A stretch of DNA of 64,000 nucleotides from Acidilobaceae archaeon (GTDB lineage: Archaea; Thermoproteota; Thermoprotei_A; Sulfolobales; Acidilobaceae): the NCBI GenBank assembly GCA_025058835.1, contig JANXEI010000001.1, positions 314,561 to 378,560 of the forward strand. The letters run 5' to 3'. Both the position numbers and the translations under genes were made by a program. Numbering within the stretch: position 1 is the first letter of the stretch; every line of letters begins with the position of its first letter. Below, in pieces: positions 1 to 64,000 of this stretch. The notes under the pieces are model-generated. The model worked only from the letters and a program-made list of their open reading frames with translations, searched no databases and was not told the DNA's origin.

Positions 1-1
1 A

Positions 2-739
2 CTCCTCGGGGGGCTCTCGGGCCTTGGGCCTATAGGCTTGACGATCACTGCCATTGTCGCCTCCTTCCGGCCTTTGCCTCCCATCAAATGCGAAGGCATA
101 GAAGTAGGGAGACTTCTAGGCTACTCTAGCTACTCCTCTGTCAACAGGAGCATGATGAGGACTAAGGGCGACGAGTGGAGGCAGGAGATCCTAGCGTGCT
201 CCCGGGGGGGTAGGGCCGTTATTGCCCTGCAGGAGCCATGGGTGCTGTGGATATATGGTAGAGACTCAGACGCGGTGGCAGATGTCTTGATGAAGAGGAT
301 GGGGGGCTTTCGAAAGATAGAGGTGAAAGGCGGAGAGAGCTCGAGCGCGAGGGCTTATCGTCTCGCGGAACTCTACGCAGAGATCTCGTCGATAGGGGAG
401 CAGAGCGTCTGGCTCGACCTGCGCCTCTCTGGGCTAAGGGAGGAGGAGGTGGAGTCGCTGGTCTTCGAGGTCGCAAAGAGGGCGAGGAGGGTAGTAGTGA
501 CTCTATCCGAGGTGCCATGGAAGGGCGCCAGCCTTTCGCCAAAGGGGCCGGCAAGGAGCGCAGGCGTAATAGTCGCTGGGCTGGAGGATCCTGGTCAGGC
601 AGAGAGGGTCGCCCAGACCCTCTCCCCCCAGAGCGAAAACCTGAGGGAAAGCCTGGCGCGGGGTCGCCCTCTCTTCGCCTTTCCCAGCTGTGAGGGTAAG
701 CTAATAGCGTTCGAAAAGGACGACCTGAAGGCTGTTTAG
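2..739 (+). CDS. Hypothetical protein, 5' end possibly outside window
   Basis: The frame is open from the left edge, so the gene may begin outside the window. A TTG at 38 is the first possible start inside. If translation starts further left, the first residues are hydrophobic and glycine-rich, which could be the end of a membrane or loop segment. The rest (about 230 residues) is soluble, rich in Arg, Glu and Leu, and looks alpha/beta, with short hydrophobic strands around residues 120-160. I recognise no family motif. The 3' end overlaps the convergent glycerate kinase gene by 39 bases, as is common in this compact genome. Confidence 0.55.
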   Translation, partial: LLGGLSGLGPIGLTITAIVASFRPLPPIKCEGIEVGRLLGYSSYSSVNRSMMRTKGDEWRQEILACSRGGRAVIALQEPWVLWIYGRDSDAVADVLMKRMGGFRKIEVKGGESSSARAYRLAELYAEISSIGEQSVWLDLRLSGLREEEVESLVFEVAKRARRVVVTLSEVPWKGASLSPKGPARSAGVIVAGLEDPGQAERVAQTLSPQSENLRESLARGRPLFAFPSCEGKLIAFEKDDLKAV

Positions 740-1975
740 GTTTGATCCGGTAGGACCTATTCTTATCAGGCCACCAACTCTCTCGAAGAAGGAGTAAGAA
801 TCGTTTTCCTCCAGAGCCTTGTGAGGGTCAAGCTTCATGTCGAGGGCCCTCTCTATGCTCTCTGCCGATGCAATGACTCCGGCAGCGTCCGTGTAGCCGT
901 CTATTCCGTCCGTATCCATAGAGAGGATGACGGCATTGCCCTTGCCTCCCCACCTTCTCATGGTGAGGGCCCACGACAGCGCCAGCTCCATGTTCCTCCC
1001 CCCTCTTCCCTTACCCCTCACTCTCACAGTAGTCTCCCCGCCCATGAGGAGGGCTCCGGGGGGCGACACGGGTACTCCTCTGCTCATTGCCTCCAGGGTT
1101 ATCGAGGCCAGAGCCCTCCCTACCTCCTTTGCCTCTCCCTCTACCCGCGAGGTAAGGATCATTGAGCTGAACCCTGCGTCCTTCAGCTTCTCCTCTAGAC
1201 CCCTCAGGACGTCCATGTTCGTTGCCACTAGCTCATTGTTCGTTTTGGAGAGTTGAGGCGATCCAGGTTTCGGCGTCTCCTCTCTCTTCCCTGCAGCCCC
1301 CTCCCTTATGAAGTCAATGACCCTGTGAGGCAATAGGGGCTCGAGGCCGTAGCGCTGAATGACCGCCTCGGCGTCCCTGAACGTCGTGGGATCTCCGACC
1401 GTAGGCCCCGAGCCTATGGCGTCCATGTTGTCCCCTGGCACATCGCTAGCGTATAGCCCTGTCACGGGAGCAGGGTATGCAAAGGAGGCGAGCCTCCCTC
1501 CCTTGGTGGCAGAGAGGTGTTTCCTCACAGCGTTTATTTCATGAATCGTGGCGCCCGAGGAGAGGAGGTGTTTCGTGGTCTCCCTAACGTCCTCTATTGT
1601 TAGCGGATCTAGGGGCTTCTCTACTAGCGCGGAAGCGCCGCCGGAGACGAGGACCACTAGCCTGCTCGTCCTGGCACTCCTCGCCCACTCCAGCACGCCC
1701 TCCCCTGCCCGCAGGCTTGACTCGTCGGGCAGCGGATGAGATGACTCTATGAGCTCAAGCCCTCCCACCCTCTCCCCAGCCCCCCTCGCCGTCACGACAA
1801 TACCCCCTTCAGCTTCGAATGTCTCCAGTAGTCCCCTAGCCATTTGCACGGCCCCCTTCCCTATTGCCACTACGACCCCTCTGCCTCTCGTGGCCCGAGC
1901 TTTCACCCTTACGTCTAGCCTAGAGAGGGCTATCACGTCGTTAACTAGGCTCTCTGCCAGAGCGCGCAGCTCCAC
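701..1975 (-). CDS. gckA: Glycerate 2-kinase (MOFRL family)
   Basis: Phosphorylates D-glycerate to 2-phosphoglycerate with ATP, feeding glycerate from non-phosphorylated (Entner-Doudoroff-type) sugar breakdown into lower glycolysis. At 424 residues it has the normal length of the archaeal type II enzyme. The N-terminal domain shows the VVVAIGKGA segment (about 34-42) and an LVSGGASAL loop (about 108-116). The C-terminal MOFRL domain shows GGETTVRV, GGRNMEL and DTDGIDG. The start is GTG at 1975, about 33 bases from the centre of a TATA-like element shared with divergent nadM. The phosphoglycerate mutase at 58-59 kb would take the 2-phosphoglycerate product in the gluconeogenic direction. Confidence 0.93.
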   Translation of the reverse strand: MELRALAESLVNDVIALSRLDVRVKARATRGRGVVVAIGKGAVQMARGLLETFEAEGGIVVTARGAGERVGGLELIESSHPLPDESSLRAGEGVLEWARSARTSRLVVLVSGGASALVEKPLDPLTIEDVRETTKHLLSSGATIHEINAVRKHLSATKGGRLASFAYPAPVTGLYASDVPGDNMDAIGSGPTVGDPTTFRDAEAVIQRYGLEPLLPHRVIDFIREGAAGKREETPKPGSPQLSKTNNELVATNMDVLRGLEEKLKDAGFSSMILTSRVEGEAKEVGRALASITLEAMSRGVPVSPPGALLMGGETTVRVRGKGRGGRNMELALSWALTMRRWGGKGNAVILSMDTDGIDGYTDAAGVIASAESIERALDMKLDPHKALEENDSYSFFERVGGLIRIGPTGSNLNSLQVVLFERY

Positions 1976-2002
1976 AGCTGTTCCCTTCGGATCCCTGCAG
2001 GA

Positions 2003-2013
2003 TAATTATAATA
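2003..2013. promoter_or_regulatory. TATA-like element between gckA and nadM, probably bidirectional
   Basis: The near-palindrome AATTATAAT lies midway between the divergent starts at 1975 and 2041. The usual TATA-to-start spacing of about 26 bases on each side predicts leaders of roughly 7 bases for both genes. No second TATA-like element is seen in the 65-base gap. Confidence 0.5.
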
Positions 2014-2040
2014 GAACTTGCTCCGCTTCAAGGGGAAAAG

Positions 2041-2568
2041 ATGAAATACAAAAGGCTAGTGGTGCCTGGTAGGTTCCAACCTCCTCATAGGGGGCACTTG
2101 GAGACTATACGGTTCGCCCTAGGCCTAGCAGAAGAAGTGATAGTAGTGATTGGCTCAGCTCAAGAGTCCTTCAGCCTGCGCAACCCTCTGACTGCCGGAG
2201 AGAGAATGCTCCTACTCAGAAAGCTCCTTATGGAGGAGATGAGAGAACACATGGAGAGACTCTACGTTGTGCCAGTGATGGACGTTCAGATGCATAAGAC
2301 CTGGGTCCAGTACCTCAAGATGCTCCTCCCTCCTTTTGACGGCGTCGTGTCGGGAAACGAGCTTGTGCTGCTCCTCTTCGAGGACATGGGGCTGGCTGCC
2401 ATAAGGCCTCCAATGCTAGAGCCAGAGAAGTGCAACGGCACCATCATAAGAAGTAAGATAGTAGAGAGGGGAGAGTGGAAAGAGTGCGTGCCTCCTTCGC
2501 TCAGGGAGGAGCTAGAAAAGCTGGGGTTCGCGGAAAGGGTGAGGAGGTTAGCGGGGAGTCGGGGTTGA
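2041..2568 (+). CDS. nadM: Nicotinamide-nucleotide adenylyltransferase
   Basis: Makes NAD from NMN and ATP, the last step of NAD synthesis. The 175 residues match the small archaeal NadM type. The nucleotidyltransferase signature [11 protein letters not shown] is at residues 9-19, with the paired histidines that contact ATP. The second signature, GTIIRSKI, lies near residue 133 and corresponds to the ISTxxR motif. ATG start. The stop codon overlaps the proposed TTG start of rtcA (TTGA), so the two are probably translated from one message. Confidence 0.95.
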
Positions 2569-3605
2569 TAGAGATAGATGGGTCAATGGGAGAGGGCGGA
2601 GGGCAGATACTGAGGACTGCGATAGCCCTCTCTGCTATCACAGGCAAGGCCGTAAAAATCAAGAACATCAGAGCAAAGAGGGAGAACCCCGGCCTGAGGG
2701 CCCAGCACCTAGTGGCAGTGAAGGCAATAGCCGCGTTGAGCAGCGGTAGACTAGTGGGGGCAGAGATAGGCAGCACTGTGCTAGAGTTCTACCCTGGGAA
2801 GATAAAGGGGGGCACCTACTTCTTTGACGTTGGCACTGCAGGCAGCGTGGCCCTTGTTCTCCAAGCTCTCCTCCCCGTTGCCGCCTTCGCAGACTCTCCC
2901 GTCGAGGTAAGAATTAGAGGGGGCACGGACGTCCCCATGGCCCCTACCATAGACTACATGAGGGAAGTTCTCTCCCGCCTCACCTCTCTAATGGGCTTCA
3001 ACTTCAGCGTTTTGCTAGAGAGGAGAGGGCATTATCCAAAGGGCGGGGGTAGCGTGAAAGTGAAAGTAGAGCCCTCCCGCCTCTCTGCCAGAGATTTCGT
3101 AGAAAGAGGGCAGCTAGCAAAGGTAGGAATTAGGAGTCATGCTGTGAAGTTACCGAGACATGTAGCAGAGAGGCAGAGCGCGGCTGCGGGAGAACTTCTT
3201 AGGAGGGAACTTGGTAGAGAGCCGGAGATCTTTCTTGACGCTAGCGATGACGCTATGGGGCCGGGGAGCGGCGTCCTTGTCTGGGCCCTGTATGAGAGAA
3301 CAGTCCTTGGAGCAGATAGCCTAGGAGCTCCCGGAAAGAGAGCAGAGATCGTAGGAGAAGAGGCGGCCCGGGCTCTGCTAGAGGACATTTCCACCGGCGC
3401 GGCGCTGGACAGGCATGCCTCCGACATGATCCCCCTCTATTCTGCCCTCGCAAGGGGTACTTCGGTGCTGAGCGGGGCTATGCTGACTAGCCATGCATTG
3501 ACGACCTTAGAGCTCCTGGGCCAACTCATAGAAGGCTATTCATACAGGCTTGAGGGCTCTCCCGGGAAGCCTTTCAAGGTCACAATCAAAGGGGCAGGAC
3601 TCTAG
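2565..3605 (+). CDS. rtcA: RNA 3'-terminal phosphate cyclase
   Basis: Converts RNA 3'-phosphate ends to 2',3'-cyclic phosphates using ATP through an enzyme-AMP intermediate. The N-terminal hallmark [15 protein letters not shown] follows directly after the proposed start. The candidate nucleotidylated histidine is His284 in DRHASDM. The frame is open upstream to a GTG at 2475, but family members begin just before IDGS, and a TTG at 2565 overlaps the nadM stop, giving 346 residues, the usual length. It converges on the Nog1-like gene with a 20-base overlap. Family assignment is firm; the start is inferred. Confidence 0.92.
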
Positions 3606-4560
3606 ACAATATGTCCCTCATCACTCTGAGAGCATGTTCCCTAGATATCGCAGAGAGGAGGTAGACCTCATCCACGACCCCTCTCTTCTTCAGCTCCTCT
3701 GCCCTCTCCAACGCTTCTCGGAGCTGCTCCTCGCTTGCCAAGTCTATCTTGTTAATTCCAACGTACAAAGGCCTTCCCCTCAGGATATCCAATGTGCCCT
3801 CCAGCACCTTGATCTGCCTGTCCAAACTCATATAGGTCGAAGCCGGGTCTATGAGGAAGAGCACAGCTCCTCTGAGCTCGCTCAGCGCTGCTACGGCCCT
3901 CCTCTCTATTACGTTCATTTCCTCAACGGGTCTGTCGAGAAGGCCGGGCGTGTCTATGATCTGCACCTTTCTCCCCTCGTGATCTGCGTGGCCAACGATC
4001 ACCTGCTTCGTCGTAAAGGGGTAATTTGCCACCTCGGGCCTCCCGCTGGAGACGTTGCTCACGAAGGTAGATTTGCCTACGTTCGGCGGTCCTGCAAGTA
4101 TGAGGGTCGGAGCATTTGGCTCAATTTCTGGAAGTTTCTGGAGGAATATGACAAGGTTCTTGAGAAGCGCCATGCCTTGCCTGCATCTCCTGAAGAGGGA
4201 CATCATCCTGCCCCTCCCCTCCACGTAGGCTCTTCTCCCCTCCCTCCCCTCGAGAGTCATAACGAGGTACCTGTACTTCTCCCACATCTTCCTCACTACA
4301 TATCGCGCCTTAGAAACGCATCTGAGGGATGACTCTATCTTAGCTCTCTCGAACTCAATTTCTATCAGCCTCCAATAGAAGGGATGTAAATCCCTCAGTA
4401 GCCCCTTCAGCTCCTCCGTCCCCTCTGTGCTGGAAACAAGTATGTCGTGCACCATCTGTAGGCTCGCTATCTTGCTCCTTGCTCCCCTCGAATACCTCCT
4501 CCTTATCCTCTCTAGTATCTCATCGTATGTTGCTATATAGATCTCCTTGGCCTCCTTCAA
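3586..4560 (-). CDS. Nog1/Obg-type GTPase
   Basis: A GTPase of the Nog1 branch, which acts in large-subunit ribosome assembly in eukaryotes and is conserved in archaea. An N-terminal helical region (about 1-150) precedes the G domain: P-loop GPPNVGKST at 157-165, the PFTT switch at about 181-184, DTPG at 203-206 and NKID at 270-273. At 324 residues it is the short archaeal form without the eukaryotic C-terminal extension. Its start overlaps the stop of the upstream antiporter gene (ATGA), so the two are probably co-transcribed. Confidence 0.9.
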
Positions 4561-6146
4561 TGGCTCCCCCTTCGGACCTCAAAGATCAGGTCTCCTACTG
4601 CTTTCACTGCGTTCAGCGTCGCGCTTATGAGGAGGAGGAGGGAGAGCGTTGCGAGCATAAGCAGAGCTATCACAAAGGGCTCAGGAGAGCCGCCGACCAC
4701 CTCAACTAGAGTGTGAGTGGAAATGGAAACGACGGCCGCTATCATGAGCGCCCTGATCAGGATGGTAGGCAAGCTTCCTACCTTCACGCTTTCACGGATC
4801 ATGTTGTTGTATTCTCGGTAGATGAAGAACGCGACCACAAGAAGGAGGGGGAGCAATAGCAAGAGAGTAAAAGCGTCGAAGATCTGAAAGCCGAGTCTCT
4901 TGAGGAGGAAGACGAGGAGGGGGACAGATATGAGCATACCGCTTATCTTCGCTGACGACAGCGCTATCTCCTTCCCTATCTCGTAAAGCTCCTCTGGCAC
5001 TAGAGGGGGCACCTTGAAGGTCATCCTCTCCTCTAGCGCGAAGGCCACCTTCTCCCAATATCTGCTCGCAAAGCTGGAGATGGCAATTGTGAGGAGGGGG
5101 AGTAGGACTAGAGGAACTGCTATCGTCTCCTTGATAAGACCTACAGAATATGCTGATAGGGCTACGAGAGGCGAGAGCTCGCTTATGCTTGCCATGTGGA
5201 GGCTCATAACAGTAGCGTAGAAGGGGCTGCCGAGGGTAAGGAGCGTGGCCAAGAAGACGGAGATCAGCCTGACAACTATTGCAAGGACTACGAGAGAGAC
5301 CAGTATCAACATCTCTGCCCCTACCTCAGCAGTGAGAGGGGTGGAGATGCCGACGGAAACGAGGTAGAGCATAGCAATTAAGTCCACTATGGGGCCCAAT
5401 GTCCCCTTCCCGCCTACAGACCTGCTGAAGACGTAGCCTGCCACGAAGGCGCCCAGGAGGGGGCTTGCAAAGAACTGAGCAACGCTCGCATATGCAAGCG
5501 TCAAGGAGAGCGCTATGAGGGTTCCGTACTCCTCCTTAGCCTTGAGAAAACGGAAGACCAAATGGAAGAGGGGCGCGCTGATCAAGGTGAGCAAGACCAT
5601 GAGAGTGAAGACTACAAGAGGATCTCTGCCTCCGCCTGTGATCAGGCTGAGTGCAGCTAGAAGCACCACATCTTCCGCAGTCGTCATGCTCAGCGCTACA
5701 CGCTTCGCGTTCTCGTTGCCCAAGATCGAGGTTAGCTTGTAGACTGTGACTGTGCTAGAGGAAAGAAAGGCCGTGGCTATTACGAGCCCTTCTGTAGTAG
5801 TGAGGCCTACAATCCTGGTAACTAGGAGAGTGAGCCCCAGTATTGTCGCAGCCTCCAGCAGCACCATGGATGCCGCTTTCAGGTCAAAACCTACCGAGCC
5901 TACCTCCCTTCCCACCTCGAACGCTATGAGGATGCTGCCGAAGAGGAGGAGCTCCGCGCTCGCGAGGGAAACGGCCTGGAAGTCTATGCCAAAGAGAGCC
6001 GGGAGGTTTGTCCCCTCCGCGAGGTACTTCATAAGCAGACCTGCCAGTAGGAAGCCAGGAAAGGGGCTCAAGTTAAGCCTATCGCTAAGATATCCGAGGA
6101 CTACGGCTAGGGCTATAGTCGCAGAGGCAAACTCGAGTATCCCCAC
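4557..6146 (-). CDS. Cation/proton antiporter, CPA2 (Kef/Nha) family
   Basis: An integral membrane protein of 529 residues with about 12-13 hydrophobic helices. It is likely to exchange Na+ or K+ for H+ across the cytoplasmic membrane. The N-terminal part has the family pattern: a first helix ending in LGYLSDRLNL, a PFPGFLLAG segment, an SSSTVTVYKL stretch in the region of the unwound helix, and an AGYVFSR segment. A cytoplasmic RCK/TrkA-N domain is missing, so it is not a full Kef channel. The last third adds further helices. The substrate ion cannot be read from sequence. It precedes the Nog1-like gene with a 4-base overlap. Confidence 0.85.
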   Translation of the reverse strand: MGILEFASATIALAVVLGYLSDRLNLSPFPGFLLAGLLMKYLAEGTNLPALFGIDFQAVSLASAELLLFGSILIAFEVGREVGSVGFDLKAASMVLLEAATILGLTLLVTRIVGLTTTEGLVIATAFLSSSTVTVYKLTSILGNENAKRVALSMTTAEDVVLLAALSLITGGGRDPLVVFTLMVLLTLISAPLFHLVFRFLKAKEEYGTLIALSLTLAYASVAQFFASPLLGAFVAGYVFSRSVGGKGTLGPIVDLIAMLYLVSVGISTPLTAEVGAEMLILVSLVVLAIVVRLISVFLATLLTLGSPFYATVMSLHMASISELSPLVALSAYSVGLIKETIAVPLVLLPLLTIAISSFASRYWEKVAFALEERMTFKVPPLVPEELYEIGKEIALSSAKISGMLISVPLLVFLLKRLGFQIFDAFTLLLLLPLLLVVAFFIYREYNNMIRESVKVGSLPTILIRALMIAAVVSISTHTLVEVVGGSPEPFVIALLMLATLSLLLLISATLNAVKAVGDLIFEVRRGSH

Positions 6147-6185
6147 GGAGCCCCAGAGGTGGCCACCCTACTAACCCTAATTAGC

Positions 6186-7190
6186 CTACACCTGTAAGCC
6201 CTCTGCAGCGAGAGCCAGGCAGAATATGGAGTGGGACGGGCTGTAGTCGATTACCTCTCTGCACGACTCTACCTCCTTTGCACAGGAGAACACTCGAAGG
6301 GCCTCCTCGCTTGCCTCTCTGCAGGAGATGTTAAGCGTATAGTATACTATCCTCCCCTTGCCCCCCAGGAGCTGGCAAGCCTCTCTGGCAAAGTAACGGG
6401 AAGCTGTAGGGTGATCCATTATGATCCTGTTGAAGAAAGGCTTGAGATAGAGAGGGAGGAGAGAGGCGTCGGCGCGAAGGACCGTCACCTCTCCCCTGAG
6501 TTTCCTCCTGTTCAGCCTCACGTTTTCTGCGAGCAGCTTCACAGCCTCTACGTTGAGATCCGAGGCCAACACTTTGACCTCCCTTAGCGCAGCTATGTGC
6601 ACAGAGTGTCCGCCTACGCCAGCGAACATGTCGAGCACCCTCTCGCCCCTTTCTACCTCTTCTGCCACCCTCCTGTGCTCTCCTGCAAGCCTAGGGTTGA
6701 AGTACGCCTTAGCTAGGTCAACGACGAAGCTCAGCCCGTACTCTTTGTGCACAGTCCTAGTCCTCTGCTCCCCGGCCAGGTGTCGCACCTTCTGGTACCT
6801 CAGCTCTCCCCATGTCTCCACTTTCAAGAGTACTGCCTTCACTCTGGGCATCTCTTCTAGGAGAGCCTTAGCGGCCTCGACGTATAGCTCCTCCGGCAAC
6901 TCCCTCTTCCAGTTAAAGAGAGCTATGTCTCCGACAAAGGTGGGGCTAGGCACCGAGGGGAACATCTCTTTCATGGACTTCTTGGGAGGGACTTCGACAA
7001 AAGTCGCCTCTGTCTCTTCCGCCTTGATTTCGTTCTTGTCAAGGATCGAAACGGCATCGCTCGAGAGAGCGGGCAGGCAGACCTTGTTACCGAGCTGTAG
7101 AGGTCTATGAGTCGGGGAGAGGAGGTTGTGAGACCTCAGAAGCCTTATGGCCCTCTCTGCGTCCTCCCTTGCCACGCAGATGGCCCTCAC
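6186..7190 (-). CDS. trm5: tRNA (guanine37-N1)-methyltransferase Trm5
   Basis: Transfers a methyl group from S-adenosylmethionine to N1 of G37 beside the tRNA anticodon, preventing frameshifts. The order is as in archaeal Trm5: N-terminal D1 region, middle recognition domain with FVGDIALFNW and VHKEYGLSF, then the Rossmann fold with VLDMFAGVGG at 185-194 and a DHPTAS segment in place of the usual NPP-type catalytic loop. At 334 residues it has the normal length. Its start overlaps the M28 peptidase stop (ATGA), so it is probably in an operon with that gene and perhaps with the downstream antiporter. Confidence 0.9.
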   Translation of the reverse strand: MRAICVAREDAERAIRLLRSHNLLSPTHRPLQLGNKVCLPALSSDAVSILDKNEIKAEETEATFVEVPPKKSMKEMFPSVPSPTFVGDIALFNWKRELPEELYVEAAKALLEEMPRVKAVLLKVETWGELRYQKVRHLAGEQRTRTVHKEYGLSFVVDLAKAYFNPRLAGEHRRVAEEVERGERVLDMFAGVGGHSVHIAALREVKVLASDLNVEAVKLLAENVRLNRRKLRGEVTVLRADASLLPLYLKPFFNRIIMDHPTASRYFAREACQLLGGKGRIVYYTLNISCREASEEALRVFSCAKEVESCREVIDYSPSHSIFCLALAAEGLQV

Positions 7191-8698
7191 TTCAACAGTT
7201 CCCTCCCTATGGACTCCACCTCCTCCCTGAGCCTCCTGAGGCTAACTTTGAGCTGGTGATCTAGGGAGACTTTGTTTCCCCTCCCTATTGCATAGAGCAG
7301 CCTCTCCTCTCCTGCAACCCACACCTCCGAAGGCGCTCTACCCCTTTCCAGTTCTGCCCTCAACCTCACGTAAGCTACGATTTCCGGGAACCAGAGCGCC
7401 TCAAGCCTGCGGCTTTCTTCAAAGTAGGAGCCGAAGTGGACCGCCTTAAGAAAGGAGCGGGCGAGGAGGGGATAAAGGTGTTCCCATCCCGTCCTCTTCG
7501 CTATAGAATCAATAGAACTAAGGATTACCCTCGCTTCGAGAGGCGCTTTGCCTAGAACGGATGCGATGAAGTTCTCCCAGATGCCCCATCTTGGCCCTGT
7601 CGAGATAGAGCGAATGGTCAGCTCCACCGCCTCTGCCGCACTTTCCATGTTGCTCGTCTCGGGCAGATCCATAGGCGTGTGATATATCCTTTTCACCTCC
7701 TCTCCCCAGAGGCCGTGCAGGCTGAGAGTCTGGAAACCCTGGGAAGCGAAGGAGAAGCTGTCGCATTCGGGACACTCGCAACATCTCTCCCTCGACCCTA
7801 TGGAGTAATGAGGACTGCCAGAGAAGGTGAGCTCGCCCACCGCAGCCATGTCGTAGTTCACATAGACTGTGCCTTGATAGGCCTCTAGCTCTGCTAGCCC
7901 CTCTGCGTATACTCTACTACCCCACGCCCAATACCAGGAGGCATAGCCGGGTGCTCCATACTCCTCTGCTGTGAAAGAGACGAAGCGAGATGCCACTCCC
8001 TTCTCCATCAAGTGCTTAGCAGTAATGATTGCCTGTGCCAACCCTATGGTGTTGTCGTTGAAGCCCGAATACCACTTATCATGATGAGCGCCGACGAGCA
8101 CAAGAGCATCGGCCTTGTCCAGAGTGCCCGCCTCAACTATATAGCCACGAGATTCCTTCGTCCGCGTTTCGATGTTCATGCTGATTCTGTTCCCTGCCCT
8201 AGAACTATAACCTTCCTCTACTACCACTATTGGGATGGGGGGCGGAGAGCCCACGTAGTAGCTAAAGCCCCAATGGCCAGTCGTCACTATGGCCCTGGGA
8301 GAGCTGGGAGACTCGACTATAAGGCCGACCGCGCCGTCCCTCGCTGCCTCCAGTGCCAGGTACTTTATGTCATCTGGATCTTCTGGTTCCCTTGCAACAA
8401 CTATTTTCCCTTCTCTTGAAGCCCTCTCCTCCATCCTCACCCAGGGAGCTTCAAGAGAGGCTCTCTCCACGTACGGAGCGATTGCCAAGCTTTTCGGCTT
8501 GGGGAACATCTCAGCCCCTCTCAGCTCCCATGCAAGCAAGGGCACAGAGCTCAGCCTTGAGGAGCCCAAGGCTTCCTCAGCAAGACCCCTTACTTTCTCA
8601 ACTATTTCCCTCTCCCGCTGGCTACCTGCCACCACCGACTCGCTGTCATGAAGCGTCGTTGCCAGGGCCTCCAGCTCCTTTCTTATCTCAGCCCTCAA
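7187..8698 (-). CDS. M28-family zinc aminopeptidase
   Basis: A predicted binuclear zinc exopeptidase of the M28 (aminopeptidase S/Y) family, 503 residues. The zinc-binding pattern is visible: GAHHD (first His and a nearby Asp), FNDN (bridging Asp), TAEEYG (catalytic Glu pair), then a later Asp in NYDMA and a His in IYHTPMD. The region between about 90 and 200 resembles a PA-type insert. A small Cys-rich segment (CCECPEC) near residue 300 is unusual for the family and may bind a metal. There is no signal peptide, so it is probably cytoplasmic. Its start is almost exactly 26 bases from a TATA element shared with pcm, suggesting a leaderless message. Confidence 0.88.
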   Translation of the reverse strand: MRAEIRKELEALATTLHDSESVVAGSQREREIVEKVRGLAEEALGSSRLSSVPLLAWELRGAEMFPKPKSLAIAPYVERASLEAPWVRMEERASREGKIVVAREPEDPDDIKYLALEAARDGAVGLIVESPSSPRAIVTTGHWGFSYYVGSPPPIPIVVVEEGYSSRAGNRISMNIETRTKESRGYIVEAGTLDKADALVLVGAHHDKWYSGFNDNTIGLAQAIITAKHLMEKGVASRFVSFTAEEYGAPGYASWYWAWGSRVYAEGLAELEAYQGTVYVNYDMAAVGELTFSGSPHYSIGSRERCCECPECDSFSFASQGFQTLSLHGLWGEEVKRIYHTPMDLPETSNMESAAEAVELTIRSISTGPRWGIWENFIASVLGKAPLEARVILSSIDSIAKRTGWEHLYPLLARSFLKAVHFGSYFEESRRLEALWFPEIVAYVRLRAELERGRAPSEVWVAGEERLLYAIGRGNKVSLDHQLKVSLRRLREEVESIGRELLK

Positions 8699-8720
8699 CC
8701 CGTCCCCCGCTGAGGTGAGG

Positions 8721-8729
8721 AATATAATC
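8721..8729. promoter_or_regulatory. TATA-like element between the M28 peptidase gene and pcm
   Basis: AATATAATC lies between the divergent starts at 8698 and 8758. The usual spacing predicts a leaderless message on the minus side and a leader of about 7 bases on the plus side. The plus side also has GAGGGAG just before the ATG. Confidence 0.5.
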
Positions 8730-8757
8730 TGTTCCCTTTGAGAATTATGAGGGAGCT

Positions 8758-9414
8758 ATGAGTTACGAAGAGAAAAGAAGGAGGCTAGTCATGACGCTCT
8801 CCGAGGAGGGCTACATCAGGAGCCAGAGGGTCGCGCAAGTAATAATGAAGGTGCCGCGAGAACTGTTCGTTCCAGAAGAGTACAGGGAAATGGCCTATGA
8901 GGATAGGCCTCTGCCAATAGGTTACGACCAGACTATAAGCGCTCCCAGCATTGTGGCATACATGACAGAACTCCTGAACCCCCTCCCTGGAGAGAAGGTC
9001 TTGGAGGTGGGGACAGGCTCTGGGTATCAGGCGATTATCCTAGCAGAACTGGTCTCGCCAGGTGGCATGGTATGGAGCATAGAAAGAATACCGCAGATAG
9101 CAGAGGCAGCAAGGAAAAGGGTTGAGATGCTTGGCTATGGGGATAGGGTCAAGGTAGTAGTAGGAGATGGCTCTCTAGGGTATCCCGAGGAAGCCCCTTA
9201 TGACAAGATAATGGTGACTGCCTCCGCTCCTGAGGTACCGCCTCCTCTTATAGAGCAGCTAAGAACAGGAGGCAAGATGGTAATCCCAGTCGGACATCCT
9301 TACATGCAAAACCTCTACGTCGTGAGAAAAGGGGAAAGGGGTGAGATACATATGTGGAGGGACATTGCGGTAGTCTTTGTCCCACTGAAAGGAAAGTATG
9401 GATGGAGGGAGTAA
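8758..9414 (+). CDS. pcm: Protein-L-isoaspartate O-methyltransferase
   Basis: Methylates L-isoaspartyl residues in aged proteins as the first step of their repair, a function important at high temperature. The 218 residues match the family. Visible motifs are the substrate-side QTISAPSIVAYM stretch (about 60-71), the SAM-binding VLEVGTGSGYQ (about 81-91) and the motif II/III region around VGDGSLGYPEE. An ATG start follows a GAGGGAG ribosome site. Downstream, before the DHH gene, lies a predicted C/D box sRNA that may be processed from the pcm transcript. Confidence 0.94.
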   Translation: MSYEEKRRRLVMTLSEEGYIRSQRVAQVIMKVPRELFVPEEYREMAYEDRPLPIGYDQTISAPSIVAYMTELLNPLPGEKVLEVGTGSGYQAIILAELVSPGGMVWSIERIPQIAEAARKRVEMLGYGDRVKVVVGDGSLGYPEEAPYDKIMVTASAPEVPPPLIEQLRTGGKMVIPVGHPYMQNLYVVRKGERGEIHMWRDIAVVFVPLKGKYGWRE

Positions 9415-9433
9415 TTAGGCTCGATAGCCTATA

Positions 9434-9502
9434 CTAGATTGATGAGGAGTGTGGTGGACGCTGAGCCCGGCGATGAGGACAAGGAGCCCACTGAGGCTCT
9501 GG
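9434..9502 (+). ncRNA. Candidate C/D box methylation guide sRNA
   Basis: The order of boxes is that of an archaeal C/D sRNA: C box TTGATGA at 9439-9445, a 15-base guide, D' box CTGA at 9461-9464, a 5-base spacer, C' box GCGATGA at 9470-9476, a 14-base guide and D box CTGA at 9491-9494. CTAGA before the C box can pair with TCTGG three bases after the D box as a short terminal stem. Targets were not identified. No clear promoter precedes it, so it may be cut from the pcm message. Confidence 0.6.
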
Positions 9503-9573
9503 AACAATATCTCCTTTATAAGGGCTATTGGATTCCGCGATGAAATGGTGAGGGCACTTCTGAGAGGAGGTGA

Positions 9574-10602
9574 ATGATGACCATAGCAGTGATAGCTGAT
9601 TGGGACGCTGACGGTATAGTTGCCGCAGCCCAAATAGTCTATGCACAGGAAAGGCTAGGCATCTTCCCAGTGAGGGCGAAGGTGTCCGTGGACCTCGTTC
9701 CCTCGGGTCCCAGAGGGTTCAGGGAGAAGGTAGCAGGCAGGTGCTGGAACCACTTGATCGTGGCAGACATTCCCTTTACCGTCGAGGTGCAGATGGGCCT
9801 TGATGAAATGTCCAGCAGGTGTAACTACTCCCTCTACTATTTTGATCACCACGACACCACCATTAGGAACAGAGAGATCTTGGAGAAGAGGTACAATGCG
9901 TTGGTAATAGTAGGTTCCTATTCCACCTCCCACCTTGTTAGGAGTTTCCTGGAGAAGCATGGCATAAAGCCCACGCCAAGGCTGAAGCAGTTCATAGAGG
10001 CAGTGGACTTCATAGAAGGCGGCCGTCGTTCTTCGAACAACAGCGAAGGCGCCATAAAGATAGTGGTCTCCATATCAAAGCGTCTAAACATAACGAAGAG
10101 CGTAGAGGAGTGGCAGAAGTACGTGCGGTGGCTGGCTAGTCCCATTCCCTTTGATGAACTGGAGGTCGCACTAGGAAAGGATGCGCCGGAGATCATTATG
10201 GAGAGCCTCAAGACTTCAAAAGAAGCTGACGAAGAACTCAAGAGCATCGCCATGGACTTTGCCATGTCTGCGCGCAAGTTGGGCTTCATTAGGTTCGTGG
10301 ACGCAAGGAACAAGTGGACGGGTAGAGGTGCCTCTGCCCTCGCCTCTGCTATCCACAAGACTATGAAGGAGCCTGTCGTGCTCCTCGTGAGCAAGGAAGA
10401 CGGCACCGTCCTCGTCATAGCGAGATCTTCTAGAGGAGAAGCTGGAAAGATAGTTCAGTATCTGTACGAGAACGGCATAGTGGAGGATAAGGGAGGCCAT
10501 GAGAACATAGCTATAGCAAGGCTATCTCGAGAGGTCTCCGTAGCAGATCTGGAGAAAGCGGTCCTCAGGGCCTCTCTTCTTATGAACAGGGACTACTTAT
10601 AG
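9574..10602 (+). CDS. DHH-family phosphoesterase (RecJ/NrnA-like)
   Basis: A predicted manganese-dependent phosphodiesterase or nuclease. The DHH domain has DWDADG at 9-14 (motif I) and DHHD at 91-94 (motif III). The C-terminal DHHA1-like domain ends with GGHENIA near residue 313, which binds the substrate phosphate end. At 342 residues it lacks the long N-terminal and OB regions of bacterial RecJ, so oligonucleotide or cyclic-dinucleotide substrates are possible. A role as the GINS-associated nuclease cannot be excluded: a GINS gene lies 6 kb away. The start follows a strong GAGAGGAGGTGA ribosome site. Two tandem ATGs make the exact first codon uncertain by one. Confidence 0.85.
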   Translation: MMTIAVIADWDADGIVAAAQIVYAQERLGIFPVRAKVSVDLVPSGPRGFREKVAGRCWNHLIVADIPFTVEVQMGLDEMSSRCNYSLYYFDHHDTTIRNREILEKRYNALVIVGSYSTSHLVRSFLEKHGIKPTPRLKQFIEAVDFIEGGRRSSNNSEGAIKIVVSISKRLNITKSVEEWQKYVRWLASPIPFDELEVALGKDAPEIIMESLKTSKEADEELKSIAMDFAMSARKLGFIRFVDARNKWTGRGASALASAIHKTMKEPVVLLVSKEDGTVLVIARSSRGEAGKIVQYLYENGIVEDKGGHENIAIARLSREVSVADLEKAVLRASLLMNRDYL

Positions 10603-10700
10603 CTCGACCCATGGAATTCCGGTTCACTCTCCCTCTCACCAGTTCCCTGCTACACAGAAGCACATAGCTGGTCTGAAACGCCTCTAGGCCAGGAGCTCCC

Positions 10701-11177
10701 ATGATCTGCAGGTATTGCGGCTCCACAAACATAGTTTGGGATCACGTAAGCGGTCACACTATCTGTGCCTCTTGCGGCTCGGTGTTGGAGGCTATCATGG
10801 AGCACTCTCCTTCGCATGTGTCTCCGAAGAGGAGGCTCCACTCTAGGCTGGAAGAGAGGGAGATACCCAGGGAGGCCTGGGGGCTAGAAAGAGTGCTGAA
10901 CAAGAAGGCCTTAAGCGCTCTCAGGAACGGGCAGGTAAGAGAGCTGTTAGAGGTCGTCAATGCCCACCCTCTCCTAAAAGCGAGGACCTTCAGGGTAAAA
11001 GTAGCCATAGCAGCATATCTCTACCACAGGGCAATTGGCTACTCTAAACGAATGTCTATGTTACAGGCATCGAGAATGACGGGCGTGTCCTCCAGGACCA
11101 TAGACAAGCTAGAAACCAAGTATAGAACTATCTTGGTAGTCGTAGAGAACAAGGCGAGGAGCCTGCTCAGGACCTAA
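10701..11177 (+). CDS. Truncated TFB-like transcription factor (zinc ribbon plus one cyclin-like repeat)
   Basis: The N-terminus is a TFIIB-type zinc ribbon (CRYCG at 3-7, CASCG at about 23-27) followed by a basic linker. The C-terminal part (about 100-155) resembles a single cyclin-like repeat with its helix-turn-helix: TFRVKVAIAAYLYHRA, then ASRMTGVSSRTIDKL. Full TFB is near 300 residues with two repeats; this has 158. The layout recalls the truncated TFB3 paralogue of Sulfolobales, which acts in transcription responses to DNA damage, but orthology is only inferred. It converges on the TFS gene with a 4-base overlap. Confidence 0.75.
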   Translation: MICRYCGSTNIVWDHVSGHTICASCGSVLEAIMEHSPSHVSPKRRLHSRLEEREIPREAWGLERVLNKKALSALRNGQVRELLEVVNAHPLLKARTFRVKVAIAAYLYHRAIGYSKRMSMLQASRMTGVSSRTIDKLETKYRTILVVVENKARSLLRT

Positions 11178-11521
11178 GCGTACTCTCTCCACGTGTAGCC
11201 ACACTTTGCGCACTTATAGAAGCGGGTAGGCGGCTCGTCGGCAGCCCTCGTCTGAAGCATCCAGAAGAAGGCCTCGTCGTGACCGCATTTGGGACAGGCA
11301 ATCCCCCTCACCTTCTCCATAGTGGAGAGAGATTGTTTTGATACCACGTTCGTCCTGTCCTTCGGGTTCCTCGCCACCTCCACCTTTATCGACTGCTGAG
11401 ACATCGAGAGCGGAGCAGTGTAACCGCACTTGGAGCAGTACATCTCTCTCCTCCCTCCCACTGTCCTCGGTTGCATTATGCTCCCACACTTCGGACAAAA
11501 GCCCACTAGCACGAAAACCAC
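11174..11521 (-). CDS. tfs: Transcription factor S (TFIIS/Rpo9-like cleavage factor)
   Basis: Stimulates transcript cleavage by backtracked RNA polymerase. There are two zinc ribbons: CPKCG near residue 9 with CSKCG near 29, and a C-terminal ribbon with CPKCG and CAKCG. Between the last two cysteine pairs lies RAADEPPTRFYKC, which carries the acidic Asp-Glu pair that reaches the active site. At 115 residues it has the usual length. It is the last gene of a minus-strand group with csl4, rpo11 and a small unknown protein. Confidence 0.93.
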   Translation of the reverse strand: MVFVLVGFCPKCGSIMQPRTVGGRREMYCSKCGYTAPLSMSQQSIKVEVARNPKDRTNVVSKQSLSTMEKVRGIACPKCGHDEAFFWMLQTRAADEPPTRFYKCAKCGYTWREYA

Positions 11522-11821
11522 CTAACTTTGCAGTAGGCCCCTAGGCTTATTAGCTATGAACTCAGTCGCAGTCACGACTAGGTCTTCTAGGAACGGATAG
11601 ATGTTAACCTTTGGATCTCTAGGAGGCCGCGGGAAGCCACAGTCGCAGTCTCCCATAGAATAGCGAAGTTCCTGCGCAAAGCCCTCTCTCTCCAACCTTT
11701 TACAGAGCTCCTCACAGCCCCTGGCAAGCAGTACTACGTCAAAACCCTTCCCTCTCGTTACTGCAGAGGCGCAGAGATCATGAAGGCAGCGCGTGTAGAG
11801 TATCCTTACTTCAGGCTTCAA
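11522..11821 (-). CDS. Small cysteine-containing protein of unknown function
   Basis: A 99-residue protein lying between rpo11 and tfs on the same strand. It starts 11 bases inside rpo11 and ends directly before the tfs start, which suggests translational coupling. It contains seven cysteines, four of them as two close pairs (CEELC and CDC), and a conserved-looking KVNIYPFLEDLVVTA segment. No family is recognised. The position suggests a link to transcription or RNA processing, but that is context only. Confidence 0.7.
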   Translation of the reverse strand: MKPEVRILYTRCLHDLCASAVTRGKGFDVVLLARGCEELCKRLEREGFAQELRYSMGDCDCGFPRPPRDPKVNIYPFLEDLVVTATEFIANKPRGLLQS

Positions 11822-12134
11822 GCTCTATTCCTTTCCTCCTTGCCTCCTCTAACAGCTGGGACCTGAACTCCTTGTTCATCTCCTCGATCATGTCCAGAGC
11901 CCTGAGCAACACCTCCTTTATGCTGACCTTCTCGTTCTTCAACTCCACGAAGACCACTATCTTCTCCTCCAGAGGATGAGGCTGTTCATAGTAGGAGAAC
12001 TTGACATCTTCCATGGAGAGAAGAGTTCTCGCCAGGAGGTTTCCCATGCTGTGATCCTCTCCCTCTATCGTTATCATGTACTTTCTCTGCTTTTCTTCCC
12101 CTCCTCCCACAGCTCTTATACTGACTATGCTCAT
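11811..12134 (-). CDS. rpo11: RNA polymerase subunit Rpo11 (RpoL)
   Basis: Small subunit that dimerises with Rpo3 as the alpha-like assembly platform of archaeal RNA polymerase. The family core is clear: EGEDHSMGNLLARTLL, the YYEQPHPLEEK segment, and a C-terminal helix with ALDMIEEMNKEF. The frame is open further upstream to 12329, but that part overlaps csl4 and is not family-like. The ATG at 12134 follows GAGGGAGGAGG and gives 107 residues, close to the usual size, so it is chosen as the start. Confidence 0.93.
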   Translation of the reverse strand: MSIVSIRAVGGGEEKQRKYMITIEGEDHSMGNLLARTLLSMEDVKFSYYEQPHPLEEKIVVFVELKNEKVSIKEVLLRALDMIEEMNKEFRSQLLEEARRKGIELEA

Positions 12135-12172
12135 GCCTCCTCCCTCTCCCCATCGCCAGCTGGGCTTAAATG

Positions 12173-12796
12173 TCACCACCTCTTTTGAGCCAGGAGCCTC
12201 CTCAGATTTATCGTGAGGAAACGAGAGGTCGCTATGCTGGAGACCTTCCTGTTCTCTACGTTTCCGCATGCCGGACATTTCATCGTCCTTTGGCTCTGGG
12301 GCTCCATGATTGAGAGGCACCTGGAACATAGCGCGTATAAGACGCCGTGCTGGGGAGACTTGGTGGTGAGGTGGAAAGGCGGAAAGGAGCTGAGGGTCTT
12401 AGCTAGCACCACATCTCCTACCCTGAAGTATTCGAAAACGTCCTTTACGTATTCTCCCGCTACCTCCCTCACGGGAAGCAGTCCTGTGTAGACGGACGGG
12501 AACTCCGAAAGCCACTTCACGGCATGGGTCAGAGACAGAACTCCGTACAGCTCTATTGTTACGAAATCTGACTTCACAGAGGAAACTATGCCCACGACGT
12601 TCGAGCCTATGGGAGGGAACCGAATCCTCTTCTTTGTCGACACAGTTACTACCTTTGACTTGTTCTCGTATATTGGGCGACCGGTGAGGCTTGCCCGCAG
12701 GTATCCAGCGCTGTCTGTGTAAACGTTCTCACCTGGCACGTACTCTTCCTCTACTCCGAGGGGATCTCCGGGCAGCACAGGGGTACCGGTGCTCAA
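12173..12796 (-). CDS. csl4: Exosome cap subunit Csl4
   Basis: RNA-binding cap protein of the archaeal exosome, which degrades RNA and adds tails. Domain order is as expected: N-terminal domain opening with LPGDPLG, a central S1 domain around GSNVVGIVSSV (about residues 58-130), and a C-terminal zinc ribbon with CSRCLS and CPACGN. At 207 residues it has the normal size. It lies 38 bases upstream of rpo11 and downstream of dph2 on the minus strand. Confidence 0.93.
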   Translation of the reverse strand: MSTGTPVLPGDPLGVEEEYVPGENVYTDSAGYLRASLTGRPIYENKSKVVTVSTKKRIRFPPIGSNVVGIVSSVKSDFVTIELYGVLSLTHAVKWLSEFPSVYTGLLPVREVAGEYVKDVFEYFRVGDVVLAKTLSSFPPFHLTTKSPQHGVLYALCSRCLSIMEPQSQRTMKCPACGNVENRKVSSIATSRFLTINLRRLLAQKRW

Positions 12797-12836
12797 GTTC
12801 TTACCCCGCTGAGGAGCACGTTCCAGGCTTTTAGAA

Positions 12837-13916
12837 CTACCATGGGAACCTGTACGGCTCCAACTCCCCTCTCAGAGCCATTATGGTCTCCCCGGGCGTT
12901 AGAACGGGCTTCACGTACTCCCAGTGATCGTCCGTGGGGATCCGCGGGCAGCTCGTGACGCTGAAAGCTTGGAACCACTCGTTGTCCACAGCAACTAGGC
13001 TCTGAAGAGTTAGGTTCTCCGAGGATATTAACAAGTACTTCTTGCCCCTCTTCCTCATCTCTTCAGTGAGCAGCCTGATCAACCAAGGCCTATACTGGCC
13101 CGTCTTAACTCCCACGAAGATCCCCCACCTATCCAGCTGGAAGGACTCTGCAACCTTGAGCAGCCTAATCCTGTAAGTTTTCTCCCCTACGGGAGTGATG
13201 TCCGTAGCCTTGTCCTCGTAGGGGTCGAGCTTCACTACAGGCCTAAACGTTGCCAGGTATAACCCAAGGGGGTGGAAGATCCCGCCGCCATAGTACAGGT
13301 AGGCGTCAGCCTTTACCCCCCTTGCAACTCTGTAGTCGCAGCCTATGACCTGGCCGTCGGAGAAGAAGGGTTGTAGCCCTCTCGGCACCACCGCCCTAAT
13401 TCCCTCCTCCTCGAGCTGCCTCTGGATCTCCCTTACCATGTGGGTGTGCTGGGCCGTCGTCACTACGGCGACCTCTCTAGCCCCATGGGAGCGTAGCAGA
13501 TCGCCTGCTGCCCTAACTGCCTCTTTCGTTACCGCGAGCTTGCTGAGCGCCGGGACGTAGATTACTCTGCTCCCCCGCGGCTCTAGCTCTTCATGGGCTA
13601 TCTCCACAGGATAGGGGCTGTGACCTATGTGGACTATTGCATCAGGCCTCACGGTGGCCCACAACTGTCCATGCTGGAGATCACAAGAACCGAAAACGCT
13701 GTCCGCGTGGATGAGGATCTCCGCTTCTCCCAGCCCCTCCTGCAGGCAGCGAGCTATTGCAGCGCCGAACTTCTTCAGTCCGTCGGGCAGCTGTACCACT
13801 ACCTTCTTCGCGCCTATACCTTTCAGAGAGCTAATCGCAAGGCGCAGATCTATTTGATATGGCAGTTCCCCACATTCCTCCACAGGTCTCCCTCGCCTGC
13901 AAGGGTAGCCTAACAC
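12837..13916 (-). CDS. dph2: Diphthamide synthase subunit Dph2
   Basis: Radical SAM-type enzyme that transfers the 3-amino-3-carboxypropyl group of SAM to a histidine of elongation factor 2, the first step of diphthamide. The three cysteines that hold its non-classical 4Fe-4S cluster are visible in FGSCD, VIGCDY and VTSCPR, one in each repeat domain. VVQLPDGLK near residue 39 is typical. At 359 residues it fits the archaeal homodimeric enzyme. The start at 13916 is divergent from PCNA, with a 40-base gap. Confidence 0.93.
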   Translation of the reverse strand: MLGYPCRRGRPVEECGELPYQIDLRLAISSLKGIGAKKVVVQLPDGLKKFGAAIARCLQEGLGEAEILIHADSVFGSCDLQHGQLWATVRPDAIVHIGHSPYPVEIAHEELEPRGSRVIYVPALSKLAVTKEAVRAAGDLLRSHGAREVAVVTTAQHTHMVREIQRQLEEEGIRAVVPRGLQPFFSDGQVIGCDYRVARGVKADAYLYYGGGIFHPLGLYLATFRPVVKLDPYEDKATDITPVGEKTYRIRLLKVAESFQLDRWGIFVGVKTGQYRPWLIRLLTEEMRKRGKKYLLISSENLTLQSLVAVDNEWFQAFSVTSCPRIPTDDHWEYVKPVLTPGETIMALRGELEPYRFPW

Positions 13917-13956
13917 TAAAAAAGCGAGTAAAGACTATTCTCTCCGGCTGAGAGCA

Positions 13957-14697
13957 ATGAGGGTACACTTCAAGGACGCAAGCGTGTGGCTCGGTATAGT
14001 AGCGAGCATAGAGAAAGTGATAGACGAGGGCGTCTTCGTCGTGGACAGTGAGGGGATCTCGCTCAGAGCTCTCGACGTGAGCCATGTGGCCATGATAGAC
14101 CTTCGCTTTCCAAGTAGCTCCTTCTCCGAGTTCCATGTGGAGGGAAGGGAGGAGGTCGGCGTCTCCTTCGGCGTTCTCTCGAAAGTGCTCAGAAGGGCAG
14201 TCAAGGGGAACGAGCTCGCGCTGGCAACAGAAGGGGGTTCCCTCATAGTTGAGTTCCTAGGGAAGGGAAGAAGGACCTTCAAGATACCTCAGGTCAGCCT
14301 CACTTACGAAAAGTTACCTGAGCCGCGCATAACTTTCACCGTAAAGGCGAAAATGTTGGGCACGGCCTTTGCGGAAGTGGTAAGAGCGATAGCTCCCGTA
14401 GCAGATGTGCTCGAGCTCCAGGCCAGCGAGGACAGGCTTGTGTTCGTGGGAGAGGGGGACTTGGTGAAGAGGGCAGAGGTGGAGCTGGTCTCGGGTTCCC
14501 ATGTTCTCCTGGAGCTAGACGTGGAGAGCAGCGATAGGTCAAAGTACTCTACGGAGTACTTCACATATCTCATCCCGGCATCCCGCTATGCTGACACCGT
14601 AACTTTGAGGTACGCAGAGGACGCGCCCGTCAGGATAGACTTAGAACATGCCGGCGGCGGAAGGCTGACTCTGTATGTATCGCCAAGGGCCGAGTAG
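13957..14697 (+). CDS. pcn: DNA sliding clamp (PCNA)
   Basis: Ring-forming processivity factor for DNA polymerase and platform for Fen1, ligase and XPF. The N-terminal FKDASVWLGIVASIEKV, the LDVSHVAMIDL segment and the C-terminal APVRIDLEHAGGGRL are characteristic of archaeal and eukaryotic PCNA. At 246 residues it has the usual length. Crenarchaea often carry several paralogues; this is the only one in the window. Its end overlaps priS by 23 bases, marking a replication operon. Confidence 0.95.
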   Translation: MRVHFKDASVWLGIVASIEKVIDEGVFVVDSEGISLRALDVSHVAMIDLRFPSSSFSEFHVEGREEVGVSFGVLSKVLRRAVKGNELALATEGGSLIVEFLGKGRRTFKIPQVSLTYEKLPEPRITFTVKAKMLGTAFAEVVRAIAPVADVLELQASEDRLVFVGEGDLVKRAEVELVSGSHVLLELDVESSDRSKYSTEYFTYLIPASRYADTVTLRYAEDAPVRIDLEHAGGGRLTLYVSPRAE

Positions 14698-15700
14698 CTT
14701 TGAGGTAGAGAGGTGGGACCGACGGGCCCTTCGCGCCCTCTTCAGCTCCTATTATGAGACTCATCGCGTCAAAGTGCCCACAGAGCTGGCGAGAAGGGAA
14801 TTTGCTTTCCAGCCTCTCGATGCCGAAAGCTATATGAGGCACATACACTTTTCATCGGAGGAGGACCTCTTCAGGTACCTCGTCCAAGAGCCTCCCAAGC
14901 ATGCTTACTACTCTGTTGGGCTGTATCATCTCCCCGAAGCCAAGAGCATGGAGGAGAAGGGGTGGCTAGGCTCCGAGATCCTGGTAGACATAGATGTGGA
15001 CAAGCTGGAGGGGTGCGAGGGCATCAAGACTGAAGGAGGAGAGATAGTGGAGGACAAGTGTCTGGAGAGGGGGTTTGAGATGGCCTTGAAGGCAAGGAAA
15101 ATCCTGGAGAGGGACTTCGGCGCAGAGGTGAGCTCCTACTTCAGCGGGAGCAGGGGATTTCATCTCATCGCCAGAGAGGAGAGCTATCTGAGACTTGGGA
15201 GGGAGGAGAGGGAAGAGATCGCTCGTTACCTATCTGCGAGCGGGCTCGAGATGGGGCTTCTCTTCCCCAGAGGAGGAAGAAGAGTGCTTCCGGCCCTGCC
15301 CACGGAGGGAGACCCTGGATGGAGGGGATGGATAGCTCAAATAGTGAAGAGGCCGGAAGATCTCGAGGCCCTAGCAGGAGAGAAAAGGCTGGGGGTACCG
15401 ATAGACGAGCAGGTAACGAGAGATCCTTCCCGACTGGCCCGTATAGTCGGGAGCATAAACGGGAAGTCCGGGCTGGTAGTGACAGAGATCAAGGACAGCT
15501 TCTCTCCCGACATATCGCTCTCGCCCTGGAGAGGAGAGTTCACGGTGAAGGCAAAGATATCCATCGAGGGTATCAGAGTGCTCGGCCAAGAGCTCCACAT
15601 GAGGAGCGGGGAAACTTTGAGCATGAGTGCTGCACATGCTATACTCCTATACCTAAAAGGCGCTGTGGAAATCTTCGAGGGGGAAGTGAAGGTTGTCTGA
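14675..15700 (+). CDS. priS: DNA primase catalytic small subunit PriS
   Basis: Synthesises primers for replication as the catalytic partner of PriL. The catalytic acidic cluster lies in ILVDIDVDK (about residues 104-112), the SGSRGFH motif near 155 contacts the nucleotide, and a further conserved IVGSINGKSG lies near 255. At 341 residues it fits the archaeal family. Its ATG lies inside the end of the PCNA gene, and its stop overlaps the TTG start of the GINS gene, so three replication genes appear to form one operon. PriL is not in the window. Confidence 0.93.
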   Translation: MYRQGPSSFEVERWDRRALRALFSSYYETHRVKVPTELARREFAFQPLDAESYMRHIHFSSEEDLFRYLVQEPPKHAYYSVGLYHLPEAKSMEEKGWLGSEILVDIDVDKLEGCEGIKTEGGEIVEDKCLERGFEMALKARKILERDFGAEVSSYFSGSRGFHLIAREESYLRLGREEREEIARYLSASGLEMGLLFPRGGRRVLPALPTEGDPGWRGWIAQIVKRPEDLEALAGEKRLGVPIDEQVTRDPSRLARIVGSINGKSGLVVTEIKDSFSPDISLSPWRGEFTVKAKISIEGIRVLGQELHMRSGETLSMSAAHAILLYLKGAVEIFEGEVKVV

Positions 15701-16130
15701 GCTCAGCAAAAGCCTTTCTTTGGTAGAATTGTTGAACTCGGAGCACATTAGAGAAGCCCGTAGGCTGCTTTCCGTCTACTGTAGGAAAGGGGGGGAGATG
15801 TGCACAAAGTACCTCGAGATCACGTCGAAGACGTCCAGAATCGTGGGCAGTCTCCGCCTCCTCGAGTTGAGGAGGTCAAAGGACTACTCTGGCATTGACG
15901 CCGGCATTATTGAGCTTACGAGAAAAATGGAGGAGCTGTACTCCATGTATTTGTCGGGCATCTGGCTTGTGTCAGCGGGAAATCCTCTGATCAAGCTGCT
16001 CTCAGACCTCACGTTAGAGGGAGTGCGCTACGAAAAGGGGGATCTTTTAGCGTTGAGCATAGAGAAGGCCGTGGCTCTCTCTGCCCTCGGAATAGCTGTG
16101 CCTATGAAGAGCGTGGCAGTAGAGCTCTAG
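15693..16130 (+). CDS. Probable GINS complex subunit (Gins15 type)
   Basis: A 145-residue protein following priS with an 8-base overlap. The N-terminal two thirds are helical (A domain), including [15 protein letters not shown]. The last 35 residues, with [26 protein letters not shown], match the small beta (B) domain of GINS, where a KGD-type turn and LP...A..L...G.A pattern recur. GINS ties MCM and primase together at the fork. In Sulfolobus, as I recall, gins15 is next to priS, which supports this subtype. TTG start at 15693. Confidence 0.72.
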
Positions 16131-16348
16131 ACAAATATCCTCTCTACTTTCCCCAGTATTTCTGCCTTCCCTCCCTTGGGCCTCACTAGCTGAGTGCCGC
16201 AGGAGAGGCAGCGCACAGGGAAAGTAGCATGGCTGAAGACCACTTGTGAGTTGCCACAGTTAGGACACGTAACGAGGAGGAACCTGCTGCGAGGCTGAGG
16301 TATCAATATCTTTCGGCGCTTGAACTCGAAGGCTGGAGAGCTCATCAC
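16127..16348 (-). CDS. rps27e: Ribosomal protein eS27
   Basis: Small-subunit zinc-ribbon protein of 73 residues. The four cysteines are in CPNCGN and CLSCG, and the sequence between them ([12 protein letters not shown]) is typical of eS27. Its start overlaps the eL44 stop (ATGA), so the two ribosomal genes are translated together. The end overlaps the GINS gene by 4 bases from the other side. Confidence 0.95.
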
Positions 16349-16632
16349 CTACTCACCTCCACAAGCTCCACCTTCTTGAGCCTGAGGTTGAGAATATGGC
16401 GCTTGTAGCTGCACTGGGAGCAGGTGATCCTGAGCGTTATCCTTTTGTTGACCTTGGCAAGCCTCTTCTGCTCCGGCTTCCTCTTGCTCCCATATCCCTC
16501 CTGCTTTCTCAGATACCTCCTCTGTCCCTCTGCCAACGTCCTTCTCTGACCATGCTTGTATATCGAGACTGAGTGCTCTGTGTGGGTCTTGCACCTTGGG
16601 CAATAGGCCCTTATCTTCTTTGGAAACTTCAA
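16345..16632 (-). CDS. rpl44e: Ribosomal protein eL42 (L44e)
   Basis: Large-subunit protein near the E site, 95 residues. The zinc-binding cysteines are in [11 protein letters not shown] and ITCSQCSYK, separated by a basic stretch with [17 protein letters not shown] and a [13 protein letters not shown] segment, all typical of the family. A TATA-like GATATAAGG on the minus strand near 16663 predicts a nearly leaderless start. Confidence 0.95.
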
Positions 16633-16737
16633 GGCAGACCCCCTAGCTCACCACACTAAGATCCTTATATCTCTGTCTCGACCGGCTTGCGCAGTAAATA
16701 TAAGAGCCAGCCGCGCTCCCTCTCTTGGCGAGATAGG

Positions 16738-17055
16738 ATGAAGGCGCAGAGCGTAGGCATAATGGGACCAGCGCTGCTACTCATGGGTTTGCTCATATCT
16801 GTATCTGCAGGCGGGCTCCTTGTAATAGCCCAGGAAACTTCTGAGACCGTGGGCAAGGCAATCGGTGCAGCTATAGCAGTAGGAGTAGCTGGGCTAGGAG
16901 CGGGCTTTGCAGTGGGCATCGGCGGCGCCGCAGTCGCCAGCGCTATAGTAGAGAGGAGAGAAGCCTCTGGAATCCTTCTATTGATCGTGATCCTAGGAGA
17001 GGGAATCGCCATATACGGCCTCCTCATAGCTCTGCTAATAATGTTGCTCTTGTGA
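16738..17055 (+). CDS. atpK: A-type ATP synthase proteolipid (rotor) subunit K
   Basis: Forms the membrane c-ring that carries ions through the A1Ao ATP synthase. About 105 residues with a single hairpin-like repeat: a leader helix, then GLGAGFAVGIGGAAVASA and a last helix with GEGIAIYGL, where the Glu is the ion-binding carboxylate. The frame is open upstream to a TTG at 16687, but a TATA-like AAATATAAG at 16696-16704 lies inside that stretch and predicts transcription from about 16726, so the ATG at 16738 is chosen. No other ATP synthase genes are nearby. Confidence 0.92.
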   Translation: MKAQSVGIMGPALLLMGLLISVSAGGLLVIAQETSETVGKAIGAAIAVGVAGLGAGFAVGIGGAAVASAIVERREASGILLLIVILGEGIAIYGLLIALLIMLLL

Positions 17056-17079
17056 AGCTGAAGAGCCCAGAAAACCTCT

Positions 17080-18219
17080 TCAAACTTTGTCTAATAATGC
17101 TATGAAGAACCCCTCGCTTTCGTGCTCGTGGGCATATAGCCTACAGGCCTTCACGTCATATCCCCTATAGGGAGAACCGCACAGGGGGAGAGAAGGCCAG
17201 AGCGGCTCGAGGTTCAAGGTCCTAGAGGCAAAGGAGACCACCTCCTCTCCCTCCTCGGGCATAAGGGAGCAAGTCGCATAAACTATCTTGTCCGCGTATT
17301 TTGAGATGTTAGCTACTATTTCCCTCTGCAAGCCACTATAATACTCTACCTTGCCAGGCCTCAGAGTGACCCTCAGGCCGGGATCCTTGGAGATAGCGCC
17401 GGTGTTGCTGCAAGGAGCGTCTATCAATGCCTTGTCATGTCTCTCCAGCTTTACCCTCCTTGCATCCGCTACTAGATACTCTATCACTCCTTCCCGAATG
17501 CCCATCTTTTTCATGAGGTGCTTCATCACGTTCATCCTCTTCCCGCTTATGTCTACGGCAGTCACCTTCACGTCTCCTTCTGCAAGGGCAACGATGAGGG
17601 ACGTTTTTATGCCGGGTGCTGCACATGCGTCAACTATCCTCTCTCCCCGCGAGGGCCTTAGCGTCTCGACAACTGCTGCGGAAGCAATGTCGTGCGGTAT
17701 TGCAAGGAACTCCCTAACGCTCCTGAGAGTTCTCACAGGCTTCGGCGTCCTCAGTATCTTAAACATGTAGGGGAAGTGCTGGCTCTCCTCTAACTCCACT
17801 CCCTCCTCCTCTAGTTTTCTCCTCACCCTTTCCTCTCCGGCCTTCAGCGTGTTGGCGCGAACCCACCATATCCTCTTGCTCATGGCAGAGAACAACTTTG
17901 CGGCCTCTTCCCCCATAATGTTTCGCATCTTATCGTATAGCCATTGTGGGACGGAGAGCTGACAATGGGGATCGGGGGGCACTTCGAAAGAGCCTGCTAG
18001 CCACATCTTCGCCAATACCTTTGGCCTAACCCTCTTCCCAGCAGCGCACAAGAGCTTCACATAATCGCTCACGAAAGCTCTCGAGAGTTCGTAGAGCCTC
18101 TCCCTTTCCTCTGACGTTCTGGCGCACTTGCTGCTGCAGACCCTCTTGAAGGCTACGTCGAGCGAGACTTTATGCCTCAATATTTCGTTCAGCACGCCCG
18201 CCAACAGCTTCTCTTCCAT
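17080..18219 (-). CDS. RNA (cytosine-5)-methyltransferase, NOP2/NSUN family
   Basis: Methylates C5 of cytosine in tRNA or rRNA using SAM. An N-terminal NusB/PUA-like helical region of about 150 residues precedes the methylase fold. Motifs: VDACAAPGIKT (SAM binding, about 197-207), DAPCSNTG (motif IV cysteine, about 272-279) and YATCSLMPEEGEEVV (motif VI with the nucleophilic cysteine). At 379 residues it is an ordinary archaeal length. The tRNA or rRNA target cannot be told from sequence. A TATA-like element (minus-strand CTTTATACC near 18252) precedes the start. Confidence 0.92.
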   Translation of the reverse strand: MEEKLLAGVLNEILRHKVSLDVAFKRVCSSKCARTSEERERLYELSRAFVSDYVKLLCAAGKRVRPKVLAKMWLAGSFEVPPDPHCQLSVPQWLYDKMRNIMGEEAAKLFSAMSKRIWWVRANTLKAGEERVRRKLEEEGVELEESQHFPYMFKILRTPKPVRTLRSVREFLAIPHDIASAAVVETLRPSRGERIVDACAAPGIKTSLIVALAEGDVKVTAVDISGKRMNVMKHLMKKMGIREGVIEYLVADARRVKLERHDKALIDAPCSNTGAISKDPGLRVTLRPGKVEYYSGLQREIVANISKYADKIVYATCSLMPEEGEEVVSFASRTLNLEPLWPSLPLCGSPYRGYDVKACRLYAHEHESEGFFIALLDKV

Positions 18220-18257
18220 GTAGCTCCCCGAAAACAGAGCAAGCTCCAGGTATAAAG

Positions 18258-18318
18258 GGACGGTCAGTGCTACAATGGGTCGTCACTCTTCGGACTGCCC
18301 ATCGGACATCATCCCAAA
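18258..18318 (-). ncRNA. C/D box methylation guide sRNA, likely 16S rRNA target
   Basis: Read on the minus strand: C box ATGATGT (18312-18306), 12-base guide, D' box CCGA (18293-18290), 3-base spacer, C' box GTGACGA (18286-18280), 12-base guide and D box CTGA (18267-18264). The 12/3/12 spacing is the classic archaeal layout. The D guide is complementary to GCTACAATGG, which I recognise as part of a highly conserved 16S rRNA segment (E. coli numbering in the 1230s). A TATA-like AATATTA about 26 bases upstream suggests its own promoter. Confidence 0.82.
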
Positions 18319-18346
18319 GAGAACGGCTTGGGAGAGAGTAATATTG

Positions 18347-18889
18347 TTAATCGTCTTGAGCCTCTATTGCTTCGTTTACGGTCCTGTTAAAGCTTGCTAC
18401 GAAAGATATGAGGATGGCGCTAGCTAGCACTGTGTTGCTTAGCTGGGAGGGCTCTTTCGTCCAGCCTAACAGGTCAGCATAGATGCTAACCTCCTCCGGA
18501 GGCTCTGCCGGCTCGCCCCTCAGCGCTTTCTCTGCGTAAGAGAGGACAGCCTCTAGGCTCTCGGCACCCAGGGTCTCCACCAGCTCGAAGGCATCGACCA
18601 TCGGGTAGCCAATTGCCTCGAGTGCCTCAACGTAGGCAGGGTTCCTGTACCTAGCAATGGCCTCGTCAACAATTTCTGCAACAGCATCTAGCGCGTGGAT
18701 CCTCTCGCCTGGTCTCAGAGAGGCAGCTGCGGCAAGCAGATAGGAGACGAAACCCAGCTTCTCCTCTGCCGAAGCATCAAAGATCAGGGCCTCTCTCTCC
18801 GCATCCACTGCCACGCGAGGACACCGGTAAATGTAGTGCCGGGCCTGGATTAAGGGGGAAGGCAAGGAAATACCGGGCGTGAACCCCAA
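18347..18889 (-). CDS. Helical protein of unknown function
   Basis: Up to 180 residues, mostly alpha-helical and acidic, with a hydrophobic helix near the C-terminus (SNTVLASAILISFVASF) that could be buried or membrane-associated. The TTG at 18889 is the most upstream start, but no ribosome site precedes it and the first 25 residues look less regular; GTG codons at 18811 or 18805 are good alternatives. The upstream end touches a predicted C/D box sRNA. No family is recognised. Confidence 0.6.
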   Translation of the reverse strand: MGFTPGISLPSPLIQARHYIYRCPRVAVDAEREALIFDASAEEKLGFVSYLLAAAASLRPGERIHALDAVAEIVDEAIARYRNPAYVEALEAIGYPMVDAFELVETLGAESLEAVLSYAEKALRGEPAEPPEEVSIYADLLGWTKEPSQLSNTVLASAILISFVASFNRTVNEAIEAQDD

Positions 18890-18952
18890 TATCAGATGGA
18901 CTAGGACTCTTCATCGCGGCAGCTCAGAAGTCCGGGTTCTACTCCTCACCCG
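18890..18952 (-). ncRNA. Candidate C/D box methylation guide sRNA
   Basis: On the minus strand: C box GTGAGGA (18949-18943, one mismatch to consensus), 15-base guide, D' box CTGA (18927-18924), 6-base spacer, C' box GCGATGA (18917-18911), 15-base guide and D box CTGA (18895-18892). The layout is close to that of the candidate at 9434, including the same C' box. It fills the gap between the M29 aminopeptidase gene and the downstream helical protein. Targets were not identified. Confidence 0.55.
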
Positions 18953-18981
18953 GAGGAGAGAAGAAATAGGGGGTAATAGCT

Positions 18982-20091
18982 CTACAAGACCTCTTCTATG
19001 AACCTACCATTCTCGTACACGAGCTCTCCATCCGCATATACCCTAGCCTTAGTCATGTCCTTGATCATGTCCCAATGTATCGCAGATGTGTTCTTGCCTC
19101 CAGTCTTAGGATAGGAAGCTCCTAGGGCCAAGTGCATGGTGCCCCCTATCTTCTCGTCAAACAGTATCTGCTTGGTGTGCCTCTTTATGTCGTAGTTCAG
19201 CCCGAAGGCCGCCTCCCCAAGCCTCCTAGCTCCCTCGTCCACCTCCAGCATCTTCCTTAGGAACTCTTCGCCCTTGAGCGCTCTGGCCTCTATTACAGAT
19301 CCCCTCGAGAAACGGAGCCTCACCCCCTCTACCTCGTAGCCCCTCCACACGGCAGGGTAGGTGAAGGTGATGTGTCCCTCAGTGGCCTCCTCGACAGGAC
19401 CCGTGAAGACCTCCCCGCCGGGCATGTTCCTTTTGCCCTCGTCGTTTATCCATGTCCTCCCGTCCACCCTCAGCAACAAGTCGGTGTCCTCGTCCTTTAC
19501 TCTGAGCTCTGAGACCCTGGAGAGGAGAGCGACTATCTTCTCCTGGGACCTAGCTTGAGCTTGCCAGGCAGCTACCGGATCGGGCAGGTGGAGCTTGAGA
19601 GCCCGGGCTACGAACTCCTGATAGTCGATTATGGACATGTTGGCCTCCTGCGCCAGAGCTCTCGTGGGGTAGAGGGTGACGGTCCACCTCAGACTTCCCT
19701 CCCCATCCCTCCTCATGAATATCTCTGTAAGCGGCCTCAGGGCGTTGCTCCTCACCTTTAGCTTCTCCGGGTCTATGCTAATGAGAGGCTTCACGTGGGT
19801 GGAAGAAATTATACTGAAAGAGACGTTGACGTTCTCAGAGATGAACTTGTCTATGGGAGATAGGTACTCTAGCAACTCCACGGGGGCATTCCTGTAGAAT
19901 ATCTCCTGAAGCTCCTCGTCCTCGATCGCTAGCCTCGGGTACGCGCCAAGGGACACCACGCTCTTGTAGATCTCCTTGATAAGAGGCATGGCCTCGATGG
20001 AGGCCCGGATCTGGACCTCGTCCCCCTTTCTCACCTCTCCACAGTAACGAGTCAAGAGCTCCGCCTGCTTCCTCTCTATCATCACTAGCAC
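18982..20091 (-). CDS. M29-family metallo-aminopeptidase
   Basis: A thermophilic aminopeptidase of the AmpS/PepS/aminopeptidase T type, cytoplasmic and metal-dependent. At 369 residues it has the family length. Visible family features are NMPGGEVFTGPVEEATEGH (residues with metal-binding Glu), the LGEAAFGLNYDI stretch with a further Glu, and the C-terminal GGTMHLALGASYP ... SAIHWDMIKD segment with His and Asp ligands. The GTG start at 20091 is 27 bases from the centre of a minus-strand TATA element (ATATATTAAT), so the message is probably leaderless. Confidence 0.92.
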   Translation of the reverse strand: MLVMIERKQAELLTRYCGEVRKGDEVQIRASIEAMPLIKEIYKSVVSLGAYPRLAIEDEELQEIFYRNAPVELLEYLSPIDKFISENVNVSFSIISSTHVKPLISIDPEKLKVRSNALRPLTEIFMRRDGEGSLRWTVTLYPTRALAQEANMSIIDYQEFVARALKLHLPDPVAAWQAQARSQEKIVALLSRVSELRVKDEDTDLLLRVDGRTWINDEGKRNMPGGEVFTGPVEEATEGHITFTYPAVWRGYEVEGVRLRFSRGSVIEARALKGEEFLRKMLEVDEGARRLGEAAFGLNYDIKRHTKQILFDEKIGGTMHLALGASYPKTGGKNTSAIHWDMIKDMTKARVYADGELVYENGRFIEEVL

Positions 20092-20164
20092 CGCTCTGCC
20101 TGTCTCTTCAGAATTAATATATCGTTGATGTGTTATGAAAAATTCAAAGAGCAGCCTGTCGCAA

Positions 20165-20225
20165 GATATATATTACTCAGATATTAGTTTCCATCAAACT
20201 CCCTCTAGGCTGAAAAGGTGGTAGG
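20165..20225 (+). promoter_or_regulatory. Promoter and ribosome site of the sulfide:quinone oxidoreductase gene
   Basis: A strong TATA box, GATATATATTA (20165-20175), predicts transcription from about 20197. The leader of about 28 bases ends in AAGGTGGTAGG just before the ATG. Most genes in this window have shorter or no leaders, so this is a comparatively strong, canonical expression unit. A separate TATA at 20113-20122 serves the divergent aminopeptidase. Confidence 0.65.
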
Positions 20226-21374
20226 ATGAAGAGAGTCGTCGTCCTGGGAGGAGGAATAGGAGGGCTGGTGACAGCATATAACGTCGCCAAGAAGCTGCAC
20301 CCCGAGGAGGGAGAGGTCGTAATGATAGACAGGACAGGCTACCACCTCTTTATGCCGAGCCTGCCGTGGGTGGCAATGGGCATTAGGGAGCCTAGAGACA
20401 TCATGAGGCCCCTGAAGATACTGGAGAAGAAGAGGATCAAGGTGTTGGTGGACGAGGTGAAGCTCATAAAGCCAGAGGAGCACCTTGTTGCAACGAATAC
20501 GACAAAGCTGAACTACGACTACCTCGTAGTTTCCCTGGGCAGCATTCCCCGGGAGGACCTGATACCCAGCAATGACCCTAACGTCTGCACGCCCTGGACT
20601 ACTGATGGAGCAATGAACTGCAGGAAGCTCCTCCGTAACTTCAAGAAGGGCACTATCCTCATCACTCCGGTCTCCTGGCCCTACAAATGCCCTCCGGCTC
20701 CCTTCGAGGTAGCGTTCCTCACCAAGTACCTTATGGACCAGAGGGGCGCTACTGACGTGAAGGTAAAGGTGGCTCACTTCTGGAAGGTCCCCATGGAGCC
20801 TTTCGGGCCCGTGATTCAGGAGGGCTTCAAGAAGATGCTCGACCAGATCGGCATAGAGTTCGTGGGCGGAGTGCAAGTCGAGAAGTTCGAGAACGGCACT
20901 CTGTACACAAAGTCTGGAGAGAAGATTAAGTATGACATGGCTATTGCTGTTCCCCCACACCTGCCCCCTGAGCCCATCATTGAGTCTGGCCTATCCAACC
21001 CGCAGGCTTTCAACTTCATGAAGGTAGACAAGAAGAGTCTCAAGCTACCGGGTTACGACAACGTTTATGGTATTGGGGACGTGGTGGCCCCAAGCCTGAA
21101 CCTGGGCATGGGCGGCGTCTTCGCCCACTTCCAGGGAGAGCATGTGGCATCGGCCATAGTGGATGACATCAGGGGCTCCTATGTGGGCGACGACTACAAC
21201 AAAGGAGGTCTCTGTATAGCGGACCTGGGATACATGGGCACTGTGGCATATTGTGATTTCACCAAGAGAATCTACCAAGGCACCTTCCCTGACTGCGTCA
21301 TGCTCGGCGGTGGTAAGGCTCTAAGGGTACTGAAGTTTGCATTTGAGAAGTTCTGGCTAACTAAGTTCTTCTGA
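20226..21374 (+). CDS. sqr: Sulfide:quinone oxidoreductase-like flavoprotein
   Basis: A membrane-associated FAD enzyme that is likely to oxidise sulfide to polysulfide and pass electrons to quinone. The N-terminal dinucleotide fold begins VVVLGGGIGGL (4-14). The C-terminal FAD motif NVYGIGDV is at 279-286. Cys121, Cys155 and a C-terminal cysteine (330 or 343) fit the three redox cysteines of archaeal Sqr. At 382 residues the length is normal, and the last helix (LKFAFEKFWLTKFF) is an amphipathic membrane anchor candidate. It is followed after one base by a DUF1641 gene. A quinone-linked sulfur metabolism is implied. Confidence 0.88.
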   Translation: MKRVVVLGGGIGGLVTAYNVAKKLHPEEGEVVMIDRTGYHLFMPSLPWVAMGIREPRDIMRPLKILEKKRIKVLVDEVKLIKPEEHLVATNTTKLNYDYLVVSLGSIPREDLIPSNDPNVCTPWTTDGAMNCRKLLRNFKKGTILITPVSWPYKCPPAPFEVAFLTKYLMDQRGATDVKVKVAHFWKVPMEPFGPVIQEGFKKMLDQIGIEFVGGVQVEKFENGTLYTKSGEKIKYDMAIAVPPHLPPEPIIESGLSNPQAFNFMKVDKKSLKLPGYDNVYGIGDVVAPSLNLGMGGVFAHFQGEHVASAIVDDIRGSYVGDDYNKGGLCIADLGYMGTVAYCDFTKRIYQGTFPDCVMLGGGKALRVLKFAFEKFWLTKFF

Positions 21375-21375
21375 G

Positions 21376-21885
21376 GTGACTGTAGTAATGCCCCAGAAGT
21401 GGGAATCGTTGCTCTCGCTCGCGGAGAACCTGAAGGAGGAAGATATAGAGGAAGTCGAGAAGACTCTCAAGGAGGTAGACGTAAAGGCCGTAGCCATGCT
21501 CCTCAAAGAGCTCTCAGATAACGCCGAGGCCATATCTGACCTGATCAGGTTTGCCAAGGCCCTGCGGGAGTCTGGTACTCTAGCATTGCTTGAAGCGATC
21601 GTGGAGAGCACGGACGAGAACTTTAATGCCCTGTTGAGGCCAGGGGCTATGAAAGCTATAGGTAACTTTGCAGCCCTCGCCTACATGATATCCCTCTTCA
21701 ACAACGTAACGCTCATGAAGGCAGCTGAGACCACTCCTAAGTGCGTGGACAGAGCTGTGAGCGAGGCCTCTCAAAACATGAAGCCAATAGGCATCCTGGA
21801 GCTCATCAGAATACTCAGGAGCCCTGAGTTTGGTGCTGCCCTCAGAGGCCTCCACTCTACCTTGAAGTGCTTTAGCGGTAAGTAG
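21376..21885 (+). CDS. DUF1641 family protein, partner of Sqr
   Basis: An all-helical protein of 169 residues. DUF1641 proteins are often encoded next to sulfide:quinone oxidoreductases or formate dehydrogenases, and this one starts one base after the sqr stop. The core DNAEAISDLIRFAKALRESGTLALLEAIVE and the FGAALRGLH segment near the end are typical. The first start is GTG at 21376; an ATG four codons later is possible. Two or three cysteines occur late in the protein. Function unknown; probably an accessory or docking subunit for Sqr. Confidence 0.82.
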   Translation: MTVVMPQKWESLLSLAENLKEEDIEEVEKTLKEVDVKAVAMLLKELSDNAEAISDLIRFAKALRESGTLALLEAIVESTDENFNALLRPGAMKAIGNFAALAYMISLFNNVTLMKAAETTPKCVDRAVSEASQNMKPIGILELIRILRSPEFGAALRGLHSTLKCFSGK

Positions 21886-22357
21886 GCCTTCTACGTATTT
21901 CCTTCAGGTCATCGCACTTCTTTTTCATCCTTTCCTTGGCAAAGCATTGTGGCTCTGGCCTCTCATCGTCCACGATCAGAGCCCTTGCCAGGACGGCCTC
22001 CCCTTTCTTCGTCTTCACTATGGGGCCGTAGATAGTAACGTTGTTCCCTACCAGCTGCTCAGGCTCCCTCACAATGTTCTGCGGCAAGAACACGGTCACT
22101 CTTTTCCCATCTTCCAATGTCAATACGTTGCCCTTTCTCAAACCCTTAACCTCCACGACTCTTCCGTGCATTACCACTGGCTCCTCGAGACGAGAGACGA
22201 CAAGAACAGACTTGACGTATTTTGGAGCCTCTAGGAGCTCTGTCTCGTTAGAGGCTAGAGGCTCACTCTCCGAGGGCTCTATCGGGTAATAGTAAAGGGA
22301 GAGGAAGAAGACCCCCACGGGGAACAGGAGGAGGAGAACTATCTCGATCTTGTTCAC
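21872..22357 (-). CDS. Membrane-anchored OB-fold-like protein
   Basis: 161 residues. One N-terminal transmembrane helix (about residues 5-25, LLLLFPVGVFFLSLYYY), then a linker, then a beta-rich domain with VVMHGRVVEVKGLRKGNVLTLED and NNVTIYGPIVKTKKG, the pattern of a short OB fold of the kind found in exported stress or nucleic-acid-binding proteins. The C-terminus is basic with two cysteines. The domain is likely to face outside. It lies downstream of a second exported beta-rich protein (22407-22859) on the same strand; a TATA-like CTTTTAACT near 22392 may give it its own promoter. Confidence 0.72.
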   Translation of the reverse strand: MNKIEIVLLLLFPVGVFFLSLYYYPIEPSESEPLASNETELLEAPKYVKSVLVVSRLEEPVVMHGRVVEVKGLRKGNVLTLEDGKRVTVFLPQNIVREPEQLVGNNVTIYGPIVKTKKGEAVLARALIVDDERPEPQCFAKERMKKKCDDLKEIRRRPTYR

Positions 22358-22406
22358 GGAAGCCCCAGAAAAAAGGGAGGAAAGAGAGTTAAAAGAAGTT
22401 ATGACC

Positions 22407-22859
22407 TCATCCCCTCATGAAGAACCTCGGAACCTGGTAGGTCTGGCCGTCGACGGCTATGGAAAGCACCATGTATATACCAGATCTCTTGCTCTGGGCT
22501 ATGACAGCAGACACTTCCTCCCCTACCTCTATGTTCCTGTATATCCAGCCGCCGAACACGAGCACTCCGTCGCTGACCCTTACGTAAAATCTGTGAAGCC
22601 TCAGTTCATAGCTCTGACCGTCTTGCGCTACTACAGTAAAGGTCCTCCTTGTAGCGTTGATGGCTGAGACCTTACCCTTGATCTCTATCAGCGTGATGCT
22701 AACGTTCTCCTTCTGCCTCTTGCCGCCCTTTGCCACAGCCTTAGCCTCCGGCTCCTTCCCCTCTCCGGCCATCTTCCAGGGCTTCGCCGCAGCCGCAAGA
22801 CCTCCTATCGCTACCAGGAGCAGCAGGACGAGGCCTGCTGCAACCAGAGACGTCCTCAC
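22407..22859 (-). CDS. Exported beta-rich (OB/DUF5666-like) protein
   Basis: 150 residues with a clear signal peptide or anchor: basic start, a hydrophobic run of about 20 residues and an AAA site near residue 24. A charged Lys/Glu-rich linker follows, then a beta domain: IEIKGKVSAINATRRTFTV, QDGQSYELRLHRF, VGEEVSAVI, MVLSIAVDGQTY. The repeated strand pattern resembles small exported OB-like domains (DUF5666 type). It probably works outside the membrane. It shares strand and neighbourhood with another anchored OB-like protein and a prepilin peptidase. Confidence 0.7.
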   Translation of the reverse strand: MRTSLVAAGLVLLLLVAIGGLAAAAKPWKMAGEGKEPEAKAVAKGGKRQKENVSITLIEIKGKVSAINATRRTFTVVAQDGQSYELRLHRFYVRVSDGVLVFGGWIYRNIEVGEEVSAVIAQSKRSGIYMVLSIAVDGQTYQVPRFFMRG

Positions 22860-22899
22860 CGCCTTTCACCTGTCATGTATCTCCACAAGAACGCCATAT

Positions 22900-23577
22900 T
22901 TAAGGTAAGCTCACGAAATGTGAGTATCCTAAGGCCTTCAGTACCAAGCGAATGGGCATGTCTCCTATGAGCAGAACGAGGAGGAGGCCTATGGCGAGGT
23001 AGGCTATGTAAGGATGGCCAGGAGAGACCCTGACCTTTGCTGCGAGGTCTCCTCCCGAAACTCTCATGAGGATCTCGCGGGGATCTTCCTCTCTGCAGCT
23101 CTCCCCGCTTACCCCCCACCAGCGCAGGGCTGGGTCCTCTAGCAGCCTTTTCACCTCCACCTCATGACTTATCGCAAATATGCAGCCCAGGCTGAGGGAG
23201 CGGCAGAAACGGTAGTTGTAGTAAACCTGGGCCAGAACGGAGGGAGCAGCAGAGTAGATTACCGCGAGATAGAGAGAGGGGAAAATGGTTCCCACGGGCG
23301 ACATAACAGCAACGAAGAGCATAGCTAGCACGTCAGCCCCTCCCATAATACAGAACCTATAGAGCACGTATGCCACTGCGACCACGAGCAGAGACAGGAG
23401 CATGGAAAGGATATACGTGAGGGAGTCAGAGAGGGCCGTAAGGAGCGCCAACGGAGCGCCCGGGATACTCGCCGCTAGCCATAGGCGCGGGTCTACTTCC
23501 CTCGTCCTGATGTCGCTAATCCCAGCGTAGAGCATCACCAAAGTCACGTATGCAAGAGCCACCGAATGTACCTCCAA
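22900..23577 (-). CDS. Prepilin/preflagellin peptidase, A24 family
   Basis: A polytopic membrane aspartic protease that removes the class III signal peptide from archaeal pilins, archaellins and sugar-binding proteins. The two catalytic aspartates are visible in SDIRTREVDP (near residue 21) and IMGGADVLA (the GxGD equivalent, near residue 81). There are about six hydrophobic segments, and a cytoplasmic loop near 135-175 is larger than in PibD. At 225 residues it fits the archaeal enzymes. No pilin genes are next to it, though the two exported proteins downstream could be functional neighbours. TTG start. Confidence 0.85.
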   Translation of the reverse strand: MEVHSVALAYVTLVMLYAGISDIRTREVDPRLWLAASIPGAPLALLTALSDSLTYILSMLLSLLVVAVAYVLYRFCIMGGADVLAMLFVAVMSPVGTIFPSLYLAVIYSAAPSVLAQVYYNYRFCRSLSLGCIFAISHEVEVKRLLEDPALRWWGVSGESCREEDPREILMRVSGGDLAAKVRVSPGHPYIAYLAIGLLLVLLIGDMPIRLVLKALGYSHFVSLP

Positions 23578-23610
23578 ATTCGATCCCCGGAGGAAGTGAG
23601 GAGTACTTAT

Positions 23611-23618
23611 CTATATAG
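23611..23618. promoter_or_regulatory. TATA-like element between the prepilin peptidase and acidic protein genes
   Basis: CTATATAG is a perfect palindrome in the 93-base gap between divergent starts at 23577 and 23671. It predicts a 12-base leader for the minus gene and about 30 bases for the plus gene. A second element, TTTTTATT at 23628-23635, could serve the plus gene with a leader of about 14 bases. Confidence 0.5.
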
Positions 23619-23670
23619 CGAGAAACGTTTTTATTCCCTCCAGAACTCCGAGAACGTGAAGTGAGAGAGG

Positions 23671-23820
23671 ATGGCAAGGAGAAAGTTCGAAGAAGAGGAG
23701 GAATACGAAGAGGAGTTTGACGAGGAAGAGCTAGAGGAAGAGGAAGAAGAAGAGGAGTACTGGGAAGAGGAAGAGGAGGAAGAGTACTGGGAGGAGGAAG
23801 AGGAGGAAGAGGAAGAGTAA
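23671..23820 (+). CDS. Tiny, extremely acidic protein (49 aa)
   Basis: An ATG-started frame of 49 codons ending in TAA. After a basic N-terminus (MARRKF) the protein is almost only glutamate, with a few Tyr and Trp in a repeating pattern: two YW pairs separated by runs of seven Glu. The glutamate codons mix GAA and GAG, so this is not a simple DNA repeat. GAGAGAGG precedes the ATG and a TATA element lies at a suitable distance. Such proteins can mimic nucleic acid, bind metal or chaperone basic proteins; none of these is shown. I recognise no family. Confidence 0.72.
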   Translation: MARRKFEEEEEYEEEFDEEELEEEEEEEEYWEEEEEEEYWEEEEEEEEE

Positions 23821-23836
23821 TACTTCTCTGACTTCC

Positions 23837-25117
23837 CTATAGATTTGTTTTACCTCTTATGTCAAAGAAAGTGTAGTCGGTTATCTCTACCCTCACCCAC
23901 CTGCCATAGGGCACTGGTGGGCTCACTACTACTGGAATATAGTTCCTCATCCTGGCAGTCACTGTGCCCTCCCTATGACCCCTCTCCGTCACCAGAGCCT
24001 CTACTCTCTTTCCATAGTACGAGCCCATCACAGAGAGCCCTATCTCCTCTATTACAGCGTTGAGCAGCTTGCTCCTCGCTTTTTTCACGCCATCTGGCAC
24101 CTGGGGCATGGCAGCAGCCCTGGTGTGGGGCCTTATGCTATATTGGGCAAGGTGGACCTTCTCGAACCTCAACTCCCTCACTAACTTCACAGTGTTCTCG
24201 AAGGCCTCCTCATCCTCTCCCGGATGTCCCACGATTATGTCTGTGGCTATCATGGCATCGGGGTACTTCGACTTAATCTTTCTGTGGAGCTCCTTGTACT
24301 CCTCTACTGTGTACTTCCTGTTCATGGCCTTCAGGACTTCGTCGTCGCCGCTCTGTACCGGCAGGTGGAAGTACTTGAAAACCCTCTCGTCCTGGTAGGC
24401 CTCCAGGAGATCGTCTATTATCTCGAGGGCAAGATCTGGGGTCATCATCCCCACTCTTAGCATGTAGTCCCCCTCTACTCCCTCCAGAATAGACCGGAGA
24501 AGGTCTGGTAACATAGGTCTCTTAGCCAGGTCCCATCCGTAGGCTCCCACGTCCACGCCTGTTAGCCTGATTTCCACTACTCCCCTTGAGACGAGTTCCC
24601 TCACCAGCTCCACTATCTGCCTGGGCGCGTAGCTCTTTATTTGCCTTCGCGCCACCTTCGTTATGCAGAAGCTGCAGTCGCCGAGACAGCCCTCCTGGAT
24701 CATTATCGAAGCATTCGCGTCTCTCGGAGAGATGAGGGGGAGGGAGGAGGTATCTCTCGAGCCCTCCAGGAGGACCTCTCTCTGCCCGCTCTCTACGACC
24801 TCGAGCACTTTGGTGACGTTCTGAGGCGAGAGGAGGCTCGCCTTGGGAGCTACCCTTGCTACTAGCCCCGGCCTCGCTTTCGCAAGACAGCCCATGACTA
24901 CCATCTTTTTCGAGGGGAACCTACTCGCCAGCTCTTGAAGCCTCTCCGCAATCCTCTGCTCTGTGTCAAGCCTTACTGCACACGTGTTCACTAACAAGCA
25001 GTCCGCCTCCTCAGGCGTAGAAACCCTTACATGTCCCCCTCTACTAAGCATGCTCTCTGCGACGGCGCTGTCGAACTCGGAGAGGGAGCAGCCGTACGTT
25101 TCTATGTAGTACTTCAC
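23837..25117 (-). CDS. tRNA methylthiotransferase (MtaB/CDKAL1-like, ms2t6A)
   Basis: A radical SAM enzyme expected to add a methylthio group to t6A at tRNA position 37. The N-terminal UPF0004 domain holds Cys10, Cys46 and Cys77 for one 4Fe-4S cluster; the radical SAM motif is Cys144, Cys148 and Cys151 in [10 protein letters not shown]-terminal TRAM domain (about 365-426) should bind tRNA. At 426 residues it fits the archaeal/eukaryotic branch. It would act on the product of the KEOPS pathway, of which Pcc1 is encoded at 47 kb. The 3' end lies 16 bases from the convergent acidic-protein gene. Confidence 0.92.
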
Positions 25118-25193
25118 TTCTACCCGATTAGCACCTGATGTTAACAGTTTAAAGTCTCACCTAGTATACCAGTGGGGGTCCCCGTTGAGAGAC

Positions 25194-26105
25194 ATGCGTG
25201 GGAGGGACGTCCTATCCATACTTGATTTCGGAAGGGAGGACCTAGAGGGCCTCTTCGAGTATGCAGACATAATCAGAAAGAGAGGAGTTTCAGGGAGGCC
25301 TTTGCAGGGAAAGGTCATGGCCCTTGCATTCTTCGAGCCCTCCACTCGCACTAGGCTCAGCTTCGAGACCGCAATGAAGAGGCTCGGAGGAGACGCGATA
25401 GGCTTCACGAGCGAGGAGGGAACGAGCATAGAAAAAGGGGAGAGCTATGTGGACACGATTAGGATGCTCGATGCCTACTCGGACGTTATCGTTGTGAGGC
25501 ACAAGTACGATGGCGCAGCTAAGCTCGCAGCGGAGGTAGCAGAAAACCCGGTCATAAACGGAGGCGATGGGAAACAACACCATCCAACGCAGGCCATGAT
25601 CGATTTGTACACCCTGAAGACTCTGTTTGGAACAGTGGACGGGCTAACTATAGGCGTCTTGGGGGACCTCAAGTACGGAAGGGCTGCCTCCAGCTTCATC
25701 CTGGGCCTCACGCACTTCAGGCCGAAGAAGGTGTGCCTCATCTCTCCGCCGCAGCTGGCAGCACGGAGGGAAGTGCTCGATCAAGCCAGGGAGAGGGGGC
25801 TCCCTTACGAAGAAGTGGTCTCTCTAGATGAGGTTATTGGGGACCTCGATGCTCTCTACGTGACCAGGATACAGAAAGAGAGGTTCCCGGACGTGGAAGA
25901 ATACGAGAAGGTGAAGGGAGCTTATGTAGTAACGCTCGAGCTGCTGCAGAAGAAGGCCAAGCGCGACTTGAAGATCCTGCACCCGCTCCCTAAGGTAGAG
26001 GAGATAGACCCCCGCGTCGATCAAACCCACTACGCCTCCTACTATGAGCAGGCGAGGCTGGGAGTTCCCTTGAGACAGGCTCTCTTACTAAAGCTCCTTG
26101 AGTAA
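25194..26105 (+). CDS. pyrB: Aspartate carbamoyltransferase catalytic subunit
   Basis: Joins carbamoyl phosphate and aspartate in the second step of pyrimidine synthesis. The carbamoyl phosphate motif [13 protein letters not shown], the KGES segment, the HPTQAMID stretch and the [10 protein letters not shown] loop are all present. A TTG at 25185 is also in frame, but the ATG at 25194 gives [11 protein letters not shown], the usual beginning of the family. A TTTAAA box at 25148-25153 predicts a short leader. Its regulatory partner pyrI lies 3.6 kb away on the other strand, together with pyrC and pyrD. Confidence 0.95.
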
Positions 26106-26179
26106 CCTCAGTAGTATATTAGTAGACTATTAGCTGTCTCTAATAAAGTTATCATATATTTTTAATTGTCGAGATTTAG

Positions 26180-26284
26180 CAGGACACATCCGGTGAGGGG
26201 AGTGCGCGGAGGCCCGAAGGCAAAGCCCGGAGTTCCCTTCCCGGACCCAGCTCTCTGAAGCGCCTAGACCTTCTTCTCTTTTTC
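26180..26284 (+). ncRNA. Candidate structured non-coding RNA
   Basis: The gap after pyrB contains a TATA element (CATATATTTTTA, 26153-26164), then about 90 bases that are much more GC-rich than the flanks, then a pyrimidine-rich run (CTTCTCTTTTT, 26271-26281) like an archaeal terminator. The GC-rich part can form a long hairpin: TCCGG...CCGGA at its base continued by GAGGGGA/TCCCTTC with one mismatch, and an inner GCC-CGAA-GGC loop. It fits no RNA class I know: not tRNA, 5S, RNase P or a clear C/D or H/ACA guide. Confidence 0.45.
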
Positions 26285-27385
26285 CTAATCAATTTCCCTC
26301 AATGCCTCGCTTGAAAGCATTTGCAAGTAGTCCTCAGCAGTCATCTCCACGACTAGGTCACTATTCGCCTGATACTTGGGAACATCCTTCTTCATCATCT
26401 CTAACATGCCGGCGTTCCAAAAGTCCCACCTCTTCGACCTGTTGTCGTAGTTCCTGATGGGCAGCACCTGCCTGAAAAAAATCCCGGCATAGGGTAGAAC
26501 GTGAGAGCTGACGCGAAAGGCCCCACACATATCCTTTACGAATGATAGGACGCTTGGAATGTATTTCGGAGGTATGGAGAAAATGGTGATAAGGAGCCCT
26601 CCTCTTTCCTTCATCATTGCAACGCTATATAGGTAGGTAGAGAAATACCTTGTCAGATCATTGGTACACCTGCGATCTCCTTCCACAAACGCATACACCA
26701 GCGTGCTGTTGGATGACGAATCATATAATATAGCCTTGGAGCCTCTCATAGCCCCTGCTATGTGGCTGAGGTGGTAGAGAACTTTCCTCTTAGCCCTGCT
26801 TACGTTGAGAGTAGTTAGGGCACTCCACGTCTCCACTAGAGCGCCCACGGCATCTACTTCGCCCCTCATCAGCAAGTACAAGTCCACATAGTCTTTCACT
26901 AGATTCATGGTCTCGCCCTCGTAGGGCAGTAACAACCTGGGATCCACAGGCGGGTGGCCCTCGTTCTCTTTCAATGCCATGAGGGGGTTCTGGCTGTACC
27001 TCTCAGCTAAGTAGTACTGAATGCTTGGCTTACTTAGGACGAGGTCGTCTAGAACGTGGAACGCAGATGGCTCCCCCAAACTCTTCTTCAGCAGCTCCAT
27101 CAAGTCCTGCACGTTCTCCTCTGGCACCCTATAGAACACTAGGGTGCCTTGGTTCGTGTGGTTTATGGAGGAGGCCCAATCGATGGCTGGAACGCTTCTC
27201 AACCAAGTGCTTTCATATGCTACAGCTATCACCCTTAGGCCTATGAGGCGATGAACGAAATCTAAGCGGAACCTTACTCTGGCCCTTTCTCTCAGCACCG
27301 AAAAGAACCTCGATATGGATGGCTGGGGTATCCCCAACTCCCTTTCCATCTCTACCTGCAAATATGGCGGGTTATGGTATTGCAC
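26285..27385 (-). CDS. Winged-helix transcription regulator-like protein of unknown class
   Basis: 366 residues from GTG at 27385. The first 40 residues contain a helix-turn-helix recognition pair (LQVEMERELGIPQPSISRFF). The remaining 300 residues are an unrecognised effector-type region. The reading frame is open 34 codons further upstream, to 27487, and those codons encode what looks like the first helix of the winged helix (SRYAELLDYVQ), yet hold no ATG, GTG or TTG. So either the N-terminal domain is trimmed or an unusual start is used. It sits between pyrB and pyrD; a role in pyrimidine control is possible but unproven. Confidence 0.65.
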   Translation of the reverse strand: MQYHNPPYLQVEMERELGIPQPSISRFFSVLRERARVRFRLDFVHRLIGLRVIAVAYESTWLRSVPAIDWASSINHTNQGTLVFYRVPEENVQDLMELLKKSLGEPSAFHVLDDLVLSKPSIQYYLAERYSQNPLMALKENEGHPPVDPRLLLPYEGETMNLVKDYVDLYLLMRGEVDAVGALVETWSALTTLNVSRAKRKVLYHLSHIAGAMRGSKAILYDSSSNSTLVYAFVEGDRRCTNDLTRYFSTYLYSVAMMKERGGLLITIFSIPPKYIPSVLSFVKDMCGAFRVSSHVLPYAGIFFRQVLPIRNYDNRSKRWDFWNAGMLEMMKKDVPKYQANSDLVVEMTAEDYLQMLSSEALREID

Positions 27386-27565
27386 ATAGTCCAGAAGCTC
27401 TGCATACCTGCTCTGTGGTCTCTCCTCGTTTCCCGAGATTATTTCAATGAACGTTCTAGATAGACCCTCGAAGTTCGATCGGCTTCCCTATGAGAAGTGT
27501 ATAGATGAGACGCTTAAAAGCTCTTTTCTTTATAGAAGGCTTAAGACCGTGTGTCTATATCGCCT

Positions 27566-28477
27566 CTATTCTCTATGCGCTAGCCCTACGATCTCCCTCA
27601 CGTCCTCGAAGCCCTCTGCCCAGAGGAACTTCTCCATACCCCTCAGAACCTCTGTTATGACAGTCTCTCCCCTGTCCATGAGAGCTGAGCCTATCTGTAC
27701 TGCCTTAGCGCCTGCCAGCATCAGCTCCACTGCAGTTTCCCAGTCCTTAACTCCGCCTACGCCAAAGATGTCTGCCTTAGTCTCCTTGTACACGTCATAT
27801 ATTACCCTTACTGCTATTGGATGAATGGACTCCCCACCCAAGCCTCCGTGCTTGTTCCCTAGGAGGGGCTTCTTGCGGTAAACGTCTATCTTCATAGATC
27901 TGATGGTGTTTATGAGAGCGAGAGCTCTAGCCCCGCCCTCTAGAGATTTCACGGCCACCTCTAGCACCTTGTCAGATAGCCCAAGCTTGGCAATCACCGG
28001 CACCTTCACTACCGATGCTACGTTCTTCACGACCTCGTAGGAGACTGCCGGGTCCTGGCCCATCTCGAGTCCGCCTCCTTTGAAGTGAGGACAGCTGAGG
28101 TTCAGCTCGAGAGCGTCAACGCCTCCCTCCTCCAACATCCCAGCAACTTCTACGAACTCTTGCACAGAGGTGCCTGCGACGCTCCCTATGACAGGAACCC
28201 TGCCAGCAGCCTTCTTCAGCTCCGGTATCATTGACCTCACCCTATCGGCGCCCGGGTTTGCAAGGCCTACAGCAACTAGCCATCCGCCTGGCACCTTCAC
28301 CACTCTAGGCTGAGCATAGCCTGCCCTGTACTCCTTCGTAGTAGTCTTGAGCACCACCCCTCCCGCGCCTGCCTCCACCATCCTCACAATAGCCTCGGGA
28401 CTCCACTCTAAGACTCCGCTGGCATTGGTTATGGGAGTCCTGAGAACGAGACCCCCTACGTTAACCTCTGTTCTCAA
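27566..28477 (-). CDS. pyrD: Dihydroorotate dehydrogenase, class 1B-like
   Basis: FMN enzyme that oxidises dihydroorotate to orotate. The barrel shows NASGVLEW, a KTTTKEYRAG loop, the catalytic loop NLSCPHFKGG with the active-site cysteine typical of class 1 enzymes, IAKLG and the GVGGV phosphate-binding loop near the end. At 303 residues it matches the catalytic PyrD subunit of class 1B. No PyrK-type electron-transfer subunit is seen nearby. Its start overlaps the end of pyrC by 17 bases, so pyrI-pyrC-pyrD is an operon. Confidence 0.94.
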   Translation of the reverse strand: MRTEVNVGGLVLRTPITNASGVLEWSPEAIVRMVEAGAGGVVLKTTTKEYRAGYAQPRVVKVPGGWLVAVGLANPGADRVRSMIPELKKAAGRVPVIGSVAGTSVQEFVEVAGMLEEGGVDALELNLSCPHFKGGGLEMGQDPAVSYEVVKNVASVVKVPVIAKLGLSDKVLEVAVKSLEGGARALALINTIRSMKIDVYRKKPLLGNKHGGLGGESIHPIAVRVIYDVYKETKADIFGVGGVKDWETAVELMLAGAKAVQIGSALMDRGETVITEVLRGMEKFLWAEGFEDVREIVGLAHRE

Positions 28478-29702
28478 ACATGTTCACCCCAGTACTCTCC
28501 TGCTCATCGCTTATTAGTTTACCTCTTATAACAGTTGCGAGACACCTCGCCCTCCTAACTCCCAAGTAAGGAGTTATCTTCCCCTTCGACCTCAGGCTCC
28601 CAGGCGAGATCTCTGGCTCTAGCGAAAAAACGCTAAGGCTCAGGCTCCTCTTGATCCCAAGTACCTTTGCTACTCTCAGGGAGGTCATCTCCACGTAAAG
28701 GTCCCTTAGCCCTAGCCTCTCGAAAATGAGCAGGAGGGCACCGGGCCAGCTCTCCAGGCTTGAGAAGCCCGGGGAGCACTGTTCAGGGGGGAGCCACGAC
28801 TTCTCATAAGGCGCATGAGGAGCATGGTCGCTGGCTACAGCATCTACGACCCCGTCAAAGATCATCTGCCAGAGCCCCCAACTCTCAGCTACTCCTCGCA
28901 GTGGAGGGTTGACCTTTGACTCGCAGAAGGGGTTGCAGAGGGACTTGAAGTTGTGCTTGTGCCATATCAGGTGGTGGGGAGTTACGTCCACAGTGTAGCC
29001 GTAGCTCTTTGCCATTAGGACTGTCCTTGGGCATGAGACGTGAGTTATGTGTACTTTCGGAGAGGCTGCGCATCTCCTGGTGAGCCTCCTGATCTCCTCC
29101 ACTCCCATCATCTCTGCTGGACAATTTCTGAAGAGATCTCTGTCGTAGCCATAGTCGGGCACCCTTATCATCTCAGGGTGCTCAGAATGAACTATGATCA
29201 GGAGCCCTCTTTCCTCTGCTGCCTTGAACGTTTCGCACAGAACTTCTTCCCTTTCCATGTCCTCAGGGTATATCTTGAACCCTGCTATCGGCATGGCAGC
29301 CATAATCCTCGCCTCCTCTACGGACTCTGGCACCCCTGCATAGATCCCGTAGTCGACCTTAGCTCCCCTCCTTAGAGCCTCGAGCTTCTCCCTGAGCGTC
29401 CTGGCGTTCCTTATGTGAGGCCTCGTGTTCGGCATATCTACAACGCCAGTCACGCAGCCTGCCAGCGCTGCGAGGGTGCCAGAGGTCTCGTCCTCCTTGT
29501 ATGAGAGCTGAAGTCCCCGTAGGTGGACGTGCATGTCAATTATGCCTGGCAATGCCACCGAGCTCATGCCCCTCAGGTCCACATACGCTTCTCTTTTCTC
29601 CCCTACTTCCCCGTCGGGCAGGCTGAGGCAGGAACTTCTTATCCAGCCTGAAGGGTGCCAGAGCAAGTCCACGCAGAGGCCCCTATAGGAGGGTCTTTGC
29701 AA
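28461..29702 (-). CDS. pyrC: Dihydroorotase
   Basis: Zinc amidohydrolase that closes carbamoyl aspartate to dihydroorotate. Metal ligands are visible in IDMHVHLR, in a later HITHVS segment and in ASDHAPH. The carboxylated lysine is probably in GFKIYPED. At 413 residues it is the long type I form found in archaea and Gram-positive bacteria. It overlaps pyrI by 20 bases at its 5' end and pyrD by 17 bases at its 3' end. Confidence 0.94.
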   Translation of the reverse strand: MQRPSYRGLCVDLLWHPSGWIRSSCLSLPDGEVGEKREAYVDLRGMSSVALPGIIDMHVHLRGLQLSYKEDETSGTLAALAGCVTGVVDMPNTRPHIRNARTLREKLEALRRGAKVDYGIYAGVPESVEEARIMAAMPIAGFKIYPEDMEREEVLCETFKAAEERGLLIIVHSEHPEMIRVPDYGYDRDLFRNCPAEMMGVEEIRRLTRRCAASPKVHITHVSCPRTVLMAKSYGYTVDVTPHHLIWHKHNFKSLCNPFCESKVNPPLRGVAESWGLWQMIFDGVVDAVASDHAPHAPYEKSWLPPEQCSPGFSSLESWPGALLLIFERLGLRDLYVEMTSLRVAKVLGIKRSLSLSVFSLEPEISPGSLRSKGKITPYLGVRRARCLATVIRGKLISDEQESTGVNMFENRG

Positions 29703-30153
29703 TGTCCCCCTCCCCTACATAGGTACCGCAGTATGCGCATTTGTAGAGCAGGGGGCTAGAGGAGACTAAAGTCATTCTCGAGAGCACATACTCCCCCTTT
29801 TTCCTCGTTATGCAAGAGGAGTTCGGACAGGGCAGTATCTTCTCCACCACCTCTGGGGGCCTTACCTTCTGCTTCAGGACCACGTTCCCCTCCCTGATTA
29901 TATTAAGCGTAGCGTTAGGAGCCACTAGGCTCACGAGGTTTATCTGCTCGCTTGTCAGGAAGAGTCCTTCCACTTTCACTATGTCCTTCTTCCCAAGCTT
30001 CTTGCTCTCCACATTGCTAACGACGGCCATGGTGTATCCAGAGCCTTCGAGGCCTAACAGCCTCACGACCTGGAAGCCCTTACCAGCACTGATGTGGTCT
30101 ATTACGGTGCCCTCCCTTATCTTCCTGACTAACAAGCCCTCCTCTGTGCTCAC
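29683..30153 (-). CDS. pyrI: Aspartate carbamoyltransferase regulatory subunit
   Basis: Allosteric subunit that binds nucleotides and links PyrB trimers. VRKIREGTVIDHI begins the effector domain; the C-terminal zinc domain has its four cysteines in CPNSSC and CAYCG. The frame reaches upstream to 30174, but GTG at 30153 gives STEEGLLVRKI, the usual start, and 156 codons with stop, the usual length. It leads the pyrI-pyrC-pyrD operon, opposite in direction to pyrB, so both subunits must be made from two separate transcripts. Confidence 0.94.
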   Translation of the reverse strand: MSTEEGLLVRKIREGTVIDHISAGKGFQVVRLLGLEGSGYTMAVVSNVESKKLGKKDIVKVEGLFLTSEQINLVSLVAPNATLNIIREGNVVLKQKVRPPEVVEKILPCPNSSCITRKKGEYVLSRMTLVSSSPLLYKCAYCGTYVGEGDIAKTLL

Positions 30154-30185
30154 GAGGAACCACAGTAACAACAACTCCTCTGCCC

Positions 30186-31229
30186 TTAAAAGTTAGAGGG
30201 CCTCTTGGGAGGAGACTTGTTCCCTAGCCCCGACTCTGCCACCAGCGGGTTCCTGATCTTGAACCTCTCCTCTGCCTCCGCCAACCCTCTCTCGTGATAT
30301 GCTAGGGCTTCCCAATATCCGTCGACGTAGTCTTTCACAAATATGAGCTCTGAGAGCCATTTGGCAGACTTCCAGCCATATAGGTGAGGCACAACAAGCC
30401 TTGCGGGGAACCCTCCCTCGGTGCTCAGGGGCGAGCCGTTTAGTCCCACAGCCACAATGGTGTTCTCGTTCAGAGCGTCCTCGAGGGGGAGGACAGTGGA
30501 GTATCCCTTTACGCTTTTTGCTATGACCCACCTAGCCTCGCTGCTGACCTTGGAGCTCTCTGCCAAGTCGACAAGTCTCACCCCCTGCCATGAGTTCCCC
30601 TTGACGCTCCACCCTGTAACGCAGTGGAAGTCCCTGTCCCTAAACGTGGAAGATCTCCTGCTCACCTCCTCGAGGCTTAGGGAGAGCTCCCTCTCCACTA
30701 GCCCCCTCACCTTTAGAGACCATCTAGATCCGTCCACCTGCTGGACCCCCTCGGCTGCATAGATCACGAACCTCTTCGCAGCCCTTTGCCCTGCCGGCCA
30801 CGTGGTCCCAGAGCTCTTGAGATAAGTTATGCCCATGTTGTATCCCGTGCTTACTCTCCCTCCTTCCACAAGCTCTTCCCAGGCGCTCCGGGAGATGTGG
30901 TCCTTCGATGAAGAAAAGAGCACGCCAGATACGTTTATCATGACGTCGCCGCTCTCCACCACCCTTAGCTGACCTACTTGCATGCCGAGCGAGCGTAGTT
31001 CGAAGGCATAGAGGTTGAAGCGCTCCCCGCTGTACTCCCAGTGAGCGAGGTAGGCCTCCGCCTTCATGTCGAGCAGCTCCTCTAACACTCCCTTTGCTTC
31101 AAAGGCAACTCCAACCGCATCTTGCGGCTGGAGGACCTCCTTGTCGCCTGTGCACTCGAAGACCAGGGGTAGGTCGATCTCGGCCAAGAGAGGATTATAG
31201 TATACCGTGCAGCCGTGAATGCCCCCCAA
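30186..31229 (-). CDS. Molybdopterin-dependent oxidoreductase with unknown N-terminal domain
   Basis: The C-terminal half (about 150-330) is a sulfite-oxidase/YedY-type molybdopterin fold: the Mo-ligand cysteine is Cys203 in DFHCVTGW, followed by WQGVRLVDL and, near residue 280, VPHLYGWKSAKW. The first 140 residues are a separate domain that I do not recognise. There is no signal peptide or Tat motif, so it should be cytoplasmic, unlike many relatives. The gene lies directly upstream of pyrI on the same strand but is probably not functionally linked. Substrate unknown; no partner heme or cytochrome gene is nearby. Confidence 0.8.
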   Translation of the reverse strand: MGGIHGCTVYYNPLLAEIDLPLVFECTGDKEVLQPQDAVGVAFEAKGVLEELLDMKAEAYLAHWEYSGERFNLYAFELRSLGMQVGQLRVVESGDVMINVSGVLFSSSKDHISRSAWEELVEGGRVSTGYNMGITYLKSSGTTWPAGQRAAKRFVIYAAEGVQQVDGSRWSLKVRGLVERELSLSLEEVSRRSSTFRDRDFHCVTGWSVKGNSWQGVRLVDLAESSKVSSEARWVIAKSVKGYSTVLPLEDALNENTIVAVGLNGSPLSTEGGFPARLVVPHLYGWKSAKWLSELIFVKDYVDGYWEALAYHERGLAEAEERFKIRNPLVAESGLGNKSPPKRPSNF

Positions 31230-31269
31230 CTCTTCTCTTTCTGCTCTCGCCCGCCCGTTCTAAAATGTT

Positions 31270-32037
31270 TTAGGGAAAGAGTCCCTCTCTTACCTCTCTT
31301 GCATACCTCTCCACGGCTTCCCTTGCGATGCTCATGAGATCTACGTACTTCTTTGCGAAGGGAGGAACGTTCTCTGAGAGTCCGAGGACGTCATGGATGA
31401 CCAACACCTGTCCGTCGCACTCGCGGCCGCTGCCTATACATATAGTCGGTATCTGAAGCTTCTTTGTGATAGTAGCCGCTACTTCTGGATTAGTGAACTC
31501 TATTACTACAGCGAAGGCTCCTGCCTCCTGAACTGCTTCCGCGTCTTTGAGAAGCTGCCTCGCCTCCTCCGCAGTGTTCCCCCTCATCTTGTATCCTCCA
31601 AGTTTCAGGTACCGCTGCGGGTTGAGCCCTATGTGGGCCATGACGGGCACGCCTACCTTCGCTATGGCCCTGATCCTGTCCGCATACTCGCTCCCGCCCT
31701 CGAGCTTCACTGCCTCTGCTCCGCTCCTCACGAAAGCGATGGCAGACCTCACGGCATCGCTTTCGCTCGTCTCATAGCTCCCGAAAGGCATATCTCCCAC
31801 AACGAGAGCCCTCGGCCTAGCCCTAGCCACAGCTTCGGTGTGCCATAACATTTGTCTGAGCGTAACGCCGTGCGTAGATGGCATCCCCATCATGACCATG
31901 GCTAGGCTATCCCCTACGAGTATGGCATCAACGCCTGCAGAATCCGCAATCTTGGCCGTGGGGTAATCGTAGGCCGTTATCATAACTATCTTCCTGGAAC
32001 CTTTCATTCCCAAAATGTCCTTAGCCCTCACCTTCAC
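31270..32037 (-). CDS. panB: 3-methyl-2-oxobutanoate hydroxymethyltransferase
   Basis: Makes ketopantoate for coenzyme A from ketoisovalerate and methylene-tetrahydropterin. The barrel shows MITAYDYPTAKIAD, the metal-binding LVGDSLAMVM, GDMPFGSYE, AVKLEGG and HIGLNPQ, all diagnostic. At 255 residues the length is typical. It is one base downstream of panE on the same strand, so two consecutive pantoate steps are coupled. Confidence 0.96.
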   Translation of the reverse strand: MKVRAKDILGMKGSRKIVMITAYDYPTAKIADSAGVDAILVGDSLAMVMMGMPSTHGVTLRQMLWHTEAVARARPRALVVGDMPFGSYETSESDAVRSAIAFVRSGAEAVKLEGGSEYADRIRAIAKVGVPVMAHIGLNPQRYLKLGGYKMRGNTAEEARQLLKDAEAVQEAGAFAVVIEFTNPEVAATITKKLQIPTICIGSGRECDGQVLVIHDVLGLSENVPPFAKKYVDLMSIAREAVERYAREVREGLFP

Positions 32038-32038
32038 T

Positions 32039-32953
32039 TCAACTGCCCCCGGAGCGGCGACGTGAGGCTTTATAATACTCTACGGCCTTCAGGAGCATAA
32101 GGAGCGTTCTGTTACACCTGGCCTCTACGCCAAGCCTGGAGGCTACCTGTACTACGTAGCCGTTTATCTCTTCTATCTCTGTCCTCCTCCCGCTCTCGAG
32201 GTCCTGGAGCATCGATGACCTATTATTCCTCGTCCTCTCGGCTATTCTAAGCGTGTACTCCACGGGATCTTCGGGTAACTCTACTCCGGAGGCCTGTGCT
32301 ACCATTCTTACCTCTTCTGCGACGCATTCCACAAGAGGTCTGAGCATAGGTTCCAGCACCACGTAGTTCTCTGAGCTCACAAGTGCCGTGATGGGATTAA
32401 TGATCGCGTTCGCAGCCAGCTTGAGCCAAAGCCAGCTCTCTATTCGGTCCACCACCTCTACGATTGCCCCTCCCCTCCTCAGGACTTCTGCAAATGGTGC
32501 AGGGTCTACGGTCGAACTCCTCGCTCTTCCCAAGAGCAATCTCCCTACCCCTCTCACCTCCACATGGTTGTCCCCTCTTCTGACGACCCCATATTCTACG
32601 ATCCCTCCCACAGTAGCTCTCTTCACCTCCAGCGCCCTCTCGAAGGCTAGGAGACCGTTCGAGAACGTCACTAGCGTGCTCGAGACTGGGGCCGCTGAAG
32701 CTATGGCAAGGGGCGCGTCGTAGGCCTTGGTGGTAATCAGGGAGTATGCGCAGCCCTCTGGAGGGGGCCTGGTATCTGCCTGGAGCTCATAGCTGCCCTC
32801 CAGCAGTCCAGAGACTTTCATGCCCTCCCGGCTCAACCTCTCTGCCTGCTCCTCCCTCCGCACTACTCCAAAAACTGACAGCCCTGCTCTCGCAAGGAAG
32901 AGGCCAATTAGGCCGCCAATGGAGCCCATGCCGAAGATGCAGATGGGTCTCAC
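32039..32953 (-). CDS. panE: Ketopantoate reductase
   Basis: Reduces ketopantoate to pantoate with NAD(P)H. The N-terminal dinucleotide fold begins CIFGMGSIGGLIGLFLA (about 4-20). The C-terminal helical domain contains the catalytic lysine in WLWLKLAANAIINPITAL and the SSMLQDLESGRRTEIEEINGYV segment with the substrate-binding Ser and Glu. At 304 residues the length is normal. The start overlaps the threonine dehydratase stop (ATGA). Confidence 0.95.
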   Translation of the reverse strand: MRPICIFGMGSIGGLIGLFLARAGLSVFGVVRREEQAERLSREGMKVSGLLEGSYELQADTRPPPEGCAYSLITTKAYDAPLAIASAAPVSSTLVTFSNGLLAFERALEVKRATVGGIVEYGVVRRGDNHVEVRGVGRLLLGRARSSTVDPAPFAEVLRRGGAIVEVVDRIESWLWLKLAANAIINPITALVSSENYVVLEPMLRPLVECVAEEVRMVAQASGVELPEDPVEYTLRIAERTRNNRSSMLQDLESGRRTEIEEINGYVVQVASRLGVEARCNRTLLMLLKAVEYYKASRRRSGGS

Positions 32954-34188
32954 TCTCGCGGGCCCCTCTCCAGAGAGAAGGAGTAACCGTCCTTCTCTAG
33001 CTCTCTAACTATCTCCTCTGCTACTGCAACAGATGGGACCTCCAAGAGGAGAACTACCTTAGCGTGCCAGGGAGGAAGAGACAGGTCGACCCTATCGTGG
33101 AGTACGTCGAGCACGTTAGCCCTCTTGCTTGCCACTATGTCCAGGACCCTCTTGAGCTGTCCAGAGTAGTCTGGCACCTGTCCTACGAGCCTCACTATCT
33201 TGCCCGCCCTCGAGAGCCCCCTGATCAATATTTTGTTGAGCACCGTGAGATCTATGTTCCCCCCGCTGAGTACTATCGCTGACCTCTTCCCCTCCAGCTT
33301 CAGCTTACCCGCAAGGAGGGCTGCCACTCCTACGGCGCCTGCGCCCTCTGTGAGCGCCTTTTTCCTCTCCAGGAGGAAATAGATGGCTTGAGATATCTCC
33401 TCCTCGTCTACCGTAACCATCTCGTCCACTAGCTCAGATGCGATGGCAAAGGTTAGCTCGCCTGGCCTCTTCGTCAGGAGACCGTCTGCAACAGAAGGCT
33501 TCGGATCGATGCTGACGGGCCTGCCGGCCTTGAGGGAGGCCGTCATCTTCGGGGCTGCCTCCGCCTCTACCCCGATCACCTTTACGCTCGGCTTGAAGCG
33601 CTTCATTACTGCAGCAATCCCCGCTATGAGGCCTCCCCCTCCCACTGGCACGACAACTAAGTCCAGATCTGCCTGCTCTAACAGCTCCCAGCCCACGGTC
33701 CCTTGGCCTGCTATAACGCTCACGTCGTCGAAGGCAGGAACGAACTCGTATCCCCTCTCCTTTGCGATCTCTAGTGCCTTGAGCATTGCCTCGTCGAAGA
33801 CTCTTCCATGGAGGACCACCTCAGCCCCGTAACTCTTCGTAGCCTCTATCTTCGAAATGCTGGCCGTCTCCGGCATGACGATAACTGATCTCAGGCCAAA
33901 AGCGGAGGAAGCATATGCCACCCCCTGGGCGTGATTGCCTGCTGAGGCTGCCACCACGCCCTTTACCCTACCGATCTGTTGACTCACTTTGTATAGAGCT
34001 CCTCTTACCTTGAAACTTCCTGTCTTCTGCAAGTTCTCGTATTTGAGGAAGACTTTCCCTCCAGCTATGCGAGAGAGCGTAGAGCTCGGGTTGAGGGGAG
34101 TTACGTGCGCGTGCTTGCTAACGACCTCCCTCGCCCTCTCGCTCTCTACCACCACTTTTTGCCACAGCTGAGAGAACTCTGATCTCAT
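32950..34188 (-). CDS. ilvA: Threonine ammonia-lyase (dehydratase) with ACT domain
   Basis: PLP enzyme that converts threonine to 2-oxobutanoate, the entry to isoleucine. The PLP lysine is in GSFKVRGAL (about 57-65), the substrate loop ASAGNHAQG follows near 83, and the phosphate loop is VPVGGGGLIAG. After the catalytic domain (about 320 residues) an ACT domain (about 330-412) gives feedback control, as in TdcB/IlvA of the 400-residue type. The start overlaps the ridA stop, a link that makes sense because RidA clears the enamine/imine this enzyme releases. Confidence 0.94.
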   Translation of the reverse strand: MRSEFSQLWQKVVVESERAREVVSKHAHVTPLNPSSTLSRIAGGKVFLKYENLQKTGSFKVRGALYKVSQQIGRVKGVVAASAGNHAQGVAYASSAFGLRSVIVMPETASISKIEATKSYGAEVVLHGRVFDEAMLKALEIAKERGYEFVPAFDDVSVIAGQGTVGWELLEQADLDLVVVPVGGGGLIAGIAAVMKRFKPSVKVIGVEAEAAPKMTASLKAGRPVSIDPKPSVADGLLTKRPGELTFAIASELVDEMVTVDEEEISQAIYFLLERKKALTEGAGAVGVAALLAGKLKLEGKRSAIVLSGGNIDLTVLNKILIRGLSRAGKIVRLVGQVPDYSGQLKRVLDIVASKRANVLDVLHDRVDLSLPPWHAKVVLLLEVPSVAVAEEIVRELEKDGYSFSLERGPRE

Positions 34189-34571
34189 TTCTCCTCACAG
34201 AGGTAGGCTATAGCCTCTACTTCCACATCCGCCCCTCTCGGGAGGTTGGAGACTTCTACTACTGCTCTAGCAGGAGGGTTCTTAGAGAAGTACTCCGAGT
34301 ACACCTCGTTGAACTCCCCAAACAGCTTGATGTCCTTCAGATATACGGTTACCTTCACCACCTTGTCCAAGGAGCCCCCGGCGGCCTCCACTACTGCTTT
34401 CACGTTCTCCAAAGCCCTCCTAGCTTTCTCCGCGAATCGGCCTTCCACCATGCCTCCCGTTGCGGGATCGAGGGGTATCTGACCGGAGACGAACAAGAAA
34501 CAGCCCACAACGATCCCTTGACTGTATGGTCCTATGGGCTTGGGGGCCTGCGGGGAGTAGACAGGCTTCAA
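34185..34571 (-). CDS. ridA: RidA family enamine/imine deaminase
   Basis: Hydrolyses reactive 2-aminoacrylate and 2-aminocrotonate released by PLP dehydratases. The 128 residues include GPYSQGI, FVSGQIPLDPATG, the NVKAVVEAAGGSLD helix and the active-site arginine in PPARAVVEVSNLPRGADVEVEAIA. It is first in the minus-strand operon ridA-ilvA-panE-panB, with overlapping stop and start codons to ilvA. Its partner gene downstream is its likely source of substrate. Confidence 0.95.
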   Translation of the reverse strand: MKPVYSPQAPKPIGPYSQGIVVGCFLFVSGQIPLDPATGGMVEGRFAEKARRALENVKAVVEAAGGSLDKVVKVTVYLKDIKLFGEFNEVYSEYFSKNPPARAVVEVSNLPRGADVEVEAIAYLCEEK

Positions 34572-34644
34572 GGCTCTACACCAAATAGGTACGTCATGGA
34601 AGGATTATTACCTCTTAGATTTAAGAGCACAGGGGAACCCCCAC

Positions 34645-35181
34645 ATGGGGAACGTTGATGAGGTCGAGTCCTGGCTGGGGTGGCTCGCCTTGACGGGAGT
34701 CGGCGGCCCTATGGTGCCTTTCGTGCCGACGAGAAAGGAAGCGCTAGACATGGTGCTTAAGGTTCTGGACCTAAAAGAAGACGACGTCTTCTACGACTTG
34801 GGTTGTGGGGATGGGAGAGTTGTCATCGAGATCCTAAAGAGGTTCCCTGTCAAGAAAGGCGTTTGCGTGGAGGTTCGTCGGGACCTGCTGGAGGAGGCCG
34901 TAAAGAGGGCCAAGGCGGAAGGGGTTGAGAGCAGGTTTGTGGCAATTCATGGGGACTTCTTCGAGGTGCCGCTGAAGGAGGCCACAGTGGTTTACATGTA
35001 CCTCCTCGGCAGCGTGAACGATGCCTTGAAGCCAAAGTTGTCAAGAGATTTGGCACCAGGCACAAGGGTCGTTACCCTCGACTTCCAGGTGCCTGGCTGG
35101 AAGCCTGTAAAGACGGCAGGGAACAGGAGCGGTTGGCAGAGCACTGTATACTACTACGTCATAGGAGAGAGCGATAGATGA
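34645..35181 (+). CDS. aKMT-like protein-lysine methyltransferase
   Basis: A small SAM methyltransferase: FVPT substrate-side segment (about 26-29), motif I DLGCGDGR at 51-58, GDFFEVPLKEATVVYMYLL and KPKLSRDLAPGTRVV. This closely resembles, from memory, the crenarchaeal aKMT that broadly methylates lysines of chromatin and other proteins. At 178 residues it is a little longer at the N-terminus. A TATA-like ATTTAAGA at 34618-34625 lies about 24 bases before the ATG, predicting a leaderless message. It overlaps the aldolase start (ATGA). Confidence 0.85.
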   Translation: MGNVDEVESWLGWLALTGVGGPMVPFVPTRKEALDMVLKVLDLKEDDVFYDLGCGDGRVVIEILKRFPVKKGVCVEVRRDLLEEAVKRAKAEGVESRFVAIHGDFFEVPLKEATVVYMYLLGSVNDALKPKLSRDLAPGTRVVTLDFQVPGWKPVKTAGNRSGWQSTVYYYVIGESDR

Positions 35182-35777
35182 GAGAAGCTCTAGCAGACGT
35201 CATGAGGCTTCTTTATCAACGCGGCCTGATCCAGATAAAGGGCGGTAATGCCAGCGTGCTCTCAGGGGGGCTTGTGCTCATAACTCCTTCACAGCTCCCA
35301 AAACACTCCCTGAAGGCGGAGGACATAGCCGTGCTGGACTTGTCGGGCAGGATATTGGAGGGGAGGCCAAGCTCTGAGTATAAGCTGCACCTCGAGATAT
35401 ACAAGAGGGTCCCGAGGGCTAAGGCTGTTGTGCATGCTCATCCTCCGCACCTCCTTGCTCTGGTCGAGAGGGGCATGAGAGGGGAGGTAGATATGCTCAT
35501 GGAGGCAAAATTAAAGGTAAAGTGCGTGAACTTGGTGCCCCCCTATCCCCCCGGCAGCCTCGAACTGGCGGTGGCAGCTGCGGAGGGCCTCTCCTCTGGT
35601 TGCAACGCCGTAGTCCTAGCAAGACACGGAGCTGTGACGATAGGCGAGGACCCCTACGATGCCCTTGATGCAATGGAAGCTCTAGAGGATGCGGCGAAGA
35701 TCGCGCTTTTAGCGGGCCCGCCGGGATTTGAACCCGGGACCTTCGGCTCCGCAGGCCGACGCTCTGATCCTGGCTGA
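35178..35777 (+). CDS. Class II aldolase/adducin-family protein
   Basis: A zinc-dependent aldolase of the fuculose-phosphate type. GGNAS at 22-26, the SSEYKLH segment with the catalytic Glu near 67, HAHPPH at 86-91 with two zinc histidines and ARHGAV with the third near 154 are present. The predicted C-terminal 21 residues are encoded by the antisense strand of the tRNA-Arg gene (residue 179 onward), and the stop lies inside the tRNA. The enzyme may therefore have lost or replaced its natural tail, though the core fold seems complete. Substrate unknown. Confidence 0.85.
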   Translation: MREALADVMRLLYQRGLIQIKGGNASVLSGGLVLITPSQLPKHSLKAEDIAVLDLSGRILEGRPSSEYKLHLEIYKRVPRAKAVVHAHPPHLLALVERGMRGEVDMLMEAKLKVKCVNLVPPYPPGSLELAVAAAEGLSSGCNAVVLARHGAVTIGEDPYDALDAMEALEDAAKIALLAGPPGFEPGTFGSAGRRSDPG

Positions 35778-35788
35778 GCTACGGGCCC
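35713..35788 (-). tRNA. tRNA-Arg (anticodon GCG)
   Basis: Complete cloverleaf of 76 bases without intron: 7-base-pair acceptor GGGCCCG/CGGGCCC, D stem GCTC/GAGC, anticodon stem TCGGC/GCCGA with loop CTGCGGA (anticodon GCG, reading CGC), variable AGGTC, T stem CCGGG/CCCGG with loop TTCAAAT, discriminator G. No CCA is encoded. Its 5' end is exactly 26 bases from the centre of a TATA element shared with threonine synthase. The gene overlaps the aldolase 3' end on the other strand. Confidence 0.95.
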
Positions 35789-35810
35789 GTCCTCTCTTCG
35801 CCAGATTATG

Positions 35811-35819
35811 CTTATAGAT
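35811..35819. promoter_or_regulatory. TATA-like element between tRNA-Arg and the threonine synthase gene
   Basis: CTTATAGAT centred at about 35814. The standard 26-base spacing lands exactly on the tRNA-Arg 5' end on the minus strand and at about 35840 on the plus strand, two bases before the TTG start of thrC. One element appears to serve both. Confidence 0.55.
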
Positions 35820-35841
35820 TTAGCTTAGCGAGGGAGTGGGC

Positions 35842-36828
35842 TTGAGCTGGCGCCTCTATTGCCCCTCGTGCGGCTTCAGGGGAGAGGAGCAGTCGTATTT
35901 CCCCTTCTGTCCTGCCTGCAGGGGCCCTCTTGAGGTAGAGGGAGTTCTCCCCGAGGCGCGAAGAGAGCTCGGCGAGGGCAGAACGCCAGTCGTCTTTGAG
36001 GGCGACGTAGCGTTCAAGCTCGAGCACCTTAACCCTTCCGGTAGCTTTAAGGACAGGGGCATCTCCTACAGCCTCCAGATCGCCAAGCGCCTGGGATATA
36101 GGTGCACCGTAATAGACTCTAGCGGCAACGCGGCCATATCAGCGGCCCTTTACGCGAGGAGGCTGAAGTTAGAAGCGATAGTGGTGGTGCCTCGGAATGC
36201 TCACAGGGCAAAGCTCTCCCTCATCTCCTCTCTGGGCGCTAAGCTTCTTACCGTAGAAAACAGAGATAGAGCGCATGAGGTCGCCGTCTCCTTTTCGAAA
36301 GAATGCTTCTATATCTCCCATCCCACGAGCCCCCTCTTCCTGGAGGGGATGAAAGGCCTAGGAGAGGAGCTGTCAGAGATGTCGAGGAGGCTCACCGTCA
36401 TTGCGCCAGTCTCCAGCGGGAGCCTCCTCCTAGGAGCATACAGAGGACTGAGGGGGAGAGGGGTAGAGGTCAAGCTAATCGCAGCTCAGGCTGCAGAGAA
36501 GGCCTCCCTATCATCTTACGTGAGCAAGGCGTACTCGGTAGGAGGGGAGTCCTCCAGGTTAGCAGATGCCCTCGTGATAGGGAAACCGCCCAGAGCTGCA
36601 GAGCTGGCAAAGGCTATAGTGGAGGGAGGCGGAGCAGTGGTCAAGGTAGGGGACGAGTCGATAAAGGAGTCCCTGGGAGAGCTCCTTGACATGGGGTTCC
36701 TCGTAGAACCCTCCTCTGCTGTGGCCTGGTCTGCCTACAAGGTTCTCAGGGAAGAGCTGAAGGGAGAGCAGGTAGCAATAGTCCTCACCGGAAGCGGTCT
36801 GAAGTACTTGGAGGGGTTACGAAGTTAA
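35842..36828 (+). CDS. thrC: Threonine synthase-like PLP enzyme
   Basis: Expected to convert phosphohomoserine to threonine. An N-terminal zinc-ribbon-like segment (CPSCG, CPAC) precedes the PLP fold, as in archaeal threonine synthases. The PLP lysine is in GSFKDRG, with SSGNAAIS and APVSSGSLL as binding loops. GTG at 35836 and TTG at 35842 are both possible starts; promoter spacing (transcription from about 35840) favours the TTG. About 328 residues, slightly shorter than usual. Threonine made here would be the substrate of the dehydratase at 33-34 kb. Confidence 0.88.
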   Translation: MSWRLYCPSCGFRGEEQSYFPFCPACRGPLEVEGVLPEARRELGEGRTPVVFEGDVAFKLEHLNPSGSFKDRGISYSLQIAKRLGYRCTVIDSSGNAAISAALYARRLKLEAIVVVPRNAHRAKLSLISSLGAKLLTVENRDRAHEVAVSFSKECFYISHPTSPLFLEGMKGLGEELSEMSRRLTVIAPVSSGSLLLGAYRGLRGRGVEVKLIAAQAAEKASLSSYVSKAYSVGGESSRLADALVIGKPPRAAELAKAIVEGGGAVVKVGDESIKESLGELLDMGFLVEPSSAVAWSAYKVLREELKGEQVAIVLTGSGLKYLEGLRS

Positions 36829-36864
36829 ATTAGCTCCCCCTGCTCTTTCACGCTAGGATGAAGC

Positions 36865-37284
36865 ATGGGGAAAATAGAAATCGCTCTTAGGACCTTCAAG
36901 ACATACGTGCTAGAGGAACTCCTCTACACAGAGAGTGACGAGTGGGTCAGGGTAGAGAGCAACAGGGCAGTGGTGGGTATCACAGACTATGCACAAAGGA
37001 TGTTGAAAGATGTGGTAGGGGTAGACTTGCCGAAGGTCGGGAAGAGGGTCTCCCGGAAGGAGCCGGTGATAACGTTAGAATCAATTAAGGCAACGGCAGA
37101 GGTGTACGCGCCGGTTTCTGGCACGATAATGGCCGTTAACGAGAGGCTGATGGGTGAGCCAGAGCTCCTCAACAGAGATCCATACGGGGAGGGGTGGCTC
37201 TTCGTCATATCAATGGAGAGGCCGGAAGAGCTGAGGGAGCTGCTCACTCCTCAAGCGTATTTAGCGAAGATCCAGAGGAAATAA
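36865..37284 (+). CDS. gcvH: Glycine cleavage system H protein
   Basis: Lipoyl carrier of the glycine cleavage complex. The barrel-sandwich fold shows YTESDEWVRVE, VGITDYAQ, LPKVGKRV, the lipoylation site ESIKATAE (Lys near residue 74) and NRDPYGEGWLF. At 139 residues the length is typical. The other glycine-cleavage genes (gcvT, gcvPA, gcvPB) are not in the window. The gene is 36 bases after thrC on the same strand. Confidence 0.95.
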   Translation: MGKIEIALRTFKTYVLEELLYTESDEWVRVESNRAVVGITDYAQRMLKDVVGVDLPKVGKRVSRKEPVITLESIKATAEVYAPVSGTIMAVNERLMGEPELLNRDPYGEGWLFVISMERPEELRELLTPQAYLAKIQRK

Positions 37285-37331
37285 TAAAGTCCACCATCTC
37301 TCCTCTCGGGGGATGACTGAGGACGTTTTCG

Positions 37332-38579
37332 TCAGATGGGTGAAGAGGTGGCGGCTGTAGGACCTCTCGTTAGCTCATGTAGGGCCAGGACGAGCCTGTC
37401 CACGTCTTCTTTGCATGTGTAGAGATAGAAGCTGGCCCTCACGCTGCCATGACTCTCTCCCAACTCGTCGTGAAGAATGTGGGCACAGTGAAGTCCAGTT
37501 CTGACCGCAACTCCATATTGATCTAGCCAGAGCCCAACCATGCTGGGATCTACCTTGCCTACGTTGAACGCTACTATGCCCAGCTTCCTGCTCAAGTCCC
37601 TCGGGCCTATGAACCTCAGCCCTTCCACCTCCGAGAGCTTCTTCACTGTATAGCTAGTGAGCTCACGCTCGTGCTCCTCTATCCAACCCATCCCCACTCT
37701 CCAGAGGTACCTTATGGCTTCCGTTAGCCCTACTGCCTCCATTATGGGAGGCGTGCCCGCCTCGAACTTCCAGGGGCTCTTGCTCCAACCCACTTTAACC
37801 TTGCCGTTCTCCCAGCTCACCCTGCTCACTGTCCCCCCTCCGCCTAGGAAGGGCTCCAGCCTGTCCAGCAGCTCCCCTCTGCCCCAGAGGACTCCTATGC
37901 CGCTCGGTCCTAGCATCTTGTGACCGCTAAACGCAAGAAAGTCAATGCCGAGCTCTCTCACGTCCGTTCTTATGTGCGGCACTGACTGGGCTCCATCGAC
38001 CACTACAAGAGCTCCCTGCTCGTGGGCTATCTCAGCGACTTTCCTAACATCGCTTATGTAGCCTGTAACGTTAGACGCATGAGCTATGGCTACGACCTTT
38101 GTCCTCTTGCTGATCACCTCGCCTAACAGCTCCCACCTTGGCACTCCCTCCCTGTTGACGGGCACAAGCTTCAGCTCCGCCCCTGCTGCCTCTGCCACCC
38201 TCGCCCAGGGGAGCAAGTTGCTGTGATGTTCTGCCTTGCTAGCTATTATTTCGTCTCCCTTCTTAATGTAGCCGTTAGAGAGCAAGAGCATTGCGACTAG
38301 CTGAATGGCCTCTGTGGTATTCTTTGTAAAGACGACTTCCTCCCAAGAGCTTGCAGAGATGAACTTCGCCACAATCTCATGGGCCTCTTCGTAAGCCCTC
38401 GAAGCCTCGAGGCTGATCTTGTATACTCCTCTGTGAACGTTGGCATAGCTGCGCAAGGTGAAGTCTTTCATTGCATCCAAAACTTGAACGGGTTTCAGGG
38501 TGCTCGCCGCACTGTCCAAGAAGGCTACGTTCCTCTCAAAGATCTCAGGAAAGTCATCCCTCCACTTGCTACAGCCCAA
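37332..38579 (-). CDS. sufS: Cysteine desulfurase, SufS type
   Basis: PLP enzyme that takes sulfur from cysteine for Fe-S clusters and thio-modifications. FLDSAAST opens the fold, KAEHHSNLLPW and VDGAQSVPH bind the cofactor, FSGHKMLGPSGIG carries the PLP lysine and RTGLHCAH the persulfide cysteine. The frame is open upstream to 38657, overlapping the TusA-like gene. The TTG at 38579 gives GCSKWRDDFPEIF, the usual N-terminus, though GGTGGGAG lies closer than usual. Its likely partner is the TusA-like protein just upstream in the same operon. Confidence 0.9.
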   Translation of the reverse strand: MGCSKWRDDFPEIFERNVAFLDSAASTLKPVQVLDAMKDFTLRSYANVHRGVYKISLEASRAYEEAHEIVAKFISASSWEEVVFTKNTTEAIQLVAMLLLSNGYIKKGDEIIASKAEHHSNLLPWARVAEAAGAELKLVPVNREGVPRWELLGEVISKRTKVVAIAHASNVTGYISDVRKVAEIAHEQGALVVVDGAQSVPHIRTDVRELGIDFLAFSGHKMLGPSGIGVLWGRGELLDRLEPFLGGGGTVSRVSWENGKVKVGWSKSPWKFEAGTPPIMEAVGLTEAIRYLWRVGMGWIEEHERELTSYTVKKLSEVEGLRFIGPRDLSRKLGIVAFNVGKVDPSMVGLWLDQYGVAVRTGLHCAHILHDELGESHGSVRASFYLYTCKEDVDRLVLALHELTRGPTAATSSPI

Positions 38580-38587
38580 GCTCCCAC

Positions 38588-38824
38588 CTACAGCTTCTGA
38601 AGAGTGAACCTGTACGTGTAGCCGTCGCTCTCGTAGTCTAGGACCTTCACGTTCCACCTGGCAAGAAGTCTCTCCACCATCATAGAGGGCGCAAAGTCCT
38701 CCTCGCCAACTATGAGTATGACGTCGCCGCTGGCGGCCTCTTCTATGGTCATCATGAGCTTCACAGAAGGCTTGTCGGTACAGGTCTTCCAGGCCTCCTT
38801 TGTGAGCTCCAGCTTCCTCTCCAA
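38588..38824 (-). CDS. TusA/SirA-like small sulfur-carrier protein
   Basis: 78 residues with the two-layer fold pattern of TusA: one cysteine near residue 15 (WKTCTDKPSVKLM) where TusA has its sulfur-accepting CP motif, a central helix (LMMTIEEAASGDVILIVGEED) and the terminal strands DYESDGYTYRFTL. The proline of the CP motif is displaced by three residues. It directly precedes SufS (stop at 38588-38590), so it probably receives sulfur from the desulfurase. The acceptor pathway is unknown. Confidence 0.75.
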   Translation of the reverse strand: MERKLELTKEAWKTCTDKPSVKLMMTIEEAASGDVILIVGEEDFAPSMMVERLLARWNVKVLDYESDGYTYRFTLQKL

Positions 38825-38852
38825 GCCTTCTCCCTCTGGACTACCCTCTCGA

Positions 38853-38883
38853 GATTAATATATAGTAACATGAATCCATGTTA
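38853..38883 (-). promoter_or_regulatory. TATA box and adjoining palindrome upstream of the TusA-sufS operon
   Basis: The minus-strand TATA (CTATATATTAAT, around 38854-38865) lies 26 bases before a predicted start of transcription near 38833. Immediately upstream, on the BRE side, is the perfect inverted repeat TAACATG-AATC-CATGTTA (38866-38883). A dimeric regulator bound there would touch the TFB site, a common way of repression in archaea. Confidence 0.5.
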
Positions 38884-38957
38884 ATAAGTAAACCTAATCG
38901 TTACTTGTTTTCCGTTATGCTTTTTAGATCCCTTTACTCTATGTCTGTTTTCCTTTA

Positions 38958-38987
38958 CTTATTAGAAATAAGGTTAACACTTAAAAA
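38958..38987 (+). promoter_or_regulatory. Palindrome and TATA box upstream of a small gene
   Basis: The inverted repeat CTTATT-AGA-AATAAG (38958-38972) lies just upstream of a TATA-like ACTTAAAAA (38979-38987), which predicts transcription from about 39009, 12 bases before the ATG at 39021. An AAGTAA...TTACTT repeat (38886-38906) lies further left. The whole 196-base gap is AT-rich and holds no long ORF. Confidence 0.4.
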
Positions 38988-39020
38988 CTTCTGAAATACT
39001 ATAAGATGGGGTAAGAGAGA

Positions 39021-39191
39021 ATGAGCGTGATTGAGGCTATTGCTAAGATATTCAAGGGCAAAGGGAGGGACTCCGAAGAGATCTATCTCTTGCCTACGCC
39101 TCTCGAGAGAGAGCTGTTGAGCATGTCGGACCTCGGCGACTGTTGTGCGAGGAGGAAGGAAAGCTACTACCATAGGTTGATACCCGCTTAG
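39021..39191 (+). CDS. Small protein of unknown function (56 aa)
   Basis: ATG-started frame of 56 codons ending in TAG, preceded by a good TATA box and a purine-rich leader (AAGAGAGA). The protein has an amphipathic N-terminal helix (MSVIEAIAKIFKGKG), a middle with LPTPLERELLSM and a C-terminus with adjacent cysteines (DCCARRK). No family recognised. It is divergent from the TusA-sufS operon and may share its control region. It converges on the RecB-like nuclease gene with a 4-base overlap. Confidence 0.6.
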   Translation: MSVIEAIAKIFKGKGRDSEEIYLLPTPLERELLSMSDLGDCCARRKESYYHRLIPA

Positions 39192-39820
39192 GCTCTCTTA
39201 CAGCTACAGCTAGAGAGGAGAGCGCGGGACATAAGCACGGCAACGCGCCACGAAGAGCCCTTGGGCAGCACCCCTTTTTCTGAGAGCCTCGCAATCATCT
39301 GAGCCATCTCCCTCTCACTAACTCCCGCTCTCTCAGCCGCATCCAACAGGGAGGACGAGTGAGCAATGAACTTCAGCTGTTCCATGTCCTCAGCGCTCAG
39401 GTTATCGCAGGAGGAGAGATGGTAGAATATCTCGCTCATGGCCGAGTAGACTGCTTCATACACCGCGTCCCGGAGCTCGTTAACAGAGACAGCTATGACG
39501 TCGGGGAATATGTTTAGCTCTACTCCTAGCTGCTCTGCCACCGCGCTTGCCCTTTCATCAGCCAGGCCCCTACCCACAACGAGGGGTCTCATGCCGAGGA
39601 GTTTCGCGTTGACGTAAGCTTGTCTCACGGCCTCCACGTCCACGTTACCTGCCTTAACCTCCACAGCGTAGAGAGAGCCGTCCTTTTCCGCGACTATGTC
39701 AACGTCGGAAACTTCCACTCCCCCTATGACGACCTTCTTATGCACTTCTACCACCTTGAATCCCTGCAGCTCGAGGTAGCTTGCAGCGAGAGCCTCGCTG
39801 GATCTCAGGGCCCTCTTCAA
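39188..39820 (-). CDS. RecB-like endonuclease with C-terminal helix-turn-helix
   Basis: A PD-(D/E)XK nuclease domain in the first 100 residues: DVDIVAEKDGSLYAVEVKAG supplies the catalytic Asp, Glu and Lys (about 40-58). The C-terminal region (about 150-200) has a helix-turn-helix-like AERAGVSEREMAQMIARLSEKGVLP. Such fusions occur in archaeal nucleases of unknown role, probably in repair. 210 residues. Its start codon overlaps the stop of a 64-residue protein (ATGA), so the two are translated together. Confidence 0.8.
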   Translation of the reverse strand: MKRALRSSEALAASYLELQGFKVVEVHKKVVIGGVEVSDVDIVAEKDGSLYAVEVKAGNVDVEAVRQAYVNAKLLGMRPLVVGRGLADERASAVAEQLGVELNIFPDVIAVSVNELRDAVYEAVYSAMSEIFYHLSSCDNLSAEDMEQLKFIAHSSSLLDAAERAGVSEREMAQMIARLSEKGVLPKGSSWRVAVLMSRALLSSCSCKRA

Positions 39821-40011
39821 AGTTTCTCCCCCCTACAGGAACACTCCTCCTCTGCTCTCCTTCTCAAGACTGCCAACAAATCGTAAACTTGGTTCAGGCT
39901 GTCCAAAATGGCGTAGAGGCCGCCCTCGCTCCCTTTGTAGGAGGATATGAGCTGACTCTCCATGAACTCCAACCTTGCATAGACTCGATCTATGAGTTCC
40001 CGAACGCTCAA
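39817..40011 (-). CDS. Small helical protein coupled to the RecB-like nuclease
   Basis: From TTG at 40011 the frame encodes 64 residues, nearly all helical: LIDRVYARLEFMESQLI, then AILDSLNQVYDLLAVLRRRAEEE and a CSC tail. It resembles a coiled-coil pair. The frame is open further upstream, but that part lies across a divergent promoter and looks non-coding. The stop overlaps the nuclease ATG. The TTG lies within three bases of the start of transcription predicted from the shared TATA, which suggests a leaderless message. No family is recognised. Confidence 0.55.
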   Translation of the reverse strand: MSVRELIDRVYARLEFMESQLISSYKGSEGGLYAILDSLNQVYDLLAVLRRRAEEECSCRGEKL

Positions 40012-40028
40012 CTCTTTCCCGGGGGAAA

Positions 40029-40037
40029 GCTTATATC
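40029..40037. promoter_or_regulatory. TATA-like element between the nuclease operon and the speD-family gene
   Basis: GCTTATATC lies in the 60-base gap between divergent starts at 40011 and 40072. It predicts a leaderless minus message and a 12-base leader on the plus side, where AGAGGTGA precedes the ATG. A second element, GTATATTT at 40046-40053, would start transcription after the ATG and is less suitable. Confidence 0.5.
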
Positions 40038-40071
40038 TGTGGGGGGTATATTTGAGCGAGAGGTGACGGAA

Positions 40072-40440
40072 ATGATCAGGATAGTGGAGAGGAGGCCAAA
40101 AGTCTATGGCTACCACGTCTATGGAGACCTCCACGAGTGCGACGTAGAGATCCTTGGAAACGAGCAGAAGCTCAAGGAGGTGGTAGAGGAGGCAGCCAGA
40201 AGGGGCAATATGACACTTCTGGACGTGAAGAGTTGGAAAATAGGAGAGGGTGTGAGCATAGTGGGGATAGTGTTAGAGAGTCACATAGCAATCCACACCT
40301 GGCCTGAGTACAGGTTTGCAACCGTAGACGCTTACACTTGTGGAACTCACACCAGGCCGGATGTGGCTTTCGAGTACATAGTCTCAGCGTTAGGGGCAAA
40401 GAGAGTGAAGAGGGGGGAGTTCAAGAGGATACTGGAATAG
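40072..40440 (+). CDS. speD: SpeD-family pyruvoyl decarboxylase (AdoMet or arginine decarboxylase)
   Basis: Self-cleaving pyruvoyl enzyme of polyamine synthesis. The cleavage site is Glu69-Ser70 in LESHIAIHTWPE, and the conserved cysteine is Cys90 in YTCGTH. HLHE-type DLHECD lies near residue 19. The ATG at 40072 gives 122 residues, the archaeal length; the longer open frame upstream covers a promoter. In Crenarchaea one paralogue has become an arginine decarboxylase, and sequence alone does not tell me which this is. A polyamine-type ABC transporter lies 2 kb away. Confidence 0.92.
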   Translation: MIRIVERRPKVYGYHVYGDLHECDVEILGNEQKLKEVVEEAARRGNMTLLDVKSWKIGEGVSIVGIVLESHIAIHTWPEYRFATVDAYTCGTHTRPDVAFEYIVSALGAKRVKRGEFKRILE

Positions 40441-40446
40441 TAATGG

Positions 40447-40470
40447 CCCCAGGGACCCTCGTCCCTGGGG
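40447..40470. terminator. Perfect 10-bp hairpin between convergent genes
   Basis: CCCCAGGGAC-CCTC-GTCCCTGGGG is a perfect inverted repeat with a 4-base loop, placed in the 43-base gap between the convergent speD-family and MBL genes, starting six bases after the speD stop. Archaeal terminators usually rely on T runs; here the nearest (ATATTTTTA) is about 20 bases further on. It may block read-through in both directions or protect mRNA ends. Confidence 0.45.
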
Positions 40471-40483
40471 AACGAAGTAGGTT

Positions 40484-41218
40484 TCAACATATTTTTATGA
40501 TCTCCCCGTCCTTGGGCACTATGACCCCGCCTGTACCGCTCACTCTGGCGGCTTCCTCCTCGCTGTCTGGGGAGATGTGATAGAGAGCCCTAATGGAAGC
40601 CCCTAACGTTTGCTGGAGCGCCTCGCTCACCGTACTGTGGCCGGTCCTGAGGGCCTCCGCTGGCATGTTGCTCGGCACCGTTGCTTCATGGATGGCCAAC
40701 TGCGCCCCTGCTGCCAGGGCTCTGAAGGAATCCGTAGGCCTCGTGTCTCCGCTCACCAAAACCCTTATGCCTCCATACTCTACTAACAGACCTGACGCCT
40801 CTACGGTGTGGAGCGCTTCTAGAACCCTCATCTTTAGCTCCCCCTTCCTCAGCTCTTCCCCCGCCCTAACTGTCCTCACTACGTAGTCCACCCTCCAGGC
40901 TCCTGCAGTGGCAGAGAGTATGCGCTCTAGCTCCTGCGCAGCAGATGGTACAGTTATTACTCTCATCATTCGTCGAGAGGCAAAGGACCTCACGAAGGAC
41001 ACCATGGGCATGCCGCATACGTGGTCGTAATGACTGTGGGTTATGAAGAACTGAGATATGTCGTCTAAACTGTAGCCCGCCCTCGCTATAACGTTAGGAG
41101 AGGCACAGCCCACATCTACGACTAAGATCTCGCCGCCCGCGTCGATAAGCACTGAGACCTGTCCCCTTGCCGGGTTGAGCGCTGAGCCGGTGCCAGCCAT
41201 CAATACCCTTATGCACAT
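40484..41218 (-). CDS. Metallo-beta-lactamase fold hydrolase (RNase Z-like)
   Basis: The zinc motif HSHYDH is at 61-66, with a later GDTRPTD (Asp ligand) and a C-terminal HEATVP and GHSTVSEAL pattern as in the RNase Z/arylsulfatase group. At 244 residues it is shorter than typical tRNase Z, and I see no flexible arm. A tRNA 3' processing role is therefore possible but not certain; other MBL hydrolases share these motifs. Its start is near a TATA element shared with the M20 peptidase. Confidence 0.82.
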   Translation of the reverse strand: MCIRVLMAGTGSALNPARGQVSVLIDAGGEILVVDVGCASPNVIARAGYSLDDISQFFITHSHYDHVCGMPMVSFVRSFASRRMMRVITVPSAAQELERILSATAGAWRVDYVVRTVRAGEELRKGELKMRVLEALHTVEASGLLVEYGGIRVLVSGDTRPTDSFRALAAGAQLAIHEATVPSNMPAEALRTGHSTVSEALQQTLGASIRALYHISPDSEEEAARVSGTGGVIVPKDGEIIKIC

Positions 41219-41246
41219 CCCAGATCCATGAATTGTTTGAAAAGCG

Positions 41247-41254
41247 CTATAATA
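41247..41254. promoter_or_regulatory. TATA-like element between the MBL and M20 peptidase genes
   Basis: CTATAATA centred near 41250 lies between divergent starts at 41218 and 41288, predicting leaders of about 7 and 12 bases. It lies inside the longer open frame of the M20 gene, which argues for the GTG at 41288 as that gene's real start. Confidence 0.5.
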
Positions 41255-41287
41255 AGTTCAGCACGTTCTAGAGAGGCGGCGATCAGA

Positions 41288-42538
41288 GTGTTCAAAGATA
41301 ACGCCGTAGAGGAAGCCCTGAACTACACGGTGGACCTCCTCACTAGGCTCATCTCAGTGCCTACAGTAGCCCCCGCAGGAGACCACTACGAGGAAGCGGC
41401 GGAGATCTTGGCAAAGGAGCTCTCTGCGCTGAAGATGGAAACTGAGGTGATCAAGGTCCCAGCAGGCTACCAGGGTTCAAGGTGCCGCGGGGCTAGCAAC
41501 AACCCTAGGTTCATAGTGTTCGCAAAGAGGGGCTCCGGAGGGAAGAGGCTTCACTTCAACGGTCACTATGACGTCGTGCCGGGAGGCTCCGGTTGGACGG
41601 TTACGGAGCCTTTCAAGCCCGTCGTGAAGGACGGCAAAGTCTACGGAAGGGGCGCTTCCGACATGAAAGGAGGAGTAGCCATAACAGTAGGTGCCCTAAA
41701 GTTGCTGTCCCTCCTCGGCTATGAGCCTAAACTAACCATAGAGGCAGCCTTTGTGCCAGACGAAGAGATAGGAGGACAGTGCGGCACAGGCTATCTCGTA
41801 GAGAGCATGGAGAAGGTTCCAGAATATGTCATGCTACCTGAACCAAGCGGCCTTGCCTACCCTTGGCACGGTCATCGTGGGATCTTGTGGACTAGGGTAG
41901 TGGTGAAGGGACTTAACGCCCATGGGAGCAGGCCTTGGCTTGGTAAGAACGCCTTCCTTCTCGGCTCTCAGCTTGCGCTAGAGCTCCACAGGCTCATGAG
42001 CTCCACGTATTCATCCCGCCGCTCCAAATACAAGTTAGACGTGCCGGAAGCGGCAATGCCTACTGCAATGATAGGAGGCGAGGCAGGCGTTCCGGGAGGG
42101 GGGAAGACGAACCAAGTGCCTGGCGAGTTCTTCTTCACCATAGATAGGAGGCTGATTCCAGAAGAGAGCGTGAAGAGCGCCCTCGAGGAGCTCAAGGCCA
42201 TGGTTTCCTGGGCCTCGCTACAACTGGGCGTTGAGTACGAGATCCATGCCGAGTCTACTGTAGAGCCAGCAATAAGCGAGCCGGGAGAGCTGTATGAGGC
42301 GCTAAAGAGGGCCGCCCGCGGCGCGGGGATAGAGCTCGAAGAGCCAAGGATCTGCTCGGGAGGCCTCGACATGTGGTACTACACCACGAGGGGCAGCAAG
42401 GCCCTCTCTTATGGTCCCCAGGCCTATAACATCCATGGCCCCAACGAGCATGTGCCAATAGAAGAGCTCCGGAAGTTAGTTATCACATACGCAGGGCTCG
42501 TGGTAGAGCTCGACAGAGTTCTAGGGGCAAAAGACTAA
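41288..42538 (+). CDS. M20-family zinc hydrolase (ArgE/DapE type)
   Basis: A deacylase or peptidase with two zinc ions. FNGHYDVVP holds the first His and Asp, RGASDMKGG the bridging Asp, DEEIGG the catalytic and metal Glu, and a late HGPNEHVP the last His. A dimerisation domain is inserted in the middle. In this family members may deacetylate acetylornithine or LysW-linked lysine/ornithine precursors; the substrate cannot be told here. The frame is open to an ATG at 41228, but the TATA at 41247 favours GTG at 41288, giving 416 residues. Confidence 0.9.
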   Translation: MFKDNAVEEALNYTVDLLTRLISVPTVAPAGDHYEEAAEILAKELSALKMETEVIKVPAGYQGSRCRGASNNPRFIVFAKRGSGGKRLHFNGHYDVVPGGSGWTVTEPFKPVVKDGKVYGRGASDMKGGVAITVGALKLLSLLGYEPKLTIEAAFVPDEEIGGQCGTGYLVESMEKVPEYVMLPEPSGLAYPWHGHRGILWTRVVVKGLNAHGSRPWLGKNAFLLGSQLALELHRLMSSTYSSRRSKYKLDVPEAAMPTAMIGGEAGVPGGGKTNQVPGEFFFTIDRRLIPEESVKSALEELKAMVSWASLQLGVEYEIHAESTVEPAISEPGELYEALKRAARGAGIELEEPRICSGGLDMWYYTTRGSKALSYGPQAYNIHGPNEHVPIEELRKLVITYAGLVVELDRVLGAKD

Positions 42539-42568
42539 TAACCCTGAGGACTTCCCGCATCAGGGGCA

Positions 42569-42680
42569 CCCGCCGTAGCTCAGCGGTAGAGCGCCCGGCT
42601 GTAGTGGGACGGGCTACCTGCTCCATCGCGCACCCCCCGCAGTCACCGGGGGGTCGGGGGTTCGAATCCCCCCGGCGGGA
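42569..42680 (+). tRNA. tRNA-Tyr (anticodon GTA) with a 40-base intron
   Basis: Acceptor CCCGCCG/CGGCGGG, D stem GCTC/GAGC, anticodon stem CCCGG/CCGGG with spliced loop CTGTAGA, variable GGGTC, T stem GGGGG/CCCCC, discriminator A. The intron is 42605-42644, after position 37. A full bulge-helix-bulge forms: CTGT of the loop pairs with GCAG of the intron (C-G, T-A, G-C, T-G), flanked by 3-base bulges AGT and TCA, each cut after its second base. A TATA-like ACTAATAA about 26 bases upstream overlaps the M20 gene stop. Confidence 0.95.
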
Positions 42681-43460
42681 CTACTCTCTTTTCTGCCTCG
42701 TTAAGACATAGAGAGTGTAGGTTACAGCTATAGAGAGGGTGATCAGCACGAGAGGAGTGAAAAGGGCGTTGAGAGCGTTAGGGTAGGAGAACTCCTCCAC
42801 GCCCGGCCTTCTAGCCCTGTTCCATATGAGGAGCGGCAGGGTGTAGAACCCTGGCCCTGTGGTGAACAGGGTCTTCATGAAATTGGTGAAGCTGAGCAGG
42901 AAAGTTATGGCCATAGCCACGACAATGCTCGGTAGAGCAAGGGGCAGAACGATGTCTTTGAAAACCTGCAGACGAGAAGCTCCCAGCGTTCTTGCCGCGT
43001 TCTCGAGGGCCTCGAACCTAGTGCCCGTCGTTCTCAGAGTCAGATATGCAAAGGCCACGTTGAAAGCCGTGTGACCTATGACGACGGTGAGCCAGCCCAG
43101 CTCCGCGCCGAGCACTTGGAAGAACATGAAGAGGGCCACAGCCTCTGCTATCTCCGGAATCACTATAGGCGGGTAGGCCAAGGCGTCTATGAGGCTCACC
43201 CTTCTGCCGCTCAGCGACGAGGCAGCCGCAAAGGCGAGCAAGACGCTCAGAATGCTACTGACGACGGCAACGGTGAAGCTATTTACGTATCCAACTTTAG
43301 CCTCCTCATCCCCAAGGAGCGTTTCGAACCATCTCAAGGAAGGGCCGGAGAAGCGGTCCATGTAAGGATTCTCATTGAAGCTGTTGAGCACCATGAGCGC
43401 AACGGGAACATAAATGACTATCATAGCGAGGAACGAGTATATCTGTAGCGCTCTCTTCAT
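42681..43460 (-). CDS. potC: ABC transporter permease, PotC-like
   Basis: Membrane subunit of a spermidine/putrescine-type importer. The predicted start is ATG at 43460, overlapping the potB stop (ATGA), giving about 259 residues; the longer open frame upstream lies inside potB. It has six hydrophobic helices and the binding-protein-dependent permease loop ENAARTLGASRLQVFKDIVLP, which docks on the ATPase. Last gene of the potD-potA-potB-potC operon. The stop codon directly abuts the convergent tRNA-Tyr gene. Confidence 0.88.
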   Translation of the reverse strand: MKRALQIYSFLAMIVIYVPVALMVLNSFNENPYMDRFSGPSLRWFETLLGDEEAKVGYVNSFTVAVVSSILSVLLAFAAASSLSGRRVSLIDALAYPPIVIPEIAEAVALFMFFQVLGAELGWLTVVIGHTAFNVAFAYLTLRTTGTRFEALENAARTLGASRLQVFKDIVLPLALPSIVVAMAITFLLSFTNFMKTLFTTGPGFYTLPLLIWNRARRPGVEEFSYPNALNALFTPLVLITLSIAVTYTLYVLTRQKRE

Positions 43461-44215
43461 GACGATGCGCCCCTGAACCTCCAACTGAGCGAGAGGACTA
43501 TCAGTAAAGTGATGCCCGTCACGAGCAAAGATATGGCAGCCCCCACCCCCCACTGGTCCCCTTTGAGTATGAGCGTGTAGACCAGTGCCCCGACAGTTAG
43601 CCCGCTGGTGCCGCCCAGGAGCGACGGTATAATGAACTCCGCGAAGGCGAGGAGGCCCACTAGCACTGATCCGACGAAAATGCCGGGCAGCGCATAGGGC
43701 AGGAGGACCTGCGTGATGATGGTGAACCAATCTGCCCCCAGCACCCTTGCTGCGCTTATCATGCTAAGGGGAACCCTTGAGAGCGCTAGATATGTGGGAA
43801 GGAACATATAGGGCAACAGGTCGTATACAAGCCCAAGGATCATTGCCAGGAAGCCCTCCCTTATGCCCAAAGAGTAGAGGACGTTCTTCATTGCCCAGGC
43901 ACGGATCAAGAAATCGATCCAGAAGGGCGTGATAAAGGCCACGAGAAGTACGGCCCTCTCTAGGTTGCTCGCAAAGATCGCTACGTAAAGCGATATTGGA
44001 AGGGTAATGGAGAGAGTTGCAATCACTACCAGAAGCGAGATCAGTAGGCTGTAGGCGATCGTGTTTAGATATGAGGGATTCAAGAAGATCTCGACGTAAT
44101 TTTCGAGGGTAAAAGAGCCCCCTCTGTCGGTGAAGCTGTAGTAGAGCAAGAGGGCAAAGGGCGCATAGAAGAACGCCAAGAGGAAAAGAAGGAAAGGTAG
44201 CTCGGCAGGCCTCAC
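43457..44215 (-). CDS. potB: ABC transporter permease, PotB-like
   Basis: First membrane permease of the importer, 252 residues with six hydrophobic helices. The coupling loop ISAARVLGADWFTIITQVLLPYALPG is clear near residue 150. The first helix begins LPFLLFLLAFFYAPF. It overlaps potA by 4 bases upstream and potC by 4 bases downstream. Confidence 0.88.
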   Translation of the reverse strand: MRPAELPFLLFLLAFFYAPFALLLYYSFTDRGGSFTLENYVEIFLNPSYLNTIAYSLLISLLVVIATLSITLPISLYVAIFASNLERAVLLVAFITPFWIDFLIRAWAMKNVLYSLGIREGFLAMILGLVYDLLPYMFLPTYLALSRVPLSMISAARVLGADWFTIITQVLLPYALPGIFVGSVLVGLLAFAEFIIPSLLGGTSGLTVGALVYTLILKGDQWGVGAAISLLVTGITLLIVLSLSWRFRGASS

Positions 44216-45216
44216 CCTACGCCCTTCGCCCCCTTCAAGTCTTCCAGGCGCCAGCCGACCCTTATCCTGCTCCCTACTCCAATTCCCATCCTCCCGAACT
44301 CCTTTCTCCCCACCAACACTTTCAGGGAGTTGCCATTCACCCTCACATCTAGCCTTATGAGGGGTCCCTGGAACACCAGATCTTCCACGGTTCCCTCGTA
44401 GACAACGTCCAGCTCCTCCGAGGGGTTCACCTCTATGTCCTCAGGCCTTATCGCCACAACGCCTTCGCCCTTAATACCTGCGAATGTCGCCTCCAACACG
44501 TTCACATCGCCAAAGAAAGAGGCTACGTCCAGGCTCAGAGGTTTCTCATAGACCTCCCTCTGGGGGCCGTGCTGCAGCACAACGCCCCTGCTCATAACCA
44601 CTACTTCGTCTGCCATACTCATAGCCTCAGTCTGGTCGTGGGTTACATAGATCATGGTGATCCCGAGTATTTTCTGGAGCCTCCTTATCTCTCCGAGCAG
44701 CCTCTGCTTTATCTTGTAGTCTAGATGAGCCATAGGCTCGTCGAGCAGGAGAACCTTAGGTTCCACCACGAGGGATCTAGCCAAGGCCACTCTCTGCTGC
44801 TCTCCCCCGCTCAGCTCGTCTATTCTCCTGTTCGCGTAGAGGGATGGGTCGAGTCCTATCAGCTCTAGTACGGTTTTCACCCTAGAACGGACCTCCTCTT
44901 CCCTTACCTTCTTCACGCGCAGGCCAAAGGCGACGTTATCGTAGACAGTCATATGGGGGAACAGCGCCAGGTCTTGGAACACCATCCCTACGCCCCTCTT
45001 CTCCGTCGGCACGTTGGTGTAGTCGACTCCATCGAAGAGCACCCTGCCCTCATCGGGCTGCACGAGGCCCGCTATTATCTTCAAGAGCGTGGTCTTCCCA
45101 CAACCGCTAGGACCAAGGACGGCAGTTATTTGTCCTCGAGGAATGACTAGGTTCACGCCCCTGAGGGCATCCACCTTGTTGTACTTCTTCCAGATGTTCA
45201 CTAGCTCCACTTCCAC
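44212..45216 (-). CDS. potA: ABC transporter ATPase, PotA-like
   Basis: ATP-binding subunit. Walker A is GPSGCGKTT (about 34-42), the signature is LSGGEQQRVALARSL, Walker B LLLDEPM and the switch histidine follows in YVTHDQTEAM. After the ATPase domain a C-terminal TOBE-type domain (about 240-334, with VAIRPEDIEV) fits PotA and related MalK-like proteins. It lies 30 bases downstream of potD and overlaps potB. Confidence 0.93.
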   Translation of the reverse strand: MEVELVNIWKKYNKVDALRGVNLVIPRGQITAVLGPSGCGKTTLLKIIAGLVQPDEGRVLFDGVDYTNVPTEKRGVGMVFQDLALFPHMTVYDNVAFGLRVKKVREEEVRSRVKTVLELIGLDPSLYANRRIDELSGGEQQRVALARSLVVEPKVLLLDEPMAHLDYKIKQRLLGEIRRLQKILGITMIYVTHDQTEAMSMADEVVVMSRGVVLQHGPQREVYEKPLSLDVASFFGDVNVLEATFAGIKGEGVVAIRPEDIEVNPSEELDVVYEGTVEDLVFQGPLIRLDVRVNGNSLKVLVGRKEFGRMGIGVGSRIRVGWRLEDLKGAKGVG

Positions 45217-45246
45217 GCTGGACAGCTCTCTCCTACCCCCTTCCCC

Positions 45247-46422
45247 TTACTTCCTGATCCTGCGATATAGTACATACCCTAGGACCCCCAGGAGAACGAC
45301 TGCTATGACCATGGATATAAGCGTGAGGGGACCTCTCTCCGCCTGCACCTCTATGTTCACGCGGGAGACCAGCCTCATCATCTCCTCGTCCAGGACTGGG
45401 CTAGGGATGAGCTTCACGTCCTCTCCCGGGTACACTGCCGCGTCTCTGAGAAGGGCCTTGAGTTCCTCGTCACCCGTGTCCTCTGCATATTTTAGCAACA
45501 GCTCTCTCTGGATCGCAGAGGCATAGAAGACTGCTTTGACGTTCCTGGCAGCTATGTCGGGTCTCAGGAGGAAGTTGATGAAGGCATGAGCTTCCTCCAC
45601 GTTCCTCGCCCCTTTGGGTATGACCATGAAGTCCATCCAGTAGTAGGTACCATCAGCAGGGAGCACATATTTGATCTTCTGATCGCTCTCTCTGGCAACG
45701 ATAACATCGCCGTTCCAGGCTTGGGCGAGACATATTTCCCCTCTTATCAGGGCAGGGACGTACTCGCTCGCGCCCCAGAAGCCCCTCAAATAGGCCTTGG
45801 TTCCCCTCAGCCTCTCCGTCACCTCTCTCATGACGGCATCGTTCCAAGTCCTCCTGTCGCTCATATCGTAACCCATGGCTATCATAGTCGCCATGACAAC
45901 ATCCGTGAACTCGGAGAGCAAAGTAACTTTCCCTGAATACTTCCTGAGGTAATCCTCGCTCAGGAACTCCCTCCAGCTCTTCGGAGGATCTTTGACGCAG
46001 TCCTCCCTATATGCTATTCCTGTTGTTCCCCACATATATGGTACTGAATATCTGTTCTCTGGATCAACAGGGTACCTTGAGACCCGCGGGTCAAGGTTCT
46101 TGATGTTTGCGATCTTGCCCTTGTCGAGCTCCCTCACAAGCCCTCTCTCGATGGCAAGCTGGAGATACGTGTGAGCTAGGAAAATTAAATCGTACCCTCC
46201 ACCGCCTGCAGAGAGCTTTGCCCAGGCCTCCTCTGCAGCCTCGAATTCGTCGTAGATCACTTTTATGCCAGTTTCCTGCTCAAAGATCTTCAAAACTTCC
46301 TTATCGATGTAGAGGCTGTAGTTGTAGACCTTCAGCTCTCTAGTTTCTGCATAGGAGGGGGGAGTCATAGATGAGAGTATGATCAGAAGAAGAACGAGCG
46401 CCCGCTGAAAGTAATCCCCCAT
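45247..46422 (-). CDS. potD: Extracellular substrate-binding protein, PotD-like, membrane-anchored
   Basis: 391 residues. A signal peptide (about 1-25, ending near SYA) is followed by a family 1-type solute-binding fold with LKVYNYSLYIDKEVLKIFEQETGI, YDLIFLAHTYLQLAIE and VPYMWGTTGIAYR, as in spermidine/putrescine binding proteins. The C-terminus carries a transmembrane helix (VIAVVLLGVLGYVLY) and a basic end, an archaeal way to hold the protein at the cell surface. Polyamine is the likely ligand, but iron or other cations are not excluded. It heads the operon and is divergent from the RNase P RNA. Confidence 0.88.
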   Translation of the reverse strand: MGDYFQRALVLLLIILSSMTPPSYAETRELKVYNYSLYIDKEVLKIFEQETGIKVIYDEFEAAEEAWAKLSAGGGGYDLIFLAHTYLQLAIERGLVRELDKGKIANIKNLDPRVSRYPVDPENRYSVPYMWGTTGIAYREDCVKDPPKSWREFLSEDYLRKYSGKVTLLSEFTDVVMATMIAMGYDMSDRRTWNDAVMREVTERLRGTKAYLRGFWGASEYVPALIRGEICLAQAWNGDVIVARESDQKIKYVLPADGTYYWMDFMVIPKGARNVEEAHAFINFLLRPDIAARNVKAVFYASAIQRELLLKYAEDTGDEELKALLRDAAVYPGEDVKLIPSPVLDEEMMRLVSRVNIEVQAERGPLTLISMVIAVVLLGVLGYVLYRRIRK

Positions 46423-46452
46423 CTCCCACCCTACTCGAGAGGAGCCCCCTTT

Positions 46453-46461
46453 GGCTATAAG
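46453..46461. promoter_or_regulatory. TATA-like element shared by rnpB and potD
   Basis: GCTATAAGC is centred at 46457. Twenty-six bases to the right is 46483, the first base of the P1 stem of RNase P RNA; twenty-six to the left is 46431, nine bases before the potD start. No other TATA-like element with suitable spacing for rnpB is seen in the 60-base gap. Confidence 0.6.
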
Positions 46462-46482
46462 CTTTGCCCCCTACATATTTCT

Positions 46483-46797
46483 CGGCCGCAGCCGGCGGCT
46501 GACGGGGTAACCTGAGGAGACACCGCCCTCACCGCAGGAGCTGGGCCTCGCAAGGGGCGCAGGTGATACCTGCGGCAACGGCACAGAAACGGCACGGCCC
46601 CCTGGCTATGTCTGTGAGGCCGCGAGGCTCTCTCGGTAACGAGGGGGCAGTAACCGGCTGAGGAAGGAGGGGGAAGCGGTGAAACGGCCGCCCCCGGCTG
46701 AGCAAGGCCTGAGGGCTGTGAGGCCTGCGCGAGCCCTCGGGGAGACCGCTGAGTCAAATGCCGCCGAAGTACTGAAGGCGGGTTATGGCTGCGGCCG
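46483..46797 (+). ncRNA. rnpB: RNase P RNA
   Basis: Catalytic RNA of the enzyme that trims tRNA 5' ends, about 315 bases. The ends form the P1 helix: CGGCCGCAGCC (46483-46493) with GGCTGCGGCCG (46787-46797). Conserved regions are in order: GAGGAGACACC (CR-I, a variant of GAGGAAAGTCC), ACGGCACAGAAACGGC (CR-II/III), GGTGAAACGGCC (CR-IV) and GTCAAATGCCGCC with GAAGGCGGGTTATG (CR-V). A TATA box lies at the exact distance upstream. The open frame on the other strand is a by-product of this structured RNA. Confidence 0.92.
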
Positions 46798-46836
46798 TTA
46801 TTAGGCTTGTTAGGAAGGTTTAGCGAGGCGACGATC

Positions 46837-47193
46837 ATGGTAGAGAGGTTGTCTCCGGAGGTGGAGGCAAAGTACACGAAGTACGTCAAGGTCCGCGACG
46901 CGTTAGCTGCCGTTTCGCAGGAGAGGATCACTATAGAGAACACCCTTGGCGAGATAGAGGAGCTGCTGGAGAAGATAGGGAAGCTGGCACAGGAAGTGGA
47001 GCTCTACAAGATGGTAGGGTACGTTTTGGTGAAGTCCAGCAGGGACGAGATAGTGGGGGAGCTTAAGAGCAGGAAGGAGGAGCTGGAGTTGAGGCTAAAG
47101 GCGATCAAAGCTCAGGAAGATCACCTCAAGAGAGAGTTGGAGAGGCTCACTGGGGAGCTGAGGTCTCTAATAGGCAGCGGAGGGGCCGGCTAG
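46837..47193 (+). CDS. pfdB: Prefoldin beta subunit
   Basis: Subunit of the hexameric prefoldin chaperone that hands unfolded proteins to the thermosome. About 118 residues: two long helices (SPEVEAKYTKYVKVRDALAAVSQ and a Glu/Lys-rich C-terminal helix) joined by a short beta hairpin with LYKMVGYVLVKSSRDE. The ATG at 46837 follows GCGAGGCG; a TTG at 46807 would start close to the end of the RNase P RNA and is less likely. Confidence 0.94.
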   Translation: MVERLSPEVEAKYTKYVKVRDALAAVSQERITIENTLGEIEELLEKIGKLAQEVELYKMVGYVLVKSSRDEIVGELKSRKEELELRLKAIKAQEDHLKRELERLTGELRSLIGSGGAG

Positions 47194-47196
47194 TTA

Positions 47197-47439
47197 GTGA
47201 GGACCTCGGCTATAATCACTCTCTGCCTCGAAAAGTACGCCTCTCCCCTGTACGAGAGCCTCCTTGCGGAGCTCTCGCAGCCGTCCCCGAAGAAGGCCCA
47301 GCTCGAGGTATATTTGAGAGATAACTGCATAGAGCTGAGGCTCAACGCCAAGGACGTGAGCTCCCTCAGGGCAGTGACCAATTCATATCTATATCTAGTT
47401 TATGCCATGTACTCGTCCCTCAAGTCCGTTCAGGAGTAG
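47197..47439 (+). CDS. pcc1: KEOPS complex subunit Pcc1
   Basis: Small dimerising subunit of the KEOPS complex that makes t6A at tRNA position 37. 80 residues with the alpha/beta pattern of Pcc1, including LEVYLRDNCIELRLNAKDVSSLRAVTNSYLYL, where the RA-N-Y pattern is conserved. GTG start three bases after prefoldin beta. The other KEOPS genes (Kae1, Bud32, Cgi121) are not in the window. It converges on XPF with a 10-base overlap. Confidence 0.9.
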   Translation: MRTSAIITLCLEKYASPLYESLLAELSQPSPKKAQLEVYLRDNCIELRLNAKDVSSLRAVTNSYLYLVYAMYSSLKSVQE

Positions 47440-48110
47440 TCGTCCAGGCTCCTACCCCTCTTCTCCTCCTCTCCGTACCTGGCCTTCAAGATCGTCTTTA
47501 TCCTCTCGGCCCTTTTCTCCCCCACTACCCTTTGGAGCTCCGAAATGCTGGAGAGACAGAAGGCCTCCACAGTTTTGTAGTGCTCCAATATCTTCTCAGC
47601 CATTTTCTCCCCAACGCCGGGGAAGGAGCTGATCACGTAGATCTGCCACTCCCTCGTGCTCTCCAGCTTGGGCTTCCTATGTATAACTACCCTCTTCCCC
47701 CTCGTTTCAGAGGACTTTTTGGCAAGGGCCTCCAGCAGGTGAGCCGTATACCTAGGGCCGCTGCTGCTCACGACCTTAACGCTCTCTAGCAAGAGGGAAG
47801 CTATGCTTGACGTCACGTGCTTCTCCCTCCCTCTAAGCCTCGCCTCCCTCTCCAGATCCCCTTCCACTATGAGCAGTAAGTTATCGTATACTTCTAGCAC
47901 CCGCCGCACCTGATCGAAGAGCCTCCCATCGTGCAGGCTGTTAATGTAATCCTCTGCCGTCTTCCTCTCCACCACGACGTCGCCGGGGAGGAGGTAATCG
48001 CCCACTGAGAGGTTCTCCCTAATGACGATGACCCCCATCTTCTCTAACAGAGCCGGGATCCCGCTCTGCTCCTCCCTGTAGTCTGCATAGATCCTCAGCG
48101 CCCGCTGCAA
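47430..48110 (-). CDS. xpf: XPF-type structure-specific endonuclease (short form)
   Basis: Cuts branched DNA such as flaps and forks. The nuclease motif is VERKTAED (47-54), with Asp10 in YADYREE and GDYLLPGD near 37-44. A tandem helix-hairpin-helix region (about 160-215, SFPGVGEKMAEKILEHY) binds DNA. 226 residues: the crenarchaeal form that lacks the helicase domain. In Sulfolobus this form works with PCNA. A PCNA gene is at 14 kb. It overlaps the upstream DHH gene by 16 bases. Confidence 0.92.
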   Translation of the reverse strand: MQRALRIYADYREEQSGIPALLEKMGVIVIRENLSVGDYLLPGDVVVERKTAEDYINSLHDGRLFDQVRRVLEVYDNLLLIVEGDLEREARLRGREKHVTSSIASLLLESVKVVSSSGPRYTAHLLEALAKKSSETRGKRVVIHRKPKLESTREWQIYVISSFPGVGEKMAEKILEHYKTVEAFCLSSISELQRVVGEKRAERIKTILKARYGEEEKRGRSLDDYS

Positions 48111-49090
48111 GCCTTCGTCGCCCTCCCCACCGCTATCTTAGCGACCTCTTCCACAACGCTCTCCAGCGGGCGAAGGTTCATATGAACCATGGAAGCTCCC
48201 TCGTGACCTCCCCCCTCTCCGCCTAGCTTCTCGGCGATCTGTAGGGAGAGGTCGTAAGCGCTCACTCCCCTCGAGATTGCTCTCTCCGAGGTCCTCACCG
48301 ATACCCTGAGCAGAGCGCTCTTCTCAGAAACTACTAGGGCCACATCGGCCCCTAGGCTCAGGAGCACGTTCGCAACGTCTGATTCGTAAGAGCTCACATG
48401 AGTAGTCGCGATCAGAATGTCCTCACATGCCCTCTCCAGCCTCATGCGGGAGAGGGCTTTCAGCACTGCCATCCTGAGGGAGAAGTCTCCTCTCTTCCTG
48501 GCAGCAAAAGCCTTAGCTATCTTCTTGTGCTCACACCCCCAGTCCAGGAGGACGCTCATTGCCTTGAAGGCATATCGGCTTGCGTAAGAGAATGTCCTCG
48601 TATCATAGAAGATACCTGAGGAGACGAGAGTAGCTTCCGGGGGGCTGAGCTTCCCTCCGGCCTCGTGAAGTAACAGTACCATCAACTCCGTAGCGGAGGA
48701 AGCAGTGGGGTCAATCAACTTCACATCTGCCGCTTCCGCAAGGTTGCCGGGCATATGATGATCGATGAGCACTCTGACTCGTGCTGTACTACAAAGGCTC
48801 CAAACGTCGCCCAGCTGCACTGAGTTAGATGAGTCTACGACTAAGCAAACCTCTATGTCCCTTCCAGAGCAGTACTTTAGCTCCACGCCGGTGAGATTTA
48901 ACATCTCTCTCGAGACCTTCGAGAGCCCTTGCGGAACGAGGGCGCAGCCCTTGCCGCCCAAGTGCTCTACGAGGCGTAGCCCAACTAAGATCGATGATAT
49001 TGCATCCGGATCAGCGTTTGCATGGCTAGTGACGAGAACTTTCCTCTCTTTCAACCGCGGCGCTAGCTCGTTCAAGAAGTCTCGAAACAA
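48095..49090 (-). CDS. DHH/DHHA1 phosphoesterase (NrnA-like)
   Basis: Predicted oligoribonuclease or phosphatase, 331 residues. Motif I HANADPDA is at 23-30, DSSN follows in the second acidic motif, LIDHHMPG is motif III and the DHHA1 end motif is GEGGGHEGAS near residue 295. It is more like NrnA than the DHH protein at 9.6 kb. It sits between spt4 and xpf in a minus-strand series, overlapping xpf by 16 bases, so a repair or RNA-turnover role with those genes is plausible. Confidence 0.87.
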   Translation of the reverse strand: MFRDFLNELAPRLKERKVLVTSHANADPDAISSILVGLRLVEHLGGKGCALVPQGLSKVSREMLNLTGVELKYCSGRDIEVCLVVDSSNSVQLGDVWSLCSTARVRVLIDHHMPGNLAEAADVKLIDPTASSATELMVLLLHEAGGKLSPPEATLVSSGIFYDTRTFSYASRYAFKAMSVLLDWGCEHKKIAKAFAARKRGDFSLRMAVLKALSRMRLERACEDILIATTHVSSYESDVANVLLSLGADVALVVSEKSALLRVSVRTSERAISRGVSAYDLSLQIAEKLGGEGGGHEGASMVHMNLRPLESVVEEVAKIAVGRATKACSGR

Positions 49091-49101
49091 GGGAGATCAG
49101 C

Positions 49102-49335
49102 TCAGACTACTTTTCCAGAGACTTTGATGGCCCTCATCAAGCTCTTGCTAAGTCCAACGTGCCGAGCTACGGCGCTACTCTCCGGCCTTATCACTACTAT
49201 CATTCCCTCCCAATCATCGGTGAAGTTAGTAGAGCCACAGTTTTCGCAGCGCTCAACGTCCCTGTAGGCAAGGGTAGCACATTCCTTACAGGCCTTCAGA
49301 GGCGGTCTCCTAGAGGGAGCCCTCCTCTGCGACAT
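49102..49335 (-). CDS. spt4: Transcription elongation factor Spt4 (RpoE'')
   Basis: Binds Spt5 and clamps RNA polymerase during elongation. 77 residues with a four-cysteine zinc site (CKECATL and CENCGS) and the C-terminal SSAVARHVGLSKSLMRAIKV. It follows rpo7 at once (stop of rpo7 at 49337), as in most archaea. Confidence 0.94.
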   Translation of the reverse strand: MSQRRAPSRRPPLKACKECATLAYRDVERCENCGSTNFTDDWEGMIVVIRPESSAVARHVGLSKSLMRAIKVSGKVV

Positions 49336-49336
49336 C

Positions 49337-49888
49337 CTACTTCCTCACCCACTCCTCTTTCCCTAAATATGGCTGCCTCATGGTCATCCCTATCCTCAGC
49401 CCTCTCACAGAGGGTATCATAGACTTGGAGATCTGGGTTATCCTTGCCCTCACATGATCCCCAATCTCTATAGTTTTGTTCGATTCTAGGGACTTGTACC
49501 CTCTCTTGTCTGGCAGCATCTCTAAGTTCTCGTCCAATATCTGGCCTCTGTGAACGAAGCCGTCCACGGGCCCAAGGTCTACGAAGATGCCCTGCTCCTT
49601 CACATCCCTCACGATTCCCTTCACCACCTCCTGCTGTACCGCATCAAAGGCCAGTATCTTGTACCTTGCGAGGAAGTAGGCATTGGGATCGTTGGGCATT
49701 GGTATTATGTAGCCCTCCCCTTCCACCTTTACGTCCATTACAGCTATTATTATCCCCAGCTCGTAATCGAAAGTTGACTCCAGCCTATCTCTCAATATCT
49801 GCAGAGCTACAGCATTTATGTCGTCGTTGTTATACACTTTCTCTGGAGGTATACCAATCCACTCCTCTATCTCATATAGTACGTACAT
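49337..49888 (-). CDS. rpo7: RNA polymerase subunit Rpo7 (RpoE')
   Basis: Forms the stalk of archaeal RNA polymerase with Rpo4. N-terminal RNP-like domain (MYVLYEIEEWIGIPPEKV) and C-terminal S1 domain (about 80-180, with GIVRDVKEQGIFVDLGPVDGFVH). GTG at 49897 and ATG at 49888 are in frame; the ATG has AGAAGGTG nine bases before it and gives the usual N-terminus. A TATA-like CTTTTAACC near 49940 could give this gene its own promoter. Confidence 0.95.
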   Translation of the reverse strand: MYVLYEIEEWIGIPPEKVYNNDDINAVALQILRDRLESTFDYELGIIIAVMDVKVEGEGYIIPMPNDPNAYFLARYKILAFDAVQQEVVKGIVRDVKEQGIFVDLGPVDGFVHRGQILDENLEMLPDKRGYKSLESNKTIEIGDHVRARITQISKSMIPSVRGLRIGMTMRQPYLGKEEWVRK

Positions 49889-49953
49889 GAGCGGCACCTT
49901 CTAAAGGTGAGCCGAACTGTCGGCCTTTCCCAAGGTTAAAAGGTTTGCACGGC

Positions 49954-50343
49954 TCAGAGAGGAGACCATTCCAGCTCCACGTCCCCCCGCGCAGCTCTGT
50001 AATAGAGCGTAGGGATCCCCATGAGCTTTAGCCTGCTCCTGAGTTCCCTATCGCTAGTCGCCACTACTACTCTACACTTGCTCTTCAGATTCATAGCCAG
50101 CTCTACAAGAGAATCGTCCGCACTCCCCCTGGTCTCGACCACCTTCGCTCCCATGACTTGAACTAGCTCCAGGGCCCTTCTGGGAACCCTCGCCTCGTGC
50201 CTCGAGGAGAGAGATCGCAGCTCCTCCATAACGCTGGACGGAACGAGGGGCACGAAGGGCATCTCGAGGACCTGCTCCAGCCTAGCTAGGGACACCTCGC
50301 CGCCAGCCAGAAGGAGGATCATGTTGGTGTCAAGGAGGAGCAC
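49954..50343 (-). CDS. PIN-domain protein, Fcf1/Utp24-like
   Basis: A predicted metal-dependent RNase of about 129 residues. LLDTNMILLL supplies the first acidic residue, SVMEEL the second, and DDSLVELA and ATSDRELRSRL the others. It is conserved after aIF2-gamma in many archaea and is thought to act in rRNA processing. The frame extends into aIF2-gamma, but the GTG at 50343 overlaps that gene's stop and gives GIVLLLDTN, the natural start. Confidence 0.85.
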   Translation of the reverse strand: MLLLDTNMILLLAGGEVSLARLEQVLEMPFVPLVPSSVMEELRSLSSRHEARVPRRALELVQVMGAKVVETRGSADDSLVELAMNLKSKCRVVVATSDRELRSRLKLMGIPTLYYRAARGDVELEWSPL

Positions 50344-51581
50344 TATACCTCTGCAATGCCCCAGCCTATCAACCTCCACCTGCCCATGACCCTCCTGCTT
50401 ATGGCTATTCTGGCACCCTTCCACACTACGACCTGCTTATCTAGCTTCACATCTACAACGTCTTTCTTAACTCCCTCTACTATGCCCACCACGTTGCTAG
50501 GCCCGATGGTCATGTATATCTGCTCTCCTTTCCTCAACGGCTCCGCTCTCATCTCCTCCTTGAGTCCTACGACCCTCTCGAAGAGCTGATACCTCATAGT
50601 AAGAGAATCCACGGAGGGCGCCAGCTGGCCCGGCTTACCGATCACGTTGCCCACCATTGCATTTGCCTTGGTAAGCGAAGGATCAAGAGAAGTAGCGACT
50701 GCTACGAGCCCTCCGGGGAATGCCTCCTTCACCTCCCTCTCGCCGAAACGCAGACCTTCTACCCTCGTGAAGATGGGCTCGTATTCTCTCTTTGTCCCTA
50801 CTCTCCTCACCTCTATGCCAGGTCGTATCTCTATCTCATCTCCCACCCTCAGAGCTCCCTGAACAAGAGCCCCTCCCACTACTCCTCCCACCAAGTTTTC
50901 TGGCGTGGTGCCAGGCCTGTTCACGTCGAAGCTCCTCACCACGTACATCATCGGTGGCTTGTCGATGTCTCTCTTGGGCGTGGGCACAAACTTCTCTATA
51001 GCAGCTAACAAAGCATCTATGTTAACTCTCTTCAGGGCACTGACGGGGATGATAGGAGCATCTTCGGCAGAGGTGCCCTTTACGAACTTCTTGATCTCCT
51101 CGTAGCTCTTCAAAGCCCTCTCTCTAGAGACTACGTCGATCTTGTTTTGAACTATAATTATGTTCTTTATCCCCGTGATCTCGAGAGCCGCCAAGTGCTC
51201 CCGCGTTTGAGGCTGTGGGCAAGGCTCGTTAGCTGCTATCACAAGGAGAGCCCCGTCCATGAGCGCTATGCCTGAAAGCATGATAGCCATGAGGGTCTCA
51301 TGGCCCGGCGCATCTATGAAGGATAGCCTTCTCACCAGCCTAGGTTTCTCGCCGGGGTTACACTCGCAAACGGGCTCGGGGGAGAACTTGTCAGGATATT
51401 CGCAGCCTTTGCACTCCCAGACCTCTCCGTCGGCATATCCTAGGAATATGGTCCTTGCCTCTTTCACCTCCATGCTGTGCCTCATAGTCCAGGTTCCTGT
51501 AAGCGCTTGTACCAGAGTGGTCTTGCCGTGATCTACGTGACCCACTACTCCAACGGTTACCTCTGGCTGTTCAAGGGGCAA
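50343..51581 (-). CDS. eif2g: Translation initiation factor aIF2 gamma
   Basis: GTPase subunit that carries initiator Met-tRNA to the ribosome. P-loop GHVDHGKTT (about 14-22), DAPGHET, NKID, and a zinc knuckle with CKGCEYPDKF and CECN. Domains II and III follow, 412 residues in total. Initiator tRNA-Met is encoded at 59.3 kb. It lies 11 bases downstream of the eS6 gene and overlaps the PIN gene by one base. Confidence 0.97.
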   Translation of the reverse strand: MPLEQPEVTVGVVGHVDHGKTTLVQALTGTWTMRHSMEVKEARTIFLGYADGEVWECKGCEYPDKFSPEPVCECNPGEKPRLVRRLSFIDAPGHETLMAIMLSGIALMDGALLVIAANEPCPQPQTREHLAALEITGIKNIIIVQNKIDVVSRERALKSYEEIKKFVKGTSAEDAPIIPVSALKRVNIDALLAAIEKFVPTPKRDIDKPPMMYVVRSFDVNRPGTTPENLVGGVVGGALVQGALRVGDEIEIRPGIEVRRVGTKREYEPIFTRVEGLRFGEREVKEAFPGGLVAVATSLDPSLTKANAMVGNVIGKPGQLAPSVDSLTMRYQLFERVVGLKEEMRAEPLRKGEQIYMTIGPSNVVGIVEGVKKDVVDVKLDKQVVVWKGARIAISRRVMGRWRLIGWGIAEV

Positions 51582-51592
51582 GCGTATCCCCG

Positions 51593-52288
51593 CTACTCGT
51601 TGACTATGATCAAGTTGAGCTGAGCTAGAGCGGTCTTACGCCTCTCCACTCTTGGGTCTGGGATCATCCTGCCCCTGACGCTCTTTCTCCTCCTCTCCCC
51701 CTTTCTCTTAGGCCTATAGCCGGGAGGGCCTGCAAGGAGCACCTCCCATCTCCCTGTACCCGGCACTCCAGGATGCATTGGTAAACCTGTAGCGTCACTG
51801 CCACCAACGATCTTTAGCCTGAGGCCTTTTAGCCCGAAGAGAGACCCGTCTACGTAGTCCCCCACTTCCAGCCCTGCTAACCTGATCGCTACGTTCTCGT
51901 CCACGGCTATCTGCCAAGACATGGCCCTCATAGCCTCTCCCTCTGCCTCCGTGCTCCCCACCACCTCAGAGAGAAGGGAGGAGCTCACATGAACCTCGCC
52001 GTCAGGAACCTTGTCATCGATTTCTACTCGGAAGGGCACCTTGACCTTCTTGTCACCTGTCTTGAACCTTAGCGTGATCACTTTTGCCTCGCCGAGCTTC
52101 AGCTCGGCAGCAAGCTTGCTGTTCAGTCTCGAAGTGGGCAGCTCGCTCCTGTCCTGCTCCTTCGTCTTCCTCATCGTGTCTCCGTAAGGTATCTCATCGT
52201 TCCCGACTACCTTTACCTTCACAGCTTCTCCCTTTGCAGCAGGGTCGGATATGACTACCCTCAGCGGAGGCCTCTCCTTCGATGCCAA
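51593..52288 (-). CDS. rps6e: Ribosomal protein eS6, long crenarchaeal form
   Basis: 231 residues. The eS6 core is in the last 110 residues: GLEVGDYVDGSLFGLKGLRLKIVGGSD, GLPMHPGVPG, PPGYRPKRKGERRRKSVRG. The first 110 residues begin with the family strand RVVISDPAAKG but then carry an insert or added domain (PTSRLNSKLAAEL, VPFRVEIDDKVPDGEVHVS) of the kind found in crenarchaeal eS6, whereas other archaea have about 130 residues. First gene of the series leading to aIF2-gamma; divergent from aIF5B. Confidence 0.9.
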   Translation of the reverse strand: MASKERPPLRVVISDPAAKGEAVKVKVVGNDEIPYGDTMRKTKEQDRSELPTSRLNSKLAAELKLGEAKVITLRFKTGDKKVKVPFRVEIDDKVPDGEVHVSSSLLSEVVGSTEAEGEAMRAMSWQIAVDENVAIRLAGLEVGDYVDGSLFGLKGLRLKIVGGSDATGLPMHPGVPGTGRWEVLLAGPPGYRPKRKGERRRKSVRGRMIPDPRVERRKTALAQLNLIIVNE

Positions 52289-52365
52289 CCCTCGTACCTC
52301 CTCTCCTTACTTTTGATCTGACCCTATTAGCTATTTACTTTCAAAGATCGTTTGGGGAGCGCAAG

Positions 52366-54198
52366 GTGAGCTCGCCGAGGCTGAGGCAGCCAATAGTGGT
52401 CGTGCTGGGTCATGTAGATCATGGGAAAACAAGTCTGCTCGACAAGATCAGAAGGACGGCGATAGCGACCAAGGAGCACGGCGGGATGACGCAGCACATA
52501 GGGGCGAGCGTCGTGCCATCTGAAGTGATCGAGAAGATCGCAGAGCCCCTCCGCAAGGTGATACCGCTCAAGCTTACGATACCGGGACTGCTTTTCATAG
52601 ACACGCCTGGCCACGAGCTGTTTTCCAACCTCAGGAGGAGAGGGGGGAGCGTCGCAGACCTTGCCATCTTAGTAGTTGATATAGTAGAGGGGATGCAACC
52701 CCAGACCTATGAAGCTCTCGAACTCCTCAGGGCCAGAAGGACGCCCTTCGTGGTGGCAGCGAACAAGATAGACAGGATCCACGGTTGGAACCCGAAGTAC
52801 GACACTCCCTTCATAAACAGCTCTCAGGCACAAAGCGAAAGAGTGAAGAGAGAGCTGGAGGAAAGGATCTACGCGCTTGTTGGTAAGCTATATGAGAAGG
52901 GACTCCCCGCTGAGCTGTTCCTGAGAGTGAAAGACTTCACCAAGCAGGTGGCTATTGTGCCCGTCTCGGCAAAGACTGGAGAGGGGATAGCTGAGCTCTT
53001 GGCAATCATAGCTGGACTGGCCCAGAGGTACATGAGCGAGAGGCTGAGATATGCGGAGGGTCCTGCTCGAGGGGTAGTGCTAGAGGTCAAGGAGCAGCAG
53101 GGTCTGGGAGTGGTCGCTGATGCCATAATATACGATGGAGTGTTGAGGGTGGGAGACCTCATAGTGTTGGCAGGTAAGGAAGGCCCTGTGGTGACGAGAG
53201 TTAGAGGGCTCCTCATGCCGAGACCCATGGAGGAGATAAGGGCAAGGGAGACGAGGTTCGTAAATGTGGAGGAAGTAACTGCAGCTTCAGGAGTGCGGAT
53301 AGTTGCTCACAACCTGGAGAACGTCCTTGCGGGCTCCCCTCTGAACGCTGTGACGGAGGAGGAGCTGGAGAAGGCGAAAGAGAGCGTGAGGGAAGAGGTG
53401 AAGAGCATTATAACGAGGACAGAGAGCATAGGACTGGTAGTGAAGGCCGACACCTTAGGAACCCTCGAGGCCATAGTGGAGGCCTTGAACAAGAAAGGGG
53501 TAGCAGTGAGAGTAGCAGATGTAGGCCCGGTAACGAGGAACGACGTAATAGATGCCTCCATTACAGCAAAGCTGAACAGATATCTAGGAGTTATCCTCGC
53601 CTTTAACGTAAAGATCTTGCCGGAGGCAGAGGAGGAGATGGCCAAGAGCGGCGTGAAGGTTATCAGCAACAACATCATTTACAGGCTCCTGGAGGACTAT
53701 GACGAGTGGGTAAAGAGCGAGAAGGAGGCGGAGAAGAGGAGGGCCCTCGATGCTCTAGTGAGGCCAGGCAAGTTCAGGATCCTCCCTGGCTACGTGTTCA
53801 GGAGGAGCGATCCTCTCATCGTAGGAGTAGAGGTCCTCGGCGGCGTTCTGAAGCCAGGTTACCCAGTTATGGACTCTCAGGGGAGGCATCTTGGCAAGAT
53901 CATGGCAATCAAAGATAGGGACAAGAGTCTGGCAGAGGTGAGGACTGGGGCAAGCATTGCAGTCTCAATTCAGGGCAGAGTACTGCTTGGGAGACAGGTA
54001 GAGGAGGGCGACGTTCTGTACTCAGAGGTACCAGCAGATCATGCGCAGAGCCTTCTCACTGACTATCTCAACCTTGTGTCCCAAGACGAGCTAATGGTGC
54101 TGAGGGAGATAGTCGAGATCAAGTACAAAGGGGGAGACAAGAACTATTTGACTGCGCTCATGAAAGTCAAGAAGGTTTTGGAGGAGGGCAGAGTTTAG
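52366..54198 (+). CDS. infB: Translation initiation factor aIF5B (IF-2 like)
   Basis: GTPase that joins ribosomal subunits at the end of initiation. P-loop GHVDHGKTS, the switch segment [16 protein letters not shown] and AANKIDR are present, followed by the beta-barrel domain II, domain III (about 370-470) and domain IV. The frame is open up to 52282, but the GTG at 52366 follows GGGGAG at ideal spacing and gives about 610 residues, the usual archaeal length. No intein is present. Confidence 0.95.
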
Positions 54199-54608
54199 AG
54201 AATCTCGTGCGGGGAGAACAGAACCCTTACCTCTTTCTCGAAGGCCTCAGGCGAGTCAGATGCGTGGACTATGTTTTCGAGAATGGAAAGCGAGAAGTCT
54301 CCCCTGATGGTCCCTGGCGGAGCCTTTCTCCCATCCGTAGGGCCTATGAGAGTCCTCACGACGCTTATGACTGAGTCGCCCTCGAGCACCATAGCAACTA
54401 CGGGCCCGCTAGAGGCAAAGGCAACGAGCTCCTCGAAGAACGGCTTCCCTCTATGAACGCTGTAGAACTCCTCGGCCTGTTGCCTCGTCATCAGGAGCAT
54501 CTTCAGCGCCCTGATTTTGATCCCCTTTCGCTCTATCCTCGAAATGACTTCTCCCACAAGACCCCTCCTTACGCCGTCCGGCTTGATCACCAGCAGCGTT
54601 CTCTCCAC
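54195..54608 (-). CDS. ndk: Nucleoside diphosphate kinase
   Basis: Transfers phosphate between nucleoside di- and triphosphates through a phosphohistidine. 137 residues. [18 protein letters not shown] opens the fold, the catalytic His follows in [10 protein letters not shown], and GDFS and [16 protein letters not shown] are diagnostic. It lies one base downstream of eL24 and converges on aIF5B with a 4-base overlap. Confidence 0.97.
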
Positions 54609-54609
54609 T

Positions 54610-54795
54610 TCAACCCACCTGGGCCCTTATCTTCTTAGTCCAGCCCAACCTTGCAGGGTTTCTGCCCAGGGAGAAGTTCTTCCTGCACTTGCTACTACAG
54701 AACCAGAATATCTCTCCCTTGTTCGTCACGTACATCATACCTGTGCCTGGCTCTATGCTCCTACCGCAATAGCTGCAGGTCCTCTCTTTGGGCAT
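54610..54795 (-). CDS. rpl24e: Ribosomal protein eL24
   Basis: Zinc-containing large-subunit protein. The ATG at 54795 gives 61 residues; the upstream open frame is not family-like. The four cysteines are in CSYCGRS and CSSKC, with [16 protein letters not shown] between them and [13 protein letters not shown] at the end, all typical. Confidence 0.95.
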
Positions 54796-54867
54796 CCCTT
54801 TCGCCCGCCCGCGCCCGTCTTTTGAGCTTAATAGGCTTAACATGAGCAAGAGCAGAAGGGAATAGGA

Positions 54868-55104
54868 GTGAGCTCCGGCGAGTTCAACATAATAGAGGAG
54901 ATCGGGTACCCTGCAGAGGTCATCCAGATAATTGGAAGGACGGGCGTGACCGGAGAGGTCATACAGGTCAGAGTGAGGATCTTAGAGGGGAAGGACAAGG
55001 GGAGAGTCCTAACTAGAAACGTCATGGGAGCTGTTAGGATCGGGGACATAGTCATACTTCGTGAAACAGAGAGGGAGGCGAGAAAGCTCTCAGGAAAGAG
55101 ATAG
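54868..55104 (+). CDS. rps28e: Ribosomal protein eS28
   Basis: Small-subunit protein of 78 residues with a single OB fold: [27 protein letters not shown] and the conserved end [21 protein letters not shown] start after AATAGGAG. In other archaea eS28 and eL24 are usually in one transcript, often after L7Ae; here they are divergent and L7Ae is absent. Confidence 0.95.
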
Positions 55105-55108
55105 CTTC

Positions 55109-55483
55109 ATGAGAAGGCTCGAGGTCTTGCTGGGCCTGTTGGACGAACTACTAGCATCGTTGATAATAGCAGGCCTCATATCTTTCGGGCTGTACTTCGC
55201 AGGCCTCCTGGATCTTCTGGAGTCGATGGTGCTGTTCTTCCTGCTAGCTCTCCCCACTCTCTTCCTGGCCCGGAAGCTGCTAGAGGCCCAGGAGCAGCCG
55301 GTAAAGGTAGGTCCTGAAGCGCTGGTAGGGAAAACGGCTGACGTGCTATATGCAGGCAAAACAGCCTATGTGCTCATCGAGGGAGAGCCGTGGCCTGCTG
55401 AGTCTTCAGAGGAGCTGAGGGAGGGGGAAAAGGTGGTCGTGGTGGGCAGGAGAGACGGGAAGCTCATCGTGAAGAAAGCCTAG
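55109..55483 (+). CDS. NfeD-like membrane protein
   Basis: About 124 residues: two hydrophobic helices (about 13-34 and 36-55) and a C-terminal small OB fold (LVGKTADVLYAGKTAYVLIEGEPWPAES, then EGEKVVVVGRRDGKLIV) as in NfeD C-terminal domains. NfeD partners of stomatin and membrane protease are common in archaea, but no stomatin gene is nearby. It starts 4 bases after eS28. It converges on an HD hydrolase gene with a 20-base overlap. Confidence 0.8.
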   Translation: MRRLEVLLGLLDELLASLIIAGLISFGLYFAGLLDLLESMVLFFLLALPTLFLARKLLEAQEQPVKVGPEALVGKTADVLYAGKTAYVLIEGEPWPAESSEELREGEKVVVVGRRDGKLIVKKA

Positions 55484-56003
55484 AGAGGAATTCTTTGAGA
55501 ACTTCCTCAACTGCTCCCTCCCTTGCGACCTGCCAGGCCTTCTCGATGCTCCCCTGGGCTATGTCGTCCACTCTATAGCCGAGCGCCATATAGCGCGTCG
55601 CTACCAGATAGGTCGCCAGGCTATCTGCGACCCTCGCTATGATAGCCTCAGTGCTGCTCCCTTTCGCGTACTCCCTGTGGAGGTCCTTCAGCTCCTCCTC
55701 AACCTCGAGGCTCTCGAAGGCCTCCCTCTCGATTCTTTCCTTCTCCTCCCCAAGTCCTGCTCTCTTGCTTATGTCACCTATCACAGCCTCTGCCAAGTCG
55801 TGCACAAGCGCTATTGCCATGGCTCTCTCCGGCTCCACGGGAATGCCTCTCTTCCTCGCCAGAAGGGCGATCTCATAGGCTATCAGTGCGGAGGCGAAAA
55901 GATGCTCAGAGACGCTTTCAGCGACTGCATGCGGGACTCCTCTCAGCATCCAGCCTGTCCTCGCAAGGCTGGAGAGGGCGGTCAAAACCTCATAGAGCTT
56001 CAA
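55464..56003 (-). CDS. HD-domain phosphohydrolase (YfbR/HDDC2-like 5'-nucleotidase)
   Basis: 179 residues. The metal site is visible: SVSEHLF (first His), LVHDLAEAVIGDI (the HD pair followed by a conserved Glu and Asp), and ARVADSLATYL (last Asp). This arrangement is that of HD hydrolases that dephosphorylate deoxynucleoside monophosphates. Substrate is inferred only. Confidence 0.85.
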   Translation of the reverse strand: MKLYEVLTALSSLARTGWMLRGVPHAVAESVSEHLFASALIAYEIALLARKRGIPVEPERAMAIALVHDLAEAVIGDISKRAGLGEEKERIEREAFESLEVEEELKDLHREYAKGSSTEAIIARVADSLATYLVATRYMALGYRVDDIAQGSIEKAWQVAREGAVEEVLKEFLSRLSSR

Positions 56004-56045
56004 GCTTATCCCCCCGATGTCCTCCCAAAACCTTTAGGTTAGGTA

Positions 56046-56723
56046 TCAATAGAAAACCCGCTCTAGCCGGGCGCTGGGGAGCCTCAGAGGCTCAAGAGCT
56101 TCCTTGTTGAGCAGGTTGGCGAAGTCGTCCACGTTCAAGAAACCTAACCTGGAGAGGTAGAAGTAGCAGCTAGGAGTTGCAGAGGCCTCAAAGAAGGAGA
56201 GGTCTGCCAAAGCGTACAGAGCACTCTCCACATCCCTCCTGGAGAGCCCGCAGTGACCTTCAGGATGAGTGTGTACGATGCCCGGCACCGAGAGCTGCGG
56301 CACTATCACTTCGTACTTCTCCCCCTCTAGCACAAAGGCTGCTCCCCCAGCAGAATATATCACCATGAACTCCACGCCGCTCTGACTTGTTTCCCTAGCA
56401 AGAGATTTCAGTAGGGCTCCGTCCAGCTTCACGGGGAGCAGAGGCAGAGACTCATATAGATCCTTTATCTTCCTTCCTCCTCTTCCGCACTGTCTCACCG
56501 TGATCTCGACCCCTACGTCTTCTAGCTCTTCAGAGCTCTCCTCTAACCATTCAGCGCCTGAGACGCAGAACTCCCGCTCCCAAGGCCTCTCCAAGGGGTC
56601 GGGGCTGATCCATATGGATTCTATGTCCAGTTCCTCCGCGTCTCTCTCTACTGCTCTCAACAGAGCAGAGACGAGCGCTACCGCGCGAGAGCCCTCCGTT
56701 ATCCTCTCTTCCTGCCGCCTCAC
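56046..56723 (-). CDS. JAMM/MPN-type putative metalloprotease
   Basis: 225 residues. The zinc motif of JAMM enzymes is complete near residue 150: HTHP with the H-x-H-x7-S-x2-D pattern (HTH...GLSRRD). The glutamate that JAMM enzymes need upstream may be in EFMVIYS. The first 90 residues are a separate unknown domain. Archaeal JAMM enzymes remove SAMP (ubiquitin-like) tags; no SAMP or E1 gene is nearby, so function is open. Confidence 0.72.
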   Translation of the reverse strand: MRRQEERITEGSRAVALVSALLRAVERDAEELDIESIWISPDPLERPWEREFCVSGAEWLEESSEELEDVGVEITVRQCGRGGRKIKDLYESLPLLPVKLDGALLKSLARETSQSGVEFMVIYSAGGAAFVLEGEKYEVIVPQLSVPGIVHTHPEGHCGLSRRDVESALYALADLSFFEASATPSCYFYLSRLGFLNVDDFANLLNKEALEPLRLPSARLERVFY

Positions 56724-56791
56724 TGCTGCTCCTGCTTACATGGATGTGACCTTTTTTAAGTGCTCTGGAAGCTAGATAGAGGGGTGAGCTA

Positions 56792-58015
56792 ATGGATTTC
56801 TCTCTTAGCAGGGATGAGGAACTGTTCAGAGAGTCCATCAGAAGCTTTCTCAGCAAGAGGCTCTCACCCATATGGGAATCCATAGACGAGAACCACCTCA
56901 TCCCTACAGAGTTGATAAGGGACTTCGGCTCTCAGGGTCTCCTGGGCATCCCCATCCCAGAAGAATATGGAGGTCAGGGAGGGAGCTTCACCCTCTCTGT
57001 TATTGCAGCAGAGGAGGTGGCTTACCATGATCCGTCCATGGCTACTGCGGTGTACACTTTGCTCAACAATGCATGGCCGTATATCCTATACATGTACGGA
57101 AGCGAGGATGTAAAAGGGGAAATCCTCCCGGCAGTGTCCTCGGGGAGGGGGTTCTTCGGCATAGCCTCGACCGAGCCGCAGGGAGGGAGCGACGTTGGCG
57201 CTTTTAAAACCTCAGCTGTTAAGGAGGGAGACAAGTACAAGGTATATGGAGAGAAGCTCTACGTGAGCGGCGTCAGGGAGGCTATGGAACAGCTTGACCT
57301 CGGGGGCTGGCTACTCATAGCAAGGACAGGTACGATGGATGAGAGACACAGGGGTCTCAGCACCTTTGCTCTTATCGGTAAGAGGAACGGCATGAGGGTT
57401 GAGAACTTGAAGTATTCCCTGCTAAACACCATAGGCAGGCACGGCATATCGACGGCTATTCTGACCCTCGAGGGCGTGGAGGTGCCGAGGAGCCACCTCG
57501 TCGGGAGCGAGGGGAGGGGCTTCTACATAGCTATGGAGGGGTTCAACATTGCTAGGCCCATGGTGGCCGCAGCAAACATAGGGGCAGCGAGGTGGGCGCT
57601 AGAAGAAGCGATAAAGTGGAGCAAAGAGAGGGTGCTCTTCGATAGACCCATATCGTCCTTCCAGGGAGTTAGCTTCCCCCTCGCCGAGATCTCCGTTGAG
57701 ATAGAGGCAACGAGACTATTGATATACAAGGCAGCATGGCTAGCGGATCGAATCTACGTGAAGAAAGAGCCGGGCCTGAAGCCTGCAGACCTAGCTTACT
57801 ACGCTGCTGCTGCAAAGATGAAGGCAGTGGAGACGGCCTTTAAGACTTTCGAGTTAGCTATGAGGACTCTCGGCGGGATCTCCTACGTTAAGGAGACAGG
57901 GCTTCACAGAGGCCTCCTGGGCATGCTCTCCTACATGGTAGGGGCTGAGGGGGCGCATAACGTGATGAAATACATCACAGCGAGGGAGCTCATCGGCAAA
58001 GACTACGTCAAGTGA
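56792..58015 (+). CDS. Acyl-CoA dehydrogenase
   Basis: FAD enzyme that forms a double bond in acyl-CoA, 407 residues. The pattern is standard: N-terminal helical domain with LGIPIPEEYGGQGG, mid domain with ASTEPQGGSDVGA, and C-terminal helices with GGISYVKETGLHR near the active site. Its presence suggests growth on fatty or branched-chain acids, with electrons going to ETF or quinone; no ETF genes are nearby. A TTTTTTAA box near 56755 and AGAGGGGTGAG precede the ATG. Confidence 0.93.
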   Translation: MDFSLSRDEELFRESIRSFLSKRLSPIWESIDENHLIPTELIRDFGSQGLLGIPIPEEYGGQGGSFTLSVIAAEEVAYHDPSMATAVYTLLNNAWPYILYMYGSEDVKGEILPAVSSGRGFFGIASTEPQGGSDVGAFKTSAVKEGDKYKVYGEKLYVSGVREAMEQLDLGGWLLIARTGTMDERHRGLSTFALIGKRNGMRVENLKYSLLNTIGRHGISTAILTLEGVEVPRSHLVGSEGRGFYIAMEGFNIARPMVAAANIGAARWALEEAIKWSKERVLFDRPISSFQGVSFPLAEISVEIEATRLLIYKAAWLADRIYVKKEPGLKPADLAYYAAAAKMKAVETAFKTFELAMRTLGGISYVKETGLHRGLLGMLSYMVGAEGAHNVMKYITARELIGKDYVK

Positions 58016-59267
58016 GCCCCTTCCTCAGCTCCGCCACCAGAGGTAGGAGCTTGAACCCCCTGTCAATTGCTCCCATTGTGCCCCTGTAGCTTTCTGTGAA
58101 CCTCTCTCCCCGCGAGGGGAAGGAGGGATGTGAGATCATGAAAGGAACCGGACCGTCCCCATGTGCTCTCAAGTCCCATGGCGTTTGGTGATCTGACGTC
58201 ACCAAGATCATTGTCTTCTCGACCTCGAGGCCATTGAGCAGCGGCGAGAAGAAGTGCCTGTCTATCGCTTCCACAGCCCTCACCTTCCCCTCAAAGTCCC
58301 CATCGTGGCCAGGCTCGTCAGGCCCCTTAAGATGCACGTACACAGCATCGACCTCTTCGAGGGCTCTGAGGGCCAGCAACGCCTCCTCCCTCAAGACCTC
58401 TTCCCGAGGCCTCCCCTCTATCTCTACGTTCAACGCCTTCATACCTAGCGCCCTCGCGATCCCCACCTCCACCGGCATCTCTGCTATACAAGCGAAAGTC
58501 ATCCCGAACTTCTCCTTTGTAGGCTCCGCTTCTGGCGCTCTGTCACCCGGATCTCTCAGCAAGACAGCGTTCCCCTTTGGTAACCCTCTCTCTGCCCTCC
58601 TCCTGTTGACTTCGTGAGAATCCAGGACCTCTATCGCCTTACGAGTGAACTCGTTTACGAGCTCCGCAGTGAGCCTCGCCTCAGGCGAGTCGTTCATGGG
58701 CCTAGAGGGAGCTACCTTGTTGTCGAACTTGGGAAGGGCTACGCTGTAGTGACCCCTCCTCTCGTAAGCGGGATCCGTGTTAGTCACCCAAGAGGAGAGG
58801 CGAGAGCTCCCATGGCTTATGACGAGAACACCTCTATGACCTACGGTTGCCTTGAAGCGAGCCTCTGCCTCGCCTCCCTTCAGCTTCATTCCATCTATGG
58901 CCCTAGCCAGTTCCCTTGCCTCTGCACTGGTGAGGCTCCTCCCCACCCTCCTGTCGAGGATCTTCAGGGTCACAGGATCGACTGTGGCGAAGTTAGCTCG
59001 GAAGGCGACGCCCACCATATCCATGGAAGCTCCTAGGGCCTCCAGAGGTCCCCTGCCCGTATAGTACTTCTCAGGATCGTAGCCTAGGATGGACATCACG
59101 GCGACGTCGCTCTCCGGCGCTACTCCGGGCGCAACGGTGTACATGATGCCTCCCACGCTGTTCCTCGCAAGGGAGTCTATGTTGGGCTTATTGGCCTCCT
59201 CAAGGGTCTTCCTCGGCGACATCTGGGAATCGGGAGCTCCGTCCAAAACGACATAGATCAGCTTCAA
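58008..59267 (-). CDS. apgM: 2,3-bisphosphoglycerate-independent phosphoglycerate mutase, archaeal type
   Basis: Interconverts 2- and 3-phosphoglycerate in glycolysis/gluconeogenesis with two metal ions. 419 residues. YVVLDGAPDS holds the first metal Asp; PESDVAVMSILGYDP holds the catalytic serine; GPDEPGHDGD and VTSDHQTPWDLRAHG give further ligands. The start is about 35 bases from a TATA-like TTCTATAAG. It converges on acyl-CoA dehydrogenase with an 8-base overlap. Confidence 0.95.
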   Translation of the reverse strand: MKLIYVVLDGAPDSQMSPRKTLEEANKPNIDSLARNSVGGIMYTVAPGVAPESDVAVMSILGYDPEKYYTGRGPLEALGASMDMVGVAFRANFATVDPVTLKILDRRVGRSLTSAEARELARAIDGMKLKGGEAEARFKATVGHRGVLVISHGSSRLSSWVTNTDPAYERRGHYSVALPKFDNKVAPSRPMNDSPEARLTAELVNEFTRKAIEVLDSHEVNRRRAERGLPKGNAVLLRDPGDRAPEAEPTKEKFGMTFACIAEMPVEVGIARALGMKALNVEIEGRPREEVLREEALLALRALEEVDAVYVHLKGPDEPGHDGDFEGKVRAVEAIDRHFFSPLLNGLEVEKTMILVTSDHQTPWDLRAHGDGPVPFMISHPSFPSRGERFTESYRGTMGAIDRGFKLLPLVAELRKGLT

Positions 59268-59314
59268 ACTTCTCCCCCTGCTTCTCTCCTTTTCTGACTC
59301 TTATAGAAAATTGG

Positions 59315-59388
59315 TAGCGGGGGGTGGATTTGAACCACCGACCTCGGGGTTATGAGCCCCGCGGGCTGCCAGGCTGCCCTACCCCGCT
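59315..59388 (-). tRNA. Initiator tRNA-Met (CAT)
   Basis: 74-base cloverleaf without intron: acceptor AGCGGGG/CCCCGCT beginning with the A-U pair, D stem GGGC/GCCC, anticodon stem CGGGG/CCCCG with loop CTCATAA, T stem GGTGG/CCACC with loop TTCAAAT, discriminator A. The three G-C pairs next to the anticodon loop and the A1-U72 pair mark the initiator. A minus-strand TATA (CTTTTAAG, 59418-59425) lies about 33 bases from the 5' end, inside the end of the neighbouring small gene. Confidence 0.94.
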
Positions 59389-59418
59389 GGGCCCCACTGT
59401 TAGTAGGGGGGGAAGAGC

Positions 59419-59607
59419 TTAAAAGTTTGTCCCCGAGAGCCCTTTGTTCCTTGCGCAGTCTAGCTTCGTCCCATCTTCCAGAACCAGCTCTAACCGGAAC
59501 ATATCTGCAAACTCGCAAAGAGTTCTCCAGGGAACAAGGGCTCTTTGACCTCCCTCCATCTCTACTATGGCCAAGTTGTCCCTTTTCCTAACCTTAGCTC
59601 TAGGCAT
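59419..59607 (-). CDS. Small protein of unknown function (62 aa)
   Basis: A basic N-terminus (MPRAKVRKRD) followed by short strands (NLAIVEMEGGQRALVPWRTL) and LVLEDGTKLDC. It lies 7 bases downstream of the next gene on the same strand, which suggests a shared transcript. Its 3' end covers the TATA box of initiator tRNA-Met. No family recognised. Confidence 0.6.
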   Translation of the reverse strand: MPRAKVRKRDNLAIVEMEGGQRALVPWRTLCEFADMFRLELVLEDGTKLDCARNKGLSGTNF

Positions 59608-59614
59608 CCTGAAA

Positions 59615-60013
59615 CTACTGCGCCTCCTTCGCCTTCTTCAAGATCCTGTTGATTATCCCCGGGTTCTTCACCCTGTTTATCTCGTTGATCGAGACGTACT
59701 CTGGAAGGGCAAATCTCGTGTGAGTTAGCTCAGCCACCTCGTTCTTGGCCTTGAGGCTCACTAAGATCCTTCTCAGCCTGTCCTCCCCCACCACCCCGCT
59801 GAAAATAACCTTGAGGTCTCTCCATGAAAGAGGTTGTCCTGCTTCTTTCAGGGCTATGAGGACCAATTTCTCTATGTCGTCGTCAACTAGCGCTGTGGTA
59901 ACGCTCACATCCCCTACTTCCATCACGCTCTGGATCTCTGCATACTTCTCGAGAACGAGCTTCCTCAACTTCTCTATGAGCTCCTTACTCGCCGCACTCT
60001 GCCTGCTCGACAC
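59615..60013 (-). CDS. Winged-helix-like protein of unknown function
   Basis: 132 residues. A helical N-terminus (ELIEKLRKLVLEKYAEI) is followed by what looks like a winged helix: LVLIALKEAGQPLSWRDLKVIFSGVVGEDRLRRILVSLKAKNEVAEL. The basic end (RVKNPGIINRILKKAK) could bind nucleic acid. GTG start about 30 bases from a strong minus-strand TATA (TTTTTATATATA, about 60042-60053). No named family; seems a DNA- or RNA-related crenarchaeal protein. Confidence 0.7.
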   Translation of the reverse strand: MSSRQSAASKELIEKLRKLVLEKYAEIQSVMEVGDVSVTTALVDDDIEKLVLIALKEAGQPLSWRDLKVIFSGVVGEDRLRRILVSLKAKNEVAELTHTRFALPEYVSINEINRVKNPGIINRILKKAKEAQ

Positions 60014-60065
60014 CTCTCTTTACCCCAATATAGAAATGGCAAGGTATATATAAAAAGATAGCTTA

Positions 60066-60386
60066 TTACTTCGCTCCTTGCCTCGCCGACTCCGTGCGGA
60101 AAGACATGAGGAGCTCTAGGTCTTTCATCATGTTGCTCTTTATTACCATAAGCAGTCTCCTCTCCACCTCGTCCTCCTCCCCGTCCCTAAGCATCGCTAG
60201 CTTGTAGTTCACCCAGTTAAGGTCTGCCAGGAGCTTCTTCACCTGCTCATCCACGATCCTATCCAGAGACTCCCGGAAAGTCAATCCTTTCCCTCTCTCC
60301 CCTTCCCTTAATGTCCTATTAAAGCGGGTGGGTAGGTGGTAATCAGGTGTAACCCTAGGGACATACCCTAGCGTTGGCTCTCGCAC
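60066..60386 (-). CDS. Hypothetical protein (106 aa)
   Basis: The GTG at 60386 lies inside the end of the upstream gene (32-base overlap). The first 35 residues are Pro/Arg-rich; the rest is helical (ESLDRIVDEQVKKLLADLNWVNYKL). A TTG at 60284 after GAGAGGG is an alternative start. No family is recognised. It is in series with the 60355-60897 gene. Confidence 0.6.
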   Translation of the reverse strand: MREPTLGYVPRVTPDYHLPTRFNRTLREGERGKGLTFRESLDRIVDEQVKKLLADLNWVNYKLAMLRDGEEDEVERRLLMVIKSNMMKDLELLMSFRTESARQGAK

Positions 60387-60897
60387 AGAGGGCGAGGTTC
60401 CTCAGTATGTTTTCGACCTCCAGCTCGAAGTCCCTCATGACGTGCTTCACGTAATCTATGTTAGAGTACAGCGCCTCCACGTCCTCCATATCTATTTCCC
60501 TCTCTACCCTCCCAGCAGCCCCCGGCATAGAGATGAAGAGCTTTGAACCTGCTATGCGGAGCCTGTAGTCTTTCGATGAAAGCTCTATGCCCTCCTCCAG
60601 CACTCTCACAGATATGGGATCGCCTGAGGACTTCCAAACTGAGAAGAGCCCTGGCTCCTCCATCATCATTACTCCCGCACAGTTCGCCTCACATATCTTT
60701 ACCTTCTCGCCCTTGCATGAGCCGATAGCATTGGTCACGCACTGCGCCCTAGCGAAGAGCGTTTTACACTGCCTCACCAACCAGTCTATCCTTGAGAGTT
60801 GACTGAGAGCCAGAGTCTGCTTGAAGCCCTTCTTCGGCGTCTTCCTTGCTATCGCGCCTATGGTGCTGTGTACAGAGTCGAAAGCTCGCTGGCTCAT
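60355..60897 (-). CDS. Hypothetical protein with conserved-looking cysteines (180 aa)
   Basis: The N-terminal half is basic and helical with several cysteines (VRQCKTLF, AQCVTNAIGSCKGEKVKICEANCAG), which could hold a metal or form disulfides. The middle has short beta strands (PISVRVLEEGIEL, YRLRIAGSKLFISM). The C-terminus is helical with two more cysteines. No family recognised. Divergent from the 60958 gene. Confidence 0.65.
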   Translation of the reverse strand: MSQRAFDSVHSTIGAIARKTPKKGFKQTLALSQLSRIDWLVRQCKTLFARAQCVTNAIGSCKGEKVKICEANCAGVMMMEEPGLFSVWKSSGDPISVRVLEEGIELSSKDYRLRIAGSKLFISMPGAAGRVEREIDMEDVEALYSNIDYVKHVMRDFELEVENILRNLALCARANARVCP

Positions 60898-60957
60898 GTC
60901 TTTTCTCCTCCGAGTAGCGTCAGGGAACTCCTAATAACCTAATCCTCTGACGATTTT

Positions 60958-61545
60958 ATGGGATTTGTGCGGGGCTCATATGATAACTATTTAGCCTTCA
61001 AAGCCTCCCTTAACCGAGGAGTGACAGGAATGTTGGAATCGAGCCAATTCGTCAAGGTCGTTATCGAGAACAGACGGGTCAGCGTTTCAGGAAGAGAACA
61101 TGAGTCAAGCCATGTGCTACTAGTGGGCGCAAATGTCCTGTCAGCAGACATTAGCTACGAGGGCGTAAAGGTGGAGGCTGCTTTCACGAGCTTCCCCTCT
61201 GTAGACCCTACAGATAGGGACGTCCTAATGATATCCGACCCAAATTCGAAGTATGAGGTAGACGTGCTCGGCGAGAGGGTCGAAGAGGTGAGACAGGAGG
61301 AGGTCCTCGTGATCAGAGGGGAGCTCGTGAGCATAAAGTTCGAGATCGAAGAGGAGACTGGTAGTGTCATAGTGAAGCTCCCCAAGTTAAAGAAGATAAA
61401 GGCAAAGCGCCTCCGGATCAACTCCAGGAAGAAGACCACTCTCAACATGATCACCTCGCCGTTCACCATGGGAGTGATGTCTGTCTACAATGCCGTTTGC
61501 ACGTTAAAGCAGCTAGAGGAGAGCTTGATCATAGAGGCGCAGTAG
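60958..61545 (+). CDS. Hypothetical beta-rich protein (195 aa)
   Basis: Mostly beta strands alternating with charged turns (FVKVVIENRRVSVSG, SVIVKLPKLKKIKAKRLRI), then a C-terminal helix. A Lys/Arg-rich stretch near residues 145-165 suggests nucleic-acid or acidic-protein binding. ATG start. No family is recognised. It is divergent from the Cys-rich gene at 60355 and may belong with that uncharacterised set. Confidence 0.65.
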   Translation: MGFVRGSYDNYLAFKASLNRGVTGMLESSQFVKVVIENRRVSVSGREHESSHVLLVGANVLSADISYEGVKVEAAFTSFPSVDPTDRDVLMISDPNSKYEVDVLGERVEEVRQEEVLVIRGELVSIKFEIEEETGSVIVKLPKLKKIKAKRLRINSRKKTTLNMITSPFTMGVMSVYNAVCTLKQLEESLIIEAQ

Positions 61546-61618
61546 AATCGCGCGGAAAGAGATCCTTTGGGGTTTAACGTCGAGTGAGTGGGCTCTTAAC
61601 GTCTCTACGCTTCTATAT

Positions 61619-62710
61619 GTGGTATCGTTACTAGGAGTAGCGCCATATTTGGCTAGGCATTCAGTCAGCCTCGGCGCAACGGAAGATCAGGTGTCTCTCC
61701 TTGCCACCAGCTATGCAATAACTGCAATAGTTGTGAGGCTCTTCGTGAGTCACTTGAACGACAGAGGTTTCTCTACAATCCTCATGATAGCTGGGGGACT
61801 CCTCAGCGCCGCGTCCTTCCTCATCTTCTCCATAGCTGACAACGTGACACAGCTATATGTCGGGAGGCTAGTACAGGGCGTCTCTGTCGCCCTCTACATA
61901 CCGGCCTCTCTGTACTCTGCTAGCGTAGGGGATGTCGAGAGAGCCACAAGGGTTATACTGTGGAGGAGCACCATGTGGGGAGTGGGCTCTACGATAGGGC
62001 CTGCGGTCATGGGATTGGCGATTCAGAACTCTTCCTGGACCACCATGTATTACCTAGGAGCTGCAGTTTCGCTCGCCTCTGCCCTTCTGTGCTTGGCAGT
62101 TGAGGCTCCTCGGGGGGAAACCGGAGGGAGGCGCTCCTCGAAGAGTTCTGTACTCACTAGGCCTTTCCTCCTCTCTTCCTTAGCCCTCCTCCTATACGTC
62201 GTAGCGTATCAGTCCCTCTTCGTGTTCCTGCCTGCCCTTCACGAGAAGGAGGACTACCCCAGCAGCGGCACATCTCTAGCCTTCACTGTCCTTGCGGCTT
62301 TCAACTTAGCCTCCCGCCTCATCCTCTCTCTCACGAGCCTCTTGCAGCCTCCCAGCGCGGCGCTCCTGGGAGCTCTCCTGGGCTTTGGAGGGTACGTTGC
62401 CATAGCTCTCTGGCCTATGGGCTTCCTGTCTCTGCTAGGCTCTGCTCTCGTAGGCTTTGGCCTCGGGCTGCTAGTCCCATCTCTCCAGGTGATCTCCCTT
62501 CTAGGGGTACCTCAGGATAGAAGGGGGCTAGCCTCAAGTGTGTACACAGCAATGTTCGACATTGCATCTCTCATAGGTCCCCCCCTCGTGATGTCTCTCT
62601 CAGGCACATACGAGAGATCTCTCTTTGTCTCTGCGATCTATGCTCTGTTATCTTCACTTCCCGTAATCGTTATATACAATGGGAAAAGGGAAAAAGTGGA
62701 AGGGAGGTAA
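61619..62710 (+). CDS. Major facilitator superfamily transporter
   Basis: 363 residues, about 11 hydrophobic helices. The loop after helix 2 (VSHLNDRGFSTILM) is the MFS G-x-x-x-D-R-x-G-type signature. Helix 1 appears cut: the GTG at 61619 lies in its middle, while in-frame codons back to 61535 encode a better beginning (WALNVSTLLYVVSLLG) but contain no ATG, GTG or TTG. The N-terminus is therefore uncertain. The transported substrate is unknown. Confidence 0.82.
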   Translation: MVSLLGVAPYLARHSVSLGATEDQVSLLATSYAITAIVVRLFVSHLNDRGFSTILMIAGGLLSAASFLIFSIADNVTQLYVGRLVQGVSVALYIPASLYSASVGDVERATRVILWRSTMWGVGSTIGPAVMGLAIQNSSWTTMYYLGAAVSLASALLCLAVEAPRGETGGRRSSKSSVLTRPFLLSSLALLLYVVAYQSLFVFLPALHEKEDYPSSGTSLAFTVLAAFNLASRLILSLTSLLQPPSAALLGALLGFGGYVAIALWPMGFLSLLGSALVGFGLGLLVPSLQVISLLGVPQDRRGLASSVYTAMFDIASLIGPPLVMSLSGTYERSLFVSAIYALLSSLPVIVIYNGKREKVEGR

Positions 62711-62720
62711 GTAGAGGGGA

Positions 62721-63149
62721 CTACCTTCTGCGCTGACCTCCAAAACCTCCGTAGCGAGGTCTCCCCTGGAAGCCCCTGCGCTCTCCTCCTGCCTCTTTGC
62801 GCGGAGAGCCCTCTGGTATCTCATCCACGGTTGGCACCTCGCTGTCATCTATCCTATTGATGCTGCCCCTCTGGCCAACGTTAAGCTGAACCTGCCCCCG
62901 AAAGACGGTGGTCCAGCCTCCCCTGATCTCGATGGCGTCTCCCGGCCTTATGCTCCCCGCCACCTTCCCCCAGAGGGTCAGCTTTATCCTGCCGCTCTCG
63001 TCGCCCACCAGAGCCTCGCTAATAGTCCTCGGACCGTTCTTGGTTTCTATGACTTTTGAGTCTCCTGCCTCTATAACTCTTACTCGAATGTTCACGTTAT
63101 CCATGTTACCCTTCAGATCTGCAACCCTGGTATACTCCAATTCCTTCAC
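62721..63149 (-). CDS. ssb: Crenarchaeal single-stranded DNA-binding protein
   Basis: 142 residues: one OB fold (NVNIRVRVIEAGDSKVIETKNG, LVGDESGRIKLTLWGKVAGSIRPGDAIEIRGGWTT) and a flexible C-terminal tail rich in Gly and Arg ending GGFGGQRRR. The architecture is that of the Sulfolobus SSB. It protects single strands in replication and repair. It converges on the MFS gene with a 10-base gap. Confidence 0.92.
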   Translation of the reverse strand: MKELEYTRVADLKGNMDNVNIRVRVIEAGDSKVIETKNGPRTISEALVGDESGRIKLTLWGKVAGSIRPGDAIEIRGGWTTVFRGQVQLNVGQRGSINRIDDSEVPTVDEIPEGSPRKEAGGERRGFQGRPRYGGFGGQRRR

Positions 63150-63274
63150 TCCGAGGAGTGACTTCGCTCCTCAGCCCATAGAAGCTGGGCGCTCAAGAGT
63201 ATTAAAGCCTTTCTCTGTTCTGCTATATATCAACTCTTAAAATGACTCTCGATGGTGGGCTCGCGGTGTCCACA

Positions 63275-63910
63275 GTGGCGTTCAGGAGATATGAGCTTCC
63301 TCCTCTTCCCTATGCATATAGCGCTCTCGAACCATACATAATCGAGGAGATCATGAGGCTTCACCACACTAGGCATCACAACTCTTACGTAGTGGGAGCG
63401 AACGCGGCTCTGGAGAAGATAGAGAAACATTTGAGAGGAGAGTTACAGCTCGACGTGAGAGCCGTCATGAGGGACTTCTCCTTCAACTATGGAGGTCACA
63501 TAATGCACACTATATTCTGGCCAAACATGGCTCCTGCAGGGAAGGGAGGCGGGAAGCCCGGCGGAAGGTTGGAGGACCTCATCATTAAGAACTTCGGGAG
63601 CTTCGACGCTTTCAAAGCCCTCTTCAGCCAGGCTGCCAAGACTGTGGAGGGAGTAGGCTGGGCCTTGCTGGGCTATGACCCCATAACGGAGGAGCTCAGG
63701 ATACTTCAGCTGGAGAAGCACAACCTTCTCATGACTGCCGGCATCGTGCCCCTCCTCGTTATAGACGTGTGGGAGCATGCGTACTATCTCCAGTACAAGA
63801 ACGACAGGGGGAGCTATGTGGACAACTGGTGGAACGTAGTCAACTGGGGCGATGTAGAGGCGAGGCTCGAGAAGGCTATTAACTCTGCCCGCTCCCTCCT
63901 TCTCCTCTAG
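63275..63910 (+). CDS. sod: Superoxide dismutase, Fe/Mn family
   Basis: Removes superoxide, implying exposure to oxygen. Metal ligands: His in LHHTRHHNSYV, His in GGHIMHTIFW, and Asp and His in VIDVWEHAYY. The frame has an ATG at 63242, but a TATA box (TATATAT, 63224-63230) is only 12-18 bases before it. GTG at 63275 (or 63266) gives the usual start AFRRYELPPLPY and fits transcription from about 63253. About 211 residues, very like Aeropyrum-type enzymes as I recall them. It is divergent from ssb. Confidence 0.94.
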   Translation: MAFRRYELPPLPYAYSALEPYIIEEIMRLHHTRHHNSYVVGANAALEKIEKHLRGELQLDVRAVMRDFSFNYGGHIMHTIFWPNMAPAGKGGGKPGGRLEDLIIKNFGSFDAFKALFSQAAKTVEGVGWALLGYDPITEELRILQLEKHNLLMTAGIVPLLVIDVWEHAYYLQYKNDRGSYVDNWWNVVNWGDVEARLEKAINSARSLLLL

Positions 63911-63919
63911 GTGTAGTTA

Positions 63920-64000
63920 TTGGACAAGAAACAGTTTATTTTGAAGTACATAGAAGAGAACAAGAGTCCATGGGTGAAAGCGGCCTTCTACTCAGACCCT
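63920..64000 (+). CDS. Partial CDS at right edge, unidentified
   Basis: From TTG at 63920 an open frame of 27 codons runs off the window (KKQFILKYIEENKSPWVKAAFYS). The start is 10 bases after the sod stop on the same strand. Too short to identify. Confidence 0.45.
   Translation, partial: MDKKQFILKYIEENKSPWVKAAFYSDP

Follow-up and report, generated by a model that had tools for sequence, protein, structure and literature searches.

Yeast Rli1/ABCE1 receives its Fe-S clusters by way of Yae1-Lto1, in which Lto1 (ORAOV1) is a small ABCE1/Rli1-devoted protein whose C-terminal Trp is essential as a docking residue and recruits the targeting complex (PMC4523923, PMC10623007). Eukaryotic CIA clients follow a C-terminal tripeptide (TCR) rule (PMC10623007). 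In eIF3j, a Trp within an acidic motif docks in a hydrophobic pocket, and the motif is reported to bind eIF3b (PMC2824034). HCR1 interacts functionally and physically with RLI1 and works with RLI1 in termination (PMC3836723). Here we describe an archaeal gene for a microprotein rich in Glu and Trp that, by analogy, may act like Lto1 or like the acidic-Trp arm of eIF3j/Hcr1 but belongs to neither. LysW, which ends in an acidic Trp-containing motif, offers a further point of comparison.

The gene lies in a window of 64,000 nucleotides, the whole stretch of Acidilobaceae archaeon DNA that was analyzed, among the following features:

22900..23577, minus strand: type IV prepilin peptidase (Pfam Peptidase_A24), divergent neighbor
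23611..23637, plus strand: AT-rich promoter-like stretch, read from the sequence, 34 to 60 nt 5' of the start codon
23661..23667, plus strand: weak Shine-Dalgarno-like GTGAGAG, read from the sequence, 4 to 10 nt 5' of the ATG
23671..23820, plus strand: Glu/Trp microprotein gene (49 aa, 71% Glu), a derived family member without a C-terminal Trp, recognized by ORF translation, homologs, and selection
23736..23811, plus strand: 27-bp in-frame tandem near-repeat coding for EEEEEEEYW units (TRF: 2.8 copies, 91% matches, score 110)
23837..25117, minus strand: MtaB-like radical SAM methylthiotransferase (Pfam UPF0004, Radical_SAM, and TRAM), a tail-to-tail neighbor that is lineage-specific in the window's family

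The ORF translates as MARRKFEEEEEYEEEFDEEELEEEEEEEEYWEEEEEEEYWEEEEEEEEE. As the first-pass annotation had stated, this is a real Glu-rich ORF of 49 residues: Glu accounts for 35 of them, the protein starts with the basic ARRK, and two Tyr-Trp pairs stand nine residues apart (residues 30-31 and 39-40). Its C-terminal residue is Glu, not Trp, and 16 nt separate the gene from the convergent MtaB-like gene. A promoter and a ribosome site had also been claimed. TATA-like stretches (CTATATAG, 23611-23618; GTTTTTATTC, 23628-23637) and the weak GTGAGAG are visible 5' of the ORF, which makes both putative signals plausible as sequence readings; clearer GGAGGTGA-type Shine-Dalgarno sites are present in several relatives.

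The Glu codons are mixed (20 GAG and 15 GAA), from which it had been concluded that selection acts on the protein and that repeat slippage played no part. The first half of this conclusion stands. Across 161 same-genus pairs, 1053 differences fall at codon position 3, against 256 at position 1 and 237 at position 2 (pN/pS about 0.13), in counts that exclude register-losing pairs, leave changes in Glu-run length uncounted, and draw on nonindependent pairs. The corresponding ratio is 0.05 for pairs picked at at least 85% protein identity, a choice that biases it downwards. Furthermore, the C-terminal 20 to 24 residues are identical in 37 pairs although at least 3 nucleotides differ. The third-position excess and the identical tails with different codons demonstrate strong selection on the protein; these figures establish coding function, not exact constraint. 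The second half fared less well, since the 27-bp near-repeat found by TRF indicates that the EEEEEEEYW units are probably the product of a short in-frame duplication and that local duplication helped shape the window's copy. The same near-repeat could suggest a spurious ORF over a purine-rich repeat. Given the dominance of third-position changes, the recoded identical tails, the recurrence of the protein across the phylum, and the near-zero pattern controls described below, that explanation is exceedingly improbable; repeat slippage or a chance ORF is rejected on the codon-position data and the near-empty controls.

To judge from sequence comparison, the microprotein belongs to a phylum-wide and apparently undescribed Glu/Trp family, single members of which may sit in UniProt or nr as hypothetical proteins. 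Members are Glu/Asp strings of about 18 to 77 aa (their start codons, and hence their exact lengths, are uncertain) interrupted by Trp or by Trp-Trp, Phe-Trp, Tyr-Trp, or Leu-Trp pairs, and Glu and Trp make up 61% and 13% of the residues in the family sample. The earlier statement that no such family is known was borne out. Neither the window's protein (P0001) nor the other free members had a Pfam or NCBIfam match, in profile searches that are limited by low complexity; a PDB sequence search returned no relative; and a literature search that included sequence strings found no description of the family. A 2025 Sulfolobus acidocaldarius atlas gives 95 additional putative small protein genes (PMC12817955).

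Relatives occur in most examined genomes of the same order and far outside the order in the phylum. A DNA search gave matches in 32 of 40 genomes (its own and those of relatives), and the ORFs of the order relatives encode acidic microproteins in which aromatic residues come in pairs, such as MFEEEWWEEEEEEWWEEEEEEWEEEEW. Within the class, the pattern EEE[W/F/Y/L]WEEEE was present in 96 of 203 genomes and its reversed-pattern control in none; a relaxed pattern matched 25 of 78 genomes, most of them without the first pattern. An EEEEW-stop scan was positive in 166 of 397 genomes of the phylum, mostly at one place each, with an almost empty control pattern, and the gene is usually single copy. 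Among the 80 of 102 stretches listed in the named-genome scan, the hosts were Desulfurococcales/Sulfolobales-type archaea (Ignisphaera, Pyrodictium, Zestosphaera, Acidilobaceae), and the readable bacterial matches were segments of unrelated longer proteins. The gene appears to be absent from five ABCE1-bearing branches (f18, f53, f33, f23, and f27), although this does not prove absence because the scan pattern demands EEEEW-stop. Same-genus relatives of the window's protein carry YW, FW, LW, or a single W, and family f11, which we infer to be Sulfolobaceae, has diverged versions with Asp, such as MVLSLIEEDWEDIEEEDWEDIEEEDWEEEEW. Relatives with aromatic pairs exist, so that the idea of the first-pass annotation withstood its own refuting condition, although strict YW spacing is not kept.

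Both within the order and beyond it, this gene is most often found immediately before the gene for the ribosome-splitting factor ABCE1. ABCE1 (Rli1) lies at most 1.5 kb from the microprotein gene in 22 of the 32 families sampled, a count that is not wholly blind because some loci were fetched through ABCE1 (the blind part being the loci reached by the class pattern and the EEEEW-stop scan), and is by far the commonest neighbor tested (PRTase, 8 families; ZnR, 7; Cgi121, 5; MtaB, 1). In 89 cases the microprotein gene precedes ABCE1 on the same strand, at a median distance of 130 bp and typically 50 to 250 bp. When EEEEW-stop loci were fetched regardless of ABCE1, 28 of 30 contained it; most of these belong to family f17, so that the independent support is the family count. 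Approached from ABCE1 instead, f11 had the ORF upstream in 13 of 14 loci, and a small acidic Trp-ending ORF lay just upstream in 8 of 20 loci from further families beyond the order, which had been taken without regard to the microprotein.

Within the order, neighbor clustering with Pfam and NCBIfam revealed a recurrent set of S17e, a MoaD/Urm1-like protein, a phosphoribosyltransferase, Cgi121 (KEOPS), the microprotein, in some genomes a TFS-like zinc ribbon, ABCE1, and what we take to be FBP aldolase/phosphatase and TIM. The order microprotein, single-zinc-ribbon TFS-like protein, ABCE1 is seen in several families, and three further families read later (f44, f57, and f60) have the order microprotein, zinc ribbon, ABCE1. 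The conserved protein that adjoins the microprotein, often between it and ABCE1, has an N-terminal RPB9/TFS zinc ribbon only:

L060:4548-4835, minus strand: RPB9/TFS zinc-ribbon protein of ∼95 aa, with relatives in f9, f12-f15, f19, f24, f44, f57, and f60

Separately, ABCE1 of family f23 (L335:2241-4988, plus strand) contains an intein of roughly 320 residues (Pfam Hint_2 and Intein_splicing) at about residue 55, within the N-terminal 4Fe-4S domain, and other f23 genomes have the same long ABCE1 ORF.

The usual place of the gene, upstream of ABCE1 on the same strand, could suggest a translated leader (uORF) that regulates ABCE1, its Glu string and Trp-stop sensing termination or recycling capacity; in f11, ABCE1 has a Shine-Dalgarno-like site after a short gap, which would suit such an arrangement. 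A leader peptide requires a constant upstream position in cis, however, and several families do not keep one. The microprotein is conserved where its gene is divergent from ABCE1 (f9), it is nearly unchanged in some f17 genomes where about 900 bp lie between the two genes, and it has been relocated away from ABCE1 in f24 (mostly), f25, f35, f37, f40, f4, f5, f1, and the window's family. In addition, T-rich and TATA-like stretches separate the two genes in several families. We therefore disfavor the leader peptide, which we regard as distinctly improbable. Since it is conserved though inverted or relocated, the microprotein is position independent and has to function on its own, as a conserved, stand-alone protein gene. 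Among the relocated copies, that of f25 has a TFB/ribosomal-protein region as its neighborhood, and that of f40 is convergent with a methyltransferase gene (generic methyltransferase by Pfam) that is presumably HemK2-like.

Cgi121 is a neighbor in 5 families, and the window's own family has MtaB beside the gene. These neighbors raise another explanation, a role in the tRNA t6A37/ms2t6A37 pathway (KEOPS, MtaB), for instance that of an acidic accessory subunit of the Gon7 type. Gon7 is likewise a small accessory protein, and some members of our family lie near Cgi121, but no sequence link connects them. The Cgi121 linkage is nested within the wider ABCE1 neighborhood and is absent from the large f17, f11, and f3 samples. 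Cgi121 itself was assigned by NCBIfam and Pfam, with two of its three clusters joined by hhalign profile comparison only (97% and 83% probability), and the identity of the weaker (83%) cluster is tentative. Moreover, a fifth subunit of archaeal KEOPS, Pcc2, has already been reported (PMC9889334). We consider a role in this pathway improbable.

A second recurrent property of the family is its C terminus. Among 103 members collected without regard to their ending, 75 have Trp as the last residue; the figure is 75 of 87 outside the window's family and 0 of 16 members read within it; the usual ending is EEW. The spacing of Trp is tied to no helical face (mean z about 0 at 100 degrees) and has no amphipathic periodicity, so that an aromatic stripe on an amphipathic helix was rejected. 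AlphaFold2 modeled the microprotein as one straight helix (mean pLDDT 96), to which we give little weight because poly-Glu is commonly modeled as a helix.

Trp spacing off any single helical face is what a loose binder would show. Together with the Glu and Trp content of the family sample and the frequency of translation genes among the neighbors (ABCE1, ribosomal S17e, the f25 TFB/ribosomal-protein region), it is consistent with a general polyanion. As an acidic chaperone or a mimic of nucleic acid, such a peptide would shield basic proteins (ribosomal, chromatin) or coacervate with them, with Trp adding a cation-pi grip. This explanation, which is near the earlier proposal of a nucleic-acid mimic or histone-like chaperone, leaves the persistent ABCE1-specific linkage and the conserved C-terminal Trp unexplained, and we judge it rather unlikely. 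A metal binder had been proposed as well. The density of carboxylates is all that speaks for a Glu-rich chelator or cation buffer; the members show no Cys/His pattern, and Trp conservation and ABCE1 linkage again go unexplained, which makes this reading very improbable. Thus, the observation made in the first-pass annotation is confirmed and its interpretation partly supported: the functions it named have gained no specific support, and the ABCE1 linkage and the C-terminal Trp outside the window's own family favor a linear-motif partner of this ribosome-recycling factor.

The window's family represents a derived state, in which the gene has moved off ABCE1 to a position mostly tail-to-tail with MtaB and the C-terminal Trp has been lost. 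MtaB and the prepilin peptidase had been singled out as syntenic markers. MtaB adjoins the microprotein within the window's family only (11 of 15 genomes), and the prepilin peptidase is shared with the closest relative (L014) only. Because each is limited in this way, neither indicates an ancestral role, and both were rejected as lineage-specific candidates for the ancestral partner. In 11 of the 15 genomes, the microprotein gene has a divergent neighbor that encodes an uncharacterized SAM-dependent methyltransferase (L031:4833-5777, minus strand, and relatives), and we take the genes near it to be CdvB/CdvC-like. With the gene detached from ABCE1 and its product devoid of a C-terminal Trp, the interaction would have been remodeled in this family, perhaps leaning on the internal YW/FW pairs. 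MtaB, a radical SAM Fe-S enzyme, as the new neighbor is suggestive, from this one family, of a maturation role.

How closely does the family resemble the known systems? Most members have the C-terminal Trp of the Lto1 type, but the window's own protein ends in Glu. Whereas Lto1 is marked by a deca-GX3 motif and is no acidic string, no deca-GX3 or Gly-repeat motif was found in any microprotein member. The CIA TCR motif is [LIM]-[DES]-[WF], whereas the microproteins mostly end in EEW, with an antepenultimate residue that is usually Glu and not Leu, Ile, or Met. Nearly all members have Trp within acidic residues, as in eIF3j/Hcr1, but this is a resemblance only, and eIF3j/Hcr1, with a helical core and a C-terminal domain, is far larger than any of the microproteins. 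To our knowledge, archaea lack eIF3b. With LysW/ArgW the likeness is in the tail: LysW-like zinc-ribbon domains of f35 and of a korarchaeon carry a similar Glu/Trp tail, but the free microproteins have no zinc ribbon and mostly end in Trp, in contrast to the substrate-carrying terminal Glu of LysW. These zinc ribbons were seen at L175:4285-4563 (minus strand, korarchaeon) and, in f35, at L290:2730-3008 (plus strand), L328, and L329; the genes beside the f35 copies are presumably TldD/PmbA-like. One f24 genome also encodes two similar proteins of ∼110 aa (L283:3047-3397, minus strand; L284:2713-3033, plus strand) with a conserved-Cys N-terminal part and a Glu/Trp tail.

We favor, tentatively, a stand-alone acidic-Trp linear-motif protein that acts in trans, most likely on ABCE1 or on its loading or ribosome cycle, a partner and mechanism that we infer. 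The information of the family would be held in aromatic anchors (ancestrally several Trp, the last residue included) within the Glu/Asp string, and the microprotein would serve as a short-linear-motif ligand whose target is ABCE1 or the machinery for its loading or release. A basic surface would attract the acidic string, while the Trp side chains and the C-terminal carboxylate would dock into pockets. Such a ligand could bring an assembly factor to apo-ABCE1, in the manner of the C-terminal Trp of Lto1 with yeast Rli1. Alternatively, it could modulate ABCE1 on the small subunit, as the acidic-Trp eIF3j/Hcr1 may do. In its specific form, as an archaeal ribosome-recycling cofactor of 20 to 50 residues that docks through Trp and the C-terminal carboxylate, controls Fe-S loading or ribosome binding of ABCE1 in parallel with Lto1 or eIF3j, and was overlooked because of its size and composition, the proposal is possible but still more tentative.

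The partnership with ABCE1 is drawn from gene neighborhood, which does not equal interaction, and 10 of the 32 families, including that of the window, have no ABCE1 beside the gene. Together with the branches that seemingly lack the microprotein, these ABCE1-free loci indicate that it is not needed for ABCE1 everywhere, and it may be dispensable in some branches. We know of no archaeal counterpart of the CIA targeting complex, which reads the C-terminal Trp in eukaryotes. Also counting against the proposal, only 0.8% of the surveyed Fe-S proteins of E. coli and M. jannaschii end in Trp (PMC10623007).

Few translation factors are as strongly conserved in archaea and eukaryotes as ABCE1, and little is known of its maturation and regulation in archaea. 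A microprotein that occurs across the phylum, is usually single copy, and is linked to the ABCE1 gene in most sampled families is a directly testable cofactor candidate. The family also demonstrates that proteins of ∼20 residues made almost wholly of Glu and Trp can stay conserved for a very long time. Proteins of this class escape gene callers and profile libraries. EEEEW-stop upstream of ABCE1 provides a simple DNA signature by which more members can be found.
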